In this document: one piece after another, positions 1 through 64,000 of the stretch | Numbering within the stretch: the stretch's first letter is position 1 | Layout of the letters: each line of letters opens with the position of its first letter | The notes under the pieces: generated by a model | What the model was told of the DNA's origin: nothing | Databases searched by the model: none | The model's input: the letters and a program-made list of their open reading frames with translations, nothing else | Assembly: GCF_904846615.1 (NCBI RefSeq) | Contig: NZ_CAJHBK010000001.1 | Span: 682,001-746,000 of the forward strand | Origin: Psychrobacter sp. JCM 18902 | GTDB taxonomy: Bacteria > Pseudomonadota > Gammaproteobacteria > Pseudomonadales > Moraxellaceae | Length of the DNA: 64,000 nucleotides | Direction: 5' to 3' | Translations under genes and position numbers: made by a program

Positions 1-703
1 TGCCACTATCATCACGGCAACCAAAATACCCTGTACCTAGCTCCCAAATCAAATCACCACCGAACTTGCGATGATAAGGGCTGATAGCCCCTTCACCCGT
101 ATCATGAGTAAAGCCGCCCATTTTTGCGCCTTGATTGAGCGCCATAATCGCGTTAGCCGATAAGCTGCCAAAGCTCATCGCCGAGATATTAAATACCGAC
201 ATATCATGCGGCTGTTGACAACGCTCACCGCCAACCATAATACGAAAATCTTTGTTTTCTAGAGGTTGGCTAATCGCTGATTGTAAAAACCATTCTTTAC
301 CATTGGTGTATAAATTATCTAACGTACCAAAGGCATTGGTGTCACTGACGTTCTTAGCACGTTGATAGATTAGCGCACGCTGCTGGCGTGAAAACGGTAC
401 TTGCTCTTTGTCATTTTCTAGTAAATATTGACGAATTTCAGGACGAAAGTCTTCAAGCACATAACGAATATGTCCGGCAACTGGATAGTTTTTCAAAATA
501 GCATGCTTTGATTGTATGACGTCATAAATCCCCAAGCATACCCCAAACCCACCGAGAATAATTAACCACCAATTTAGCAGTAGTAGACCTGCTAAAAATA
601 TTAATATAGCAGCGCCAAAGGTGCTATAACGCAGCAATAAGCCGACCAAATACGGAGAGTTGGTTTTAGGTTCAGGATTTAGATTGGTACGAGATTGGGG
701 CAT
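1..703 (-). CDS. FMN-binding glutamate synthase family protein (5' part only)
   Basis: The frame opens with ATG at 703 and stays open for 234 codons to the left edge, so the C-terminal part lies outside the window. Residues about 18-60 are strongly hydrophobic and suggest two membrane segments. From about residue 165 the motif NISAMSFGSLS, followed by HDTGEGAISPYH, matches the FMN-binding glutamate synthase domain (GltB domain 2 type). Stand-alone membrane-anchored members of this family are common in Proteobacteria and their true substrate is usually unknown. It is therefore not called gltB. The next gene, rtcA, is on the same strand about 200 bp away and is unlikely to be related. Confidence 0.8.
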   Translation of the reverse strand, partial: MPQSRTNLNPEPKTNSPYLVGLLLRYSTFGAAILIFLAGLLLLNWWLIILGGFGVCLGIYDVIQSKHAILKNYPVAGHIRYVLEDFRPEIRQYLLENDKEQVPFSRQQRALIYQRAKNVSDTNAFGTLDNLYTNGKEWFLQSAISQPLENKDFRIMVGGERCQQPHDMSVFNISAMSFGSLSANAIMALNQGAKMGGFTHDTGEGAISPYHRKFGGDLIWELGTGYFGCRDDSG

Positions 704-910
704 GGCTACACTCAACAGTAATACATAAATATTAAAAAGGTGACAATGATTCAAAGAGAGAGTAGGGTAAAAACCACCCTCTTAGGACCATTATTGTTAG
801 ACACTGACAAAGCGCTCAGATTTATCGCCTACATCATACACATATGATATCACTGCATAGCAGTAATTGGGTAACAGAGTGCTACTGTTGATGTTGCTAG
901 TGGCGTGATT

Positions 911-2008
911 TTAACAGACAACTTGTACCAAAGTTTTCTGCTCGTCGATCACTGTAAGCTTAATCTCAACGGGCAAAAATTGCTGAATGAGCCATGCTTG
1001 GGTTTCAGCGTGCTTACTAACGACACGCGCGGTAAACTCGCCACCGCCTGCTAACGCCAACGGTAAGAGTAATTGGTCGGTTAAGTATTCATCGACCAGT
1101 GAGTCGGTGTTAAATACATAACGTTTGACTAAGCCTGATAAACGACAACCTATCTTTTCCGCCGAGCTGCGTTTTTCTCCTAGTAAAGTAAACACCTCGG
1201 AGTGATATTCTTTATGATTTTGGGTGTCAGAAACCTCATGAGTGACTTGTGCATAGCAGCTATTGCCTTCACCAATGCCTTGTAATTTAAAGCTTTTAGT
1301 CGTAATTAGTGTCTTATCAATACCTGCTTCAACCAATGATACTTTTGCGCTGGCAAGCTCACGTTTGCAAATGTCGTACTCTAAATTGAGCACGCTCGCG
1401 ACCAGCTCTATACCGATAAGCTCTCCACGCTTGGTTAGCTGTAAGGGTAGCGTATTCGCACGGCGCATAAATGGCGTTATCGTCGCTTTAATCATGCCGC
1501 TACCAATAGGCGCAAACCCTGCTTGTACACACTCGATATCCACGTGCATACCCAATTTCCCTAATGCAGGGACGAATGCTTGCTGTAGGAAGTCCGTGGT
1601 TGGCGCGAGTGGATTGTGCGTGCCGCCTTTTATTGTTACGGTTGATACCGTTTGCGTGTTGGTATTGGCAAACAATAACGTTGGCAATAGTGTTTGCAGC
1701 ACCAAACTGGTACTGCCAGCTGAGCCAATATCAAAATGATAATCACCTGATTTGATGGCACTCGGCATAAAGGTGAACGCCATACTGCCCAAATGTGCGC
1801 CTGTCACGGTGGCATTTGATATTTGCTGCGAGGCTTGTACACACATCAAGTGCTGACGCATCAATCCTGATTTGGCTCGCCCAGCGCGAATATTGGTAAT
1901 CTCGATTGGTGTGCCTGTGAGCATGGATAACGATAGGGCAGTACGGATAATTTGTCCACCGCCTTCGCCTGTACTGCCGTCGATTTTTAGCGGTTTGTGT
2001 TTTGGCAT
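911..2008 (-). CDS. rtcA: RNA 3'-terminal phosphate cyclase RtcA
   Basis: The 365-residue product matches RtcA along its whole length: DGSTGEGGGQI at the N terminus, RAGRAKSGLMRQHL near residue 42, DIGSAGSTSLVLQTLLP near 95, and the C-terminal SKHAETQ, whose His (about residue 333) aligns with the nucleotidyl-accepting histidine of E. coli RtcA. The family uses ATP to convert RNA 3'-phosphates to 2',3'-cyclic phosphates, which RtcB can then ligate. The family length is about 340 residues, so this copy is complete. It is the last gene of the rtcB-side minus-strand group. In E. coli rtcA follows rtcB directly, but here about 1.6 kb of other material separates them. Confidence 0.95.
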   Translation of the reverse strand: MPKHKPLKIDGSTGEGGGQIIRTALSLSMLTGTPIEITNIRAGRAKSGLMRQHLMCVQASQQISNATVTGAHLGSMAFTFMPSAIKSGDYHFDIGSAGSTSLVLQTLLPTLLFANTNTQTVSTVTIKGGTHNPLAPTTDFLQQAFVPALGKLGMHVDIECVQAGFAPIGSGMIKATITPFMRRANTLPLQLTKRGELIGIELVASVLNLEYDICKRELASAKVSLVEAGIDKTLITTKSFKLQGIGEGNSCYAQVTHEVSDTQNHKEYHSEVFTLLGEKRSSAEKIGCRLSGLVKRYVFNTDSLVDEYLTDQLLLPLALAGGGEFTARVVSKHAETQAWLIQQFLPVEIKLTVIDEQKTLVQVVC

Positions 2009-2048
2009 AGGGTTGTCTTTATTTTAATTATGTAGTGATTCGCTAAAT

Positions 2049-2342
2049 TTACTCTGCTTCTAGAAACTCTATAAACGATGTCCAAAAGTCGTTGACCAGT
2101 ACTTGATTGTCTATTTTATTGAGCGGCAAATCTAGGCCGAGTTGGAACATAGCTTTCTTATCTGTGTTATTTGGAACGTAGTCTAGATTTTTCAATTCTA
2201 TAAATATTGCTTCAAATGCCATTTCGAATTCAAAATGCGTCAAATAATTAGATATACTATCTTTAGATTCTGTATCGAGGAATGGTTTTATCTTGTTAAA
2301 AAGCCCTTTTACTCTATTATTTAATTCTTCGATGTTTGACAT
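2049..2342 (-). CDS. small MafI-like immunity protein
   Basis: This is a 97-residue, acidic, mostly helical protein with no signal peptide. The central EFEMAFEAIFIELKNL followed by a short polar stretch and a C-terminal helix resembles the pattern of MafI-family immunity proteins, which neutralise MafB-type polymorphic toxins; this is pattern recall, not a search. No toxin gene is visible next to it, so it would be an orphan immunity gene. It lies 17 bp after the 334-residue protein gene and 40 bp before rtcA on the same strand, so it may be co-transcribed with the RNA-repair genes. It could also be an unrelated small cytoplasmic protein. Confidence 0.55.
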   Translation of the reverse strand: MSNIEELNNRVKGLFNKIKPFLDTESKDSISNYLTHFEFEMAFEAIFIELKNLDYVPNNTDKKAMFQLGLDLPLNKIDNQVLVNDFWTSFIEFLEAE

Positions 2343-2359
2343 ATTTTATATTCCAACCT

Positions 2360-3364
2360 TTAAGAAACGCTAGTTTCTTTAGAAGAAAATTCAGCAAACG
2401 GTATTACAAATAAGTACCTATTTTTGATTACTACAAAGCTATCACCCCGTGACCTTGGATAAGAAAAGCCTTCTCCTATCTTGAGAATATTCTCTCCGTC
2501 ATGCTCAAAAATAATCTGCTTCGTAATTTGAGCTTGATGATCATTTTGCAATTCAACTAAATAAAATAGCGTTCTATGATGATAGCCGCCATCAAACACA
2601 GCTTTATTACCATCAATAATAAAAGCACTGCTACCAGAAACTGGCATATGCCAGTAATTATTGATTTCATAATTTTGAATACGTACTAAGTCGAACTCGC
2701 CACCACAGTTGTTATAGTAATTGTAAAAATAATAAGCATAAGTTGTGGTATTTGAGGAGACATTTAGTGAATAACAGTCGTCCATTAGACATAAACCGTC
2801 TGATGGTTCAAACTCATACAGTTTTCTACCGTCAGTAGCCTGTGCAACCAATCCTGTTGAGCTTAAAATGTCATACCAGTTAGAACTATAGCGCCCATCG
2901 AATATACCTTGATCGAAATAACTGATCCAAATAATATCATTTTTGGTAACTTGCACTTCAGCAACACCATCACCTAGTGGAAGCTGTTGCTTTAATTCGC
3001 CATCGATAGAATAAATATAGCCATTTTTATCATAATCATTTTCACTTCTGTATTGAGAGCGACTATTGAATAATAAAATGTCACCGTTGCTATGTCGTTG
3101 CACATTGTCAAAATTCACCTCTGCCCTAATCTCTGCATATAGTGACAATGCGTTACTATTATCTTTTGTCTGCCAAATCTGATAGGTCTTTGGTTGATCT
3201 CGGTTCGTTTTGACAGAATTAGATTCATTAATACCTTTACGATTACCTATCAAGTTGATGGATATCAGTACCAATAATTGACCTGCATAGTCTAGAGATA
3301 AATTAACAAACTCGCCTTTAGGTAGTTCGGTATAGGGCTGAATATCTTTCGTAATAGTTTTCAT
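2360..3364 (-). CDS. hypothetical beta-rich (propeller-like) protein in the rtc locus
   Basis: This 334-residue protein has no signal peptide, no membrane segment and no recognisable catalytic motif. It has repeated short beta-strand and aromatic patterns such as GDILLFNSRSQY, NDIIWISYFDQGIF, KLYEFEPSDGL and AFIIDGNKAVFDGG, spaced about 40-50 residues apart, as expected for a beta-propeller-like fold. The segment GDGVAEVQVTKNDIIWISYF recalls uncharacterised proteins of this type in other bacteria. The ATG at 3364 lies 31 bp after the CCA of the tRNA-like module and 17 bp before the MafI-like gene. The function is unknown, and pairing with the immunity-like gene suggests an accessory or conflict-related role (inference). 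Confidence 0.6.
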   Translation of the reverse strand: MKTITKDIQPYTELPKGEFVNLSLDYAGQLLVLISINLIGNRKGINESNSVKTNRDQPKTYQIWQTKDNSNALSLYAEIRAEVNFDNVQRHSNGDILLFNSRSQYRSENDYDKNGYIYSIDGELKQQLPLGDGVAEVQVTKNDIIWISYFDQGIFDGRYSSNWYDILSSTGLVAQATDGRKLYEFEPSDGLCLMDDCYSLNVSSNTTTYAYYFYNYYNNCGGEFDLVRIQNYEINNYWHMPVSGSSAFIIDGNKAVFDGGYHHRTLFYLVELQNDHQAQITKQIIFEHDGENILKIGEGFSYPRSRGDSFVVIKNRYLFVIPFAEFSSKETSVS

Positions 3365-3395
3365 CTTGTTCTCATTATTTTTATAATTTTAAATG

Positions 3396-3586
3396 TGGTA
3401 GATACGACGGGAGTCGAACCCGTATCAATGCAATAACTACTAAGCTAGATTAAAAACTCAGCCTATGACTAATACATAAGGTCTTAGCTTTTGTGCGAGG
3501 GACGAGCACTGAGCTGAACTCTTAAAGGAAGCAAAATTATGAAAAGCATATTTACCAGCGTTTAAAGAACTCCGATGCTGAGGCTA
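3396..3586 (-). ncRNA. candidate tRNA-like non-coding RNA between rtcB and the downstream genes
   Basis: Read on the minus strand, 3423-3407 is a perfect tRNA T arm: 5-bp stem ACGGG/CCCGT around the canonical loop TTCGACT. It is followed by seven bases CGTATCT (3406-3400), a discriminator A and an encoded CCA (3398-3396). No matching 5' acceptor strand, D arm or anticodon arm precedes it, so it is not an ordinary tRNA. Upstream within 190 bases are a hairpin with a 7-base loop (3462-3467 with 3475-3481) enclosed by CTAAG/CTTAG (3440-3444 with 3483-3487), and a GTGC/GCAC hairpin (3493-3509). GATACG just before the T arm could instead pair with CGTATC. tRNA-mimicking Y RNAs (YrlA type) are known beside rtcBA in Salmonella, which makes this the favoured reading. 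The 5' end is a guess. Confidence 0.45.
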
Positions 3587-3631
3587 GGCTTTTTAAGCTT
3601 TTGCTTTTTTAAGCTTTTGCTTTTTTAAGCC
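3587..3631. repeat. 16-bp tandem repeat just after rtcB
   Basis: About 2.8 copies of a 16-bp unit (TTTTTTAAGCTTTTGC on the plus strand) lie between the rtcB stop and the tRNA-like RNA. The ends GGCTT and AAGCC are mutually complementary, so a transcript could fold back. It may act as a spacer, processing site or weak terminator. Confidence 0.6.
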
Positions 3632-3659
3632 AAGCGCATAACCTCTAATCATCTTACGT

Positions 3660-4892
3660 TTAGCCTTTAACACAAACCACCTGCCGCAAGGTATGCACCA
3701 CTTCCACTAAGTCACTTTGTGCTTTCATGACGTCATCGATATTTTTGTATGCTGCTGGAATCTCATCAATTACATCCGCGTCCTTTCGGCATTCTACGCC
3801 CGCAGTCTGTGCCATTTGATCGGCGACTGTAAATACCTTTTTCGCCTCAGTACGTGACATGATACGACCTGCGCCATGCGAGCAAGAGCAAAATGACTCT
3901 TCGTTTCCTTTACCGCGCACGATGAATGATTTGGCACCCATTGACCCCGGAATGATGCCGTATTCACCAACGCGGGCACGGACCGCGCCTTTGCGAGTGA
4001 CGAATACTTCTTCGCCATAATGCTCTTCTTTGGCCACATAGTTGTGATGACAGTTCACCGCTTTTACGGCTGCATCAAACGGCTTAGGTATGATATGGTG
4101 TAGGGCTTTGATGGCTTTTTCCATCATGATTTCACGGTTTTTAAAGGCAAAACGTTGCGCCCAACCGACGGCAAACCAATAGTCATCGAAATGCTCTGTA
4201 CCCTCGGCAAAGTAGGCCAAATCTTTATCAGGCAAGTTGATGAACCATTTGCGCATGTCTTCACGTGCCAGCTCAATAAAATAGCGACCGATGGCATTAC
4301 CCACACCGCGTGAGCCTGAGTGCAGCATGATCCAAACTTGGTTGGTTTCATCAAGGCACACCTCGACGAAATGGTTACCCGTACCCAGCGTACCCAAATG
4401 GTTAAGGTTATTGGTATTTTTAAGTTTAGGATGCTTTTGGGTTATATAATCAAAGTCATCCACCAGCGTTCCCCAGCCGTTCATTACGGTATCATCAGGG
4501 TTTGCCCATGCGCCAACATCACGGCGTGACCCGCGACCACGCGTTTTACTACGACCATGTGGAATGGCTTTTTCTAGTTCGGTACGCAGACCAAGCAAAC
4601 TATCTGGCAAATCGTTTGCGGTTAGGGTGGTTTGCACTGCCATCATCCCGCAGCCGATATCGACGCCAACGGCAGCCGGAATAATCGCTTCTTTGGTTGG
4701 CAATACCGTACCGATAGTCGCGCCAATACCAACGTGTACATCGGGCATCACCGCAAGCCATTTATAGACAAACGGCATTTTTGAGGCTTTGATCAATTGG
4801 TCGTGTGCTTTTGGATCGACGGGCACGCCTTTAGTCCAAAGTCTAATCGGCGTTCCACCGTCTTGAATGATGTTATGAGTAGTTGGTTGCAT
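3660..4892 (-). CDS. rtcB: RNA-splicing ligase RtcB
   Basis: The 410-residue protein matches RtcB end to end (E. coli RtcB is 408). Visible landmarks are MPDVHVGIGATIGTV, the Mn-binding GVDIGCGM with its Cys, GTGNHF, LHSGSRGVG and SHGAGRIMSR, whose His at about residue 339 is the guanylylated nucleophile. RtcB joins RNA 2',3'-cyclic-phosphate or 3'-phosphate ends to 5'-OH ends using GTP and Mn2+. ATG at 4892 follows AAGGAATACAAC. The gene is divergent from rtcR and carries a sigma54-type promoter 62 bp upstream, so it is probably silent until RtcR senses RNA damage. The genes after it are the tRNA-like RNA, two accessory genes and rtcA. Confidence 0.97.
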   Translation of the reverse strand: MQPTTHNIIQDGGTPIRLWTKGVPVDPKAHDQLIKASKMPFVYKWLAVMPDVHVGIGATIGTVLPTKEAIIPAAVGVDIGCGMMAVQTTLTANDLPDSLLGLRTELEKAIPHGRSKTRGRGSRRDVGAWANPDDTVMNGWGTLVDDFDYITQKHPKLKNTNNLNHLGTLGTGNHFVEVCLDETNQVWIMLHSGSRGVGNAIGRYFIELAREDMRKWFINLPDKDLAYFAEGTEHFDDYWFAVGWAQRFAFKNREIMMEKAIKALHHIIPKPFDAAVKAVNCHHNYVAKEEHYGEEVFVTRKGAVRARVGEYGIIPGSMGAKSFIVRGKGNEESFCSCSHGAGRIMSRTEAKKVFTVADQMAQTAGVECRKDADVIDEIPAAYKNIDDVMKAQSDLVEVVHTLRQVVCVKG

Positions 4893-4953
4893 GTTGTATT
4901 CCTTAGCGTTGCAAAGTTTGTTTATTATGAAAGATGATTCTTGCTTTATATGA

Positions 4954-4969
4954 TGCTAAGGGCGTGCCA
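4954..4969 (-). promoter_or_regulatory. sigma54 (-24/-12) promoter of rtcB
   Basis: The minus strand reads TGGCACGCCCTTAGCA: a full TGGCACG -24 element and a GC -12 element with exactly 10 bases between GG and GC, as sigma54 requires. It sits 62 bp before the rtcB ATG and faces it, opposite the sigma54 activator gene rtcR. Transcription would start near 4942. Confidence 0.8.
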
Positions 4970-5147
4970 AGTTTTTAATATACTCAAAATTTATTTATAA
5001 GTAATTGATAGTAAATGGTTTAATTTCTTAATTGTTTTTCGAATAGATTAATTTACTTAACTATGGGCTAAAAATATATAGAAATAAATCTAACTAGATA
5101 GAAAATAATATATGATTTACTAATGATAATCAGTGATAAGTAATATT

Positions 5148-6869
5148 ATGAACAGTGATTCGAACAACAAAACTGCCGTCATCGGCTTCCTCGGCACTAC
5201 TTTAGACAATGGTTTTAATGATAAGCGTTGGCAGCGTTGGCGACCAACCGTCAGTTTAGGCCTGCATGATGAGTTGCTCGTCGATGAGCTGCATATTTTA
5301 TATAGCAAGCGTGATAAGCGCCTGTTTAAAATAATTGTCGATGACGTGGCACAAGTTAGTCCGAACACTACCGTTATTGGTCATCATGTGGCATTGATTA
5401 GTCCGTGGGATTTTGCCGATGTTTATGCTGAGCTGTATGACTTTGCCGCAGGGTTTGATTTTCAGGATAGTACCGATTACTTGCTGCATCTGACCACAGG
5501 TACGCACGTGGCGCAGATTTGCTGGTTCTTGTTGGTAGAGGCAGGCTTTATTCCCGCAGATTTGATTCAGACCTCGCCTTGCCCAAGACCTGACCAAGCC
5601 GATCCGCAAGGTCGCTATCAAGTGATTGACTTGGATGTCTCACGCTATGATGGATTACGTGAACGCTTTGAAGCAGAAAAACAGCAACATTGGCAAACCT
5701 TACAAGCCAATCTAGTCACCCAAAATGCCGCTTATCAAAAGCTCATCTCCGATATCGAAAAGGTCGCAACCCGCTCAACTGCACCCATACTACTGATGGG
5801 CGCAACAGGGGCGGGCAAGTCGCAATTGGCAGGCCAAATTTACGCGCTTAAAAAAGCCAAAGCCAACAGCACGCAAGGCAAAAACACGCTTGAACAATTC
5901 ATCGAGGTCAACTGCGCCACGCTGCGTGGTGACACTGCCATGAGTGTGTTATTTGGTCATGTCAAAGGGGCATTTACGGGCGCTGCGACGAGCCGTGATG
6001 GGCTGCTAAAATCAGCTGATGGTGGATTGTTATTCTTAGATGAGATTGGCGAATTAGGGCTTGATGAGCAAGCGATGCTATTGACCGCACTGGAAGAGCA
6101 GCGCTTTTATCCACTTGGCAGTGATACGCCGATTAGCGTGTCATTTCAGCTGATGGCAGGCACCAATAAAGACTTGCGGCAAGCGGTCGCTAATGGCGAG
6201 TTTCGGGCAGACTTGTTTGCGCGTCTCAATACGTGGACGTTTTTTCTGCCATCACTCAAAGATAGGCTAGAGGACTTACCAGCCAATATAGATTATGAAT
6301 TGGCGCGCTTGGGTAGCGAGCAACAGCAGCATTATCGATTTATGCCAGAAGCAAGGCAGCTGTATGAAAGCTTTGCAATGAGTCAGGATGCGACATGGCA
6401 GGGGAACTTTCGTGATTTGACGGCCAGTATGATTCGCCTGACCACGCTAGCTGAAAGTAAAGTCATTCGCAATGATGATGTGCAAGCGGAGATTGATCGC
6501 TTAACACATCTTTGGGAGCTGCCTGACAGTTTGAGTGGCTCGAATAGTTTAATTAATGACAATAAAGGCAATAAAAATAGCCCAAGCGATAATAACCCTG
6601 ATACTAGTTTAGATAGCGAAACTGTTGAGCAGGGTAGCCATAATATTTTAAGAAGATATCTCGATGAAGAGATTCTGGCGACTATTGATCCGTTTGATGC
6701 GGTGCAATTGGCATATGTGATTGAGATTTGTATTAACCATAAAAATCAAGCAGCGGCGGGGCGCTATCTGTATGCCAACTCACGCGACAAGCTAAAAAGC
6801 CCGAATGATAGTGATAGATTGCGTAAGTATCTGATGAAATTTGGGTTGAGGTTTGATGGGTTAAAATGA
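5148..6869 (+). CDS. rtcR: RtcR, sigma54-dependent activator of the RNA repair operon
   Basis: The product matches E. coli RtcR closely. An N-terminal CARF-type sensor (about residues 1-185, with HLTTGTHVAQICWFLL) is followed by an AAA+ sigma54-activator domain: Walker A GATGAGKS, the sigma54-contact loop GAFTGA and the Walker B segment LLFLDEIGEL. The C-terminal helix-turn-helix region ends in DRLRKYLMKFGL. In Salmonella the CARF domain senses tRNA fragments with cyclic phosphate ends. ATG 5148 is preferred because it aligns with the E. coli N terminus; a GTG at 5133 would add five residues. A low-complexity Asn/Asp/Ser linker near residues 463-490 is not in the E. coli protein. It is divergent from rtcB. 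Confidence 0.95.
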   Translation: MNSDSNNKTAVIGFLGTTLDNGFNDKRWQRWRPTVSLGLHDELLVDELHILYSKRDKRLFKIIVDDVAQVSPNTTVIGHHVALISPWDFADVYAELYDFAAGFDFQDSTDYLLHLTTGTHVAQICWFLLVEAGFIPADLIQTSPCPRPDQADPQGRYQVIDLDVSRYDGLRERFEAEKQQHWQTLQANLVTQNAAYQKLISDIEKVATRSTAPILLMGATGAGKSQLAGQIYALKKAKANSTQGKNTLEQFIEVNCATLRGDTAMSVLFGHVKGAFTGAATSRDGLLKSADGGLLFLDEIGELGLDEQAMLLTALEEQRFYPLGSDTPISVSFQLMAGTNKDLRQAVANGEFRADLFARLNTWTFFLPSLKDRLEDLPANIDYELARLGSEQQQHYRFMPEARQLYESFAMSQDATWQGNFRDLTASMIRLTTLAESKVIRNDDVQAEIDRLTHLWELPDSLSGSNSLINDNKGNKNSPSDNNPDTSLDSETVEQGSHNILRRYLDEEILATIDPFDAVQLAYVIEICINHKNQAAAGRYLYANSRDKLKSPNDSDRLRKYLMKFGLRFDGLK

Positions 6870-6942
6870 AGCATCTTTCATAAGACAAAACCCATCAACT
6901 AAGCCAAGATACTCGTACTATAGCTTTATCATTTATTCTCTT

Positions 6943-7770
6943 TTAAACCCCACTGCCAATCCTTTCTGCCAGCGCTTGCAATTTAGGTACAATCGTTGCG
7001 GCATAATCGTCGCTTTGCCAGTTGGCACTTGGTACACTGGCATTGAGCGAATAGGCGTATTGTCCAGTCGCAACATCAAAGACCCCAACCGCTACTGCCA
7101 ATATATCAGTAGAAAACTCACCATCTGATATCGTATAGCCATGCTCTGCATAGTGCGCTGCAGCGCTGGCTAGGGCAGTTTGTGCATGGTTATAATCCTC
7201 GGTAGATAACTGTTCTTGTAGATTACTCATGATGACAGCCTGTCTCGCTGGCGAGCTAGCCGCATAAAAAGCGCGTCCAATAGCAGTGCGAGCCACGGGT
7301 ACGGCTGAGCCAACTTGCAAATTGACCGATAGGCGAGCAGGGCTACGGCAGCAAGCGTGATAGCGCATTTCTCCTTCGACCTCAGTTGCCAAGTTTACTG
7401 ATACTTCATTGTCACTGGCAAATTGTCGTAACAGTGGTTCAGCTGCCGCGACCATATCGTGACGACTCCATGCGGTCGCGCTGAGTCGTACCGCATTACT
7501 GCCCAATTGATACTGTCCATGCTCGGTCATACGCAAAAATCCAAGCGTCATCAAGGTATAAATAAGCCGAGTAATTGTCGCTTTTGGCAAGGCGGTCATC
7601 TGACATAACTGCTGATGACTGAGCTGCTCATGCTGCTCAAAAGCCGCTAATACCGTTAGACCACGACCTAGGGCAGTAACAAACTGTCGGTCATTATTGT
7701 TCTTACTTTGCTCAAGAACGGTGGTCATTCGATCGAGTAGTGGCAGGGCTGCCGATATGTTTTTTGTCAT
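6943..7770 (-). CDS. IclR-family transcriptional regulator (probable glutarate pathway regulator)
   Basis: This 275-residue protein has an N-terminal winged helix (about residues 28-90: ALGRGLTVLAAFEQ, PKATITRLIYTLMTLGFL) and a C-terminal IclR effector-binding domain with GSAVPVARTAIGRAFYAAS and GEFSTDILAVAVGVFD. It is transcribed away from gcdH with about 175 bp between them, the usual layout for a local regulator, so it probably controls gcdH and the CoA-transferase gene. A candidate operator lies in that gap (7848-7862). The effector is unknown; glutarate or glutaryl-CoA is the obvious guess from the neighbours. In pseudomonads the equivalent regulator is LysR-type, so this assignment rests on position only. 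Confidence 0.85.
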   Translation of the reverse strand: MTKNISAALPLLDRMTTVLEQSKNNNDRQFVTALGRGLTVLAAFEQHEQLSHQQLCQMTALPKATITRLIYTLMTLGFLRMTEHGQYQLGSNAVRLSATAWSRHDMVAAAEPLLRQFASDNEVSVNLATEVEGEMRYHACCRSPARLSVNLQVGSAVPVARTAIGRAFYAASSPARQAVIMSNLQEQLSTEDYNHAQTALASAAAHYAEHGYTISDGEFSTDILAVAVGVFDVATGQYAYSLNASVPSANWQSDDYAATIVPKLQALAERIGSGV

Positions 7771-7847
7771 TTTATGCTCATTTTATTTGATAAAGGTTTA
7801 CAGCGACCCGAAACTTTGCTTAAATGGTTTTAAATTATGAAACTAAG

Positions 7848-7862
7848 TTTTGCACAGCGGAA
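7848..7862. promoter_or_regulatory. possible IclR operator in the regulator/gcdH gap
   Basis: TTTTGC-ACA-GCGGAA is an imperfect inverted repeat with 4 of 6 matching positions per arm, in the divergent gap between the IclR gene and gcdH. The form fits IclR-family sites, but the symmetry is weak. Confidence 0.3.
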
Positions 7863-7945
7863 TTGGTAAGTCAATAAACTATTAAGTTAATTTATTCATT
7901 AATTACTAATCGTCGGTCAGGAAGACTGACATCAAGGAGATCCAC

Positions 7946-9130
7946 ATGGCAACATCTACGCGTCCAAGTTTCGATTGGGAAGATCCGTTTTTATTACGTG
8001 ACCAGTTGACTGATGAAGAGCGCATGGTCACGGACAGCGCCCGTCAGTTTTTTCAAAAAGAGCTGATGCCTGGCATTTTAGAGGCCAATCGCAATGAGAA
8101 TTTTGACCGTAATATCATGCGTCAAATGGGTGAGATGGGCTTGCTTGGCGTGACAATCGAAGGTTATGGTTGTGCCGGTTTATCAAGTGTCGCTTACGGT
8201 CTGATTGCCAAGGAAATTGAAGCGGTGGATTCAGGTTATCGGTCAGCGATGAGCGTGCAATCAAGCTTGGTCATGCATCCTATCCATGCATACGGCACCG
8301 AAGAGCAAAGGGAGCGATATTTGCCTAAGCTTGCTACTGGCGAATATGTCGGCTGTTTTGGTTTGACTGAGCCAGATTCAGGCTCAGATCCTGCCTCAAT
8401 GTCGACCCGTGCACGTGCGGTGGACGGCGGTTATGAGCTGACAGGTAATAAGATGTGGATTACCAACAGTCCTATCGCTGATGTATTTGTGGTCTGGGCA
8501 AAAGATGATGCTGGTAAAATTCGTGGTTTTATTTTAGATAAAGGTATGAAAGGTTTATCAGCGCCGAAGATTGAAGGTAAGTTTTCACTACGTGCTTCAG
8601 TGACTGGTGAAATCGTTATGGACAAAGTATTTGTCCCTGAAGCCAATGCTTTCCCGGATATCCGTGGTCTAAAAGGTCCATTTGGCTGTTTAAATAAAGC
8701 CCGTTACGGTATCGCATGGGGCGCAATGGGGGCGGCAGAGTTCTGCTGGAAAGCGGCGCGTCAGTATACGCTAGACCGTAAGCAATTTGGTCGCCCACTT
8801 GCCGCAACGCAGCTAGTACAGTTAAAGCTTGCCAATATGCAGACTGAAATCACGCTAGGTCTACAAGCCGCGTTACGTGTGGGTCGTCTGATGGATGAAG
8901 ACAATGCCGCGCCTGAGATGATTTCACTTATTAAGCGTAACAACTGCGGTAAAGCACTGGATGTTGCACGTATTTCGCGTGACATGCATGGCGGTAACGG
9001 TATCTCTGATGAGTTCCATATCATTCGTCATGTGATGAATTTAGAGGCGGTCAACACTTATGAAGGCACCCACGATATTCATGCACTGATCCTAGGTCGT
9101 GCGCAGACGGGTATTCAAGCCTTTTATTAA
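7946..9130 (+). CDS. gcdH: glutaryl-CoA dehydrogenase
   Basis: The 394-residue acyl-CoA dehydrogenase opens with [10 protein letters not shown], typical of glutaryl-CoA dehydrogenases. FAD and substrate motifs include [14 protein letters not shown] and [17 protein letters not shown]; the C-terminal [15 protein letters not shown] carries the catalytic-base Glu in the position used by this subfamily. It oxidises and decarboxylates glutaryl-CoA to crotonyl-CoA. ATG 7946 follows CAAGGAGATCCAC. A CoA-transferase gene that could make its substrate lies downstream on the same strand, separated by a long perfect inverted repeat. Together they form a glutarate branch, reached from lysine or cadaverine. 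Confidence 0.95.
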
Positions 9131-9208
9131 TCGTTGTTAGCGAAGAACGTACGTTGCTGTTTGGTTTTTTTTATAGGCATAGCATTGACAGTAGCGTATG
9201 TTTTTCAG

Positions 9209-9255
9209 TTGTTCTTCATCATTTAACTGCTTAGCAATTAAATGATGAAGAACAA
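9209..9255 (+). terminator. 18-bp perfect hairpin between gcdH and the CoA-transferase gene
   Basis: TTGTTCTTCATCATTTAA (9209-9226) and TTAAATGATGAAGAACAA (9238-9255) are perfect 18-bp complements around an 11-base loop, followed by TTTTA. It could act as an intercistronic terminator or attenuator, or protect the upstream mRNA. The following U-run is short. Confidence 0.6.
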
Positions 9256-9304
9256 TTTTATGATCAAAAAAATTAAAGAATATGCCACACAATAAGGGAT
9301 TATT

Positions 9305-10504
9305 ATGACGGATATGGCGAAAGGCGCATTGCACGGTATCAAGGTACTTGATTTATCGAGAGTATTGGCCGGTCCTTCTTGTACCCAAGTGCTCGCAGAT
9401 TTGGGCGCTGAAGTCATCAAGGTTGAGCGTCCGCATATTGGTGATGAAACACGCCATTGGGCACCGCCAGTATTCAGCGATGATACCTCCGCTTATTACG
9501 CCACCATTAACCGCAATAAAAAATCCCTCACCGTTGATATCACCACGCCAGCAGGGCAGACCATCATCAAGCAACTCATTGCTGATAGCGATATTGTCGT
9601 TGAAAACTTTAAAGTAGGCGGTTTAAAAAAATACGGCTTAGATTATGACAGTCTAAAACAAGACAATCCGCGCCTGATTTATGCGTCATTGACAGGGTTT
9701 GGTCAGACAGGGCCAGATGCCGCGCGCCCTGGTTACGACTATATTATTCAAGGGTTGTCAGGGCTGATGAGTATCACGGGTCCAAGTGATGGTGAACCGC
9801 ATAAGGTTGGTGTGGCAGTGGTCGATTTGTTTGCAGGGTTGCAGCTGACGATTGGTATTCAAGCGGCTTTGATTGCTCGTGAGACTACTGGGTTAGGGCA
9901 ACAGGTAGACATTGCACTTTTAGATAGTGCGCTTGCCATGCTGGCTAATGTTGGTATGAATCATTTGGCATCAGGTCAAATCCCGCCCAGACTCGGTAAC
10001 CAGCATCCTAATATCGTGCCTTATCAAGTGTTTGCTGGCGAGGGCGAGCAGCATTTTATTTTAGCTTGCGGCAATGACAGTCAATTTGCCAAACTGTGTG
10101 ACGTGCTCGCAGTCGAGTGGCATATGGATGAGCGTTTTACGACCAATCCACAACGCGTTGCCAATCGTGAGCTACTGTGCGCTGAGCTGAGTAAGAAATT
10201 TGCCGAGCAACCACGTACATATTGGCTAGAGGTTTTAGATCAAGCAGGTATCCCATGCGGAGCGATTCATAACGTGGCTGAAGCGTTGGCTATGCCGCAA
10301 GCGCTGGCACGTGAGATGGTCGTTGATTTTAGCACTCAAGGCAGTCCGGTAAAAGCACTTGGTAGCCCAATTAAACTATCTGCATCACCCGTTACGTATC
10401 GTACGCCGCCACCGAAGTTGAGCGAGCATACTGATAGCACGCTTGCTGATTTGGGCTATGACAGTGAGATGATTGCTAAGCTAAAAGCCGATGGGATTGT
10501 TTAG
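9305..10504 (+). CDS. CaiB/BaiF family CoA-transferase (succinyl-CoA:glutarate type)
   Basis: The 399-residue class III CoA-transferase begins GIKVLDLSRVLAGPSCTQVLADLGAEVIKVE as cut by the family signature (VLDLSRVLAGP, LADLGAEVIKVE). GFGQTGPDAARPGYDYIIQG and GQQVDIALLDS follow, the latter holding the region of the catalytic Asp. Class III enzymes move CoA between carboxylic acids through an aspartyl-CoA thioester. Its position after gcdH and similarity to the mitochondrial succinate-glutarate CoA-transferase (SUGCT) suggest it activates glutarate; this is inferred from context. ATG 9305 follows AATAAGGGATTATT. The acetylpolyamine amidohydrolase-like gene starts 55 bp later and could be in the same transcript. 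Confidence 0.85.
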   Translation: MTDMAKGALHGIKVLDLSRVLAGPSCTQVLADLGAEVIKVERPHIGDETRHWAPPVFSDDTSAYYATINRNKKSLTVDITTPAGQTIIKQLIADSDIVVENFKVGGLKKYGLDYDSLKQDNPRLIYASLTGFGQTGPDAARPGYDYIIQGLSGLMSITGPSDGEPHKVGVAVVDLFAGLQLTIGIQAALIARETTGLGQQVDIALLDSALAMLANVGMNHLASGQIPPRLGNQHPNIVPYQVFAGEGEQHFILACGNDSQFAKLCDVLAVEWHMDERFTTNPQRVANRELLCAELSKKFAEQPRTYWLEVLDQAGIPCGAIHNVAEALAMPQALAREMVVDFSTQGSPVKALGSPIKLSASPVTYRTPPPKLSEHTDSTLADLGYDSEMIAKLKADGIV

Positions 10505-10559
10505 TTAGGCATCAAAAAAAGCGCCATTGGAAAAAATGTTAAACAAAGGAATGTTAAGC

Positions 10560-11609
10560 ATGAAAATATATAGCCATGAAAACCTAAGTCTACATAGACC
10601 ATTACCTTATTTCTCTTATGGAAAGATGCATGAGCCGTTAGAGATACCAGAGCGTATGGTTGAGTTTTTAAAAGCACCAGCAGCGTTAGGGTTAGAGGTG
10701 ACGACCGCTACCGATATTGGTATTGGGCCTATATTAGCGGTTCACGATTTTGGTTACGTTGAGTTTCTCAAACATGGCTATGATGACTGGATAGCAGTCG
10801 AGGAAGACTTGGGCGCGCAGGTACAGACGGGGATTTTTTTGCCGTATGACAATCCCGGTATCGGTATCATGGCAAAAGCAGCAAAGTATCAAGCGGATGA
10901 TAGCGCGCCTATCAGCGAGCATTCTTGGACATCTATCTATTGGTCGGCACAGACTGCACTCAATGCGGCTGAAGCATTGCTGAACGATAATTTATCAGAT
11001 ACCGAGCGTGCCGAAAGTCATATACAGCTTTGCTTTTCACGGCCGCCTGGTCACCATGCGCGCAAAAGCGCAGCAGGTGGATTTTGCTATCTTAATAACG
11101 CCGCCATCATCGCCGAGCATCTACGGCAAAAATACGAAAAAATCGCCATCATAGACACCGACATGCACCACGGACAGGGTATCCAAGAGATATTTTATGA
11201 TCGCAGCGATGTGCTTTATACCTCGGTTCACGGTGACCCCGTTAACTTTTATCCCGCAGTGACAGGGCATGCGTTTGAAAGGGGCACAGGCGTGGGTGAA
11301 GGCTATAACATTAACTTCCCGATGCCGCACGGCACCGATGAAGCTGGGTTTTTTGAGTATGTTGATAAATCTATCGAAGCGATGACGCTATTTGACCCTG
11401 ATGTCATTGTGCATGTCTTAGGTTTTGATGTTTATGAGAACGACCCAGAAGCGAGATGTGCGGTGAGTACGCAAGGATTTAAAATATTGGCACAAAAGAT
11501 GAAAGCGCTAAACAAACCACTGATTGTTTTAGTCGAGGGCGGTTATTACTTGCAAAAGCTCAATGACAATTTGCAAGCATTTTTATCAGGGCTTATTTCA
11601 GAAGATTAA
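10560..11609 (+). CDS. acetylpolyamine amidohydrolase-like (histone deacetylase family) enzyme
   Basis: This protein belongs to the arginase/deacetylase fold family. It shows SRPPGHHARKS, GGFCYLNNAAIIAEHL, the zinc-site motif IDTDMHHGQGIQEIFY, and later LGFDVYENDP and VLVEGGYY. The FDxxxxDP spacing resembles bacterial acetylpolyamine amidohydrolases, which remove acetyl groups from N-acetylputrescine or N-acetylcadaverine. ATG 10560 (MKIYSHENLS) is chosen over 10527 because it follows AAGGAATGTTAAGC and matches the family N terminus. Flanking glutarate, GABA and agmatine/putrescine genes support a polyamine substrate. A general HDAC-like amidohydrolase is the alternative. Confidence 0.8.
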   Translation: MKIYSHENLSLHRPLPYFSYGKMHEPLEIPERMVEFLKAPAALGLEVTTATDIGIGPILAVHDFGYVEFLKHGYDDWIAVEEDLGAQVQTGIFLPYDNPGIGIMAKAAKYQADDSAPISEHSWTSIYWSAQTALNAAEALLNDNLSDTERAESHIQLCFSRPPGHHARKSAAGGFCYLNNAAIIAEHLRQKYEKIAIIDTDMHHGQGIQEIFYDRSDVLYTSVHGDPVNFYPAVTGHAFERGTGVGEGYNINFPMPHGTDEAGFFEYVDKSIEAMTLFDPDVIVHVLGFDVYENDPEARCAVSTQGFKILAQKMKALNKPLIVLVEGGYYLQKLNDNLQAFLSGLISED

Positions 11610-11665
11610 CAGTTATCGTCAAAATAACTGAAAGAGTTTGAAGTAAGCAAGAAACTAGCAGCGTT

Positions 11666-12436
11666 TTAACTTGATTTATTATCGATAAAACCCAAACGCT
11701 GCTCAATTTGCTGCGCCAATTCAATCAATACCGCGCTGACCTCAGCACGCTTGGACTCATATTCGCCTTGCAAAAAGCTAACCGCCATACCCGCAACGGC
11801 ATTGCCTGACGCATTGCGAATATAAGTACCCAAACAATACATCCCTTCGCGCAGTTGCCCATCATCGAGTGAGATGCGACTGTTTTGAATGGCGGTCAAC
11901 TCGGTGGACAAATCGCTAAAGTTATCAACACCGTGTTGGGTAATAGGTGCGGGGAAACCGGTAGCGTAGATAGATTTTATATTGTCCATAGAAAAGGTTG
12001 AGAGCATGGCTTTGCCCGTGGCAGAGAATACCGCTGGTACGCGAACACCAGCGCGAAAGGTAAAGCCAAGCGGGGCAGGCGCTTCATGACAGGCTAAAAA
12101 CACCACTTCACCTAAATCAAGCTTAGATAAAGTGACTGTATGTTGAAGAAGAATCGGATACTGGACAATGAGGTCTTTAAATAACTGGATGACGCCTTGC
12201 TGCTGCTCATACTTACCCGCCCAATACATCAAATAAGAGCCTAAATGAAAGCGGCTATCGCTGTCTTTATAGATGACATGCTTGGTCAAAAGACTTTGCA
12301 AAATATTGTGGGTTGAGCTACGTGGTAGATTGAGCTCTTTAGCAATATGAGCTGCCGTTAAAGGCTGTGAGCTATCAGTAATTAAATCTAAAATCTGAAA
12401 GGTTTTGTCCAAGGCAGGAACGGCAGTTGAGCTCAT
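11666..12436 (-). CDS. IclR-family transcriptional regulator (probable GABA pathway regulator)
   Basis: The 256-residue protein has a winged-helix domain (ALDKTFQILDLITDS, HIAKELNLPRSSTHNILQSL) and an IclR effector domain with ATGKAMLSTFS and REGMYCLGTYIRN. It diverges from gabD, with about 260 bp between the two starts, and that gap contains a strong inverted repeat at 12567-12584. It probably regulates gabD and possibly gabT and the APC permease. It shares only family-level similarity with the IclR gene at 6.9 kb, so the two are not a recent duplication. The effector is unknown; a GABA or polyamine breakdown product is inferred. Confidence 0.85.
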   Translation of the reverse strand: MSSTAVPALDKTFQILDLITDSSQPLTAAHIAKELNLPRSSTHNILQSLLTKHVIYKDSDSRFHLGSYLMYWAGKYEQQQGVIQLFKDLIVQYPILLQHTVTLSKLDLGEVVFLACHEAPAPLGFTFRAGVRVPAVFSATGKAMLSTFSMDNIKSIYATGFPAPITQHGVDNFSDLSTELTAIQNSRISLDDGQLREGMYCLGTYIRNASGNAVAGMAVSFLQGEYESKRAEVSAVLIELAQQIEQRLGFIDNKSS

Positions 12437-12566
12437 AAGGAACCTATAAAAGTCAGTAAAATTGGGAAAATATAAAAATAACGCGATAAATCATCATTAA
12501 AATGAGAATAGGGGTTGCAAATAGCTGGCTATCATTCTTATAATGATGTCTCATATATAGAATAGA

Positions 12567-12584
12567 TGTTCAGTATATTGAACA
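12567..12584. promoter_or_regulatory. probable IclR operator upstream of gabD
   Basis: TGTTCA-GTATAT-TGAACA is a perfect 6-bp inverted repeat around a six-base AT spacer, in the gap between the IclR regulator and gabD. TGTTC/GAACA half-sites are typical of IclR-family operators. Confidence 0.55.
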
Positions 12585-12698
12585 CTTAACGAGTTATCAA
12601 TAATTATTTAAATCATAACCTTCTATTTATTGTTATTCACTTATCGCTATAAATCTGCGAATCCTATTTGCAAACCTCAATTGACAAGGAGCGTCACA

Positions 12699-14174
12699 AT
12701 GTCACAACCGTCACAGTCTACGCTACAGCTATCGAACCCAGATCTACTTAAACAGCAGTGTTTCATCAAAGATGGCTGGCATGCCGCTAGTGATGACTCA
12801 ACTATTGATGTGAGCAATCCTTTCAACGGTGATATCATCGGTACGGTACCAAGCCTGACAACCAACGATGTCAACGATGCGGTTGCGGCTTCTCATGACG
12901 CTCAAATCACTTGGGCCGCTCAAACCCCAAAAGAGCGTGCTGAGCTACTACAAAAGTGGGCAGACCTCATCGATGCCAATAAAGAAGACTTGGCTATCAT
13001 TATGACCGCTGAGCAAGGCAAACCTTTAAACGAGTCGCGCGGTGAAGTGGGCTATGCCAATAGCTTTATCCGCTGGTTTGCCGAAGAAGGCAAGCGTGTT
13101 TATGGCGATGTTATCCCTGCCAATCAGTCACAACTGCGCCATGTCGTCTTAAAGCAGCCCGTTGGCGTTTGCGCGGCGATCACGCCTTGGAATTTCCCAG
13201 CAGCGATGATTACCCGTAAAGCGGCACCAGCATTGGCAGCAGGCTGCACGATGATTATTAAGCCTGCGACTGAAACGCCATTTTCCGCATTAGCACTCGC
13301 TGCATTGGCTGAACAAGCAGGTATTCCAGCAGGCGTTATCCAAGTAGTGACGGGCAAATCATCAACCATCGGCGATATCCTAACGGGCGATGCACGTATT
13401 CATAAGCTTTCATTCACAGGCTCTACCGAAGTCGGTCGTACCTTGATGGCTCAATGTGCGACAACCATCAAAAAACTGTCATTAGAGCTGGGCGGTAATG
13501 CGCCATTTATCGTCTTTGATGACGCTGATCTTGAAAAAGCAGCTGAAGGCTTAATTGCTTCTAAATATCGTAACGCTGGTCAAACTTGTGTTTGTGCCAA
13601 CCGTGTCTATGTGCAAGACAGCATTAAAGATGAATTCTTAGATGTGTTTGTGAAAAAAGTCGCTGAGCTAAATGTCGGTAACGGCATGGATGAAGGTGTG
13701 GATATTGGTCCTTTGATTAATCAAAAGGCGCTAGAAAAAGTGCAAGCGCTACTTAAAGATGCTTTAGACAAAGGCGCAACGCTTATCGCTGGCGGCAGCA
13801 CCAATGACGCCTCAGAGCTTACTTACAATCCAACAGTCATTACCGATATCAGTGCTGAGATGGATATCGCGCACGAAGAAATCTTTGGCCCTATTGCGAC
13901 TATCTTTACTTTTAAAGATGAGGCAGACGTTATTCGTCAAGCCAACGATACTATCTACGGCTTGGCTGCTTATTTCTACAGTGGTAGTTATGCACGCTCA
14001 TGGCGCGTTACCGAAGGTCTTGAATACGGCATTATTGGTCATAATACGGGTCTGATTTCTACCGAAGTCGCCCCATTTGGCGGTGTCAAGCAGTCTGGCT
14101 TTGGCCGCGAAGGCTCAAAATACGGCATCGAAGAATATGTCGTGACCAAATACTGGTGTTCTGACGTCAGCTAA
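12699..14174 (+). CDS. gabD: succinate-semialdehyde dehydrogenase GabD
   Basis: This aldehyde dehydrogenase of about 491 residues matches GabD: TPWNFPAAMITRKAAPALAAGC, FTGSTEVGR, LELGGNAPFIVFDDADLE, the catalytic Cys in NAGQTCVCANR, EEIFGPIA and the C-terminal PFGGVKQSGFGREGSKYG. It oxidises succinate semialdehyde to succinate with NAD(P)+. ATG 12699 (MSQPSQ) is chosen because ACAAGGAGCGTCACA precedes it; the frame remains open further upstream but without a ribosome site. gabT follows after 183 bp, so the pair completes GABA degradation. A second, shorter enzyme of the same superfamily lies at 17.5 kb. Confidence 0.93.
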   Translation: MSQPSQSTLQLSNPDLLKQQCFIKDGWHAASDDSTIDVSNPFNGDIIGTVPSLTTNDVNDAVAASHDAQITWAAQTPKERAELLQKWADLIDANKEDLAIIMTAEQGKPLNESRGEVGYANSFIRWFAEEGKRVYGDVIPANQSQLRHVVLKQPVGVCAAITPWNFPAAMITRKAAPALAAGCTMIIKPATETPFSALALAALAEQAGIPAGVIQVVTGKSSTIGDILTGDARIHKLSFTGSTEVGRTLMAQCATTIKKLSLELGGNAPFIVFDDADLEKAAEGLIASKYRNAGQTCVCANRVYVQDSIKDEFLDVFVKKVAELNVGNGMDEGVDIGPLINQKALEKVQALLKDALDKGATLIAGGSTNDASELTYNPTVITDISAEMDIAHEEIFGPIATIFTFKDEADVIRQANDTIYGLAAYFYSGSYARSWRVTEGLEYGIIGHNTGLISTEVAPFGGVKQSGFGREGSKYGIEEYVVTKYWCSDVS

Positions 14175-14229
14175 CCGTTTAGCGACATGCTCTCTCTTTT
14201 AAGGTTTTAATTGTCACACCGTATCGAAC

Positions 14230-14251
14230 GGGATTCAGCACCATGAATCCC
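14230..14251 (+). other. 8-bp hairpin between gabD and gabT
   Basis: GGGATTCA and TGAATCCC form a perfect stem around a six-base loop. No U-run follows, so it is more likely an mRNA-stability or processing element than a terminator. Confidence 0.4.
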
Positions 14252-14357
14252 CTCTATAGCTAGCAATTAATAACTGTTAACTATTAGATAAACCATTCCT
14301 CAAAACCGCCATTCAATCATTGGCACTTATGTTAAAAATAAAGAAAAGGACATTCCC

Positions 14358-15620
14358 ATGACGACTACCAATAAATCACTACTTGAGCGCCGTAAAGCTG
14401 TTTTACCAACAGGACTTGGCGTTGCCTATCCTATCTTTGCAGAAAAAGCCAAAAACTCAGAAGTTTGGGATGTTGAAGGCAATCGTTATATTGACTTCGT
14501 TGGTGGTATCTCAGTACTGAATACGGGTCACAGCCATCCAAAAATTACCCAGCGCGTGCATGAGCAACTTGACAAGTTTACCCATACTGCGGCGCAAATG
14601 ATCAACTACGAATGCTATGTGGATCTTGCTGAAAAACTTTGTAAAAAAGCGCCTATCAGCGGTGAGAAAAAAGCCTTCTTTTTAACGACTGGTGCAGAAG
14701 CGGTCGAAAACTGTATTAAGATTGCTCGTGCGAAAACTGGTCGCCCAGGTATCATCTCTTTCGTTGGTGGTTGGCATGGTCGTACTTTAATGTGCATGAG
14801 TTTGACAGGTAAAGTGCTGCCGTACAAAAAGAACTTTGGTCCAATGCCAGGCCCTGTATTCCATGCGCTATTCCCAGCTGAAGAGTTGAATGTCACAGAA
14901 GCACAAGCGCTGCATAGCCTTGAGATGATTTTCCAAGCGGATATCGATCCTAGCGAAGTGGCGGCGATGATTATCGAGCCAGTACAAGGCGAGGGTGGTT
15001 TCCATCAAGTCACCCCATCATTTGCCAAGTCTTTACGCGATATCTGCGACGAGCATGGCATCGTACTAATTTTTGATGAAGTACAATGTGGTTTTGCCCG
15101 TACGGGTACGTTGTTTGCCACCGAGCAGTTGGGCGTTGAGCCTGACCTAATGACCAGTGCTAAGAGCTTGGCAGGTGGTTATCCTATCTCTGCCGTTATC
15201 GGTCGCGCCGATATCATGGATGCGCCGCAGGTAGGCGGTTTGGGCGGTACATACTCTGGTAATCCACTGGCTTGTGTGGCTGCACTTGCTGTCATGGAAG
15301 TTATCGAAGAAGAGAACCTACTTGAGCGCAGTATTGAGATTGGCGACAAAATCGAAGCTTTCTTAAAGGGCTTAAACTTAAGCAGTATCGGTCATATTCG
15401 CCATAAAGGCGCGATGCTAGCGTTTGAGTTAATCGATAGTGATGGTAAGCCTGATGTGGAAGCGACGACTAACCTAAAAGCGAAAGCATTTGAGCAAGGT
15501 CTGTTATTAGCGTCTTGCGGTATGTATGGCAATGCCATTCGCGTGATGGTGCCATTGACGGTTGAAGATGAAGTGCTCCAAGAAGGCCTTGATATTATCA
15601 AAGGTATCCTAACCGCTTAA
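14358..15620 (+). CDS. gabT: 4-aminobutyrate aminotransferase GabT
   Basis: The 420-residue class III aminotransferase has the family landmarks YIDFVGGISVLNTGHSHP, FFLTTGAEAVENCIKIAR, GWHGRT, EPVQGEGGF and LIFDEVQCGFARTGTLFA. The PLP lysine is in SAKSLAGGYPISAVIGR. It transfers the amino group of GABA to 2-oxoglutarate, giving succinate semialdehyde, the substrate of GabD encoded just upstream. Length and both ends match the family. ATG 14358 follows AAAAGGACATTCCC. Some homologues also act on 5-aminovalerate, which would link this gene to the neighbouring glutarate branch, but the sequence alone cannot show that. Confidence 0.93.
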   Translation: MTTTNKSLLERRKAVLPTGLGVAYPIFAEKAKNSEVWDVEGNRYIDFVGGISVLNTGHSHPKITQRVHEQLDKFTHTAAQMINYECYVDLAEKLCKKAPISGEKKAFFLTTGAEAVENCIKIARAKTGRPGIISFVGGWHGRTLMCMSLTGKVLPYKKNFGPMPGPVFHALFPAEELNVTEAQALHSLEMIFQADIDPSEVAAMIIEPVQGEGGFHQVTPSFAKSLRDICDEHGIVLIFDEVQCGFARTGTLFATEQLGVEPDLMTSAKSLAGGYPISAVIGRADIMDAPQVGGLGGTYSGNPLACVAALAVMEVIEEENLLERSIEIGDKIEAFLKGLNLSSIGHIRHKGAMLAFELIDSDGKPDVEATTNLKAKAFEQGLLLASCGMYGNAIRVMVPLTVEDEVLQEGLDIIKGILTA

Positions 15621-15930
15621 TAAGTATTGAGTATTTATTTATAGTGAAATACATCACTTTTAATCAAGCCTTGATCTTGGTTAGAAGGTTATCTTTAATC
15701 GCACAGCAAGATTGCCCATATGGCACTCGCTTTGAGTACATTTTTTACAACGGCGCCTTGCAAGTCAAGACGCCGTTGCTGTTTGTACTATTTGAATATG
15801 AAACAAGTAGTGCCGAACAGCTTGGATCAAAAGGTATATATGATAATTATGATGGGTACTATCCCACTAAACAAAAGATAGTGTGACCGTCAAGGGTTAA
15901 CACGGATGACACACAGACAAGGAGCAGGTT
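15621..15930. other. gap between gabT and the permease, with a hairpin
   Basis: The gap holds a perfect 8-bp stem, CAACGGCG (15748-15755) with CGCCGTTG (15771-15778), followed by a T-rich stretch broken by other bases, so a weak terminator or leader structure. An 80-codon open frame (15644-15886) overlaps the hairpin, lacks a good ribosome site and resembles nothing recognised; it is not called as a gene. Confidence 0.5.
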
Positions 15931-17373
15931 ATGTCTGAATTAAAAAAATCGTTAGGGACGCTAGATATTATCGCCTTAGCATTCGGTGCTATGGTTGGTT
16001 GGGGCTGGGTAGTCTTGGCTGGTGGTTGGATTTTATCTGCGGGGACGTGGGGCGCAATGCTGGCGTTCTTGATAGGCGGTCTGGCAGTGATACTGATTGG
16101 TGTGACTTATGCCGAGCTTGCCGCATCGATGCCGATTACGGGCGGCGAGCATACCTATACGCATAGAGCACTGGGGGTAAATGTCTCCTTTATCTGCTCA
16201 TGGAGTATTCTATTTGGGTATTTTTCGGTGGTCGCGTTTGAGGCGGTTGCCTTGCCGACAGTCGTAGAGTATTTTATCCCCAATTACAATCAGGGATATC
16301 TCTGGACCATCGCTGGTTGGGATGTTTATGCCACTTGGGTGGGTGTCGGGATGCTGGGCTCAGTCATCGTCACTTGGCTAAATATCCGCGGTATGGAAGT
16401 CAGTGCCTGGTTTCAAAAGACGGCCGTATTGGGCATCTTATTTGTGGGTACGTTGCTGTTCATTGGCGCAGTCATGTTTAATCCTGAAGGCTCAAACTCA
16501 GTACAAGCGCCTGCATTCATCGGTGGTATTGGCGGTATGATGGCCGTTATTGTCATGGTGCCGTTTATGTTTGTCGGCTTTGACGTTATTCCGCAAGCGG
16601 CAGAAGAAATTGATCTGACTCGTCCTAATATTGGTAAATTTTTGATTTTATCGATTGTCGTTGCGGTAATGTGGTATGTGGGTATCGCTTGGAGTGTTGG
16701 CACGACCTTGCCACTCTTACAAGCCGAAAACTCAACGCTCGCCACTGCGGATGCGATGACCAATGCTTGGCATGGCAAGTGGGCAGGTATATTGTTAGTG
16801 ATTGGCGGTGTGCTGGGTATTTTATCAAGCTGGAACGCCTTTTTGATTGGTGGTAGCCGACTACTCTATGCCATGTCAAAAGCACGTATGTTGCCCGCAT
16901 TTTTGAGCAAGCTGCATCCAAAGTATAAGACGCCGTCGAATGCCATTTTATTGATCGGTGGTTTGGCGACACTAGCACCTTTGTTTGGTCGTAAAATGCT
17001 GGTGTGGATCGTAGATGCTGGTGGTTTTGGTATCGTTATTGCTTATACCTGTGTCGCTATCTCATTCTTAGTACTTCGCTACCGCGAGCCTGATATGGTA
17101 CGCCCATTTAGAATACCAGCAGGTAAGCTCGTTGGTATGGTCACGATTGCGCTAAGTTTTGGAATACTCATGCTGTATATGCCAGGTATGCCATCCGCGC
17201 TAACCCCTATCGAGTGGTGGATTTTCTTTGGCTGGACGGTCTTAGGCATTGCGTTATATGGCTACGCAAGGGTGAAGTATCCAGGTATTAGCGAGTCAAT
17301 TATGGCAGAAGAGCTACGTGAATTAAAAATCGTCAATCAATTATGGTTAAAAGACAATCCACCTAAGCAATAG
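15931..17373 (+). CDS. APC-superfamily amino acid/polyamine permease
   Basis: This 480-residue membrane protein has about 12 hydrophobic segments. The N-terminal LDIIALAFGAMVGWGWVVL is the substrate-site motif of TM1 in the amino acid-polyamine-organocation family, and GGEHTYTHRALG and VPFMFVGFDVIPQAAEEID support the assignment. It is likely a proton- or exchange-driven carrier. ATG 15931 follows AGACAAGGAGCAGGTT. It is immediately downstream of gabD and gabT on the same strand, so GABA, putrescine or a related compound is the most likely substrate (inference). A strong bidirectional terminator follows at 17413. The cytosolic C-terminal tail of about 35 residues is charged. Confidence 0.85.
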   Translation: MSELKKSLGTLDIIALAFGAMVGWGWVVLAGGWILSAGTWGAMLAFLIGGLAVILIGVTYAELAASMPITGGEHTYTHRALGVNVSFICSWSILFGYFSVVAFEAVALPTVVEYFIPNYNQGYLWTIAGWDVYATWVGVGMLGSVIVTWLNIRGMEVSAWFQKTAVLGILFVGTLLFIGAVMFNPEGSNSVQAPAFIGGIGGMMAVIVMVPFMFVGFDVIPQAAEEIDLTRPNIGKFLILSIVVAVMWYVGIAWSVGTTLPLLQAENSTLATADAMTNAWHGKWAGILLVIGGVLGILSSWNAFLIGGSRLLYAMSKARMLPAFLSKLHPKYKTPSNAILLIGGLATLAPLFGRKMLVWIVDAGGFGIVIAYTCVAISFLVLRYREPDMVRPFRIPAGKLVGMVTIALSFGILMLYMPGMPSALTPIEWWIFFGWTVLGIALYGYARVKYPGISESIMAEELRELKIVNQLWLKDNPPKQ

Positions 17374-17412
17374 TTTTTTCGATGGGTTATTTTTTAATAA
17401 CATCAACTTTTA

Positions 17413-17445
17413 AAAAAAGCCTAACAGTCACTGTTAGGCTTTTTA
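17413..17445. terminator. bidirectional rho-independent terminator
   Basis: AAAAAGCCTAACAG, a 3-base loop and CTGTTAGGCTTTTT form a near-perfect hairpin with U-runs on both strands. It separates the convergent permease gene and the aldehyde dehydrogenase gene. Confidence 0.9.
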
Positions 17446-17469
17446 TTGTTCTAAAAATCGCTCTATCGA

Positions 17470-18843
17470 TTACGACTTATCACGAATCAGTTTATAATTT
17501 AAAAACTCAGTGATACCAAGGGTGCCAAGCTCGCGACCAAATCCTGAGCGTTTAACGCCGCCAAACGGGGTATTGGCTTCGCTACCAGAAGGCGCATTGA
17601 TAGTGACCATACCGACTTCTAATTTGTCAGCAATCTCAGCGGCTAGCGCAGCATCTTGCGTTTGGATAGAAGCGCCAAGTCCGAAAGGCACATCATTAGC
17701 TATCTTGATGGCATGATCGATGTCACAAGCTTTGTAGACGACTGCCACAGGACCAAATAGCTCCTCACGATAAACAGCCATGGACTCAGTTACATCTGTT
17801 AGTACCGCAGGCTTAAACCACGCACCCGGCTTGTTTTTGATCATGCCGCCTTCGACCAATACGGTTGCGCCTGCTTGAATGGCGCTATCGAGCTGTTCTT
17901 GCAAATTAACTGCGGCTGCCTTTGAAGACATGGGACCAATGAAGGTATCTTCATTAAGTGGATCAGCAAGTGTCATATTGCTTACGGCATTAGTAAACCC
18001 TTCAACGAATTTATCATACACAGATTCGACAGCGATAAGACGTTTGGCAGCATTACACGCTTGTCCTGTATTGCCAAAACGACCAGAAATAGCCCCTTTT
18101 ATAGCTTGTTCGATATCAGCATCAGCTGCAACGATAAAGGCGTCTGAACCGCCAAGCTCTAGCACGACTTTTTTCAGCGCACCGCCTGCTATTTTAGCAA
18201 CTGCTTGCCCAGCTCGCTCAGAGCCTGTCAGCGAAACGCCTTGTACGCGGCTGTCTTCGATGATTGTTGCCGCTTGCTCATTGGTGGCAAACACATTGTT
18301 ATAAACACCCTCTGGTAAGCCAGCATCTTTTAGGATATCAGCGATGGCTTCTGCAGTCTTAGGACATTGCGGCGCATGCTTTAGAATAACGGTATTGCCT
18401 GCCATAAAGTTTGGCGCGACAAAACGTGCCACTTGATAGTGTGGGTAGTTCCACGGCATGATACCTAATAGAGCGCCCACAGGACGTTTTTCTACCGAAG
18501 CTGACCCTGAATCAACATCAATGGTACTAGGTGCTAGTAGCTGCTCAGCGTTGTCTGCATAATAGCGATAGATATCCGCAACTAGACCGATTTCACCTTT
18601 TGCTTGTGCAACGGGCTTGCCCATCTCATTGGCAACGATGCGAGCCAGCTCGTCTTGACGTTCAAGATAGATATCGGCAATTTTATGAAGTATGGCACTG
18701 CGCTCATCCAATGAAACCTGACGCCAATCTTGATAAGCGGTATTGGCTTGTGCAATAGCGTTCTGGATGTCCTGCTCAGTTGCCGTAGGGTAAGTGGCTT
18801 CTACTTCGCCAGTGGCTGGGTTATTAATTTGATAATCGCTCAT
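17470..18843 (-). CDS. aldehyde dehydrogenase, GabD1/Sad-like succinate-semialdehyde dehydrogenase
   Basis: ATG 18843 (MSDYQINNPATGEV) follows AAAAAAGGACATAGCT and gives 457 residues, the length of the short GabD1/Sad (YneI) subfamily. Motifs are GIMPWNYPHYQVARFVAPN, LTGSERAGQ, VVLELGGSDAFIV, catalytic Cys in NTGQACNAAKR, and TPFGGVKRSGFGRELG. The frame extends 14 residues upstream without a ribosome site. It could oxidise succinate semialdehyde, or act in the PuuC role on gamma-glutamyl-aminobutyraldehyde, since no other puuC candidate exists in this polyamine cluster. The aguA stop lies about 50 bp before the start codon, so the two genes are probably co-transcribed. Confidence 0.85.
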   Translation of the reverse strand: MSDYQINNPATGEVEATYPTATEQDIQNAIAQANTAYQDWRQVSLDERSAILHKIADIYLERQDELARIVANEMGKPVAQAKGEIGLVADIYRYYADNAEQLLAPSTIDVDSGSASVEKRPVGALLGIMPWNYPHYQVARFVAPNFMAGNTVILKHAPQCPKTAEAIADILKDAGLPEGVYNNVFATNEQAATIIEDSRVQGVSLTGSERAGQAVAKIAGGALKKVVLELGGSDAFIVAADADIEQAIKGAISGRFGNTGQACNAAKRLIAVESVYDKFVEGFTNAVSNMTLADPLNEDTFIGPMSSKAAAVNLQEQLDSAIQAGATVLVEGGMIKNKPGAWFKPAVLTDVTESMAVYREELFGPVAVVYKACDIDHAIKIANDVPFGLGASIQTQDAALAAEIADKLEVGMVTINAPSGSEANTPFGGVKRSGFGRELGTLGITEFLNYKLIRDKS

Positions 18844-18891
18844 AGCTATGTCCTTTTTTAAAATATTATTGGGTTCAACATCCATTTGGGT

Positions 18892-20028
18892 CTATATTTT
18901 TATGCGGGTGCTTTTAATTGATGATTTTGGCTGCTGCTGAGTAATACAGTGAATATTACCACCGCCAAAGACAATCTCCTTTGTGCGTACTCCCACTACC
19001 TGATGCTGAGGAAATACTTTTTCAAGCTGCTCGATGGCTAATGAATCATTTTCATCATCATATTGCGGTACGATGATAGCCTCATTACAAATTAAAAAAT
19101 TGGCATACGAGGCGATACAAACATCACCAGTCTGACGCGCCTTGGCATCGTCAGACTGCTCAATATCATAGTCCTCAGGTAAAGTAACAGGTTGCTTGGT
19201 ACAGCAAAGCTTATGGACTTTTAGGCGGCGACCTTTGGCATCGGTCATATTAGATAGCTGTTTATAGGCTTTTTGCGTTGCCTCATAAAACGGATGCTCA
19301 GAATCATCAGTGTATAAACAAACCACTTCACCAGGGCGCGCAAAGCAGGCAATATCATCAATATGACCAGTGGTTTCGTCAGGATCGATACCGTCATCAA
19401 TCCACAGTACTTTTTGCACATTGAGATAGGCTTTTAACTTGTCTTCAATTTGAGCTTCGGTTAGGTGTGGGTTACGCCCTGGGCTTAGCAGACACATACG
19501 CGTGGTCAGAACCGTGCCTTCACCATCGACATGAAATGCACCGCCTTCCATCACAAAGTCATCCGTTCGATAGCGTTTGATATCTAGATGGTCACACAAG
19601 CGTTCAGCCAGCTTATCATCGTCATCCCACGGCGAGTATAACCCGTCATAGTCGCCGCCCCATGCATTGAATGTCCAATCACAGGCGCGTAGCTCACCTT
19701 TATTATTGATTAAAAATGTCGGGACAGTATCACGTGCCCAAGCATCGTTGCTAGGCATTGATATGACGTCGATGTCAGCAGGTAGACTATCGCGGCATGA
19801 TTGATAATCATCAGGATTGACCAGTACGCCAACCTCACAAAATCTGTTGATTGCCAATGCGACATCAGCATAAGCTTTCTGAGCAGGAGCGGCTTGCTGT
19901 CGCCAGTTATCAGCACGGTATGGCCATACTATCCATATTTTTTGTATAGTCTCAAATTCTGCTGGCATGTAAAAGCCGTCTTGCTGTGGTGTTGAGCCAG
20001 TGATTAATCGGTTCGGTAATAATGACAT
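18892..20028 (-). CDS. aguA: agmatine deiminase
   Basis: This member of the guanidine-modifying superfamily (about 378 residues) shows GFYMPAEFETIQKIWIVWP, the substrate and catalytic region SNDAWARDTVP, TFNAWGGDYDG, the His motif TGHIDDIACF and the C-terminal nucleophile Cys in FGGGNIHCIT. It hydrolyses agmatine to N-carbamoylputrescine and ammonia. ATG 20028 follows AAGGTGCTCTAT; a GTG at 20037 is an alternative three residues earlier. aguB lies upstream on the same strand, so both steps from agmatine to putrescine are encoded together. Length and both ends match bacterial AguA. Confidence 0.95.
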   Translation of the reverse strand: MSLLPNRLITGSTPQQDGFYMPAEFETIQKIWIVWPYRADNWRQQAAPAQKAYADVALAINRFCEVGVLVNPDDYQSCRDSLPADIDVISMPSNDAWARDTVPTFLINNKGELRACDWTFNAWGGDYDGLYSPWDDDDKLAERLCDHLDIKRYRTDDFVMEGGAFHVDGEGTVLTTRMCLLSPGRNPHLTEAQIEDKLKAYLNVQKVLWIDDGIDPDETTGHIDDIACFARPGEVVCLYTDDSEHPFYEATQKAYKQLSNMTDAKGRRLKVHKLCCTKQPVTLPEDYDIEQSDDAKARQTGDVCIASYANFLICNEAIIVPQYDDENDSLAIEQLEKVFPQHQVVGVRTKEIVFGGGNIHCITQQQPKSSIKSTRIKI

Positions 20029-20080
20029 ATAGAGCACCTTATTTGACGATAGCGCGAGTGAGCTTGCTTGTTAACAAACT

Positions 20081-20950
20081 TTATCCATGAGTCAGCAACG
20101 TGCCATACATCGATGGACGACGATCACGGAAAACGCCCCATTGCTGACGTTCGATAGCCAGTTGATCTAAGTCAAAAGTCGTACTAAGTATCTCTTCTTT
20201 ATCTTTAGATGCTTCTTGGATGATCTCACCGCGACCGTCGGTAATAAATGAGCTACCGTAGAATGCCATGACGCTATCGTTTCCGTTTTGAGTAATTGTC
20301 TCAGTGCCAATACGATTGGCTGCTACGACTGGCATGAGATTAGCGGCAGCATGACCTTGCATACAGCGTTGCCAATGACCTTTTGAGTCGATGTCCAATG
20401 TTGGCTCATCACCAATCGCAGTCGGATAAAACAGTATTTCTGCACCCATTAATGCCATGCTACGAGCACACTCAGGAAACCATTGATCCCAGCAAATACC
20501 GACACCGATTTTGGCATACTTGGTTTGCCAAACCTTGAATCCAGTATCACCGGGGGTAAAGTAGAATTTTTCGGCATAAGGAATGCCATCTGGTATATGC
20601 GTTTTACGATAAGTGCCAAGTATCTCGCCATCGGCATCAATCACGGTCACGCTATTAAAAAAGGTATTGCCTGATTTTTCATAAAAGCTAATCGGTAATA
20701 CCACTTCTAAGTCTTTAGCCAACTGTTTGAAGTGATTGATGGCCGCATTATCCTCAACTGAAGTTGCCAGTTTAAAATAATCAAAGTCATGAACTTGGCA
20801 GAAGTAAGGCGTCTCAAACAACTCTTGTAGCAAAATGATATTGGCACCCGCTTTGGCGGCTTTAGTGACCAACTCAGTAGCAGTGGCAATATTTTGTTGT
20901 ATATCCCAACCACATGCCATTTGAGTCGTAGCAACGGTAACATTTCGCAT
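20081..20950 (-). CDS. aguB: N-carbamoylputrescine amidase
   Basis: The nitrilase-superfamily triad is visible: Glu in LLQELFETPYF, Lys in YRKTHIPDG and Cys in GVGICWDQWFPE. The enzyme converts N-carbamoylputrescine to putrescine, CO2 and ammonia. ATG 20950 (MRNVTVATTQM) follows ATAAGGATTTAATC and gives about 289 residues, the normal family length; the frame opens 12 codons earlier without a ribosome site. It ends about 50 bp before aguA, consistent with one transcript aguB-aguA-aldehyde dehydrogenase. The NhaC-type antiporter gene lies upstream on the same strand. Confidence 0.95.
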   Translation of the reverse strand: MRNVTVATTQMACGWDIQQNIATATELVTKAAKAGANIILLQELFETPYFCQVHDFDYFKLATSVEDNAAINHFKQLAKDLEVVLPISFYEKSGNTFFNSVTVIDADGEILGTYRKTHIPDGIPYAEKFYFTPGDTGFKVWQTKYAKIGVGICWDQWFPECARSMALMGAEILFYPTAIGDEPTLDIDSKGHWQRCMQGHAAANLMPVVAANRIGTETITQNGNDSVMAFYGSSFITDGRGEIIQEASKDKEEILSTTFDLDQLAIERQQWGVFRDRRPSMYGTLLTHG

Positions 20951-21069
20951 GATTAAATCCTTATCGTATTTATTAGTGAGTACCATATAAAAGGGCTGTT
21001 TTTATTGATTAACGAACCATCTCTCATTGCCCGTTAGTCAATGATTACAATAATAGCGTTAAGGTTGGC

Positions 21070-22563
21070 TTAAGCCATCATATAACCCAATCCTAAGAAG
21101 GTAACGACGGATAAACCCGCACCGAGCATGGCATAGGGGAACTGGGTAAAAGCGTGCTGCATGGGGGAGCAGCCAGCACCTTGCGCGGCAAGTAGCGATG
21201 AATCACTAAAGAAGCAAGCATGACTACCAAATGATGATGCTGATAACAATGCGCCAATCATAAGGGGAGTGCTAACGCCTAGTGCAATAGAGATTGGAAA
21301 GACAATCGGCATCGCAAGGACATACAGCCCCCAGCTTGATGATGTGGCAAAAGTTAAAAAAGCCATGACGGCAAATATGACGGCAGGGAAAATAATAATC
21401 GTCATATAAGGCGTGATAGCCTCAATCACATATGAGGTCATACCAAGCTCATCATTGATGGCTTTTAAGAAAAATCCACCGATGACGGTTGAGAGCGGAT
21501 AAAGCATGACTTTAAAGCCTTTAAAGATGGCTTCAACTTGTGTCTCAAAACTTAAAATGCCTTGCATCCAATAGACAACGACGGTCACAAAACAGGTCAA
21601 TAATGCACCGCGTAATAGATCGATTTCGAAGTAGACCGTCGAGACAATTAATAAAATCATTGGGAAAGCAAAGTTTGCGATATTGGCTTTGAACGATAGT
21701 TTACGTTTGGCTTGGACGTTTGAGATCAGTTGTTCTTCGACAAAGGCTTCAGGAACAGGATTACCCGCTTTGGCGCGTGCCTCGGCTTTTTTCATCGGAC
21801 CCCAGTCACCCAAAATACCATACGCGACCAAGAATACAATCAAAAGTGCAAACCAAGCATACGCCATATAAGGAATCGCGCTGATATAAAGCCCAATACC
21901 TTCACCATCGCCAGCCACGCCGTTTTCTTCTAAAAGACCGGCAAAGTAGACCGCCCAAGTAGAAATAGGCACGATAATACACATCGGTGCGGCAGTTGAA
22001 TCGACGATATAAGCGAGCTTTTCACGAGAGACGTTATAGACGTCAGTGAGTTTTTTGACGGAGGTTGATACGGCTAGACAGTTTAAATAATCATCAATGA
22101 AAACCACCACGCCCAAAGCAAAGGTGGCCAATAATGACTGACGGCGTGACTTAATGATTTTTTGTAGCCATTCACTAAAGCCATCTAGACACCCACTAAT
22201 CTCAAGCAGCTGAATGAGACCGCCCATCAGACCACAGACAAGAACAATCCAAATAATGGTCTCATTCCCTAGCACCATCGACATGTTGTCTGCAAAAGGG
22301 GAGACCAAATCAAAAGGATTGAGCATCACAAGGCCAGCGACACAGCCTGCGATCATGGATTCGAATGGTCGCCTAGAGACAATGGCAGTGACTAATACTA
22401 GTAATGTTGGTAGTAAAGATAAGGCGCCCCAAGATTGGTCTGGGGCACGACTGGTAGATAGCCAAGCAAAAGCCAGATAGATGACGACGGCTACTATGAC
22501 GGTGAGAAATACTCGCTTATTATGATACTGTCCTTCGACAGCATCATTGAGCTTCATGTTCAT
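21070..22563 (-). CDS. NhaC-family Na+/H+ antiporter-like transporter
   Basis: This 497-residue integral membrane protein has about 11-12 hydrophobic segments. The stretch GVVVFIDDYLNCLAVSTSVK and the following KLAYIVDSTAAPMCIIVPIS are typical of the NhaC / ion transporter superfamily, with the membrane-buried acidic pair DD. Family members exchange Na+ for H+, and some exchange organic anions or amino acids. Its place between aguB and puuB suggests it may move a polyamine-related substrate or adjust pH during amine breakdown (inference). ATG 22563 follows GGGAGCGTAAAT, and an ATG two codons later is also possible. A large hairpin lies in its leader. Confidence 0.85.
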   Translation of the reverse strand: MNMKLNDAVEGQYHNKRVFLTVIVAVVIYLAFAWLSTSRAPDQSWGALSLLPTLLVLVTAIVSRRPFESMIAGCVAGLVMLNPFDLVSPFADNMSMVLGNETIIWIVLVCGLMGGLIQLLEISGCLDGFSEWLQKIIKSRRQSLLATFALGVVVFIDDYLNCLAVSTSVKKLTDVYNVSREKLAYIVDSTAAPMCIIVPISTWAVYFAGLLEENGVAGDGEGIGLYISAIPYMAYAWFALLIVFLVAYGILGDWGPMKKAEARAKAGNPVPEAFVEEQLISNVQAKRKLSFKANIANFAFPMILLIVSTVYFEIDLLRGALLTCFVTVVVYWMQGILSFETQVEAIFKGFKVMLYPLSTVIGGFFLKAINDELGMTSYVIEAITPYMTIIIFPAVIFAVMAFLTFATSSSWGLYVLAMPIVFPISIALGVSTPLMIGALLSASSFGSHACFFSDSSLLAAQGAGCSPMQHAFTQFPYAMLGAGLSVVTFLGLGYMMA

Positions 22564-22621
22564 ATTTACGCTCCCTGTAAAACCTCATTGTTTTTTAAAC
22601 AAGCTCTATTCTGTAGTTGAC

Positions 22622-22666
22622 GCGCGACAGACAGTAGGACAGTAGCGAATCAACTGTCTATCGCGC
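22622..22666. repeat. 14-bp inverted repeat in the leader of the NhaC-type gene
   Basis: GCGCGACAGACAGT (22622-22635) and ACTGTCTATCGCGC (22653-22666) are complementary at 13 of 14 positions around a 17-base loop. No U-run follows on either strand. It lies 59 bp before the start at 22563 and could be a leader RNA structure or a protein-binding site. Confidence 0.55.
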
Positions 22667-22730
22667 CCCATCACAACAATCCGTTGCTATGATAGGTTAA
22701 TGTAACGACCGCTTTTAAAATAAAAACACC

Positions 22731-22769
22731 TTATTCAATGTTTATTATTCAATGTTTATTATTCAAAGT
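22731..22769. repeat. short AT-rich tandem repeat after puuB
   Basis: Nearly three copies of a 13-14-base unit built on TTATTCAATGTTTA lie just past the puuB stop. Replication slippage is the likely origin; no function is evident. Confidence 0.5.
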
Positions 22770-22779
22770 TTTTATGCGT

Positions 22780-24156
22780 TTACATGCCAGTGGTATCTTT
22801 TAGCGCATACCACCATGAGCCCATGACAGAGTAAGGCACACGTAGGGCTCGACCACCTGGGAACGGAATCCAAGGAATTTGTGCAAAAGCATCGAACTCT
22901 TTGGTTTTACCATTGATGGCATCGGCTAATATTTGTCCAAATAGATGCGAGCCTGTCACGCCATGACCACTATAACCATGGGCGAAATATACTCGCTCAT
23001 GTAGTTTGCCCATTTGTGGTACGCGAGAAAAAGACAACGCAAAGTTCCCACTCCACGCATAGTCGATTTTGACATCACGTAACTCTGGAAAAATCTTAGT
23101 CATGTTTGGTCTAATTTTAGCTGTGATGTCGGCGGGGTCTTGACCACCGTAGACTGTACCACCGCCGAATAACATGCGCTTGTCTGCTGAGAGGCGATAG
23201 TAATCCAAAATGTAGCGGACATCTTCGACGCAAACATCGGTTGGCAGTAACTGGTCTGCTAAATCACCCAGCGGCTCGGTGGCGATAATTTGCGTCGATA
23301 CAGGCATGACACGGTCAGTCAGTTTAGGTATCACTTTATTGAGATAGGCATTGCCGCATAGCACCGCTTGCTTACAAGTCACGGTGCCAAATTCGGTGAT
23401 GACTTTGATAGCATCATCAGCATACTCAATATCAACCACTAAGGTGTTTTCATAAATGGTGCCGCCGCCTTGCTCAATGGCCGCTGCCTCACCTAGAGCA
23501 AGGTTCAATGGATGAAAGTGTCCACCAGAGTGATCGATGACCCCGCCTACATAAGCATCTGATTTTATATGCTCTTGAATGCCATTTTTGTCTAGCATTT
23601 CTCGGTCATGCATACCATGGCTTTCCCACAGTGCATGCGTTTCTTGTAAATCTTTTAGCTGACCATTATTTAATGCCGCAAAGATGTTTTTTTCTTTGAG
23701 ATCACAGCTGATATCGTAGTCTCTAACAAAACGACGAATGATTTTGCCACCGCGGGTCACGAGCTGACCGACGAAGTCTGCATTTTCTTGACCATAAGAC
23801 TTTTTGATTTTTTGTAGGCTGGCATTTAGACCATTGACGATTTGACCACCATTACGCCCTGATGCGCCCCAACCAATTTGCGCGCCTTCTAAAACCACGA
23901 CTTCATGATCCGTTTCAATGAGATGCAGGGCAGTGGATAAACCGCTATAGCCGCCACCAACCACACATATTTCCACTTGGATATCATTCTTTAGCGTTGG
24001 TCTATCCGGCTTAGGATTACGACTGGCTGCATAATAGCTATCAGGATATTGCCCTTTATCTGAATAATGCGGGATATTGCGCGTGTTATTCGAGGATAGG
24101 TTTTGGTTCGTTGCTGCATTGCCGTTTAAATTGCTACTTGAGTTGCTATTTGACAT
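22780..24156 (-). CDS. puuB: gamma-glutamylputrescine oxidase (PuuB-like FAD oxidoreductase)
   Basis: This FAD-dependent oxidoreductase of the DAO family has the dinucleotide motif CVVGGGYSGLSTALHL near residue 50, VVVLEGAQIGWGASGRNGG and, near the C terminus, YFAHGYSGHGVTGSHLFGQ. The N terminus before the fold (about 30 residues) is rich in Ser and Asn. Known PuuB enzymes oxidise gamma-glutamylputrescine to the aminobutyraldehyde with release of ammonia and H2O2. ATG 24156 is taken because it begins one base after the puuA stop and follows ACAGGATGTTTGAT; a start at 24189 would overlap puuA. Coupling to puuA supports the assignment. Other amine oxidases of the same family are the alternative. 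Confidence 0.85.
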   Translation of the reverse strand: MSNSNSSSNLNGNAATNQNLSSNNTRNIPHYSDKGQYPDSYYAASRNPKPDRPTLKNDIQVEICVVGGGYSGLSTALHLIETDHEVVVLEGAQIGWGASGRNGGQIVNGLNASLQKIKKSYGQENADFVGQLVTRGGKIIRRFVRDYDISCDLKEKNIFAALNNGQLKDLQETHALWESHGMHDREMLDKNGIQEHIKSDAYVGGVIDHSGGHFHPLNLALGEAAAIEQGGGTIYENTLVVDIEYADDAIKVITEFGTVTCKQAVLCGNAYLNKVIPKLTDRVMPVSTQIIATEPLGDLADQLLPTDVCVEDVRYILDYYRLSADKRMLFGGGTVYGGQDPADITAKIRPNMTKIFPELRDVKIDYAWSGNFALSFSRVPQMGKLHERVYFAHGYSGHGVTGSHLFGQILADAINGKTKEFDAFAQIPWIPFPGGRALRVPYSVMGSWWYALKDTTGM

Positions 24157-24157
24157 A

Positions 24158-25501
24158 TCAAACATCCTGTAAATAGGTGAGGTATTCAAGGTTGGTCACT
24201 TGCTGAGCAAAGCGTTTGGCTTCTTGCTTTTTGACGGCGATCAACAACTCAATCATCTCGCTTGGGAACAGCAAATCAATCACATCACTGCTTTCAAATT
24301 TGCGGATGGCTGAGAGCCAGTCAAGTGGCAAGGTCTTAAGTTCGGCTTCGTCGTAAGTAATGCTATTAACGGGTTCTGGCGCTTCTAGCTTGTTTTCGAT
24401 GCCATATAACATACCTGCCAGTACCGCACTACAGACCAGATAAGGATTGGCGTCAGCGCCAGAGACACGGTGCTCAATACGGCGCGCTTTTGAGTCACCA
24501 CCAGGGATACGTACTGCCGCCGTGCGGTTTTCATAACCCCATGACACATTGTTTGGCGCTAGCGTACCGGGTGTAAAGCGGCGATAAGAATTCACATGTG
24601 GGGCAAATAACAACGTGCAATCTGACATGGTCTTTAACAATCCGGCGACTGCATAGCGCAAGATATCTGAGCCTTCATCTGACCCATCATCAAAGACATT
24701 ATTGCCGTCTTTATCTAATAAGCTGCAATGAACATGAAAACCATTCCCCGACTGTAGACCAAAAGGTTTTGCCATGAATGTCGCGGTGAGTTTACGGCGA
24801 GCAGCGACGGCCTTGACGACCTGTTTGAACAAAATGGCATCGTCAGCGGCTTTTAGTGGATCGTCTACGTGTAATAAATTAATCTCAAACTGACCACAGC
24901 CATTCTCCGCCAAAGCAGCATCTGCTGGGATATCGAGCTTTTTGCACTGTGCATAAACTTCGTCTAAAAATTCATCGAATTGTAATAGATCATTGATACT
25001 CAAAATTGAGGTTTTATTCAGTCTTAGCCCGCTTTTGGGGCGGATAGGTGGTCTTGGGGTTTCGCCTTCAGTATAGTCAACCAAATAAAATTCCAGCTCA
25101 GTGGCCATCACTGGAGTCAAACCAAGCGCTTTGAATTTTTTGCTAATGTAATCTAAAACGTGTCTGGCATCACCGTAATAAGGTTCGTTATTTTCTGTAT
25201 AAAGCCAAACGGGCAATAGCGATGAAGGCGCACTGGTGTTGAGAAGTGGATAGGCGGCACGACCAGTAGGACGGGCAATGGCATCTATATCGCCATTACA
25301 TTGAGAAGACTCGATGACATCAGCACCCCAAATATCAACGCCTAAGATAGATAAAGGCAATCGTATCGCACCGTTTTCTGCTTTTTCCATTTGATTGAAA
25401 GGGATGCGCTTACCACGAAGTAAGCCATTAATATCACCTGCCGCAACATAAACGTATTCTGTGTTGTTTGCAGATTCGACCATTCCATTGGTTGTCGTCA
25501 T
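24158..25501 (-). CDS. puuA: gamma-glutamylputrescine synthetase (glutamine synthetase family)
   Basis: The 447-residue glutamine-synthetase-fold protein shows ATELEFYLVDY, ENGCGQFEINL, NGFHVHCSL, the region NSYRRFTPGTLAPNN and RIEHRVSGADANPYL. Absence of the adenylylation-site pattern of GlnA and linkage to puuB and puuD point to PuuA, which joins glutamate to putrescine using ATP as the first step of the Puu route. ATG 25501 follows AGGAAGAATAGAC. The gene is translationally close to puuB and divergent from puuD across a 467-bp AT-rich gap, where a PuuR-type regulator probably binds. Confidence 0.88.
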   Translation of the reverse strand: MTTTNGMVESANNTEYVYVAAGDINGLLRGKRIPFNQMEKAENGAIRLPLSILGVDIWGADVIESSQCNGDIDAIARPTGRAAYPLLNTSAPSSLLPVWLYTENNEPYYGDARHVLDYISKKFKALGLTPVMATELEFYLVDYTEGETPRPPIRPKSGLRLNKTSILSINDLLQFDEFLDEVYAQCKKLDIPADAALAENGCGQFEINLLHVDDPLKAADDAILFKQVVKAVAARRKLTATFMAKPFGLQSGNGFHVHCSLLDKDGNNVFDDGSDEGSDILRYAVAGLLKTMSDCTLLFAPHVNSYRRFTPGTLAPNNVSWGYENRTAAVRIPGGDSKARRIEHRVSGADANPYLVCSAVLAGMLYGIENKLEAPEPVNSITYDEAELKTLPLDWLSAIRKFESSDVIDLLFPSEMIELLIAVKKQEAKRFAQQVTNLEYLTYLQDV

Positions 25502-25968
25502 GTCTATTCTTCCTATGAATTTTTAGAATTACTGGGATTATTGTCAATACGGATACTGCTGGCGCATCGTCTTTTAGTGATATTTATAACCAATGCTTGG
25601 TAAAACAGCGATTGATTACGTTTTATTTAAACAGTCTTTATATTTCTCTTTATGTTTCTCAAAACAGATTTTATTAATAATATGAATTCTTTAGATTTCG
25701 CTGTTCTTAGCCCTTAACATCGAGATATAAACGTCAACCCTTGTTTAATGTCTCGCTGATGACTTCCAATATATGTGTGAAAAATATAGTTGTCAATTTT
25801 TATTTAAAATTATCTTAAATTAATGCATTTTTCCAATTTTATTATTAATATCGGCAATATTGAAATTTATAGTTTACATTTTATGAGATGCTGTGTTAAA
25901 TTTTAGCTAAATAAAGGATTGAGCAATATAGACGATGAGGTCTATTTGTTATAACTAGGGAAGACGGT
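25502..25968. other. AT-rich divergent control region between puuA and puuD
   Basis: This 467-bp gap has no convincing open frame. It is very AT-rich, especially 25780-25920, and must hold promoters for both puuA (minus) and puuD (plus). A possible plus-strand promoter is TTTACA (25873-25878), 17 bases, TTAAAT (25896-25901). No clear PuuR operator could be assigned by eye. Confidence 0.5.
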
Positions 25969-26709
25969 ATGAAAAATTCTAGACCTATTATTGCTATTGT
26001 TTCTTGTCATAAGATGGTTGATGGGCAGCCAGCACAAGCGGTGTATCAAAAATATATCGATGCCGTGAATTTTTATGGTGGCAATCCCATACTGCTGCCA
26101 AACACTGCTGCCGATAGCGAAAACTTTGAGGCGCTACTGAATATCGCAGATGGGATTTTGTTAACGGGCAGTTATAGTAACGTGGCACCAACGCGTTATG
26201 GCGCGACGCACATCGAAGCGAAACAAGACTTGGGTCGTGATGAGCTGAGCTTTAAATTGTTGGATTATGCAGACAAGACTGGCATTCCATTACTAGCGGT
26301 TTGCCGAGGTTTGCAAGAGATGAATGTGCATTTTGGTGGCACGCTACATCCTGATTGGAGGGAAGTAGAGGGGTTTTATGAGCCACATTTAGAGGACAAT
26401 ACTCAGCCACTTGAAGTGCAGTATCAGCCAGTTCATGACGTGATTATTCAACCAAATGGCAGGCTTGCCGCCTTTGGTGAAAAATGGCACGTTAACTCGC
26501 TACATAAACAAGCAATCAATGAAGTAGGCGCGCGTTTATCAGTTGAGGCTCTAGCGCCTGATGGTTTGGTCGAAGCCATCAGCTTGTTGCAACATCCATT
26601 TATGATTGGTGTACAATGGCATCCTGAGTTAAATTATGCACAAGACGACTTGTCCAAATTTCTATTCACGGAATTCATTCACTATGCCAGCAAACCCCAA
26701 ACTGAATAG
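25969..26709 (+). CDS. puuD: gamma-glutamyl-GABA hydrolase PuuD
   Basis: This 246-residue class I glutamine amidotransferase-like hydrolase has the catalytic Cys in LLAVCRGLQEMNVHFGG (about residue 113) and the His/Glu pair in IGVQWHPE (about 220). LLTGSYSNVAPTRYG is the family's oxyanion-side segment. It splits gamma-glutamyl-GABA into glutamate and GABA, feeding gabT and gabD. ATG 25969 follows GGGAAGACGGT. Its last codons overlap the start of the regulator gene by 26 bp, so the two are co-transcribed and probably translationally coupled. Confidence 0.9.
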   Translation: MKNSRPIIAIVSCHKMVDGQPAQAVYQKYIDAVNFYGGNPILLPNTAADSENFEALLNIADGILLTGSYSNVAPTRYGATHIEAKQDLGRDELSFKLLDYADKTGIPLLAVCRGLQEMNVHFGGTLHPDWREVEGFYEPHLEDNTQPLEVQYQPVHDVIIQPNGRLAAFGEKWHVNSLHKQAINEVGARLSVEALAPDGLVEAISLLQHPFMIGVQWHPELNYAQDDLSKFLFTEFIHYASKPQTE

Positions 26710-27442
26710 CACTACTGAAGGCAATGTAGACAATGCCAGCACTGACATTGATATTAATAACGGCATTGACGCTGATGTTGCCAGCGATAAAGCGGCTGAT
26801 ATCGATACAGATGACGACATCAGTGGTGATGATGAAGATGAGCTGACAGACTCTGAGAAAGCGATGTCAGCCGAAAATGACGAGTCGCCAGAAGAGGATA
26901 TCGGTAAAAAGATCAATCAGCTGCGCCTCGCAAAAGGCTACTCGCAACGTAAGCTTGCGAAATTGTCGGGATTAACCAATACTTCTATCAGCTCCATTGA
27001 GCGCAATAAAGTCAGTCCAGCAGTGAATACGCTAAAGGCAATTTTGGCGGTATTGGGTTCTGATTTAACCACGTTTTTTAGTGATGAATGGAAGGAACCA
27101 AAGGCGAGAGTTGTAGTAACGCCAAAGGATTTGTTGGAGCTGAGCGAACCGAGTAGCAGAGTGTCACTAAGACAGGTATATAACTGTAGTACCACCAAGA
27201 ATTTGGGTTTTTTGATTGAGGTGTATCAACCGAACAGCTCAACGGAAGAAAAAATCGCCCACGAAGGTGAAGAGATTGGCACCGTTATTGAAGGCAAGAT
27301 TCTTATCCGTATTGATGAGACGACGTATCTATTAAACCAAGGGGATAGCTACGTGATTGATACCATTCGCCCGCATACTTTTATCAACCCTACTGATGGC
27401 GTGACTCGCATTGTTAGTGCGCACACCCCGACGACTTATTAG
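26684..27442 (+). CDS. puuR: PuuR-like regulator (XRE helix-turn-helix plus cupin)
   Basis: An XRE-type DNA-binding domain (KINQLRLAKGYSQRKLAKLSG, NTSISSIERNKVSPAVNTLK) is followed by a cupin domain (GEEIGTVIEGKILIRI, GDSYVIDTIRPHTFIN). This is the PuuR architecture: a repressor of putrescine-use genes relieved by putrescine. From ATG 26684 the product is 252 residues, with an unusual N-terminal extension of about 65 residues dominated by Asp, Asn and Ala. A second ATG at 26864 (MSAENDE) after GAGAAAGCG would remove most of it and give a protein nearer the usual length of about 185. The gene overlaps puuD. Confidence 0.85.
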   Translation: MPANPKLNSTTEGNVDNASTDIDINNGIDADVASDKAADIDTDDDISGDDEDELTDSEKAMSAENDESPEEDIGKKINQLRLAKGYSQRKLAKLSGLTNTSISSIERNKVSPAVNTLKAILAVLGSDLTTFFSDEWKEPKARVVVTPKDLLELSEPSSRVSLRQVYNCSTTKNLGFLIEVYQPNSSTEEKIAHEGEEIGTVIEGKILIRIDETTYLLNQGDSYVIDTIRPHTFINPTDGVTRIVSAHTPTTY

Positions 27443-27498
27443 GTAAGCATTTTAATAGCCATTTAAGTTGATGTTTAAATAGCCATGGTGATTTTCCG

Positions 27499-27531
27499 CG
27501 CGGCTTCTAAAAATAGAAGCCGCGTTTTTTT
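27499..27531 (+). terminator. rho-independent terminator after puuD-puuR
   Basis: CGCGGCTTCTA, an AAAA loop and TAGAAGCCGCG form an 11-bp perfect GC-rich stem followed by seven T. Confidence 0.95.
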
Positions 27532-27605
27532 GCATGAAATAATTCATTGTGAAAACACGCCCCAGCAAGCTGTTAGATATTAGCCTAAGTAATAAAGTGA
27601 TAGGC

Positions 27606-28955
27606 TTACAGGTCTTTATGATTTTGAAGCGTTTCTGAGTCAGTAAGCGGATTTAAGGGACTCATCGCTTTAGGTTTTTCTTTGATAAGCTTTACTTTAG
27701 TTTGTTTATCGGCTGGTGCAAGCGCGACATAAGCAGACTCAGGCTTCTTACTAGTAGGTTTAGAGGATTTTTTCAGCGTCTTGTTAATTCTTTTGACAGC
27801 AGCGGCATCGCTTGCAGCTTGTTCCTCTGCGAGCGAGTCGTCGTATAAACCCTGATAGACAGCGAGGGTTTCTTCAATCATCTCACGCATGGTGAATTTA
27901 TTGGTCATTTCAGGGCGTGTGATGCTTTCTAATTGATTTCTCACGGCTTTACATAGCGCATTGGCATTGTATTTTTTGACCAGCCCTTGAGGATATAGCG
28001 GTTGTAAAATCTCACTAAATGCGGCCTGATCCCAACCAATAACGGGCGTACCTAAATGAATCGCTTGTAAGGCGTTGATGCCGATTGATTCAGGCTCATT
28101 CGCAAGCGCCATCACGATATTGGCGGCTGAGAGCCATTCACGCATGTCATTACGTTTGCTACCTACATAAGTAATTCGATCAGCCAACCCTAATGTATTA
28201 GTGCGTTGGCGGAAATCTTCGTGCGCGACGTCACCATCTCTATAATCATCATCCATGATAATGACGTGGATGTTAGGGAACTGCTCTTGCAAGTTGCCCA
28301 AAATATCAATCAGCCATTCCTGACCATATTCGTTACCAATAATAGTTGGAAATACCAGCCATTTTTTATGCTCAAGCTCAGGATACTCAGCAAAAGTATG
28401 CCGTAACCAATAAACAGACGGATTATGACGATAAGGATAGCGGCGCGTATCGATACCACGGTAGATGCGTTTGATGACTTTAGGGTCTGCATCTTCTCGG
28501 CGCAGGCCTTTTTTTAGATAATTGGTCACACTATCGGAGACGGTAATGATGGTATCGACATCGAGTAGGGCTTGAGAGTATTTATTGATCGGATAAAAAC
28601 CATACATGGTTGACACTAGCTTTGGTATCCGCTTGACGCGGGCGCGGCGCAATGCCAAATGCAGTATCCATGCAGGTGTGCGTGAATGCACATGGATCAC
28701 GTCAGGATCGTACTCTTCAATTAAACGCCGCAGCGCCGTGACTTGTAGTAACGACAGCCAAGACTTTTTATTCATGTGTAGCTGATGGTAGTTATTGCCA
28801 TCACGCTTGAGGCGTTTGACCAGATCATTATCTTCATCGGCGCTAGAGACGATGATGGAGGTATGGCCATTTTTGACCAATGCGCGTCCAAGATGAAAAA
28901 TACCGCGCTCGGATTCATCATGCTTTAAAGACGATAATAAGCGCATAACTTTCAT
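27606..28955 (-). CDS. glycosyltransferase family 4 protein
   Basis: The 449-residue protein has the two-domain GT-B layout of GT4 enzymes. The N-terminal domain begins MKVMRLLSSL and contains DPDVIHVHSRTPAWI; IKRIYRGIDTRRY lies at the domain hinge; the C-terminal sugar-nucleotide site shows SAANIVMALANEPESIGINALQAIHLGTPVIG with the EPESIG form of the family EX7E motif. The last 80 residues are Lys/Ala-rich, low in complexity and probably disordered. The acceptor is unknown; surface polysaccharide or lipooligosaccharide assembly is likely. No other sugar-biosynthesis gene adjoins it, so it may be an isolated core or capsule enzyme. Confidence 0.85.
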   Translation of the reverse strand: MKVMRLLSSLKHDESERGIFHLGRALVKNGHTSIIVSSADEDNDLVKRLKRDGNNYHQLHMNKKSWLSLLQVTALRRLIEEYDPDVIHVHSRTPAWILHLALRRARVKRIPKLVSTMYGFYPINKYSQALLDVDTIITVSDSVTNYLKKGLRREDADPKVIKRIYRGIDTRRYPYRHNPSVYWLRHTFAEYPELEHKKWLVFPTIIGNEYGQEWLIDILGNLQEQFPNIHVIIMDDDYRDGDVAHEDFRQRTNTLGLADRITYVGSKRNDMREWLSAANIVMALANEPESIGINALQAIHLGTPVIGWDQAAFSEILQPLYPQGLVKKYNANALCKAVRNQLESITRPEMTNKFTMREMIEETLAVYQGLYDDSLAEEQAASDAAAVKRINKTLKKSSKPTSKKPESAYVALAPADKQTKVKLIKEKPKAMSPLNPLTDSETLQNHKDL

Positions 28956-29104
28956 AATGGCATTGGTGACCAGTTGATAATAACAAGTGGCTATTGTCAG
29001 TTAAAAGCCGCCAAAACTCAACCATCAAGATAAAAAGATAAGGTTATATGGTCGAGTTTCTAAGAGAGATAGGCATAAAGGCTTGAATCGAAGGATAAAA
29101 GTCA

Positions 29105-29977
29105 TTAGCGACGTTTCTGTAAATGCTCAGCATTGGGCAGTATTTGTTTTTCGCTTAAGTATTTCCAATAGCGCTGCGGCAAGTATTGCTTATGCAAACG
29201 TGGGTTTTTACGCTCTTTGATGTTGACGTTGGTAAAGTAACCTTGCCAAAATTTTTGATAGCGCTGCTCATCCTCGCTATGAATACTGGCAGGATTGCGC
29301 AGCACGGTATTATCTAAATCAGTGATGGTTTGCAGGGCAGCGGGGCGTTTAGGCGTGCTTTGGCTCTTGTCATAATAAATGCCATAGCCACGGGATAAAT
29401 CATAAATCGCCCAGTGTTGGTCTTGGTAGCGCTGCCGAAAATGCTCACCAATCAAAGGCAAGACATTAAAATCAGGCTCCACTCGCGCAAAATAGATATC
29501 GTCAGTGGTATGCTCAAAACGTACAAAGGCTTCCATACGATGTTTCTCACGACCGACCGATTTGACAGTTTGCACCAGCTCTAAGACATTGAGATTACCC
29601 AAGTCTTCCATAATATGGCGGCTAGGGTAGTCAATGGCATATTTGACCACTTGAAACAATGTACTACCAATACTATCTTTTTCCGACAAAAACCCCCAAA
29701 GTAAATTGCGCATACCTGAACGACCTAATAACTTATGCAGCTTGGTGAGTACGCGTTCGGCATTGTCTTCATCAGTAGTAACGCTAGTCGCTTGTGCGAT
29801 TAATGAAGGTACATAGCAGTCTTGGGCGATTAACTGTAGAGAATCATCGTTTTGCAGTTTATTGGCATAGACATAAAATACCGCACTCAGCCAACCCTCA
29901 AAACTTGGCTCATAAAGCACGATGCTGGGTGTTAAGTGACCGACAGTATAGTCGTGGCTTTGCAGCAGTTGTGACAT
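29105..29977 (-). CDS. TIGR03915-type putative DNA repair protein
   Basis: The 290-residue protein begins PSIVLYEPSFEGWLSAVFYVYANKL, characteristic of the uncharacterised family that always accompanies a radical-SAM partner (TIGR03915 with TIGR03916). FVRFEHTTDDIYFARVEPDFNVLPLIGEHFRQRY and WAIYDLSRGYGIYYD are further family segments. ATG 29977 follows AATAGGAGTGTAG. It starts 58 bp after the radical-SAM gene, on the same strand. Some relatives are fused to uracil-DNA glycosylase-like domains, which is why a DNA-repair role is suggested; this copy has no such fusion. Biochemical function is, to my knowledge, not established. Confidence 0.85.
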   Translation of the reverse strand: MSQLLQSHDYTVGHLTPSIVLYEPSFEGWLSAVFYVYANKLQNDDSLQLIAQDCYVPSLIAQATSVTTDEDNAERVLTKLHKLLGRSGMRNLLWGFLSEKDSIGSTLFQVVKYAIDYPSRHIMEDLGNLNVLELVQTVKSVGREKHRMEAFVRFEHTTDDIYFARVEPDFNVLPLIGEHFRQRYQDQHWAIYDLSRGYGIYYDKSQSTPKRPAALQTITDLDNTVLRNPASIHSEDEQRYQKFWQGYFTNVNIKERKNPRLHKQYLPQRYWKYLSEKQILPNAEHLQKRR

Positions 29978-30034
29978 CTACACTCCTATTTATAATAGTA
30001 ATTATTGAAACAATGCTAATTACAACAGTGCTAT

Positions 30035-31303
30035 TTAAAACAAAGCCAGTTGCCCATTACGCTGGTCTTTGTACTTGGTCTGCGTCTGTGCCAATACATA
30101 TTGCCGGAAGTTATCACGCGTTAAATGCGCTAAATGTTCGTTTTTACCCGTCGTTGCGATAAAGTATTTGGCGCGATTGACCGCCGCGCCCATTTTTTTT
30201 AGATGATAAAGTGTCAACTGATTAAACTTGCGCGCCTTTACTATTTTTTTAGCCGTCTTAGTACCAATGCCCGGGATACGCACAATCATCTCATAGCTTG
30301 CGGTTTGAATATTCACTGGAAAGTGCTCACGGTGGCGGATTGCCCAAGCAAGCTTTGGGTCGCAGTCCAAATCCAAAAATGGCGAGTCAGGTTCAACGAT
30401 TTCATGCGCGCCAAAACCATAAAAACGCATCAGCCAGTCCGCTTGATAAAGGCGATTTTCACGTATCATCGGCACGGGCGTTCCAATCGCTGGCAGGCGA
30501 CTGTCGGACAACATCGGTACATAGCCAGAGTAGTAAACGCGCTTAAGATCGTACTGTTTATAAAAATGACTCGATAACTGAATTACTTGCAAGTCAGTCT
30601 CGTTACTCGCGCCAACAATCATTTGGCTGGTCTGACCTGCTGGTACAAATTTCGGCGCTTTCTTATGGGTTTTACGGCTCTCTTTGATCGTAATAATTTC
30701 AGTTTTAACCGTTTCCATCGGTGCTTTTAATTCATCATGCGACTTCTCTGGGGCGAGTAAAGTCAAGCCAGATATCGTTGGAATTTCGATATTTACGCTA
30801 AGGCGATCGGCGTATAATCCCGCTTCTAACAACAGCTCTTTTGAAGCACCGGGAATGGTCTTTAAATGGATATAGCCATTGAAGCGCTCACGGGTACGCA
30901 ATATCTTAGCAACTTCGACCAGCCGCTCCATCGTATAGTCACCACTTTTAAAAATCCCTGAGCTGAGAAATAGTCCTTCGATATAGTTACGGCGATAAAA
31001 CTGCATGGTCAAATCAACCACTTCTTCGACGCTAAAAGCGGCGCGTGGCGTATCATTGCTTTTGCGTGAGGTACAGTAAGCACAATCATAAATACAATGA
31101 TTGGTTAGCAGGATTTTGAGTAGACTGACACAGCGGCCATCTTCGGTATAGCTATGGCAGATACCTGTCGCTGAGGCATCGCCTAGACCACCGCCTTGGT
31201 TTTTGCGCGTACCAGCGGAAGAAGAGCAAGAGACGTCATACTTAGCAGCATCCGCTAAGATGTTGAGTTTGCCCTGTAGTCGTTCATAATTGATGGTTGC
31301 CAT
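30035..31303 (-). CDS. putative DNA modification/repair radical SAM protein (TIGR03916 type)
   Basis: The 422-residue protein has a radical-SAM cluster motif CIYDCAYC (CxxxCxxC) near residue 75, with flanking TNH and SRKSND. A second Cys-containing segment precedes it (YDVSCSSSAG, GICHSYTEDGRC). The C-terminal part carries a helix-hairpin-helix DNA-binding motif, RIPGIGTKTAKKIVKARK. The combination of radical chemistry and HhH suggests action on DNA. It heads a two-gene unit with the TIGR03915-type partner, an arrangement found across many bacteria. Substrate and reaction are unknown. Length is normal for the family and all three cluster cysteines are present. Confidence 0.88.
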   Translation of the reverse strand: MATINYERLQGKLNILADAAKYDVSCSSSAGTRKNQGGGLGDASATGICHSYTEDGRCVSLLKILLTNHCIYDCAYCTSRKSNDTPRAAFSVEEVVDLTMQFYRRNYIEGLFLSSGIFKSGDYTMERLVEVAKILRTRERFNGYIHLKTIPGASKELLLEAGLYADRLSVNIEIPTISGLTLLAPEKSHDELKAPMETVKTEIITIKESRKTHKKAPKFVPAGQTSQMIVGASNETDLQVIQLSSHFYKQYDLKRVYYSGYVPMLSDSRLPAIGTPVPMIRENRLYQADWLMRFYGFGAHEIVEPDSPFLDLDCDPKLAWAIRHREHFPVNIQTASYEMIVRIPGIGTKTAKKIVKARKFNQLTLYHLKKMGAAVNRAKYFIATTGKNEHLAHLTRDNFRQYVLAQTQTKYKDQRNGQLALF

Positions 31304-31440
31304 AAGCGGTATTTACCAATGCAGTAATGAAAGACTATTTTAACAAAATTAGCGTTAAGTCATTGTATTTATGGCTAAAATTAAGAAGGTAAACGACAAC
31401 GGTTGTCGCCCGTTATTATCAAAATCATGTGTTTTTAGGG

Positions 31441-32055
31441 TTAACGAGAATTACAAGGATTAGGTAAAGTTTGAACCACTTCTTCTGAGAAGTATTCTTT
31501 GACAATAAGACTTCCTTTTTTATCAAACTCAACATTGTACTTGGGGTAAGCTGCAAAAGCATCAGGGTCATAGGTTGAAGGCAAAGCAATTTCTCTATCT
31601 GAAAAAAATCGGCTAGCCATCCATAACTGTTTGTCATGGTTATATGCAACGCTACATCGACTGTTTAGGTCAAAGGCAAAATAACGGCCAAAGTATTGCT
31701 CCTTGCCGCCACGACCAAATAGCATGTTAGCACCGCACGGACTACCACAGCCGATATAGACATGATAAGTATCTTTATCGATTTTTTTGAGCGAAGTATG
31801 GTTCCAGCCGTAATGACCTATTCCATTCATAAGCATGGTTTCTATTACTTCGCCATTATTTAACGTTTCGCTTTTAAGGATATAACCATCATCGCAATAC
31901 TCATAACCGTCTTTACTCATATATGCAGTACAAATTTTCGACATATAAAAGCTAGCGTCAAATTCTGGTTCGGCAGCCTCAGCCCAAGATATAGAACTAA
32001 AAATACAGCTATAAATAATAAAAACCAATGAATAGAGAGGAGTAAATTTATACAT
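31441..32055 (-). CDS. exported hypothetical protein
   Basis: From ATG 32055 (MYKFTPLYSLVFIIYSC) the product is 204 residues, with a hydrophobic signal sequence ending near ISWAEA. The frame continues 13 codons upstream, but those would place polar residues before the signal peptide. The mature part has several Cys (ICTAYMSKDGYEYCDDGY, GCGSPCGANM, NSRCSV, LPNPCNSR), suggesting disulfides in the periplasm. I do not recognise a family. It stands alone between the radical-SAM gene and the DUF11-like gene. Confidence 0.6.
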   Translation of the reverse strand: MYKFTPLYSLVFIIYSCIFSSISWAEAAEPEFDASFYMSKICTAYMSKDGYEYCDDGYILKSETLNNGEVIETMLMNGIGHYGWNHTSLKKIDKDTYHVYIGCGSPCGANMLFGRGGKEQYFGRYFAFDLNSRCSVAYNHDKQLWMASRFFSDREIALPSTYDPDAFAAYPKYNVEFDKKGSLIVKEYFSEEVVQTLPNPCNSR

Positions 32056-32137
32056 GGAAATAATGACCAGATATTTGTTTTGAGTTAATAGCACTATAGC
32101 AAAAGGTTGGTTGTTAAGGAATAAGGTACACTCATCA

Positions 32138-32180
32138 AAAAGGTCTTGCTGACTAGGAAATTAGCCGGCAAGACCTTTTA
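32138..32180. terminator. hairpin terminator after the DUF11-like gene
   Basis: AAAAAGGTCTTGC (32137-32149) and GCAAGACCTTTT (32168-32179) pair in a stem flanked by A/T runs on both sides. It lies about 60 bp after the stop at 32240 and would end that minus-strand transcript. Confidence 0.8.
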
Positions 32181-32239
32181 TTAATTTTAAGATTTACTAA
32201 ATAACAATATTTTCAAATCTAAACTTTAAAATCTAATTT

Positions 32240-33208
32240 TTACTGAACCTTCGCACGTATAACAACCGTTTGCGGTGCGTTAGCAGGAAGATCTACCAAG
32301 TTCCATTTGAGTCCAGAGTAATTTTCTGTAATGACTACAGTGTTGCCAACTTGTTGGATAGTCTGATAACTGTCGCCGCCTGTTGTCGCAAGCGTTGGTA
32401 GTGGGCTATTCAATGATACCAATTGCACACCATTTGGCAGTGACACCATGGCATTGATGTCAGTGACGGGTTGTGCCGTGGTATTGGTATAAGTGGTGTG
32501 GTATTCGATGATGTCGCCAGGTGCGATATGGTTCGCAGGTACAGCCACTTCGCGACCATCTTTGTTTTTTAATATTTTCATCACTTTGGTTTGTGCATTC
32601 ACCACGTCAGGCGTACTAAAGGTCGGGGTCAGTTGCAGAGCATCTAAAGACGTAGATACTATTTGCGTCGTTGCAGGTTGGTTCGTCACTACGGTTGTCG
32701 TTGGCGTATTGATGACTGGCAATTGGGTAGCCGTCGTCACAGGCAATACTTGCGTCACGCTAGTCGTCGGCACAGCTATGACATCAACCTTGCTTGTTTG
32801 ATTGGTCATCTGGTTAGTCACAGGTACGCTCGTAACCGTGGTGCTGCCTTGGGTAACGACCGTATTGCTCGCACCATTACTGGCGACTTGGCGAACCGTA
32901 TAGCGTGGAACGTTAGTTACTTGAGTCACCGCATAAGGCATGCCGTCTTGCATAGTGATGCCGTTCGGTGTCGCTGTAATGGTCGCGGTTTTACCGTCAG
33001 AATACTGCTCAACGACGGTAGTGCTACTACCAGCAGACGAAGTGATGGCGATTTCAGGCGCAGCATGTGCGGTAGATACTGTCAATAAAGCGCCTGCTAA
33101 AATTGTTGGAATAGCAGTGCTTAACACGCTTTTTTTGACGAGGCCGTGCTGGGTAAACGTCTTCTTATTTATAGTCAGTAACGCTGGCATATCGATGTGT
33201 ATGGTCAT
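32240..33208 (-). CDS. exported Thr/Val-rich protein with a DUF11-like domain
   Basis: ATG 33208 follows AAAGGAATCTATT and gives 322 residues; the frame extends 19 codons further without a ribosome site. An unusually long N-terminal region (about 50 residues) ends in a hydrophobic stretch and VSTAHAA, a signal-peptidase I site. Residues about 80-190 are low-complexity Thr/Val/Gln/Pro sequence. The C-terminal third (HIAPGDIIEYHTTYTNTT, INAMVSLPNGVQLVSL) matches the DUF11/conserved-repeat type found on bacterial surface proteins. A surface or periplasmic structural role is likely; the precise role is unknown. The leader contains two hairpins. Confidence 0.7.
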   Translation of the reverse strand: MTIHIDMPALLTINKKTFTQHGLVKKSVLSTAIPTILAGALLTVSTAHAAPEIAITSSAGSSTTVVEQYSDGKTATITATPNGITMQDGMPYAVTQVTNVPRYTVRQVASNGASNTVVTQGSTTVTSVPVTNQMTNQTSKVDVIAVPTTSVTQVLPVTTATQLPVINTPTTTVVTNQPATTQIVSTSLDALQLTPTFSTPDVVNAQTKVMKILKNKDGREVAVPANHIAPGDIIEYHTTYTNTTAQPVTDINAMVSLPNGVQLVSLNSPLPTLATTGGDSYQTIQQVGNTVVITENYSGLKWNLVDLPANAPQTVVIRAKVQ

Positions 33209-33721
33209 AATAGATTCCTTTAAAATAACAGTAAATAAAGCCGCTAATGTAGTAGCAGAAAGCAAAGCGTAAAAAATAACGCTTAGAAAACAACACCTAG
33301 AAAAGAAAAACCCCCGTCAAATGAGCATGTAAACCATGTCAAATAACGAGGGTAAAGATACTAATGATAGCCAACGTTCGCTATCTCTCCATCATTATTT
33401 TAGTCAGTTGCTAAGCACTGATGTCTAATGCTTATAATGAGACACTTGTAATAAGACATTTGTAATAGTCACAAGGCTCAGCATTTATACTCGAGCAATT
33501 ATGCGCTAAAACAAACAGACTAAAAAAGCAGCGTTGTGTAACTTCTGCTCTATTCATAATGAGGTTGTGTACTGCTTTCTAAGCTCATTTGCTAAGCAAA
33601 TTTCCAGCTGATTCGCGTTAAAATACTGCTGTCATCAAAAGCTTTTTATTTATCAAAGAATTACCTATCAAAGAATTGCTATTAAAGGCTTTCTATCCAG
33701 ATATTTATCAAATCAGGAAAA
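33209..33721. other. structured leader and gap between greA and the DUF11-like gene
   Basis: No gene is visible in these 513 bases. On the minus strand, toward the DUF11-like gene, hairpin GATAGC/GCTATC (33366-33371 with 33380-33385) is followed by a stem ACCCTCGT/ACGGGGGT (33346-33353 with 33310-33317, one mismatch) and then TTTTTCTTTT. This looks like a terminator either ending the greA transcript about 370 bp past its stop or sitting in the leader of the next gene about 100 bp before its start. Confidence 0.5.
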
Positions 33722-34198
33722 TTAATCGTAAATCACTTTCATGATTTCGTATTCGACCACGCCTTTTGGCGTTTCAATACGTGCTTCATCGCCTTCAGAC
33801 TTACCAATCAAACCACGTGCGATCGGTGAATTGACTGAGATTTTACCCGCTTTAAAGTCTGCTTCGTCATCACCAACGATTTTGTATTGTTTTTCTTCTC
33901 CGGTGTCCATGTTTTCGATAACGACGCTCACGCCGAATATCACACGACCATCTTTTGGTAATGTTGCAGGATCAATCACTTGCGCGCCGCCAAGTTTGGC
34001 TTCGATATCACGGATACGCGCTTCACAAAAACCTTGCTGCTCACGAGCAGCATGATATTCAGCATTTTCTTTCAAATCGCCGTGTTCACGGGCTTCAGCG
34101 ATAGAAGCAGTGATGCGTGGACGGTCGATACTTTTTAACTGTTTTAATTCGGCTTCTAGAGCCGCATGTCCTTGCGGAGTCATGGGATAACGTTGCAT
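33722..34198 (-). CDS. greA: transcription elongation factor GreA
   Basis: The 158-residue protein matches GreA throughout. [21 protein letters not shown] begins the N-terminal coiled coil, with [21 protein letters not shown] at its tip, including the acidic pair that enters the RNA polymerase secondary channel. The C-terminal FKBP-like domain follows ([25 protein letters not shown]). GreA rescues backtracked polymerase by stimulating transcript cleavage. ATG 34198 follows AAGGAAAAAAC. It is downstream of carB on the same strand but separated by a terminator, so it probably has its own promoter. A long hairpin lies in its leader. Confidence 0.97.
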
Positions 34199-34217
34199 GT
34201 TTTTTCCTTAAACCAAT

Positions 34218-34268
34218 AACACCACACCATCTCCTACTCTTAGTGAATAGTGAGATGGTGTCAGTGTT
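34218..34268 (-). promoter_or_regulatory. long hairpin in the greA leader
   Basis: ACACCATCTC (34224-34233) pairs perfectly with GAGATGGTGT (34252-34261), extended by AACAC/GTGTT outside. It ends 20 bases before the greA start codon, next to the ribosome site. E. coli greA also has a regulatory leader (the GraL RNAs), so leader control is plausible, but no U-run follows here. Confidence 0.55.
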
Positions 34269-34387
34269 GTTGCAATGAGTATGTGAAGATATAAAAAGAA
34301 TGAGGTTTAGACTGCGTAACAACTAAACACGCGCTTATCTGTGAGCATGGATACACTGACAAACAAGGCACTTTAACCTTACGTAAT

Positions 34388-34423
34388 AAAAAGCATAGTC
34401 GCAGTTTAGCCACTATGCTTTTT
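34388..34423. terminator. rho-independent terminator downstream of carB
   Basis: AAAAAGCATAGT (34388-34399) and ACTATGCTTTTT (34412-34423) form a 12-bp stem around a 12-base loop, with U-runs on both strands. It lies about 170 bp past the carB stop. Confidence 0.85.
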
Positions 34424-34593
34424 AGGTCTATCTTTTTAAAACTTTATTTTTTTAAAGTACTGCTTTTTTAAGCCGTACGTTTTTTTAAAGCCCTATTGTT
34501 ATATGAAAATCGATAACAAGTTTTGCATCCGCTGTTAAACGAGCGTTGCCGTTATGCTTAATCTACTGAAATTATGCTGCTAAGTCAATAGAG

Positions 34594-37500
34594 CTAAGCA
34601 ATAGTCTTTGCTTGTTCGTGCAAATCTTGTAGCTTATAGACCTCAAACGGTAGGTCAATGGCATAAGATTTACAAACCGCGTCTGCCGCCCCTAAAGTCG
34701 TCACATAAAATACTTTACCTTGCAGGGCGCTACGGCGGATAGAGAATGAATCCTCTTGTGCCTGTTTGCCTTCAGTGGTATTGATAATAAGGTCGATTTT
34801 ACCATTTTTCAAGGCATCGACGATGTGCGGGCGACCTTCGGTAACTTTATTGATTTGCTTGCACTCAATACCGGCATCGCTCAATATTTTTTGTGTACCA
34901 GTGGTTGATACAATGTTAAAACCAAAGTCAACAAGCTGGCGAGCGATAGGGGCGATTTGTGCTTTGTCACTATCACGTACTGAGATAAAGACAGTTTTAG
35001 TTTCGCCTTCGGTCGGTAGACCTGGCAGACGCTCATTGCTACCGATAATGGCTTTGTAGAATGCTTCGCCAAAGGTTTTACCGACGCCCATCACTTCACC
35101 CGTTGATTTCATCTCAGGGCTCAAGATTGGATCAACACCAGGGAATTTAGCAAATGGGAATACTGCTTCTTTGACCGCGAAAAATGCTGGAACGATTTCA
35201 GTGGTAAAGCCTTGGTCTTTTAGTGAGGTGCCAGCCATGCAGCGTGCCGCGATTTGCGCTAAAGAAGTACCGATACATTTAGAGACAAACGGCACGGTAC
35301 GGGCAGCGCGAGGGTTCACTTCTAAGATATAAATCGTTTCACCTTTTACGGCAAACTGTACGTTCATTAAGCCGACAACACCAAGCTCTTTTGCCATGGC
35401 GACCGTTTGCGCGCGCATCACATCGCACAGCTCATCAGACAATGAGTAAGGTGGCAATGAACAGGCTGAGTCACCAGAGTGCACGCCAGCTTGTTCGATA
35501 TGCTGCATGATACCGCCAATCACGACGTCTTTACCGTCGCTAACGCAGTCAACATCGACTTCGATCGCATCGTCTAAGAAGCGGTCTAGTAGGACAGGCG
35601 CTTCGTTTGATGCTTGTACCGCCGTACGCAAGTAGTGTCTTAGCTCGTCTTCGTTATAGACGATTTCCATCGCGCGACCACCAAGTACATATGATGGGCG
35701 TACTACCAGCGGATAGCCAACGTCTTTTGCCTTGACCAAACCATCTTCTAAGCTAGTGGCTAAAGCATTGGTTGGTTGGATAAGATTCAATTGCTGAATC
35801 ATATGTTGGAAGCGTTCGCGGTCTTCTGCGCGGTCAATTGCATCAGGGCTAGTACCGATGATTTTGACACCAGCAGCTTCAAGGGCACGGGCTAGTTTCA
35901 ATGGTGTTTGACCACCAAACTGCACAATCACACCATCAGGATTTTCGATACGGACGATTTCAAGTACATCTTCTAAGGTGATTGGCTCAAAATACAGACG
36001 GTCTGAGGTGTCATAATCGGTTGAAACCGTTTCAGGGTTACAGTTGACCATGATGGTCTCGTAGCCGTCTTCGCGCATAGCAAGGGCTGCGTGTACACAG
36101 CAATAGTCAAACTCGATACCTTGACCGATACGATTAGGGCCGCCACCGATAACCATAATTTTCTTGTTATTTGTTGGGTTGGCTTCGCATTCGCTATCGT
36201 AGGTTGAGTACATATAAGCGGTGCTGGTGGCAAATTCTGCTGCACAGGTATCGACGCGTTTATAGACTGGATAGACGTTTAAGTCCCAGCGCTTTTTACG
36301 TAGTTGCTTTTGTGAGACACCAAGGAGTTTTGCTAAACGCAAATCTGATAAACCTTTACGTTTAAAGCTGCGTAAGTTCTTCTCAGTTAAACCACCAAAA
36401 CCTAACGCTTTAACTTGTGCTTCAGTTTTCACGATATCTTCGATTTGTACCAAGAACCATGGATCGATTTTGGTTAAGTTGAATACTTCATCGACGCTCA
36501 TACCGACACGGAAAGCATCCGCAATATAATAAATGCGTTCAGGCGTTGGGATGGTTAAGCGATTGGTGATTTCGCTACGTGCCTTTTCAATGCTAACTTT
36601 CGATAAGTCAATTTGCTCATCAAAACCATCATTGCCAGTTTCCATACCACGTAATGCTTTTTGCATCGACTCTTGGAAGTTACGACCAATCGCCATCACT
36701 TCACCAACCGATTTCATTTGGGTTGATAAAACACTATCTGCTTGTGGGAACTTTTCAAAGTTAAAACGTGGAATTTTGGTCACGACATAATCAAGTGCAG
36801 GCTCAAAGCTGGCTGGCGTTTTGCCACCTGTAATGTCATTTTGCAATTCATCAAGCGTATAACCAATGGCTAATTTTGCCGCGATTTTAGCAATCGGGAA
36901 GCCCGTCGCTTTTGAGGCTAGGGCAGACGAGCGTGATACACGTGGGTTCATCTCGATGACAACCATGCGACCCGTATCAGGGTTAATACCGAACTGAACG
37001 TTTGAGCCGCCGGTTTCTACACCAATCTCACGCAATACTGCCAATGAGGCATTACGCATGATTTGATATTCTTTATCCGTCAAGGTTTGTGCTGGTGCAA
37101 CCGTGATTGAGTCGCCTGTATGTACACCCATTGGATCAAAGTTCTCAATCGCACAGATGATGATGCAGTTGTCGTTTTTGTCACGAACCACTTCCATCTC
37201 GTATTCTTTCCAACCGATTAACGATTCATCGATGAGCAATTGATGGTTTGGTGATAAGTCAAAACCACGCTCACAAATCTCGATAAATTCGTCGCGATTA
37301 TACGCGATACCGCCGCCTGAACCGCCCATGGTGAACGACGGACGAATGATACACGGATAGCCCATTTTTTCTTGGGTCGCAAAGGCTTCTTCCATAGTTT
37401 CAGCGGTTTCAGCTCGTGGACACTCAAGACCGATACGCTTCATTGCTTTATCGAACAAGTTGCGATCTTCTGCCATTTCGATAGAGTCTTTGGTCGCGCC

Positions 37501-37848
37501 AATCAATTCGCAGTTGTACTTGGTCAGTACGCCATGCTTATCTAGATCTAATGCGCAGTTTAGCGCCGTCTGTCCGCCCATCGTTGGTAAGATCGCGTCA
37601 GGACGTTCTTTAGCAATGATTTGCTCAACGGTCTGCCAAGTAATTGGCTCAATATAAGTCGCGTCCGCCATGGTAGGGTCAGTCATGATGGTCGCAGGGT
37701 TTGAGTTGACCAAGATGACGCGATAGCCTTCTTCTTTTAGCGCTTTACAGGCCTGTGCACCCGAATAATCAAACTCACATGCTTGACCGATGACGATAGG
37801 ACCTGCGCCTATGATAAGAATGCTTTTTATGTCGATACGTTTTGGCAT
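34594..37848 (-). CDS. carB: carbamoyl-phosphate synthase large subunit
   Basis: The 1084-residue protein has the duplicated ATP-grasp layout of Car[31 protein letters not shown] as the first half start (cut here to [18 protein letters not shown]), repeated as [18 protein letters not shown] in the second half. [15 protein letters not shown] and [13 protein letters not shown] are the paired metal and ATP-site segments. The C-terminal MGS-like allosteric domain (about 940-1084) shows [13 protein letters not shown]. CarB makes carbamoyl phosphate for arginine and pyrimidine synthesis using ammonia from CarA. The gap to carA is about 200 bp, larger than in E. coli. Confidence 0.98.
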
Positions 37849-38046
37849 AGTTAGGGCTACCTTCGTTAGTATGATATTTTAATTGATTTATATTCGGCTA
37901 AAATCGTATTTGAACAGTGCTATATTTTAATAAAACAACACTTTAATAAAACGATATTTTGCGTGGCTTAGCTTAAACCATCATGCGTGATCTAAGCTGT
38001 ATAACGAATACTTACTGTTTGCTAATGACTGATACTTAAAAGCTGA

Positions 38047-39279
38047 TTAAGCTTTAGCCTTTGCCATCATATCTGCAAACTTATCAAACAGTGGCGCGCA
38101 GTCATGTGGACCAGGGCTGGCTTCTGGGTGACCTTGGAAGCTAAAGACTGGCTTGTTGGTCAGCTCGATACCTTGGTTGGTACCATCGAATAATGAGCGA
38201 TGGGTAGATTTAACATTAGCAGGCAGTGTGTCTTCATCAACCGCGAAACCATGGTTCTGACTGGTAATCATAACCGTGCCAGCTGCTAAGTCTTGAACTG
38301 GATGGTTGGCGCCGTGATGACCGGTTTTCATTTTAATGGTGTTTGCGCCGCTAGCTAGACCAATCAGCTGATGACCTAAACAGATGCCAAAGGTTGGCAC
38401 ATCAGTTTTTTCAATGATATGACGTACGGCATCGATAGCATAGTCGCAGGCTGCAGGGTCGCCAGGACCGTTTGATAAAAAGATACCATCTGGGTTCATC
38501 GCCAGCACATCTGCGATAGGCGTTTGTGCAGGAACGACGGTTACATGACAGCCGCGGTCAACCAGCATACGCAAGATATTGGTTTTGCTACCGAAATCGT
38601 AGGCAACCACGTTATATTTTGAGTCAACATGCGTGCCCAACTGCTTAAAGAAGCCACCGGTACCGCTATCATGACTGCCAATGGCAGCACGGTTAAGTAG
38701 GGTATCTGATAAATCCCACGTACCTGCTGTCCATTCGAACGTCTCTTTAGTACAGCATTCTTTTGCCAGATCCATGCCTTCGATACCAGCAAACTCTTGT
38801 GCCAATTTGATGGCTTGTTGCTCGTCAGCAGCGCTGATAGTCTCGCCGTCTGAGGCGGTCATAATACAGCCATTTTGTGCGCCTTTATCACGTAATAGGC
38901 GGGTCAATTGACGGGTATCAATCTCAGCGATTGCAACGGTATCGTTACGTGATAAATAGTCGCTTAATGATTCTGAGTTACGGAAGTTTGAGGTGACCAT
39001 CGTTGCATCACGGATGATAAGACCGTCGGCCCATACTTGATGACCATTGCCAGACTCAGTGTCCTCGCTATTGGTACCAGTATTACCGATGTGCGGATAG
39101 GTTAGGGTGACCAGCTGGCGCGCATAACTTGGGTCGGTTAGGATTTCTTGGTACCCTGTCATGGCTGTATTAAACACCACCTCACCGACACGATGACCGA
39201 GACTGCCGATACTCACACCGCGAAAAATCGTACCGTCTGCTAATGCCAAAATTGCTTGTATTTCTGCCGATGAATTCAA
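38047..39279 (-). CDS. carA: carbamoyl-phosphate synthase small subunit
   Basis: The 410-residue protein matches Car[23 protein letters not shown] at the start (motif DGTIFRG), [17 protein letters not shown], and the glutaminase domain with nucleophile Cys in [13 protein letters not shown] and [15 protein letters not shown]. It supplies ammonia from glutamine to CarB. The start codon is TTG at 39279 (MNSSAEIQ), six bases after GGAGG; the first in-frame ATG would remove essential N-terminal residues. A residue-poor N terminus and two short insertions make it somewhat longer than the E. coli protein of about 382. A candidate promoter and attenuator-like fold precede it. Confidence 0.96.
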
Positions 39280-39717
39280 GGTTTGCCTCCGCTGTTATTA
39301 GTGAGTGCCATGATTTCCATGATGAAATTTTGGATTGAACGCGGCTTTTTGTATCGCAAAAATTGCTATTAATGGATACTAAAAAACACCTAAACCCAAA
39401 ATTTTTCCACAAAAAAGCGAGAAGACATTATTGATGGAAACTACAAAACCCACTAGATAGTGAATAGGTAACTTGCATCATGTCCGCTCGCTTAGGCACA
39501 GATTTTGCGCATTATATACAATCTGCCCGCAGATAGCCAGCCGATTTTTAGATTGAAAGTATGCCTTTAATTATTAGCCGTTAATAGCGCTGGATTTTCC
39601 CTTTTGGCTTTGCCACAATGGACAGCAAATCGAGATATCTGGTTTTCATGATTGGTTTTTAGGATTATTTTTCATGATTGACCTATTTCATTACTATTAA
39701 TATAACAAGGAGCCGTT
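39280..39717. other. divergent control region carA / gamma carbonic anhydrase gene
   Basis: These 438 bases hold no credible gene. On the minus strand the carA leader has a TATAAT-like -10 (39511-39516), then AAGCGAG (39493-39487 region) complementary to CTCGCTT before six T (39421-39411), enclosing a CACTA/TAGTG hairpin (39451-39462). The plus side carries the ribosome site AACAAGGAGCCGTT for the next gene. Confidence 0.45.
39411..39493 (-). promoter_or_regulatory. possible attenuator in the carA leader
   Basis: On the minus strand AAGCGAG and CTCGCTT can pair across about 65 bases that include a small CACTATCTAGTG hairpin, and the 3' arm runs into TTTTTT. This is the form of a terminator inside a leader, about 130 bases before the carA start. 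The long loop makes it uncertain. Confidence 0.3.
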
Positions 39718-40254
39718 ATGATTTATCAATATTTAGACAAGGTGCCCGAATTCGCGGTACCTTTTAATGGTTGGGTCGCAGACTCAGCACGAGTGATAGG
39801 TGATGTCTATTTGGGTCATCAAGCTAACGTGTGGTTTGGGGCAGTGATTCGCGGTGACAATGAACGCATTCATATCGGCGATTATAGTAATGTGCAAGAA
39901 AACAGCGTCATTCATACTGATGCAGGCATTGAGGTCAAAATCGGCAACTATGTCACCATTGGTCATTTAGCGATGCTGCACGGCTGCGAAGTTGGTGACA
40001 ATAGCTTAATTGGGATTGGGGCAGTGGTATTGAACAATGCCAAAATTGGTAAAAATTGCATTATTGGTGCCAAAGCTTTGGTCACCGAAGGCAAAGTTAT
40101 TCCGGACAATTCTTTAGTGATGGGCGCACCAGCCAAAGTGGTGAAAACATTGACAGATGAGCAAGCAGCGATGTTGAAATTATCAGCAATGCATTATGCG
40201 GAGCGTTGTCAAAAATTTAAAACGTGCTTAACAGAAGTGGCCATGCCTGATTAA
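39718..40254 (+). CDS. gamma carbonic anhydrase family protein
   Basis: The 178-residue left-handed beta-helix protein shows the hexapeptide-repeat pattern (ARVIGDVYLGHQANVWFGAVIRGD, IGDYSNVQENSVIH, IGNYVTIGHLAMLHGCEVGD). Three metal-binding His positions of the gamma-class fold are present (SVIHTDAG, IGHLAMLHG). Members related to YrdA/PaaY bind zinc, but many have no shown carbonic anhydrase activity and may be thioesterases or maturation factors. ATG 39718 follows AACAAGGAGCCGTT. It is a single-gene unit, divergent from carA; bicarbonate supply to carbamoyl-phosphate synthase would be an attractive but unproven link. Confidence 0.88.
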   Translation: MIYQYLDKVPEFAVPFNGWVADSARVIGDVYLGHQANVWFGAVIRGDNERIHIGDYSNVQENSVIHTDAGIEVKIGNYVTIGHLAMLHGCEVGDNSLIGIGAVVLNNAKIGKNCIIGAKALVTEGKVIPDNSLVMGAPAKVVKTLTDEQAAMLKLSAMHYAERCQKFKTCLTEVAMPD

Positions 40255-40342
40255 GCAGAAATTTATAAAGAATCCTTGAATTGTTTGATATTGATCTATT
40301 TTTTTATATAAATCAGGCAAACGTTTTTTACATAGAGAAGCT

Positions 40343-40804
40343 TTATACCATCAGCATCATGACCAGCCAAATGATGGCAAAAATGATGGCAAAAATGATA
40401 ATACCAATAATCAGTCCGCGAAAAATATCGTGGCGTATAGAGTAGTCATTAAGGTAAGCGTTATGATTGGTTGTTTCGTTGATGTTGAGCGCATTGACGC
40501 TTTCAGCGCCAGCATTTTTACCAACGATAAAACCCATGATTGCGCCTACGACCAACATAAATGGGGTGAATAACCAAAAAACGTCGCCATTACCTATACC
40601 AGCTATTGAGCGAATGACAACAATGGCAAGATCGATCAGTAAACCGCCAACGCCGTACATCACACCATTTAAGAGCGCATACAGTATACGGTCGAAAGGT
40701 GATTGATAGCTTTCACCCAGCTGACGTTGTCTGATTTCTTTGATCGAACGGGCAGGGCGACGCGTTTTACTTGGCAAGACAGTTTTGACATCAGGCGTTT
40801 CCAT
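40343..40804 (-). CDS. small hypothetical membrane protein
   Basis: From ATG 40804 (METPDVKT) the product is 153 residues, with a basic N-terminal region (TRRPARSIKEIRQRQ) and three hydrophobic segments: about residues 47-67, 73-95 and 125-153, the last very Ile-rich. The longer frame to 40873 runs into the decayed MITE-like sequence, so the shorter start is preferred. The family is not recognised; the pattern of a basic cytosolic tail plus three helices is common among Moraxellaceae membrane proteins of unknown function. No operon partner is evident. Confidence 0.55.
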   Translation of the reverse strand: METPDVKTVLPSKTRRPARSIKEIRQRQLGESYQSPFDRILYALLNGVMYGVGGLLIDLAIVVIRSIAGIGNGDVFWLFTPFMLVVGAIMGFIVGKNAGAESVNALNINETTNHNAYLNDYSIRHDIFRGLIIGIIIFAIIFAIIWLVMMLMV

Positions 40805-40844
40805 GCGATTCTCTATTTTTATGATGAAGTAAGCAAAACAGATA

Positions 40845-40909
40845 CTAGGGCGTATCACCATTTTTAGCACCATTTAGGCACTTTCGTTCAGATTGAGGAC
40901 ACAGCCTAA
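40845..40909. mobile_element. decayed MITE-like copy
   Basis: CTAGGGCGT at the left and ATTGAGGACACAGCCTAA at the right, with internal TTTTTAGCACCATTTAG, match the ends and right-hand interior of the 176-bp element at 60177-60352. Most of the interior is missing and several end bases have changed, so this is an old deletion derivative. Confidence 0.6.
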
Positions 40910-41073
40910 CCACAAGTTATATAAATAAATTTACCATAATTTTGTTTGGTAAACAGTAGCATTCACTAAAAATTATTGAGAAATTTTTTCATATCATTAT
41001 CTATCTCCAAAGCGGAAGTTATTAAAAACCAGTTGTATTTCTGTCCTTCAACAAACAATAATAAGGTCTCATT

Positions 41074-41775
41074 ATGCAGGCAACACAAGCACAACTTTCT
41101 CCAAAAGAGCTGGCACTTTTTGATTTAGACCATACTTTGCTCGACGTCGATAGCGACTATTTATGGGGCGAGTATATCGTCAAACACGACCTCGTCGATG
41201 AAGCGCAATACCGCACGGCCAATCAAAAGTTTTACCAAGACTATATCGAAGGTACGCTTGATGCGACGGAATATAATGAATTTGTGGCGCAGTTTTTAAG
41301 TAGCTTGCCGATGGATAGATTGCATGAGCTACGAGAAGACTATATTAAAAGTGAAATTGAGCCGCACATACGCCCAAAAGCGATGGAAGTACTTTGTCAG
41401 CATGTTGAAAAAGGTCATGAGGTGGTGATTATTTCTGCGACCAATGATTTTGTGGTATCCGCCATTGCCAAGCGTTTTGGTATCGAAGGTGCCAATGTGT
41501 TATCAACGCCGCTTGAGATAAAAAATGAGCGCTATACGGGTAAACTTACCGACAAGCCAAACTTTAAAGAAGGTAAGATTTATCATCTTAATAAATGGAT
41601 AGATAAGCAAAAATCAGCGGGTGTTGAGTTTGATAAAACTTATGCTTATTCAGATTCCAAAAATGACATTCCGCTGCTTGAGTGGGCGGATGTGGCTATT
41701 TGTGTGTCACCTGATGACGCGCTGCATGCGCATGCGTTAGCCCATCGCTGGGCGGTTGAGGATTGGTCGATTTAG
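41074..41775 (+). CDS. HAD-IB family phosphatase (SerB-like)
   Basis: The 233-residue protein has the HAD motifs in order: motif I LFDLDHTLLD (nucleophile Asp), motif II VVIISATNDF, a conserved Lys region and motif III YAYSDSKNDIPLLEWA. The helical cap between motifs I and II fits the HAD-IB subfamily that includes phosphoserine phosphatase relatives and other small-metabolite phosphatases. The exact substrate cannot be read from the sequence. ATG 41074 follows AATAAGGTCTCATT. It is followed by prfB on the same strand after about 115 bp and may share a transcript. Confidence 0.85.
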   Translation: MQATQAQLSPKELALFDLDHTLLDVDSDYLWGEYIVKHDLVDEAQYRTANQKFYQDYIEGTLDATEYNEFVAQFLSSLPMDRLHELREDYIKSEIEPHIRPKAMEVLCQHVEKGHEVVIISATNDFVVSAIAKRFGIEGANVLSTPLEIKNERYTGKLTDKPNFKEGKIYHLNKWIDKQKSAGVEFDKTYAYSDSKNDIPLLEWADVAICVSPDDALHAHALAHRWAVEDWSI

Positions 41776-41891
41776 GCTGTTTAACGTTATTTAATATAAA
41801 GCCAGTCATAATTAGCCAACTATTTATTGTCAATCTCATTTAAAATAGCGCCATATCAGTGAGATATTTATTTAAAAAGACAGGAAACCTT

Positions 41892-42987
41892 ATGGAAATC
41901 AATCCGTATCAAGAACGAATCAAAGATTTATCAGAGCGTGGGCAGGACTTGCGGAGGTATCTTTGACTTCGATGGTAAGCAAGAACGCTTAGAAGAAGTC
42001 AATTTAGAGTTAGAAAACCCCGAGCTATGGAATGATCCAGAGCGTGCGACTAAAATTAATAAAGAAAAAAGCCAGCTTGATGGTGTCATCGATGTTGTGG
42101 TGTCGCTTGAGAGCACATTGGAAGATGCGTCTGCCATGCTTGAGCTGGCGGTAGAAGCAGAGGATGAATCCTTGCTGGCGGATGTGCAAGCAGAGCTCGA
42201 CAATGCGGAGAAACGCGTTGCTGATTTAGAGTTCCGTCGCATGTTTAGCGGTGAGATGGATCCTAATAACTGCTACTTAGATATCCAGTCGGGTAGTGGT
42301 GGCACTGAGGCGCAGGATTGGGCAGAGATGCTGTTGCGTATGTATACACGCTGGGCGGAATCGCATGGCTTCAAAGTTGAAGTTATTGAAGTGTCTTCTG
42401 GTAGCGTGGCTGGTATTAAATCAGCAACGATTGAGATTAAAGGGGATTATGCTTTTGGTTGGTTACGTACCGAAATCGGCGTGCATCGCTTAGTCCGTAA
42501 ATCGCCATTTGATAGCAATAACGGTCGTCATACCTCGTTTGCTGCCGTTTTTGTGTCGCCTGAAATTGATGATAATATCGAGATTGACATCAATCCAGCA
42601 GATTTGCGTATCGATACTTATCGTTCATCTGGCGCAGGTGGTCAGCATGTGAACACGACTGATTCTGCGGTACGTATCACCCACGAACCAAGTGGCGTGG
42701 TGGTCACTTGTCAGAATGAGCGTAGCCAGCATGGGAATAAAGCGACGGCGATGAAGTTGTTACGCGCTAAGCTTTATGAGCTTGAGATGCAAAAACGGAT
42801 GGAATCTCAGCAAGCGGTCGAGGATGGCAAGTCAGACGTCGGTTGGGGCAGTCAAATTCGCTCTTATGTACTCGATGATTCACGTATCAAAGACTTGCGT
42901 ACTGGCGTTGAAACCTTTAATACCGGTGCGGTACTCGATGGCGACCTCGATCAATTTATCGAAGCGAGTCTAAAAGCGGGATTGTAA
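41892..42987 (+). CDS. prfB: peptide chain release factor 2, with programmed +1 frameshift
   Basis: ATG 41892, after CAGGAAACCTT, opens a 24-codon frame that meets TGA at 41964-41966. The site GGAGGTATCTTTGAC is the classical RF2 shift site: an internal Shine-Dalgarno-like GGAGG, then CTT slipping +1 so that GAC at 41965 is read next. The shifted frame runs to 42987, about 364 residues in all, as in E. coli. RF2 signatures are the anticodon-like SPF in [12 protein letters not shown] and the catalytic GGQ in [17 protein letters not shown]2 ends translation at UGA and UAA; the shift makes its synthesis fall when RF2 is plentiful. It is not a pseudogene. Confidence 0.97.
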
Positions 42988-43023
42988 AATAAAATAGTAA
43001 TTAATATTTAATTAAGGAAAATT

Positions 43024-43308
43024 ATGCCAAGCGTTAACAGTTATTTTGATAATAAAGTCACTTCTATTGCCTTTCAAACGGCGACTAAGCCTGCAACAGT
43101 TGGCGTGATGGAAATTGGCGAGTACGAATTTGGCACCAGCGAATTTGAAACCATGAGCGTGGTCAGTGGTGCATTGACGGTCAAATTGCCAGAAAGTGAT
43201 GAGTGGCAAACCTTTAATGCGGGTGAGCAATTTACCGTTGAAGCCAATCAGAAGTTTCAAGTAAAAGTGGCAGTAGAGACTGCTTATTTATGTGTTTACG
43301 GTAAATAA
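43024..43308 (+). CDS. ppnP: pyrimidine/purine nucleoside phosphorylase PpnP
   Basis: The 94-residue single-domain cupin-like protein matches the DUF1255/YaiE family: [38 protein letters not shown], and the end TAYLCVYG. Family members catalyse phosphorolysis of several nucleosides. ATG 43024 follows TAATTAAGGAAAATT, 36 bp after the prfB stop, so it may be transcribed with prfB. A perfect terminator follows. Length and both termini match the family. Confidence 0.93.
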
Positions 43309-43336
43309 GTATTTTTAGAGTAGTAGTCAACAGATT

Positions 43337-43368
43337 AACGCCAAGTGTTTAACGCTTGGCGTTTTTTT
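43337..43368 (+). terminator. rho-independent terminator after ppnP
   Basis: AACGCCAAG and CTTGGCGTT form a 9-bp stem around a short loop, followed by seven T. Confidence 0.9.
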
Positions 43369-43416
43369 ATGGTTGCATTTTGAGATAAGTTTGAGTCATA
43401 AAGTATTGGACAACCA

Positions 43417-43869
43417 TTATAAGTTTTTACGATATTGCACCATGTCTGTTTGAGTGGCGATTGCGTCATAGAGTTTGCGCGCCGTGGTGTTGCCCTCTTG
43501 TGTCGTCCAATACACACGGTTGCAGTTTTTACTATGAGCGAACTCATACACCTTTTCAATCAGTACTCGTCCTACGCCTTGTCCGCGTACCTGTTCATTG
43601 ACGTATAAGTCTTCTAAATAACAACACTCAGTGGTATTCCAAGTATTGGGGTGTAGCACCACATGGGTGATACCTACTAACTTATCGTCCTGCCAAGCAC
43701 CAAAACCATAAATCGGCACGTTACTATCGAGCAAACTGTGCCACGTGTTTTGGATGGTACTTGATGGCAAACTGGTCTCATAAAATTTTAGATAGTTTTG
43801 CCACAAAGGTAACCAAAATTCGTAATCGGCTTTAGATAATGCTGCTATCTTTATAGAAGTATTTTTCAT
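43417..43869 (-). CDS. GNAT family N-acetyltransferase
   Basis: The 150-residue protein has the GNAT fold signature: CYLEDLYVNEQVRGQGVGRVLIEKVYEFA (motif A with the acetyl-CoA loop RGQGVG), then NCNRVYWTTQEGNTTARKLYDAIATQTD (motif B). The N-terminal KADYEFWLPLWQNYLKFYE and the overall size resemble GNATs that acetylate small amines or antibiotics, but the substrate is not predictable. It is transcribed alone on the minus strand, convergent with ppnP. The ribosome site before ATG 43869 is weak. Confidence 0.85.
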   Translation of the reverse strand: MKNTSIKIAALSKADYEFWLPLWQNYLKFYETSLPSSTIQNTWHSLLDSNVPIYGFGAWQDDKLVGITHVVLHPNTWNTTECCYLEDLYVNEQVRGQGVGRVLIEKVYEFAHSKNCNRVYWTTQEGNTTARKLYDAIATQTDMVQYRKNL

Positions 43870-44051
43870 TGTGTTTTATTCAAATTAAATTGTAATTGTT
43901 GTCAAATTATGGCTCAAAAGCTCATTATTTAGAACCCTTTTAAGCATGTTTTTTTTACACATCGATTACACTTTGCTCGTGGCAAATAAACAGCAAAAAC
44001 CATCGCAATTCATTATGCTAAAACGACTATTTTATCAATCGAGTATGTATT

Positions 44052-45182
44052 ATGGCGACGCTAAATGACCAAACAACCACGCAAGACATACGCCATGATT
44101 ATGAAAAACTCGCTCGCCTTGCTAATCTGCGCTATGTCAGTGATGATGAGCTTGGGTTTACGCGTAGGCGTTGGGGGCGCGGATTTACTTATAAAGATGC
44201 CACAGGCAAAACGGTCAAAGACAAAGCCTTGCGACAGCGTTTTAATGCGCTAGTGATACCACCGATGTGGTCAGAGGTTTGGATATGCCAAGATGATAAA
44301 GGGCACTTGCAATCGACGGGGCGCGATGACAAAGCACGAAAACAGTATCTGTATCACCCTGAGTGGGATCGCGTACGTGACCAAGCCAAATTCGATGCCA
44401 TGATAGGCTTCGCTAGAGCATTGCCGAATCTACGTGCGCAAGTCGAAAAAGACTTGAAAGCCAAATCATTATCCCGTGAAAATGTCTTATCAGCAGTGGT
44501 CAAACTATTAGAAACGACCTTGATTCGTATCGGCAACAGCCGCTATGCCAAGCTCAATAAGAGCTATGGTTTGAGTACTCTACGCAGTAAGCACGTGAGC
44601 GAAACTGATAACGGACTGGCGTTTGATTTCGTCGGTAAAAGTGCCAAAGAGCATCATATAGAGCTGCAAGACGAGCGTTTGATTGAGATTGTACAGGCAT
44701 GTTCTGAGTTACCTGGTTATCAGATTTTTAAATATTTGGATGACAAGGGTCATAAACAAGTCGTCGACAGTCGCGATATCAACGACTATCTACGCACGCA
44801 TACTAGCGGTCATGGTCGTGACAGTGAGATGTATAGCGGTAATTTATATAGCGCAAAGGACTTTCGTACTTGGATGGCCAGTGTCCTTGCCGCCAGTTAC
44901 CTGAATGATGAGCTACAGAGCGCTCAGGGCAAAGCAATATTAGCCAGTGAACCTGATAGTAAAGCGCGTCAGCAACTGGTGACTGATATGGTAAAAAGTG
45001 TCGCTGATGAGCTGGGCAATACCCCTGCTGTCTGCCGAACATCTTATATTAATCCCATTATTATAGAGCGCTTTTTGGCTGGTCAGTTCTTTGAACCTTA
45101 TAAACAAGCGCGCCGTGGACGTACTAAACAGCATCAAAGTTATGAAGAAAAGGCGCTGCTGGGATTTTTAAGTGGCTGCTGA
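44052..45182 (+). CDS. DNA topoisomerase IB (poxvirus type)
   Basis: The 376-residue protein has the bacterial topoisomerase IB layout. An N-terminal DNA-binding domain (YVSDDELGFTRRRWGRGFTY, VIPPMWSEVWICQDDKGHLQSTGRD) is followed by the catalytic domain with RIGNSRYAKLNKSYGLSTLR, SKHV, AKDFRTWMAS and the Tyr in VCRTSYINP, giving the Arg-Lys-Arg-His/Tyr active site. It relaxes supercoils through a 3'-phosphotyrosyl intermediate without ATP. Such enzymes occur in only some bacteria; their cellular role is poorly known. It stands as a single gene, with a weak ribosome site. Confidence 0.93.
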   Translation: MATLNDQTTTQDIRHDYEKLARLANLRYVSDDELGFTRRRWGRGFTYKDATGKTVKDKALRQRFNALVIPPMWSEVWICQDDKGHLQSTGRDDKARKQYLYHPEWDRVRDQAKFDAMIGFARALPNLRAQVEKDLKAKSLSRENVLSAVVKLLETTLIRIGNSRYAKLNKSYGLSTLRSKHVSETDNGLAFDFVGKSAKEHHIELQDERLIEIVQACSELPGYQIFKYLDDKGHKQVVDSRDINDYLRTHTSGHGRDSEMYSGNLYSAKDFRTWMASVLAASYLNDELQSAQGKAILASEPDSKARQQLVTDMVKSVADELGNTPAVCRTSYINPIIIERFLAGQFFEPYKQARRGRTKQHQSYEEKALLGFLSGC

Positions 45183-45384
45183 GTGCTTTGAAATAAAGTT
45201 CCATCAAGAGTTTGTGATTGAATTATAAAAATGATACGTTATGTATTGAAATAAATTTAAAAATGCGTTACTAATAGAGCACACGCACGTTGATACGTGC
45301 AAGCAGTTTATAGGATAGGACTGTTTTTACTACTCATGAATCGCTGAGAGAATCAGTGACCCTCGATTGCTAAAGGATTAGCTT

Positions 45385-47109
45385 ATGAACACCTCTTCTT
45401 CCGACCCATCATTCGTAAATACCACTTCAAATCATACTGCACACCCGCCAATGAGCTACAGCGATTACTATCATAATTTTGATATGAACGCGCTATTGAC
45501 AGAAATATTTGGCGAGCATTTAGATGACCGTTTAAACGCCTATATGGCGTGCTGTGGTCGTCATGTGCGTGATGGTCGCGGTGATAATATTGCACTGGTG
45601 CATGAAGATACGTCGGGCAATGTAACGCGCATGAGCTTTGCTGAGCTTGATAAGGCAAGCGCACAAGTCGCCAATTTATTGCTGTCTTATGGCGTGCAAA
45701 TTGGTGACCAAGTGGCAACTATGCTACCTCGCACTCCTGAGCTGCTCACCATTGTACTCGCGACTTGGCGGATCGGTGCGGTTTATCAGCCGTTATTTAC
45801 CGCCTTTGGCTATGATTCGATTAAGTATCGGATGGACAAAGCCAATACCAAAGTGGTTTTTACCAATCAAGAAAATCGTGGCAAGTTTGACGACTTAGCG
45901 AAGCAAACCAAAATGGTGCTGGTTGGTAGCAAGGTAGATGCGCAAAGCTGGGGTGATGATAGCTACGCTGAAAAGGTCGTAACGCAGTCGCAAACGGTAG
46001 ACGCGGTTTCATTAAATACCGATGCACCCTTTCTGCAAATGTTTACCTCAGGTACGGTTGGCAAATCAAAAGGCGTTAGTGTGCCGCTAAGTGCGCTCTC
46101 AGCGTTTTATCTTTACATGCGCTATGCGATTGACTTGCGAGCGGATGATAATTACTGGAACATGGCTGATCCAGGCTGGGCATACGGTCTTTATTATGCG
46201 ATTACAGGACCTTTGTTATTAGGGGTAACAACGTATTTTAATGAAGCTGGCTTTGATGCTGCCAATACCCGCGACTTTATGGTACGTCATAAGATTAGTA
46301 ATTTAGCGTCCTCACCGACAGCGTTTCGGATGATGAAATCGAGTGGCGTCTTTGAAGCTGCTCACAATGACAATAGTAATGACAATGAGGCTAAATTATC
46401 ACTGCGCTGTGCCAATTCAGCAGGCGAGACCTTAAATACCGAAGTGGTCAATTGGGTTGAAACCTATTTAAACTGTAAAGTCTGCGATCAGTACGGGCAG
46501 ACCGAGACGGGAATGACTTGCTGTGAGCATCATGCATTAGCACATGAATGTCCAGTTGGCTCGATGGGCATGGCGCTACCGGGGCACACATTGGTAGTGT
46601 TAGATGATGATATGAATATATTAGCTGATGGCGAACAAGGACAGCTTGCCGTAGTGGTCAGTCAATCGCCCGCATTTTATTTCCGCGGCTATAGCTGGAA
46701 CGAAAAAGACGCCTTCGCTGATGATTACTATTTAACAGGCGATGTGGTTGAGCGTCACAGTGATGGCAGCTATTGGTTTTCAGGGCGTGATGACGACATT
46801 ATCATTACCGCAGGTTACCGAGTTGGACCAACCGATGTTGAAAATACCGTGCTGGAGCATGAGGCAGTCGCAGAGTCAGCGGCAGTTGGAGTGCCAGACG
46901 AAGTGCGTGGTCATACCATTAAGTCGTATGTGGTGCTAAAAGACGGTATCGAAGGCACGGACGAGATTGCCAAAGAGATTCAAGACTTAGTCCGCAGACG
47001 TCTATCAACGCATGCTTATCCACGTGAGGTTGAGTTTGTAAAAGAGTTGCCAAAAACCCCAAGTGGTAAAATTCAGCGCTTTTTGCTGCGCAGTTTGTCT
47101 GCGGCCTAA
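45385..47109 (+). CDS. AMP-binding acyl-CoA synthetase
   Basis: The 574-residue adenylate-forming enzyme shows the AMP-binding signature QMFTSGTVGKSKGV, then YGQTETGM, the ATP-site YYLTGDVVERHSDGSYWFSGRDDDI and the C-terminal catalytic Lys in TPSGKIQRFLLR. The domain order and the middle segment ADPGWAYGLYYAITGPLLLG resemble acetyl-, propionyl- and medium-chain acyl-CoA synthetases. The exact acid is not readable. ATG 45385 follows CTAAAGGATTAGCTT. A short-chain dehydrogenase gene follows 87 bp later, so this pair probably handles a short or branched acyl-CoA. Confidence 0.88.
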   Translation: MNTSSSDPSFVNTTSNHTAHPPMSYSDYYHNFDMNALLTEIFGEHLDDRLNAYMACCGRHVRDGRGDNIALVHEDTSGNVTRMSFAELDKASAQVANLLLSYGVQIGDQVATMLPRTPELLTIVLATWRIGAVYQPLFTAFGYDSIKYRMDKANTKVVFTNQENRGKFDDLAKQTKMVLVGSKVDAQSWGDDSYAEKVVTQSQTVDAVSLNTDAPFLQMFTSGTVGKSKGVSVPLSALSAFYLYMRYAIDLRADDNYWNMADPGWAYGLYYAITGPLLLGVTTYFNEAGFDAANTRDFMVRHKISNLASSPTAFRMMKSSGVFEAAHNDNSNDNEAKLSLRCANSAGETLNTEVVNWVETYLNCKVCDQYGQTETGMTCCEHHALAHECPVGSMGMALPGHTLVVLDDDMNILADGEQGQLAVVVSQSPAFYFRGYSWNEKDAFADDYYLTGDVVERHSDGSYWFSGRDDDIIITAGYRVGPTDVENTVLEHEAVAESAAVGVPDEVRGHTIKSYVVLKDGIEGTDEIAKEIQDLVRRRLSTHAYPREVEFVKELPKTPSGKIQRFLLRSLSAA

Positions 47110-47196
47110 TGAAGCAATGCACTCATATCGTCAGGTTAAGATAAAAATCGATGACTGATAAAAATAACAGTAAAAATATTAATAAAAGGAATAATT

Positions 47197-47988
47197 ATGC
47201 ACATTGAACAACAGAGCTTTTTAGTCACAGGCGGTGCGTCAGGTTTGGGTGAGTCAGTGGTCCGCGCTATCGTTAGTCAGGGCGGCAAGGTCGTCATTGC
47301 TGATTTGAATGAGTCAACTGGGCAAGCTTTGGTTAATGAGCTAGGTGACAATGTACGCTTTGTACGTTGTGATGTGACCAGTGGCGCTGATGTCCAAGCT
47401 GCGGTTGATAAGGCTGAAGAGGCATTCGAGGGTCTGCAAGGTTCTATCAACTGTGCGGGCATTGCCGTTGTGCAAAAGCTGCTGGACCGTGATAACAACC
47501 CAGCGGATCTCGATGCTTTTAGTCGTGGCGTCAATATTAATCTTGTCGGTTCCTTTAATGTCGCGCGTCTGGTCGCAGCCAGTATTGCAAAGCGTGTAGA
47601 AAATGCCAATAACGCAGACAGCCCCATAGAGAAGAACGCTGATAATGGCGTCATTATTAATACGGCTTCTATCGCGGCTTTTGATGGGCAAGTAGGGCAA
47701 GCAAGCTATTCATCGTCAAAAGCAGGTGTCGTCGGTCTGACTTTACCGCTAGCACGTGAGCTGGCACGTCACGGTATTCGCGTCATGACTATCGCGCCGG
47801 GCGTCTTTGCCACTCCGATGATGGAGACCATTCCTGAAAAAGCGCGCGAGCAACTAGAGGCGGGCGTACCTTATCCTAAGCGTCTGGGCAATCCCAATGA
47901 GTTTGCCAGGTTGGTCATGCATATCATTGATAATGCCTATCTCAATGGAGAAGTCATTCGCTTAGATGGCGCGATTCGTATGGTGTAA
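47197..47988 (+). CDS. short-chain dehydrogenase, 3-hydroxyacyl-CoA dehydrogenase type
   Basis: The 263-residue SDR has the NAD motif TGGASGLG, the NCAG segment (INCAGIAV), catalytic Ser in NTASIAAFDGQ and the YxxxK pair in ASYSSSKAGVVGL. FDGQVGQASYSSSKAG and VMTIAPGVFATPM closely resemble the HSD17B10-type 3-hydroxyacyl-CoA (2-methyl-3-hydroxybutyryl-CoA) dehydrogenases, so an NAD-dependent beta-oxidation-like step is likely. ATG 47197 follows AAAAGGAATAATT. A variable insertion near residues 135-150 (NANNADSPIEKNADNG) is polar and probably a surface loop. It pairs with the acyl-CoA synthetase upstream. Confidence 0.88.
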   Translation: MHIEQQSFLVTGGASGLGESVVRAIVSQGGKVVIADLNESTGQALVNELGDNVRFVRCDVTSGADVQAAVDKAEEAFEGLQGSINCAGIAVVQKLLDRDNNPADLDAFSRGVNINLVGSFNVARLVAASIAKRVENANNADSPIEKNADNGVIINTASIAAFDGQVGQASYSSSKAGVVGLTLPLARELARHGIRVMTIAPGVFATPMMETIPEKAREQLEAGVPYPKRLGNPNEFARLVMHIIDNAYLNGEVIRLDGAIRMV

Positions 47989-48131
47989 TGGTATTAACGA
48001 AGTTTTTATATTCAAAAAATCCTAATGTTATCCATGAAATTTTCACAAAAACTGGCATGATGCTTTGGTAAGTTAATAGCGTGGTATGTTGCCATTTCAC
48101 TCTTTAACGCCAAACGGAGTTATTAAAGCCT

Positions 48132-48722
48132 ATGTCATTTTTTTCTCTACATTTTAGCAAAAAGCCGCGTCGATTGTTCGTTGTGATAGGACTGGGGCTG
48201 ACCACCATTATGAGCACCAGTGCGATAGGGTATGTCAAAACAGCCTCCTCGGATGCAAAAAGTACAGGCAATAATGGTCAGCCTATTTCCAGTACGGTGG
48301 TTATCGATAAAGTTTTTGTCGATAAATCCGACCGTATTTTGCAGCTATTGAGTGGTGATAAAGTCATTAAGTCCTATCGTATTGCGCTAGGGGATAGTCC
48401 GGTTGGTCATAAACAGCAGCAAGGCGATGAGCGTACACCCGTGGGGGCGTACATCTTAGATTATAAGAATGAGAACTCTATTGCCCATCGCTCCATCCAT
48501 ATAAGCTACCCCAATGTTGCTGACAAAGCTCGGGCACGATCACGCGGCGTTCATCCTGGTGGTGATATTATGATTCATGGGCAGATGAACGGCTTCGGTC
48601 ATCTAGCGTGGATTAACCAACAACGTGATTGGACCGATGGTTGCATTGCGGTCACTGATAATGAGATGGATGAGATTATGGCGGCAGTTAAGGTTGGTAC
48701 ATCGATAGAAATTGTAGAATGA
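48132..48722 (+). CDS. L,D-transpeptidase (YkuD domain) protein
   Basis: The 196-residue protein has an N-terminal hydrophobic anchor or signal (about residues 14-34) and a YkuD catalytic domain. VFVDKSDRILQLLSGDKVIKSY begins the domain, and the active site shows GGDIMIHG and the nucleophile Cys in DWTDGCIAVTDNEMDEI. Such enzymes cross-link peptidoglycan or attach proteins to it in the periplasm. The polar segment SDAKSTGNNGQPISST links anchor and domain. ATG 48132 lies after a GGAG at slightly long spacing. It is a single-gene unit upstream of clpB. Confidence 0.9.
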   Translation: MSFFSLHFSKKPRRLFVVIGLGLTTIMSTSAIGYVKTASSDAKSTGNNGQPISSTVVIDKVFVDKSDRILQLLSGDKVIKSYRIALGDSPVGHKQQQGDERTPVGAYILDYKNENSIAHRSIHISYPNVADKARARSRGVHPGGDIMIHGQMNGFGHLAWINQQRDWTDGCIAVTDNEMDEIMAAVKVGTSIEIVE

Positions 48723-49156
48723 GCGTTATGTTAATGCTGGCTATCGTGTAGTAAATTTCTAGCAGTTACAGCGCATTAAAATCTTTGCTATTGCTGTCTC
48801 TTGCTTGCCTTTCATTGTTGAGCAAGCTTCTCTTTTAGTTGTTTTTTTTATTTATCCTCTTGAAATACTCTCTTAGTGTGCCTATTGATAGTTTGTGATA
48901 ATATCATTGCTATAGGTAAGGTTTTTACCTATATAAAATCTTACTATTTTTCAGTATTTACTAGTAAGTCATAGATATTGATTGACAACTTGCATAAGTA
49001 GGTTGAAATCTTGTATGTTATACCCTATATATATAACAACTAACGGTGATTGAAGCACGATAAAATTGACGATAAGCGCTATGTTTAAATGCTGCGCGTT
49101 CGGTATTTTATGTTGCATCCACTGACTGATAATACTAATTATAAAAGGACACAATT
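48723..49156. other. gap upstream of clpB with inverted repeats
   Basis: No gene is visible in these 434 bases. GCTTGC/GCAAGC (48803-48808 with 48822-48827) followed by a T-rich run may end the L,D-transpeptidase transcript. TATAGGTAA and TTACCTATA (48911-48919 with 48925-48933) form a perfect 9-bp inverted repeat. A heat-shock-type promoter candidate lies at 49003-49030. Confidence 0.55.
49003..49030 (+). promoter_or_regulatory. candidate sigma32 heat-shock promoter of clpB
   Basis: TTGAAA (49003-49008), 14 bases, then CCCTATAT (49023-49030) fits the CTTGAAA-N14-CCCATNT pattern closely. It faces clpB with a leader of about 120 bases. Confidence 0.55.
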
Positions 49157-51754
49157 ATGAGGTTCGAAAAATTTACCCAGAAACTACAATCAGCCATTCA
49201 AGAAGCACAGAGCCTAGCATTGGGGCGTGACCATACAGGTATTGATCCTGTGCATCTGCTTGCAGTATTGCTACAGGATGAGTCTAATTTATCTATCTGC
49301 CAACAAGCAGGCGCGTCTATCCCTGCGCTAAAGAATGGTGTGGCAAAGGCGCTCGACAATCAAGCAACGATTAGTGAGCCAACCGGCGATGTGAATTTAA
49401 ACCCAAATTCGGTTAAAATTTTGAACTTGGCAGACCGTCAAGCGCAAAAAGAAGGCGATGATTTTATCGCCACTGAATGGGTGATGTTGGCGCTCGCTGA
49501 GCAAGGTGAAACCAAAAAGATATTTGAGAGTGCGGGCGTAACAGCGAGTAAATTAAAAACAGTCATTGAGCAATTGCGAGGTGATGATACCGTGAATAAT
49601 CAAAATGCTGAAGATCAGCGTGATGCGCTGAATAAATATACCATCAATCTAACTGAGCAGGCGGAACTTGGTAAGCTTGACCCTGTGATTGGTCGCGATG
49701 AAGAGATTCGTCGTACCATTCAAGTACTGTCACGTCGTACCAAAAATAATCCAGTACTGATTGGTGAGCCAGGTGTTGGTAAAACGGCTATCATTGAAGG
49801 TTTGGCACAAAAAATCATCAATGGTGATGTGCCAGAAGGACTACGCCGCAAAGAAGTGTTGTCGTTAGATTTGGGCTCATTGATTGCGGGTGCAAAATTC
49901 CGTGGTGAGTTTGAAGAGCGACTCAAAGCGGTGCTCAGCGACTTATCAAAGCAAGAAGGCAATGTCATCTTATTTATCGATGAGTTGCATACTTTAGTAG
50001 GTGCTGGTAAAGCCGATGGTGCGATGGATGCCGGTAATATGCTAAAGCCTGCGCTTGCGCGTGGTGAGCTACACTGTGTCGGTGCGACAACTCTCGATGA
50101 GTATCGCCAGTATATCGAAAAAGATGCGGCGCTTGAGCGTCGTTTTCAAAAGGTACTGGTCGATGAGCCAACGGTCGAAGACACCATTGCGATTTTGCGT
50201 GGTCTAAAAGAGCGTTATGAGCTGCATCACGGTGTTGATATCCAAGACAGCGCGATTATTGCTGCTGCGCGGATGAGCCATCGTTATATTACCGATCGCA
50301 AGCTGCCAGATAAAGCGATTGACTTGATTGATGAAGCGGCCAGTCGTTTACGTATGGAGATGGACAGCAAGCCTGAAGCCTTAGGTAAGCTTGATAGTCG
50401 CTTGATTCAGTTGAAAATGCAGCGCGAAGTGCTCAAAAATGAAGAAGACGCTGGTGCGCAAGCCGAGCGTAAAGTGCTTGATGCACAAATTGAAGAGCTA
50501 GAAAAAGAGTACGCTGACCTTAATGAGATTTGGCAAGCAGAAAAAGCCTTGGTCAAAGGCAGTCAGCAGCTAAAAGACGAGCTGGATAAAGCGCGTATCG
50601 CCTATGACAAAGCCAGTCGTGAAGGTGATTACGAGACTATGAGTAAGCTGCAGTATGAGACGATTCCGCAGCTTGAGCGCCGCATTACTGAGTCTGACTT
50701 GGCAGAACAAAAAGAGCAGACAGGCGAAGGTAGTGGTGTAAAACTACTACGTAACAAAGTCACGGATAATGAAATTGCCGAAGTCGTAGCGGCAGCGACA
50801 GGTATTCCTGTGAGTAAAATGATGCAAGGCGAGCGTGACAAGATGATAGCGATGGAAGAAAAGCTCCATGAACGCGTCATCGGTCAAGATGAAGCAGTCG
50901 AAGCGGTCGCCAATGCGGTACGCCGTAGCCGTGCTGGTCTGTCTGATCCGAATCGCCCTTCAGGTTCGTTCTTATTCTTAGGACCAACGGGTGTCGGTAA
51001 GACTGAATTGACCAAGTCACTGGCGAACTTCTTATTCGATAGTGAAGATGCGATTGTTCGTATCGACATGAGTGAGTATATGGAGAAGCACAGTGTCAGT
51101 CGTTTGGTGGGTGCGCCTCCAGGTTATGTGGGTTACGAAGAAGGTGGTGCATTAACCGAAGCGGTACGCCGTAAGCCTTATAGTGTGATTTTGTTTGATG
51201 AAGTTGAAAAAGCGCACCCTGATGTGTTCAATATCTTGCTACAAGTATTGGACGATGGTCGCTTAACGGACTCACAGGGTCGCGTGGTGGACTTCAAAAA
51301 CACGGTCATCATTATGACCAGTAACTTGGGTTCGCACAAAATCCAAGAGATGGTCGGTGAAAGTTACGAAGACATCAAAGCTGAGGTGATGGAATCAGTT
51401 GGGCAGCATTTCCGCCCAGAGTTTGTCAACCGTATCGACGAGATTGTGGTATTCCATCCGCTCGGTATGTCGCAGATGTCAGGTATTGCTGCGATTCAGT
51501 TGGATCGCTTACGCCAGCGTTTGCATGAGCGTGAGATGGATATTGAGTTATCAGCTGATGCGATGAACAAACTGGTTGCGATTGGTTATGATCCTGTCTA
51601 TGGCGCACGCCCACTAAAACGTGCGATCCAGCAGGAAATTGAAAACCCATTGTCATTGAAGCTATTGGCTGGTGATTTTGGCGCAGGAGATATCATCAAA
51701 GTCGATGTCGGCGCAGATGATAAGTTGGTGTTTGAGAAACGTAGCATGAATTAA
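49157..51754 (+). CDS. clpB: ATP-dependent disaggregase ClpB
   Basis: The 865-residue protein has the full ClpB architecture: N domain ([20 protein letters not shown]), AAA-1 with Walker [10 protein letters not shown] and [13 protein letters not shown], the long middle coiled coil (about residues 410-530, typical of ClpB and absent from ClpA/ClpX), and AAA-2 with GPTGVGKTE and [15 protein letters not shown]. With DnaK it resolubilises aggregated proteins after heat stress. ATG 49157 follows ATAAAAGGACACAATT. A sigma32-type promoter candidate lies upstream and a strong terminator follows. Confidence 0.98.
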
Positions 51755-51788
51755 TATCTAACCCTAACTGACCGTGGTTTAAAACCAA

Positions 51789-51833
51789 CCTCTTACTTGC
51801 CTATTTTTTCTACAGGCAGGTAAGGGGTTTTTT
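51789..51833 (+). terminator. rho-independent terminator after clpB
   Basis: CCTCTTACTTGCCT pairs with AGGCAGGTAAGGGG over 14 positions including G-U pairs, with an 11-base loop and six T after it. Confidence 0.92.
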
Positions 51834-51942
51834 GTGCGCTATTATTATTTACGGTTTGAGTGCTTTGACTATGTTATAAATAAACTAAGCACTAAAAACT
51901 AAGCAATAGGAATAAGACATCAACAGTTACGGAGATGACAAA

Positions 51943-53196
51943 ATGACGATCATCGGTATGCAGCACCTAAGCACGCCATTAATGTTACCGATAATGATCA
52001 GCGCACTGCTGTTTAGTGCTCCCGCTTGCTCCAATCAAACTGCCGTCAATACCCATGAAGACCTGACAGACTATAAAGAAGGGCAAGCCTCTGCTAGTGA
52101 ATCGCTAGCAAGTACCGAAAAACCTACCTTTATCACCAAGAAAATTGCCACGTTTGATGAACCTTGGGCAATGACAGCATTACCTACCGTTAATAATAAG
52201 CCCCCTAAATTACTTGTCACCCAAAAGACAGGCGAGTTATTCATTGTTGATACGGCAACAGGTGCCAAGACAACCATCAGTGGTATACCGAAAGTGGCTT
52301 ACGGTGGGCAAGGCGGTCTTGGTGATATCGTTTTTGCACCAGATTTTGCTACTTCTAATCATGTCTATATGAGCTACGTTGAAGCAGGGAATGATACTGA
52401 TAATAATAAGTTTGGTGCTAAAGTTATCAAAGCGACATTGATAGGATTAAATACAGCCAAGCCTCGTTTGCAGGATATTACGCCCATTTGGGAGCAAACA
52501 CCGAAAGTAAAAGGGCAGGGGCATTATAGTCATCGCTTGCTGTTCTCGCCTGACGGAAAATATTTATATATCAGTTCAGGCGAGCGCCAAGAAAAAACAC
52601 CAGCACAGGATATGAGCGTCAATTTAGGCAAAATTATTAGGTTAAATCTTGATGGCTCAGTGCCAGCAGACAATCCATTTGCAGATAATAGCAATGACAT
52701 TGCCGCACAGTTTTGGAGTATAGGACATCGTAATGTATTGGGTATGGCATTCGATGAAAAAGGTAGGCTTTGGGCGCATGAGATGGGACCACGGGGCGGT
52801 GATGAATTTAATCTTATTGAAAAAGGTCATAACTACGGCTGGCCAATCGTATCAAATGGGCGTAACTATACAGGAACGGATATTCCTGACCATGAGACGC
52901 GCCCTAATTTTACGCCGCCTAAAATTAGTTGGACGCCAGTGATATCACCGTCCTCGATGAGTATTTATAACGCTGGACAATATAATGATTTCCCAGCGTG
53001 GCAAGGTAATGCGCTCATTAGTGGCTTATCATCTAAAGCGCTGATAGTCGTCGATTTTGATGAAAATAGCCACGCGACTGAGCGCTATCGCTATGATATG
53101 GGCGAGCGTATTCGTAGTGTGTTAAATGTAGATGGACAAGTTTGGGTATTAGAAGATGGCGATAATAGTGGATTATTACAATTGATTCCGCAGTAG
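51943..53196 (+). CDS. PQQ-dependent aldose sugar dehydrogenase-type protein
   Basis: The 417-residue beta-propeller protein matches soluble PQQ sugar dehydrogenases (YliI/Asd type): EPWAMTALP, GGQGGLGDIVFAPDF, HYSHRLLFSPDGKYLYISSGER, GHRNVLGMAFDEKGRLWAHEMGPRGGDE (motif MGPRGGDE) and NYGWPIVSNG. These are PQQ- and Ca2+-binding positions in the family. The N terminus has a signal sequence ending SAPACS; the Cys suggests a lipoprotein, but the lipobox (-3 Ala, -2 Pro) is not canonical, so ordinary secretion is equally possible. It would oxidise aldoses in the periplasm. PQQ biosynthesis genes are not in the window. Confidence 0.88.
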   Translation: MTIIGMQHLSTPLMLPIMISALLFSAPACSNQTAVNTHEDLTDYKEGQASASESLASTEKPTFITKKIATFDEPWAMTALPTVNNKPPKLLVTQKTGELFIVDTATGAKTTISGIPKVAYGGQGGLGDIVFAPDFATSNHVYMSYVEAGNDTDNNKFGAKVIKATLIGLNTAKPRLQDITPIWEQTPKVKGQGHYSHRLLFSPDGKYLYISSGERQEKTPAQDMSVNLGKIIRLNLDGSVPADNPFADNSNDIAAQFWSIGHRNVLGMAFDEKGRLWAHEMGPRGGDEFNLIEKGHNYGWPIVSNGRNYTGTDIPDHETRPNFTPPKISWTPVISPSSMSIYNAGQYNDFPAWQGNALISGLSSKALIVVDFDENSHATERYRYDMGERIRSVLNVDGQVWVLEDGDNSGLLQLIPQ

Positions 53197-53308
53197 TGAT
53201 TAGTAGCCATTGCTCTTCGACTTTCCAAGCGTTTGCACTATTGTAGGTTAGGCTGCTAAATGGTTTTGGTCTATTTCTGTCAATAAGAAAAACGTAAATA
53301 GCTAATTA

Positions 53309-53340
53309 GATTTGATAGTTGAGAGGTATCTTGTTAAGGT
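53309..53340 (+). repeat. duplicated leader motif, copy 1 (BCCT gene 1)
   Basis: A 32-base block (GATTTGATAGTTG, variable core, GTATCTTGTTAAGGT) lies 33 bp before the first BCCT gene and recurs at 55202-55233 before the second. It probably contains a shared promoter or operator. Confidence 0.65.
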
Positions 53341-53372
53341 ATTCTTCCTAAAAAACTAAGGCTAACAAACAA

Positions 53373-55025
53373 ATGGATCATGTAAAAGTTGGCAGGTTAG
53401 GCCCTTTTCCACGGGTAAGTAAACCTGTGTTTATTACTTCAGCGCTACTTATCGTTGGATTTATTATCTTTGGTGCTTTCTTTACTGAAACCGCTGGTGT
53501 GTTATTTAGCTTTTTGCAGAACTTTATTACGGATAAGTTCGGCTGGTTATTTATTATTTTAGTAAATTTAGCATTGTTGCTTTGTATTTATCTCGCGATG
53601 AGCCGTTATGGCGATATTCGTCTAGGTGCACAAACTGAGACGCCACAGTACAGTTTGTTCTCATGGATAGGGATGTTGTTCTCTGCTGGTATTGGTATAG
53701 GATTGGTATATTGGGGGACAGCTGAGCCCTTGTATCATTTTATGGCACCACCACTCGGAGAAGCGGAAACGATAGAAGCCGCCAAGCAAGCCATAAATTT
53801 CACATTCTTGCATTGGGGCTTACATGCATGGGCGCTATACGCGATTGTTGCATTGTCTTTGGCTTATTTTCACTTTCGCCGTGGATTGCCGTTATCGATT
53901 CGCTCAACGCTTTATCCTCTATTGGGCAAAAAAATCTATGGCTCGTGGGGACATGCCGTTGATATCTTAGCGGTATTTGGTACGATGTTTGGTGTGGTAA
54001 CGTCGCTTGGTCTTGGCGTTATGCAGATTAATTCAGGACTTGAGCGATTATTTGGTGTTCCTAATAATCTAACGATACAGATCGGTCTGATTGTTTTCGT
54101 TACTATTTTAGCTGCTTTTTCCGTCATGATGGGCTTAGACAAAGGTATTAAGCGCTTGAGCGATATTAATATCGGACTGACGGCAATCCTACTCGGGTTT
54201 ATGGTCATCTTAGGGCCGACGCTTTTTATCTTTGATAGCTATCTTGAAAATGTTGGCAATTATCTTTCGGTAGTTGTACCGCTAGGTCTGTGGGGTGAAT
54301 CGTATGAAGGTCAAGAAAACTGGCAGTCATCATGGACGATATTTTATTGGGCATGGTGGGTAAGTTGGGCACCGTTCGTTGGCGTATTTATCGCGCGTAT
54401 CAGTCGTGGTCGTACCATTCGTGAGTTTATATTGGGTGTTTTATTGATTCCCATGCTGATTCTGTTTTTTTGGTTCACCACTTTCGGTGGCGTTGCTATC
54501 CATATGGAGCTTTTAGCGGCGCTTGATCCCGCTATGGCCAGCCCAGGATTGGTAGAAGCCGTGCAAACGGATTTTGGTAGTGCAATTTTTAAATTGGTTG
54601 AATTTTATCCATTGGCACAACCAGTCACCTTAATGATTGTCGTTATGATTGTCCTTTGGTTTGTGACTTCATCCGATTCAGCAAGCTTTGTGATTGATAT
54701 GTTGACCGCAGGTGGTGATACCAACCCACCAAAAATCCAGCGTTTATTCTGGGCAAGTACGGAAGGTATCATTGCTGCTGTTTTGCTTGCTGCTGGTGGA
54801 CTAAGTGCATTACAAGCAGCGGCTATCGTTGCAGGATTACCCTTTGTTTTAGTAGTATTTGCGATGATGTATGCGTTACTTCGTGGTTTGAGCCGAGATC
54901 GTTTGATACTGTATCGCGCTCAGCAGCACTTTATCACCGAAGAATCCGCAGATCATAATTCAGCCAATGAGTTTGCTGATGAGCACTTGTTAAAAGGACC
55001 ACCTAAAATTGTAAAAGGTGATTAG
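53373..55025 (+). CDS. BCCT family betaine/carnitine/choline transporter, copy 1
   Basis: The 550-residue protein has 12 predicted membrane helices of the LeuT-like BCCT fold. The TM3 motif SAGIGIGLVYWGTAEPL and the signature region TIFYWAWWVSWAPFVGVFIARISRGRTIREF with SSDSASFVIDMLT identify the family. The glycine-rich GxGxG stretch fits Na+-coupled betaine carriers rather than CaiT-type exchangers, so uptake of glycine betaine or choline for osmotic or cold protection is likely. The cytosolic C-terminal tail is acidic (HNSANEFADEHLL). A close paralogue follows at 55262. Confidence 0.92.
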   Translation: MDHVKVGRLGPFPRVSKPVFITSALLIVGFIIFGAFFTETAGVLFSFLQNFITDKFGWLFIILVNLALLLCIYLAMSRYGDIRLGAQTETPQYSLFSWIGMLFSAGIGIGLVYWGTAEPLYHFMAPPLGEAETIEAAKQAINFTFLHWGLHAWALYAIVALSLAYFHFRRGLPLSIRSTLYPLLGKKIYGSWGHAVDILAVFGTMFGVVTSLGLGVMQINSGLERLFGVPNNLTIQIGLIVFVTILAAFSVMMGLDKGIKRLSDINIGLTAILLGFMVILGPTLFIFDSYLENVGNYLSVVVPLGLWGESYEGQENWQSSWTIFYWAWWVSWAPFVGVFIARISRGRTIREFILGVLLIPMLILFFWFTTFGGVAIHMELLAALDPAMASPGLVEAVQTDFGSAIFKLVEFYPLAQPVTLMIVVMIVLWFVTSSDSASFVIDMLTAGGDTNPPKIQRLFWASTEGIIAAVLLAAGGLSALQAAAIVAGLPFVLVVFAMMYALLRGLSRDRLILYRAQQHFITEESADHNSANEFADEHLLKGPPKIVKGD

Positions 55026-55127
55026 TAGATTATATATATCAGCTTTAATACTGTTTTTATGAAATGAATCAGGCAGTTAGCTTATTCTTTTTTTACGTAA
55101 AAATACAATATAACAATTGTGATTTGA

Positions 55128-55162
55128 AATCCTAAGATGCATCGTTATCTTAGGATTTTTTT
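55128..55162 (+). terminator. rho-independent terminator after BCCT gene 1
   Basis: AATCCTAAGAT and ATCTTAGGATT form an 11-bp perfect stem around 8 bases, followed by seven T. The two BCCT genes are therefore probably separate transcription units. Confidence 0.92.
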
Positions 55163-55201
55163 ATTTGTTGACCAATAGCAAGGTTACAAAGTGTCTGATT
55201 C

Positions 55202-55233
55202 GATTTGATAGTTGTGCAGTATCTTGTTAAGGT
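55202..55233 (+). repeat. duplicated leader motif, copy 2 (BCCT gene 2)
   Basis: This block matches 53309-53340 in GATTTGATAGTTG and GTATCTTGTTAAGGT with changes only in the middle. It is 28 bp before the second BCCT start. Confidence 0.65.
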
Positions 55234-55261
55234 GAGCCCCTTCAAAAATTGAGATGACTAA

Positions 55262-56917
55262 ATGGATCATGTAAAAGTTGGCCGCTTAGGCCCTTTTCCA
55301 CGGGTAAGTAAACCTGTGTTTTTAACTTCAGCGTTATTAATTCTTGTGTTCATTATTTTTGGTGCTCTTTTTAATGAGCAAGCAGAATTGTTATTTGGTC
55401 ATGCCAAAGCATTCGTGTCTTTGCGTTTTGGCTGGTTCTTTATTGTGGTGGTCAACTTAACGTTGGTGATGAGTATTTACATGATATTTAGTCGTTATGG
55501 CGATATCAGGCTTGGTCATCAAAATGAGAAACCAGAATACAATCTAGTATCTTGGATTGGCATGCTATTTTCCGCGGGTATCGGTATTGGTCTGCTCTAT
55601 TGGGGTACGGCTGAACCCTTGTACCATTTTATGGCGCCGCCGTTAGGAGAAGCTGAAACAGTGGCTGCCGCCAAGCAAGCGATGAATATCTCGTTCTTGC
55701 ACTATGGTTTGCATGTATGGGCGCTCTATGGCATGGTCGCGTTGTCATTGGCTTATTTCCATTACCGAGTGGGCTTACCGCTGGCCATCCGTTCGACACT
55801 ATATCCTATATTGGGCAAAAAGATCTATGGTGGTTGGGGTCATACGGTCGATACACTAGCGGTATTTGGTACGATGTTTGGAGTAGTGACCACTTTAGGT
55901 CTTGGGGTATTGCAAATTAACTCAGGTCTTGAGACGTTATTTGGCATACCCAATAATATTACAGTGCAAATTATTTTGATTGCCTTAATCACTATGTTGG
56001 CAGGTCTGTCTCTATTTATGGGGCTAGATAAAGGGATTAAGCGCTTAAGTGATACCAATATATTATTTACTGTGATATTGCTCAGCTTTGTGATTATTTT
56101 AGGCCCGACCCAGTTTATCTTTAATAGCTTTGTAGAAAATATTGGCAATTATTTGCATCAAATTGTGCCATTAGGTCTTTGGACAGAATCGTATGATGGT
56201 CAAGAAAACTGGCAGGCATCATGGACGATTTTCTATTGGGCATGGTGGATAAGCTGGTCGCCTTTCGTCGGTGTGTTCGTAGCTCGTATCTCTCGTGGTC
56301 GAACCATTCGTGAGTTTATATTAGGGGTGTTATTAATTCCTATCACCATCTTGTTCTTATGGTTCACCGCTTTCGGTGGTTCAGCCGTTAATATGGAATT
56401 AATGGCAGCCGCTGATCCCAATCTCATTAGTCCTGGCTTGATTGAGGCTGTCCAAGCAGATACTGGCAGTGCCATCTTCAAACTGATGGAATCTTATCCA
56501 TTTACGTCAGCTTTGAACTTGCTTATCGTAGTGATGATTGTGCTTTGGTTTGTCACGTCATCGGATTCTGCCAGTTTTGTCATTGATATGTTGACCTCAG
56601 GTGGCGATGCCAATCCACCGAAAATTCAGCGCCTATTTTGGGCGGGTACAGAGGGTGTCATCGCTGCCGTACTATTAGCAGCAGGTGGATTGAGTGCGCT
56701 ACAAGCAGCTTCCATTGTGTCAGGTTTCCCTTTTGCGATTGTGATAGTCGTTATGATGTACTCCTTATTACGCGGCTTGAGTCGAGATCGTTTGATACTG
56801 TATCGCAACCAGCAGTGGTTTGTCACCGAAGAGTCAGCAGAGCATAATTCAGCCAATGAATTTCGTGATGAAGATTTGTTGACAGGCCCACCTGATCTTG
56901 AAAAACCTGAAGGTTAG
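55262..56917 (+). CDS. BCCT family betaine/carnitine/choline transporter, copy 2
   Basis: This 551-residue paralogue of the gene at 53373 shares the first 21 residues exactly (MDHVKVGRLGPFPRVSKPVF) and most membrane helices, including SAGIGIGLLYWGTAEPL and TIFYWAWWISWSPFVGVFVARISRG. Differences cluster in the first periplasmic loop (FNEQAELLFGHAKAFVSLRF) and around the region AAADPNLISPGLIEA, so substrate or affinity may differ. The C-terminal tail differs only slightly. It arose by tandem duplication that also copied the leader. A strong terminator follows. Confidence 0.92.
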   Translation: MDHVKVGRLGPFPRVSKPVFLTSALLILVFIIFGALFNEQAELLFGHAKAFVSLRFGWFFIVVVNLTLVMSIYMIFSRYGDIRLGHQNEKPEYNLVSWIGMLFSAGIGIGLLYWGTAEPLYHFMAPPLGEAETVAAAKQAMNISFLHYGLHVWALYGMVALSLAYFHYRVGLPLAIRSTLYPILGKKIYGGWGHTVDTLAVFGTMFGVVTTLGLGVLQINSGLETLFGIPNNITVQIILIALITMLAGLSLFMGLDKGIKRLSDTNILFTVILLSFVIILGPTQFIFNSFVENIGNYLHQIVPLGLWTESYDGQENWQASWTIFYWAWWISWSPFVGVFVARISRGRTIREFILGVLLIPITILFLWFTAFGGSAVNMELMAAADPNLISPGLIEAVQADTGSAIFKLMESYPFTSALNLLIVVMIVLWFVTSSDSASFVIDMLTSGGDANPPKIQRLFWAGTEGVIAAVLLAAGGLSALQAASIVSGFPFAIVIVVMMYSLLRGLSRDRLILYRNQQWFVTEESAEHNSANEFRDEDLLTGPPDLEKPEG

Positions 56918-56941
56918 ATTTTATTGATCTGAAAAATAATA

Positions 56942-56977
56942 AAAAAGCACCCGCTTATGATTAAGCGGGTGCTTTTT
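56942..56977. terminator. bidirectional rho-independent terminator
   Basis: AAAAAGCACCCGCTTA, a TGAT loop and TAAGCGGGTGCTTTTT form a 16-bp perfect hairpin with U-runs on both strands, between the convergent BCCT gene 2 and the Kazal-like lipoprotein gene. Confidence 0.95.
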
Positions 56978-57040
56978 CATGTGATTTGATTGTCTTTTTT
57001 CGTTTGATATAAAGCATTTACACAAAGTTATGAAGCAAGA

Positions 57041-57379
57041 TTATGAGCACTGTCCTTTAACATAACTTACTGCTGCCGTTGTGCCACATGCCGAACATGA
57101 GTTGCCCGCAGTGCGATAACTAAATCCTGAGCTGGTTTTTACTTTGACACACACAGGATCGTATTGCGCGGTGCACATCGTTTGCTCAGGGTTGTAAGGT
57201 GGGCATTTGATGAAAGGGTTGTCGCTGTTCTGTTGGCTGTGCCTAGTGCTATGAATAGGGGCGGTGTCAGGCGTATCGATGCTTTGGATGTTATTACAGC
57301 CAGCTAAGGCAATAGTGACTGATAACCCTAATAATGACAGGCATAATCGCCATGATTTGAATAAGTGGTTCATAATCAT
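57041..57379 (-). CDS. lipoprotein with a Kazal-like cysteine-rich domain
   Basis: The 112-residue precursor has a signal sequence with a canonical lipobox ending LAGC at about residues 25-28, so the mature protein is lipid-anchored. The C-terminal half carries cysteines spaced as in Kazal-type protease inhibitors: MCTAQYDPVCVKV, FSYRTAGNSCSACG, YVKGQC. YDPVC is the family's most recognisable segment. Kazal-like lipoproteins occur in some Proteobacteria, but inhibition has rarely been tested. ATG 57379 follows ATAAGGACAT; an ATG two codons later is also possible. A role in protease inhibition is inferred from the pattern only. Confidence 0.75.
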   Translation of the reverse strand: MIMNHLFKSWRLCLSLLGLSVTIALAGCNNIQSIDTPDTAPIHSTRHSQQNSDNPFIKCPPYNPEQTMCTAQYDPVCVKVKTSSGFSYRTAGNSCSACGTTAAVSYVKGQCS

Positions 57380-57692
57380 ATGTCCTTATAAATAGTGTTC
57401 GGTAAGTCCCTGTTATCGATAGCTGGTTACAACCATGTGATGAACAAGGTGGTTTTAATTGATAGTAGCCTATTTATCAGCAGTCATCTACCAAATCATG
57501 ATTAATAAAAAACCCAAGCCTATGATTAAGCTTGGGTTTGAGCACCACTATAGTCATTCCACTATAAAAATATTACTGCGTTAACCTCGCTTGAAGTATT
57601 AAATATACATCTACACTCGGTTGCCTTGTACTACTTTTAAATTGAACCGACTATACCAGCCGTTTTATAAATGCCAGCTAAAGGCGATAGAA
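57380..57692. other. gap with terminator between DUF3144 gene and lipoprotein gene
   Basis: No gene is seen in these 313 bases. AAACCCAAGC (57510-57519) and GCTTGGGTTT (57530-57539) form a 10-bp stem with a T-run on the minus strand, ending the DUF3144 gene transcript. Confidence 0.7.
57505..57539 (-). terminator. rho-independent terminator of the DUF3144 gene
   Basis: On the minus strand AAACCCAAGC, a 10-base loop and GCTTGGGTTT are followed by a continuous T-run. Confidence 0.85.
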
Positions 57693-58064
57693 CTATTTGG
57701 CTGCTTTGTCATCTTGATTAAGCTGAACATATTTATCAAAGTTCTGCGCATAATCAGTCAGGTTGTCGCTCAGCATTTGGCGATACTGTTTGACATAAAA
57801 TTCAACGATATCATCTTTTTCTTTGGCAAAGTCATCGCCTTTGACAAAGCCGATAGAGGCGACAGATGCGCTATAACGTGCTGCGGCATAAAGTAGTGAT
57901 GCGCCTACTTGTCCTGAATGCGCTTCAGAACCCAACTGACTGTTTGCGATACCAATAATGGCATCAGCACGTTGATAAAATGCCTGCATTTCAGGGGTAA
58001 TCTCAATGTTAGCGTCAACATTGCTGTCTTGAATGTTGTTGTCTTGCATATTGTCTTGAGACAT
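57693..58064 (-). CDS. DUF3144 family protein
   Basis: The 123-residue cytosolic protein has an Asn/Asp-rich N terminus (MSQDNMQDNNIQDSN) and a helical core: MQAFYQRADAIIGIANSQL, then SLLYAAARYSASVAS and VEFYVKQYRQMLSDNL. The FYxRADxxIxxAN pattern is that of DUF3144, a short family of unknown function in Gammaproteobacteria. ATG 58064 follows TTAGGAGTCGCTT. The stop of metK lies upstream of it on the other side: the order on the minus strand is metK then this gene, about 70 bp apart, so they may be co-transcribed. Confidence 0.8.
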   Translation of the reverse strand: MSQDNMQDNNIQDSNVDANIEITPEMQAFYQRADAIIGIANSQLGSEAHSGQVGASLLYAAARYSASVASIGFVKGDDFAKEKDDIVEFYVKQYRQMLSDNLTDYAQNFDKYVQLNQDDKAAK

Positions 58065-58136
58065 AAGCGACTCCTAATAAGTGTCGGTAATTTTAAATTT
58101 ATAAAGTGGGTTTGTAAGGGGTGAAACGTGATATTT

Positions 58137-59303
58137 TTACAAACCAGCGTCTGCTTTTAATATCTCAGCTTTGTCTGTTTTTTCCCACGTAAAGGCAGTT
58201 TCAGAGCCAGGACGACCAAAATGACCAAAAGTCGCCGTTTGCTGATACATTGGTTGTAATAAATTTAGCATACGGGTAATGCCATAAGGGCGCAGATCAA
58301 AATGGGTGCGAATCAGACGGATGATTTCATCATTGCTGATTTTATTCGTACCAAAAGTATTGACCGAGATAGAGGTTGGTTCAGCGACACCAATGGCATA
58401 GCTAACCTGTATTTCACAGCGCTCAGCAAGTCCTGCAGCGACGATATTCTTAGCCACATAACGTACGGCATATGCAGCACTGCGATCTACTTTTGATGGA
58501 TCTTTACCACTGAATGCACCGCCGCCATGACGCGCCATACCGCCATACGTATCAACAATAATTTTACGACCTGTCAATCCAGCATCACCAACAGGGCCGC
58601 CAATCACAAACTTACCCGTTGGATTGATATGATAGCGCGTGCCAGCATGCAATAATTCAGCAGGCAATACTTGTTTGATGATAGATTCCATTATTGCTTC
58701 TTGCAGATCTTTTTGCGAGATACTTGGATCGTGTTGTGTTGATAGCACCACAGCATCAATGGCAACAGGCTTGCTACCATCATATCTTAACGTCACTTGC
58801 GCCTTGGCATCTGGACGTAACCAAGGCAACTCGCCTGCGCGGCGCAGCTCAGATTGGCGTTCCATCAAGCGATGAGCAAATTCGATAGGGGCTGGCATCA
58901 AGACATCAGTTTCATTGCTGGCATAGCCAAACATAAGACCTTGGTCACCTGCGCCTTGCTCTTCAGGGTCGCTACGATCGACACCTTGAGCGATTTCAGG
59001 AGATTGTTTGCCGAGCATGTTGATGACCGCGCATGTTTCGCCATCAAAGCCTAAGTCTGAGTGGTGGTAACCAATACCGTTTACAGTATCACGCACGATA
59101 CGCTCAACGTCGATATTTGCCGTCGTGGTGACTTCACCTGCTAGTATCACAGCACCTGTTTTAACCAAGGTTTCGCATGCCACGCGTGCATGCAAATCTT
59201 CACGTAAGATGGCGTCAAGGATGGCATCTGATATTTGGTCAGCCATTTTATCAGGATGACCTTCGCTCACAGATTCTGAGGTAAATAAGTTGTATTCACG
59301 CAT
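58137..59303 (-). CDS. metK: S-adenosylmethionine synthase
   Basis: The 388-residue protein matches Met[23 protein letters not shown] (His and Asp of the ATP/metal site), [14 protein letters not shown], the phosphate loop [18 protein letters not shown] and GHFGRPG near the C terminus. It makes S-adenosylmethionine from methionine and ATP. No SAM riboswitch-like fold was recognised upstream. The ribosome site before ATG 59303 is weak. Length and both ends match the family (E. coli 384). Confidence 0.98.
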
Positions 59304-59465
59304 AATGGGATCGCTTAATTGCAGGGACTGTATTCTACGAACTCAGTCATTATTAAATGTATATAAAAATAAAAGGCGAAAACGAATAAAAAAATTAGCA
59401 CATTTTACCGTGTATCGAGGTAAAACTCTAGCGATGGATAATACTAAGAAGTAACTAGGCATGGA

Positions 59466-60062
59466 TTAACCATGGTAAAAGTCATCCATCTCGCTATTTT
59501 CTTGCCAGCGATATTCAGTATAGTGAGCGATCTGGCGCGCTATATCGATGTCATGTCTGTCGGCGATAAAGCCAAGCGCCATGTCCATACCTGCACTGAC
59601 ACCTGAGGACGTATAAAATTTGCCATCAACAACCCAGCGTGCTTGCTCTGCCCAATGGACTTTGTCAGATTGCGCTATCACCCATTGCCATGACAGCTTA
59701 TTAGACGTTGCGCGCTTGTCATCTAAGACGCCAGCCTTAGCCAACAATGCGCTACCCGTACAAACGCTAAGTACCCAATCAGCATGGTCAACCAAGGTTA
59801 TTAACGTCTGCAAAAATGGTCGGTGATTGATTTGCTGGCGAGTACCCATGCCGCCAACCATCAACAAGATATCAGTCTGGTGCGCTAACTCGCTGACAGC
59901 GACTGTCTGCATCGCAACGCCATGCTTACTATGAATAATGCCACCGTTTAAGGAGGCAAATTGCAGACGATAATGCTCAGGTAAGCAGCCAAACATCTCG
60001 ATAGGTCCAAATAGATCTAAAGTCTCAAAATCATCGAATAATAGCGCGGTCAGTGTCTGCAT
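59466..60062 (-). CDS. DJ-1/PfpI family protein
   Basis: The 198-residue protein has the class I glutamine amidotransferase-like fold of the ThiJ/PfpI family: LLFDDFETLDLFGPIEMFG, ILLMVGGMGTRQ, and the conserved nucleophile elbow Cys in VLSVCTGSALLAKAGVL. It lacks the C-terminal AraC domain found in related regulators. Members include chaperone/deglycase-like proteins and isonitrile hydratases; the DFETLDLFGP start fits the latter branch, but I do not assign an activity. ATG 60062 follows TCAGGAAGCCAG. It stands alone, just left of the MITE-like element. Confidence 0.82.
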   Translation of the reverse strand: MQTLTALLFDDFETLDLFGPIEMFGCLPEHYRLQFASLNGGIIHSKHGVAMQTVAVSELAHQTDILLMVGGMGTRQQINHRPFLQTLITLVDHADWVLSVCTGSALLAKAGVLDDKRATSNKLSWQWVIAQSDKVHWAEQARWVVDGKFYTSSGVSAGMDMALGFIADRHDIDIARQIAHYTEYRWQENSEMDDFYHG

Positions 60063-60176
60063 CTGGCTTCCTGATTTTTAAATAATATTTACAAAAGTAA
60101 GTGGGCGTCTACTGCTTTTTGAACCACGCTATTCATGCTTTTTGCATATAAAGTAGATAAATTAAACCTTCTATAA

Positions 60177-60352
60177 CTAGGGCGTGTCCTCATTTTAAAA
60201 ATGGTGATAAAAATGAGATAAATTGCCGTCAAACAAGGAAAATAGCGCACATAATATCGAGATATTAAGAAGCTATTTGACGATGTTTGGCAAAATTTAG
60301 CTATTTTTAGCCCATTTAGAAAGTAATCGATTGAATTGAGGACACGCCCTAG
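60177..60352. mobile_element. MITE-like element, 176 bp, IS5-family-type ends
   Basis: CTAGGGCGTGTCCTCA (60177-60192) and TGAGGACACGCCCTAG (60337-60352) are perfect 16-bp inverted repeats around 144 bp without a gene. CTAG at both outer ends fits the YTAR target duplicated by IS5-family elements, leaving terminal repeats GGCGTGTCCTCA. The element has no transposase and would need one supplied elsewhere. It sits in the gap between the DJ-1/PfpI gene and nth (60063-60387); nothing else is seen in that gap. A decayed relative is at 40845-40909. Confidence 0.75.
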
Positions 60353-60387
60353 AGCAGTTATCGTTCTAAAAGCGATCGTTCTAAAAA

Positions 60388-61083
60388 TTATAGCTCCAAA
60401 AACTTGGCTTTGTCTTTAAACATACATTCGTCATAAACAGGACACGCACCGCATTTAGGTGTACGGGCTTGGCAGGTATAGCGCCCGTGCAAAATAAGAT
60501 AATGATGCGCATCCACGATGAAGTCATCTGGGATACGCTCGACCAACTTATTTTCAACGATCAAGACGTTCTTGCCAGTAGCCAGCCCCGTACGATTACC
60601 TACCCGAAAGATATGAGTGTCGACCGCCATGGTTGGCTGACCAAAAGCGGTATTTAACACCACATTGGCGGTTTTACGCCCAACGCCAGCGAGAGACTCT
60701 AAGTCTTTGCGGTTATCAGGGACGGTGCTATTAAATTTCTCAATTAAGTCTCGGCAAGTTTTGATGACATTTTTGGCTTTGGCATTATATAAGCCAATAT
60801 TTTTGATATAAGATTTTAGACCGTCTTCACCCAATGCCAAGATTGCTTCAGGTGTATTTGCTACGGGATATAATTGCTTGGTAGCAATATTGACGCTCAC
60901 ATCCGTCGCCTGCGCAGACAAGATGACCGCGATCAGCAGCTCAAAATTACTCTTATAATTCAATTCCGTAACTGGCTCATCAATCGTCGCTGCCAGCTTT
61001 TCAAAAAATGGACGCACGTCACGATTGGGCATTCGTCTCGATGGCGGGGTATCGGCAGTTTTATGTTTGACGGTTTTACTCAT
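60388..61083 (-). CDS. nth: endonuclease III
   Basis: The 231-residue DNA glycosylase/AP lyase matches Nth: the helix-hairpin-helix LESLAGVGRKTANVVLN with the catalytic Lys, VDTHIFRVGNRTG with the catalytic Asp, and the C-terminal [4Fe-4S] cluster motif CQARTPKCGACPVYDEC (C-x6-C-x2-C-x5-C). It removes oxidised pyrimidines. A basic N-terminal extension of about 20 residues (MSKTVKHKTADTPPSRR) precedes the usual start of the fold. rnfB lies upstream on the same strand; nth next to rnf genes is a known arrangement in Gammaproteobacteria. Confidence 0.96.
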   Translation of the reverse strand: MSKTVKHKTADTPPSRRMPNRDVRPFFEKLAATIDEPVTELNYKSNFELLIAVILSAQATDVSVNIATKQLYPVANTPEAILALGEDGLKSYIKNIGLYNAKAKNVIKTCRDLIEKFNSTVPDNRKDLESLAGVGRKTANVVLNTAFGQPTMAVDTHIFRVGNRTGLATGKNVLIVENKLVERIPDDFIVDAHHYLILHGRYTCQARTPKCGACPVYDECMFKDKAKFLEL

Positions 61084-61194
61084 AGTATTCTTACTATTTT
61101 TTGGCTATTGATAGTTAATAACTGATACAAGATATCGGAATAAATTTATTTTAGCGATGTTGGGTAGACTGTCTAACAAATGATAATTACGCTA

Positions 61195-62043
61195 TTAAAG
61201 CTGACTTAACTCCACTTGCAATGCGTCAAGCTCTACTTGTTTGCTCTCATTTGGACGGACACTTAGCTGCTTTTCTAGTTTTTTAATTTTACTACGAAGC
61301 TTCGCTGCGGCAATAGTATTTTTTGCCTGCGCTTCGCTGATATTCAACGATTGACTAGCGGCATTGTTCAGTTTTGCTTCAACCATGCTGACCACAGGTC
61401 TACTATTGCTACTATCAGCCAGCTGCTCGGTGACGCGTCTTAAATGAGTATGATAGCGCTGTCTTAAATCTTCTTGCTCTGTGGTACGTTCAGAGCTAGA
61501 CAGCTCCCGTTCAACAGTGACCAAATCGATGCAGTCGACTGGACAAGGAGCGATACAAAGCTCGCAGCCCGTGCATAAATCCGTAAAGATAGTATGCATG
61601 TGCTTACCAGTACCGACAATAGCATCGACTGGGCAGGCAGGTATACATTTGGTGCAGCCGATACAGTCATCTTCACGGATCACCGCACGTACCTCAGTCG
61701 GACGTTCAGAGGTCGCATCTATTGGCCACTGAGAAGGCGCAGCGCTAAGTATCGCTTCATGACTTTCTATATTAATGATTTGAGCAATGGCATTGGTAAC
61801 GGGTTGACCACCGGGTACACATTTATTGTATGGCTCATTGTCAAGCACGATAGCGGCGGCATAAGGTAAGCAGCCATCTGGGTGCTCGCAAAGTCCACAT
61901 TGTGTTTGCGGTAGACAAGCATCAATATATGAGATTTTCGCTTGTATGTCCGCAGGTAAGCGCTCTATATCCAAAGTGTCGAACAAGATTGGCAAATTGG
62001 TGAGACGGATATGGGTGCTATTTTTACTAGTGGTGCTTTGCAT
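61195..62043 (-). CDS. rnfB: RnfB-like ferredoxin-type protein without membrane anchor
   Basis: The 282-residue protein has the RnfB iron-sulfur domains: the CLPQTQCGLCEHPDGCLPYA cluster region followed by KCVPGGQP, then two 4Fe-4S ferredoxin motifs CIGCTKCIPACPVDAI and CTGCELCIAPCPVDCI. It lacks the N-terminal membrane helix of classic RnfB and carries a Lys/Glu/Ala-rich helical C-terminal tail (about residues 220-282). Neither rnfA nor rnfC-G is next to it. It may be a soluble electron carrier, possibly serving Fe-S proteins such as the adjacent Nth (inference). ATG 62043 follows TAAGGTTTTAAAGCAT. Confidence 0.85.
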   Translation of the reverse strand: MQSTTSKNSTHIRLTNLPILFDTLDIERLPADIQAKISYIDACLPQTQCGLCEHPDGCLPYAAAIVLDNEPYNKCVPGGQPVTNAIAQIINIESHEAILSAAPSQWPIDATSERPTEVRAVIREDDCIGCTKCIPACPVDAIVGTGKHMHTIFTDLCTGCELCIAPCPVDCIDLVTVERELSSSERTTEQEDLRQRYHTHLRRVTEQLADSSNSRPVVSMVEAKLNNAASQSLNISEAQAKNTIAAAKLRSKIKKLEKQLSVRPNESKQVELDALQVELSQL

Positions 62044-62064
62044 ATGCTTTAAAACCTTAATATC

Positions 62065-62117
62065 AGTGCTAAGTGCTAAGTGCTAAGTGCTAAATGCTAA
62101 ATGCTAAATGCTAAGTG
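62065..62117. repeat. 7-bp tandem repeat upstream of rnfB
   Basis: About 7.5 copies of the heptamer GTGCTAA/ATGCTAA run head to tail, about 20 bp before the rnfB start and so in its leader. Seven-base units allow slippage that would change leader length, a possible on/off or tuning switch. Confidence 0.75.
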
Positions 62118-62187
62118 TGCTCTGAGCGCTGACATTAGAATAATAGGATAATAACGATATTGATAAATGCTGCATTGATATTATAGA

Positions 62188-63213
62188 TTAAAGCAAAATA
62201 CCTTGATCATTGGCAATTTGTGCAATCAGCGCGTAAGCAATGCTACCTTTTGAGGGTATTTTTGGCAAATTTGATAGATCAAAAAAATCGGCGTGCGACA
62301 GCTCATCTTCTTGGATAACAATTTCGCCAGCTGCATAAGAAGCGCGAAAGCCTAGCATTAAATTAGACGGAAATGGCCATGGCTGACTGCTGACGTAACG
62401 AATATCTGATAAACTGATATTTACCTCTTCTGCCACTTCGCGCACCACCGCGTGTTCTAGGCTTTCACCCACTTCTACAAAGCCTGCAATCAAACCGTAT
62501 AGTAACGGTCGTGGCGACTGTAATAAATGAGGCGCTGTTTTTTGCTGTCCATAACGATGATGATGGGCTAGCAAAATCTGCATTTCACCAGTTTGCGGAT
62601 TCGGGCGAGTAATAGCCGTGATGACGCAGGGTTGTACACGTGGGTATTGGCGCAATCGGCACACTGGACAGACCATCGCACGCTCATCTCGTTTGGCATG
62701 AATGGTTGGGGCAGCACAGCGACTACAAAACTGTGTATCTGTTTGCCAGCGCAATAACTGTATCGCTTGGCTAAGCTGATCGGACAAAGCCACGGGCAAC
62801 TGAGTAATCAGCTGGCGATAAGGAACAAACGCATTGCCGCTGCCCTCAGCGATGATGGGCAGTGCAATATGATGTGCAATTGCATAGTCATAAGTAATGG
62901 CGCTAGCCGCTTGCGCAGTAAAGGTGTGGGGAGTATCAATCGAACTGTCGGCACTTTCTAGAGTATCGGAACTTTCTAAAATATCGGCATACTTCAGAGT
63001 ATCTACACTCGCGTTAGTATGCTTGACATCAGGCGACCAGTGACGCGGTGCTAGGCTTTCGAGTAGCGTGACATGACCAACTTGATAAGCAAGCTGGGTC
63101 TCCTCGTCTGAATGTGTAGCGGATGGGGGTAATTCAAGCTGCACGGGCCACCATCCATTAGGTAGCTGGCGGCATAAAACAGTATCATCACTAAATATAA
63201 AAGCGCTGGTCAT
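62188..63213 (-). CDS. nudC: NADH pyrophosphatase NudC
   Basis: The protein has a zinc ribbon (CSRCAAPTIHAKRDERAMVCPVC), then the Nudix box GFVEVGESLEHAVVREVAEEV and the NudC signature SQPWPFPSNLMLGF. NudC cleaves NAD(H) and removes NAD caps from RNA 5' ends. The N-terminal domain contains a polar, repetitive insert near residues 75-100 (SVDTLKYADILESSDT). ATG 63213 (MTSAFIFSDDTV) gives 341 residues; an upstream ATG at 63249 would add 12 residues without a ribosome site. It is a single minus-strand gene. Confidence 0.93.
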   Translation of the reverse strand: MTSAFIFSDDTVLCRQLPNGWWPVQLELPPSATHSDEETQLAYQVGHVTLLESLAPRHWSPDVKHTNASVDTLKYADILESSDTLESADSSIDTPHTFTAQAASAITYDYAIAHHIALPIIAEGSGNAFVPYRQLITQLPVALSDQLSQAIQLLRWQTDTQFCSRCAAPTIHAKRDERAMVCPVCRLRQYPRVQPCVITAITRPNPQTGEMQILLAHHHRYGQQKTAPHLLQSPRPLLYGLIAGFVEVGESLEHAVVREVAEEVNISLSDIRYVSSQPWPFPSNLMLGFRASYAAGEIVIQEDELSHADFFDLSNLPKIPSKGSIAYALIAQIANDQGILL

Positions 63214-63462
63214 AGGTAAAATTCCAAACCGGTTACGGTCAGTACGCATCAGTGTTGATACGGACTTTTTTTAATTGAAGTAAAGTCAATCCTATATCAT
63301 TCGGATACGGTGTCAGTCAGGCTCGCTCAGCACTAGTATTCGTAGTGCTTTCAATCACATTGCTTGTATCTAGCTTATATGGGATCGACTATATATAAAT
63401 GAAGGGCTATGGCAGCAAAGCCGCCATTAAAATATCATTTTAGTGCTTAAGTATGATAAAAA

Positions 63463-64000
63463 TTAGGCTGCGAGTAGATGACTCAAGCTCTGCTGTCCCA
63501 CATCTAATGCTTGTTTGCTGACTGGGCGATTATGCTCAAAACCATCTAGATGATGATCGACGGCCATAATGACATCAGCGATACAGGCAAGCGTACTGTC
63601 TTCAATGCGTTGCCCATCTTCGATACGTTGCTGAAGATAATTGGCCAATTGACTGAGCATGCTGGCAGGTGTTGGTAGCTGTAAGAAGCGCACAGCCCCT
63701 GCCACTTGGCGCATCATCTCAGGTATGTTCTGGATATTGAGCATATCACGCTCTGGCTCAGCCAAATAATCGTTAATGGCTTGTTCTGCACTCGCAATAG
63801 CGGAACGACTTTCTTGTATCAAAGTATCATTAGCCGTATTGAGCTGATGTAAAGAGATATGCGGGTTATTCAGTGGCAAATAGATGGCCCCTGGTGTGTG
63901 CATTTCTGCCATTGCAATGGTGGCGTTTTCCGCATGCATTAATGCCAACAGCAAGTGATCGAAATCATCAGGCGAGGGCGTTTGCCAATGACTAACAGCT
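63463..64000 (-). CDS. FimL/ChpA-like protein, C-terminal part
   Basis: The frame is open to the right edge, so only the C-terminal 178 residues are visible (the apparent TTG start inside the window is not a real start). The all-helical segment with EPERDMLNIQNIPEMMRQVAGAVRFLQL (motif MRQVAGAVRFLQL) and SAEQAINDYLAEPERDML resembles the Hpt-like N-terminal region of ChpA and the related FimL protein, both linked to type IV pili and twitching motility. Because the gene ends after this domain, a FimL-like protein fits better than full ChpA. Confidence is limited by the missing N terminus. Confidence 0.5.
   Translation of the reverse strand, partial: AVSHWQTPSPDDFDHLLLALMHAENATIAMAEMHTPGAIYLPLNNPHISLHQLNTANDTLIQESRSAIASAEQAINDYLAEPERDMLNIQNIPEMMRQVAGAVRFLQLPTPASMLSQLANYLQQRIEDGQRIEDSTLACIADVIMAVDHHLDGFEHNRPVSKQALDVGQQSLSHLLAA

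Follow-up and report, generated by a model that had tools for sequence, protein, structure and literature searches.

Downstream of rtcB, the window (the whole 64-kb stretch of DNA analysed here) carries a short tRNA-like segment that is probably, at roughly two chances in three, the decayed 3′ end of a family of RNAs that has, as far as we found, not been described. Full-length members of this family have a 7-bp acceptor stem with a G3:U70 pair, A73 and CCA, a D arm, a T arm, and a domain of two hairpins and a long stem that replaces the anticodon arm. The segment lies in an RNA-repair locus, the features of which are collected in Table 1.

Table 1. Features of the RNA-repair locus and of the RNA remnant in the window.
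Feature	Coordinates	Strand	Support or remark
rtcA, RNA 3′-phosphate cyclase, 365 aa	911..2008	-	PF01137 240.5 bits; TIGR03399 315.1 bits, above cut-off
Cargo protein, 97 aa	2049..2342	-	weak MafI-immunity likeness, 15.7 bits, below cut-off 31
Cargo protein, 334 aa, directly after the RNA	2360..3364	-	no Pfam match at E 0.1
tRNA-like RNA, 3′ remnant	3396..3439	-	covariance model E 1.5e-9; nhmmer 3.4e-7; alignment to G004
CCA of remnant, encoded	3398-3396	-	
A73, discriminator base of remnant	3399	-	
Acceptor 3′ strand CGTATCT, within remnant	3406-3400	-	
T arm, within remnant	3423-3407	-	perfect 5-bp stem ACGGG/CCCGT around TTCGACT
Variable region, 4 nt, within remnant	3427-3424	-	
3′ strand of long stem P, within remnant	3435-3428	-	
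Dispersed ~120-nt repeat of the genus, where the 5′ part of the RNA is expected	3487..3610	-	separate from the RNA; a single match in own genome
rtcB, RNA ligase, 410 aa, first gene of the operon	3660..4892	-	PF01139 439 bits
Sigma54-type site TGGCACGCCCTTAGCA, 77 nt upstream of the rtcB start	4954..4969	-	11/12 consensus positions
rtcR, RtcR domain and sigma54 activator, 578 aa	5133..6869	+	NF038308 685 bits (cut-off 650); PF06956 233 bits

The initial annotation had picked out a perfect T arm, a 7-base acceptor strand, a discriminator base and an encoded CCA on the minus strand, all of which were confirmed at 3423-3396. Together these elements are more than chance. A search of the segment with an nhmmer profile of seven relatives gave an E-value of 3.4e-7, the first of our covariance models (R1) gave 29.0 bits and an E-value of 1.5e-9 (unfiltered, 6 kb), and the second (R2), with a forced 5′ end, gave 30.7 bits. 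The last 44 nt are identical at 39 of 44 positions to the syntenic RNA of genome G004 and at 24 of 44 to the tmRNA of the window's own genome, which is a separate gene scoring 195.5 bits. The similarity to G004 continues into the downstream flank (38/45 identical), and the gene after the RNA in G004 resembles the gene after the remnant; by eye, proteins like the 334-aa cargo protein come after the RNA in both G004 and G093. A full-length match to the family (models R1-R3) was not found for the window, where the likeness covers the 3′ 44 nt only. The portion belonging to the RNA is about 3396-3439 and not 3396-3586 as first annotated.

An absent 5′ acceptor partner had also been noted, and indeed no full 7-bp partner for CGTATCT exists in the gap downstream of rtcB. 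Within 3381-5000 there are only three full partners, all inside rtcB (4395, 4386 and 4363), and 20 further sites with one mismatch. Three of the seven bases of the acceptor 3′ strand differ from G004; the T stem is still perfect, its single change relative to G004 turning a G:U into an A:U pair. Because of the changed acceptor bases and the lack of a full 5′ partner in the gap, the window copy is a relic, missing its 5′ part, of an RNA that is intact in relatives. A working module in this genome is unlikely given that the RNA is here a 3′ remnant without its 5′ part, and the function proposed below would accordingly be lost in this genome. ARAGORN called neither a tRNA nor a tmRNA in the window, and no Rfam family reached its gathering score in a scan of the full 64 kb. 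A BLAST search of the genome with the segment found no second copy, such as an intact tRNA with this 3′ end. The several other hairpins described earlier in the gap are unremarkable: the region 3390-3590 folds no better than its shuffles (z 0.48), and 3487-3610 is a dispersed genus repeat, likely a small mobile or REP-like element. When the gap was used as a query, matches were obtained in 50 of 100 genus genomes (own included). In five genomes the match was confined to the T-arm end (query 223-271), and in the other 44 it fell outside this end, mostly at window 3610-3487, with up to four matches each.

In the five genomes with a match at the T-arm end, of which G004, G083 and G089 were inspected first, the T arm closes a complete RNA on its 3′ side. 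GGGCATG pairs there with CATGTCC, a D arm comes next, and a long insert separates it from the T arm and CCA. BLAST with this RNA gave some match in 10 of 105 genus genomes, namely seven full-length copies, the window, and two short matches (G042, G103); over the 3′ end, the genus copies are mutually 39-44/44 identical if G084, which has a T-loop insert, is excluded. Covariance models were then built in turn from 7 (R1), 11 (R2) and 15 (R3) sequences. R1 returned at least 11 strong matches from 348 family genomes, each of at least 149 bits. R2 returned at least three members from 369 class genomes (G590, G379 and G586; 66.5-102.6 bits) and assigned 175.8 bits to a copy on the Eleftheria terrae plasmid NZ_CP106953 that had been found by BLAST. 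With R3, at least one member was recovered from 299 phylum genomes (G835) and at least four from 390 order genomes (G835, G1140, G1293 and the already known G320); in 20 genomes from the order of G586, it recovered G586 itself only, among the candidates scored. The large searches scored the best 5-7 candidates per genome, making the member counts lower bounds, and the sampling amounted to 1,847 genome visits, many of them repeats, with at most 390 genomes per search and some drafts.

G835, G1140 and G1293 were absent from the model that found them and scored 110.6-129.3 bits, and R3 reached a maximum of 38.4 bits on 35 weaker candidate loci, as against 110.6 bits for the weakest member. These 35 comprised 28 weaker matches, six non-member pattern stretches and a viral contig; the weaker loci L165-L168, L117, L118, L122, L123, L127, L130, L176 and L177 were identified by ARAGORN as tRNAs or tmRNAs. 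A pattern scan of 84,980 species yielded 15 stretches, nine of them members by R2, with L147, L148, L150, L151, L155 and L157 rejected by the same model. The viral contig fits the sequence pattern and was rejected as unmatched by the covariance models, and a second viral sequence pattern gave no matches. BLAST detected copies neither in phages nor in E. coli genomes, and among plasmids only in that of Eleftheria. The 18 full-length copies, 211-332 nt long, come from seven genomes of the same genus, four in two other genera of the family and seven elsewhere, and the distribution is rare and patchy (7/105 genus and at least 11/348 family genomes). No Rfam family matched the RNA at its cut-off, and a description of it was not found in the open-licence literature, an earlier mention being possible.

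The predicted fold comprises the 7-bp acceptor stem, a 3-bp D arm, hairpin B, hairpin C (GUAA loop), an 8-bp stem P around the interior and a 3′ hairpin whose loop contains UAA; a linker of about four nucleotides leads to the T arm, and CCA ends the RNA. A domain of ~150 nt thus stands in place of the anticodon arm, which is absent from all 18 members. Both sides change in 35 of the 57 pairs over the 18 sequences, compared with 19.2±2.5 in shuffles (0/500 as high) and 9-17 in a slid-structure control, figures to be read with the fact that this alignment was fitted to the model and leans towards the structure and that the shuffles ignore relatedness. The corresponding number is 22/57 with 11 sequences and 10/57 in alignment A1, which holds seven sequences and was not fitted to the structure. 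Over the 18 sequences 93.2% of cells are paired, rising to 99.2% in the acceptor stem; support is weak for helices 6 and 7 (79% and 76%). Single unconstrained folding of the seven genus RNAs recovered the acceptor stem in six (not G093) and the D arm in three. Inserts of ~62 nt occupy the D loop of G093 and G084, and G084, which also has the T-loop insert, is maybe degenerate on account of the two. Two single-stranded loops are kept, the GUAA of hairpin C in 18/18 and the UAA of the 3′ hairpin loop in 17/18 (by column). Comparison of the members shows the structure of the family through this covariation.

The acceptor end of the RNA has the marks of alanine identity. G3:U70, A73 and CCA are each present in 18/18 full-length members, and pairs 4, 5 and 6 of the acceptor stem covary while 3:70 is invariant; G093 additionally carries G2:U71. 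In a control set of 102 distinct tRNAs from the fetched loci, G3:U70 occurs in 3/3 tRNA-Ala and 1/99 others. A tRNA called as Met in an rtcB-linked array (L181, 1338-1411) has G3:U70, which is unusual outside tRNA-Ala. G3:U70 is described as the major AlaRS determinant, with alanine identity given as G3:U70/A73 (PMC9976931), and the same pair is described as completely conserved in tmRNA (PMC3985003). We infer strongly that the RNA would undergo tRNA-like trimming and that AlaRS would attach alanine to it. It shares G1-C72, G3:U70, A73, CCA and the D and T arms with tRNA-Ala and differs from it in lacking an anticodon arm, and at none of the 18 loci is the RNA called by ARAGORN.

With tmRNA (SsrA, RF00023) the new RNA shares the G3:U70 acceptor, A73, CCA, the T arm, a long insert replacing the anticodon arm, and the predicted alanylation, whereas its base-paired D arm (3 bp), its length of 211-332 nt and the lack of a conserved tag frame set it apart. 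RF00023 (gathering 47) scored 13 of the 18 members at 13.2-26.3 bits and returned no match for the remaining five at the E limit used, the highest scores falling among the more distant members, and R3 gave 27.8-37.3 bits on five true tmRNAs, about like tRNAs. With a maximum of 26.3 bits against a cut-off of 47, tmRNA identity was rejected, pseudoknots being outside the comparison. No conserved tag frame was found: judged by eye, the frame of the block CTGGCGCGCGTTTCC with respect to the conserved UAA loop is not constant, so tmRNA-like template switching is unsupported. An open stretch of at least 10 codons ending at the loop UAA occurs in 12/18 members. A remote common origin of the RNA with tmRNA or tRNA-Ala is possible.

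The Y-RNA-like identity proposed by the initial annotation did not hold. RF02553 (gathering 69) left the RNA unmatched at E up to 10 at its coordinates in G083, G089, G004 and G000, and, for the 15 remaining members, at E 0.1, yet it detects true YrlA copies in G083 (71.3 and 28.1 bits), G089 (77.5, 59.8, 46 and 30 bits) and G586 (92.3, 66, 60.2 and 49 bits). These copies lie between rsr and rtcB, apart from the new RNA. The two RNAs have in common a tRNA-like acceptor, D and T arms and a home in RtcR/RtcB operons. In YrlA, however, the ends pair into an Rsr-binding stem, so that the tRNA-like part would be permuted, whereas the new RNA ends in a 7-bp acceptor stem and CCA. YrlA is described as 90-150 nt long with a large stem made by its 5′ and 3′ ends (PMC8394870). 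Y RNA identity was thus rejected on both the failure of RF02553 and the topology. The absence of Ro60/Rsr from the window extends to the whole of its genome, in which a search for TROVE (PF05731) finds none; the domain is present in 2/105 genus genomes. Because Rsr/Ro60 was found for only 3/18 members (whole genomes for the seven genus members, fetched stretches for the other 11), Rsr is not the general partner of the RNA.

Comparison of the loci shows the RNA to be placed in predicted RNA-repair loci, mostly with RtcR: 17/18 members are near rtcB or an RtcR-linked kinase/RNA ligase, and RtcR is present in 13/18 fetched stretches. Ten of the 18 full-length copies (seven genus members, G168, G835 and G1140) are downstream of rtcB by 7-2303 nt, which answers the conservation test set by the initial annotation, and in eight of these rtcA follows further down with the RNA sitting between the two genes. 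Three others are directly upstream of rtcB (G379, G586 and Eleftheria), and that of G590 is inside a tRNA array (13 tRNAs and a slipin-type protein) after an rtcB fragment. In G327, G320 and G328 the RNA has rtcR on one side and a kinase/T4-type RNA ligase on the other (the G327 ligase matches RNA_lig_T4_1 at 34.4 bits, which exceeds the cut-off), in loci that also encode a phosphoesterase-like protein (named by eye, no Pfam match), rtcB and rtcA being absent from the fetched stretches. The remaining locus, G1293, has three tRNAs but lacks rtcB and rtcA over about 29 kb in each direction, and its only likeness to RtcR is weak and confined to the activator part. tRNA genes are beside the RNA in 4/18 loci and in none of the other 14, and three of the four also have a slipin-type protein. 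The gene order in G835 and G1140 is rtcR, rtcB, RNA, rtcA, tRNAs and slipin type, and G1140 adds a PolyA_pol-head/HD protein resembling the CCA enzyme, together with an RlaP-like nucleotidyltransferase. The idea of a tRNA-mimicking RNA belonging to an RtcR/RtcB/RtcA locus is thus supported in relatives; in the window itself it applies to a 3′ remnant. Only 7/43 of the rtcB loci fetched from the genus carry the RNA, so repair functions in its absence.

Sigma54 control, another element of the initial annotation, is a candidate mode of regulation. Sigma54-type sites (at least 9/12) were found upstream in 10/12 loci scanned, window included, and none was found at L182 or L183; sites scoring at least 9 occur at 0.59 per kb and strand (6 loci), so that chance alone would give ~0.3 such sites in 500 nt. 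Each of the three ligase loci has a sigma54-type GG exactly 28 nt ahead of the RNA, which places the predicted transcription start 3 nt short of the RNA's 5′ end. Under a strict -12 GC rule, a sigma54 site precedes the RNA in 0/3 of these loci, the -12 position being GA or GG.

RtcR is described as binding 5′ tRNA fragments with a cyclic phosphate (PMC7790460). Among the RtcB ligation targets found in E. coli, tmRNA was the most frequent (PMC9650030), which ties the RtcB pathway to ribosome rescue. When tRNAs are cut, RtcR and sigma54 would switch on the repair enzymes and the RNA together; the RNA would be trimmed to its CCA end and alanylated, and EF-Tu would carry the alanylated RNA to ribosomes starved of intact tRNA, where it may help to free or protect them as a tag-less functional counterpart of tmRNA. 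We put forward this joint model, in which an RtcR-induced, alanylated RNA borne by EF-Tu serves tRNA-starved ribosomes, as a tentative one that may well prove wrong. It is somewhat doubtful that the RNA would amount to a third bacterial tRNA-like stable RNA besides tmRNA and Y RNA, charged with alanine, devoid of an anticodon, induced with RNA-repair enzymes and reserve tRNAs upon tRNA cutting, and rescuing or parking stalled ribosomes tag-free. A precedent for an RtcB operon with a translation-rescue partner is provided by the RtcB-PrfH operons, which also carry the ribosome-rescue factor PrfH; the partner there is a protein and here an RNA. The company of an alanyl tRNA-like RNA with two unrelated repair chemistries (RtcB/RtcA and kinase/ligase), tRNA arrays and RtcR would point to a translation-side arm of the response. 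If the alanine reading is true, the single pair G3:U70 should decide function. As a structured RNA that Rfam 15 does not contain, the family would be an addition to that collection.

Other functions can be imagined for the intact RNA. With no anticodon loop to cleave, it might act as a decoy or inhibitor that occupies tRNA-cutting nucleases or tRNA-binding toxins uncut and, being produced alongside the repair enzymes, buys time, as has been proposed for the tRNA-like domain of YrlA (PMC7790460). The missing anticodon arm in 18/18 and the company of RtcR, which responds to tRNA fragments (PMC7790460), fit such a role, but a decoy needs neither the G3:U70, A73 and CCA kept in 18/18 nor a large conserved interior, and we consider it unlikely. 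We regard as similarly unlikely a YrlA-like scaffold, the tRNA-like end of which would bind PNPase or another tRNA enzyme and the interior another protein, steering RNA decay or repair. Proximity to tandem YrlA genes and Rsr in G083, G089 and G586 argues for it, and the conserved GUAA (18/18) and UAA (17/18) loops suggest protein or tertiary contacts; however, Rsr was not found for 15/18 members, and a partner gene common to all loci was not seen. The position between rtcB and rtcA in the eight loci with both genes in that order, and the full acceptor and T arms, would also suit punctuation, with RNase P and 3′ processing cutting the transcript as at tRNAs in mixed operons. Yet in three loci the RNA would be the first transcribed item after the predicted promoter, with nothing upstream to separate, and a plain tRNA would suffice, since neither the ~150-nt interior nor G3:U70 would need conserving; this role is improbable.

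The window copy may be read differently as well. That a variant of YrlA is involved, as first proposed, would account for a tRNA-like module in an RNA-repair operon and for Rsr in 3/18 loci, but the failure of RF02553 next to the true copies it detects, and ends formed by an acceptor stem and CCA instead of the end-formed large stem of YrlA (PMC8394870), render it very improbable. An integration scar, with a mobile element having left behind a tRNA or tmRNA 3′ end, would explain why just the 3′ 44 nt of an RNA are present in a gap whose cargo genes vary from genome to genome. This is at odds with the closer match of these nucleotides to the syntenic G004 RNA than to the own tmRNA, with the shared downstream flank and with the single copy in the genome, and is the reading to which we give least credence. 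A remnant still in use, perhaps terminating the rtcB mRNA as an element for 3′ processing or stability, would agree with the perfect T stem and its pairing-preserving change, but three of seven acceptor bases have changed, the 5′ partner is absent and the arrangement was seen in one genome only, so continued use is improbable. The reading of the segment as a decayed 3′ end of the new RNA family is therefore preferred.

Several further observations concern the loci themselves. The rtcB-rtcA gap contains varied cargo genes across the genus, often including a 152-aa ORF (DIP1984 family where tested). In G042 (L047/L058), an apparent extra T arm is one of three scraps resembling a tmRNA 3′ end (L058 4540, 6012 and 9436); PF01139 finds no RtcB in this genome, and the T-arm scraps are possible integration scars. 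Loci L136, L137 and L139 combine RtcR with a kinase, a T4-type RNA ligase and a phosphoesterase-like protein, without rtcBA in the stretch, an operon that represents an alternative RtcR-linked repair system. In L188 and L189 the RtcR/rtcBA operons run on into tRNA arrays followed by a gene of slipin type. One of the tRNAs in L188 is a tRNA-Ile for which the anticodon AAT was called, and L189 additionally has HNH-like (by eye), CCA-enzyme-like and RlaP-like genes. The order in L183 and L164 is RtcR, rsr, four YrlA-type copies, the new RNA, rtcB, an RlaP nucleotidyltransferase and rtcA, which puts the two kinds of tRNA-like RNA into a single operon. In G004 (L051, about 6820-6930) a duplicated rtcB tail (residues 377-410) stands directly before the RNA, an arrangement that looks as if the rtcB tail and the RNA had been duplicated as a unit.
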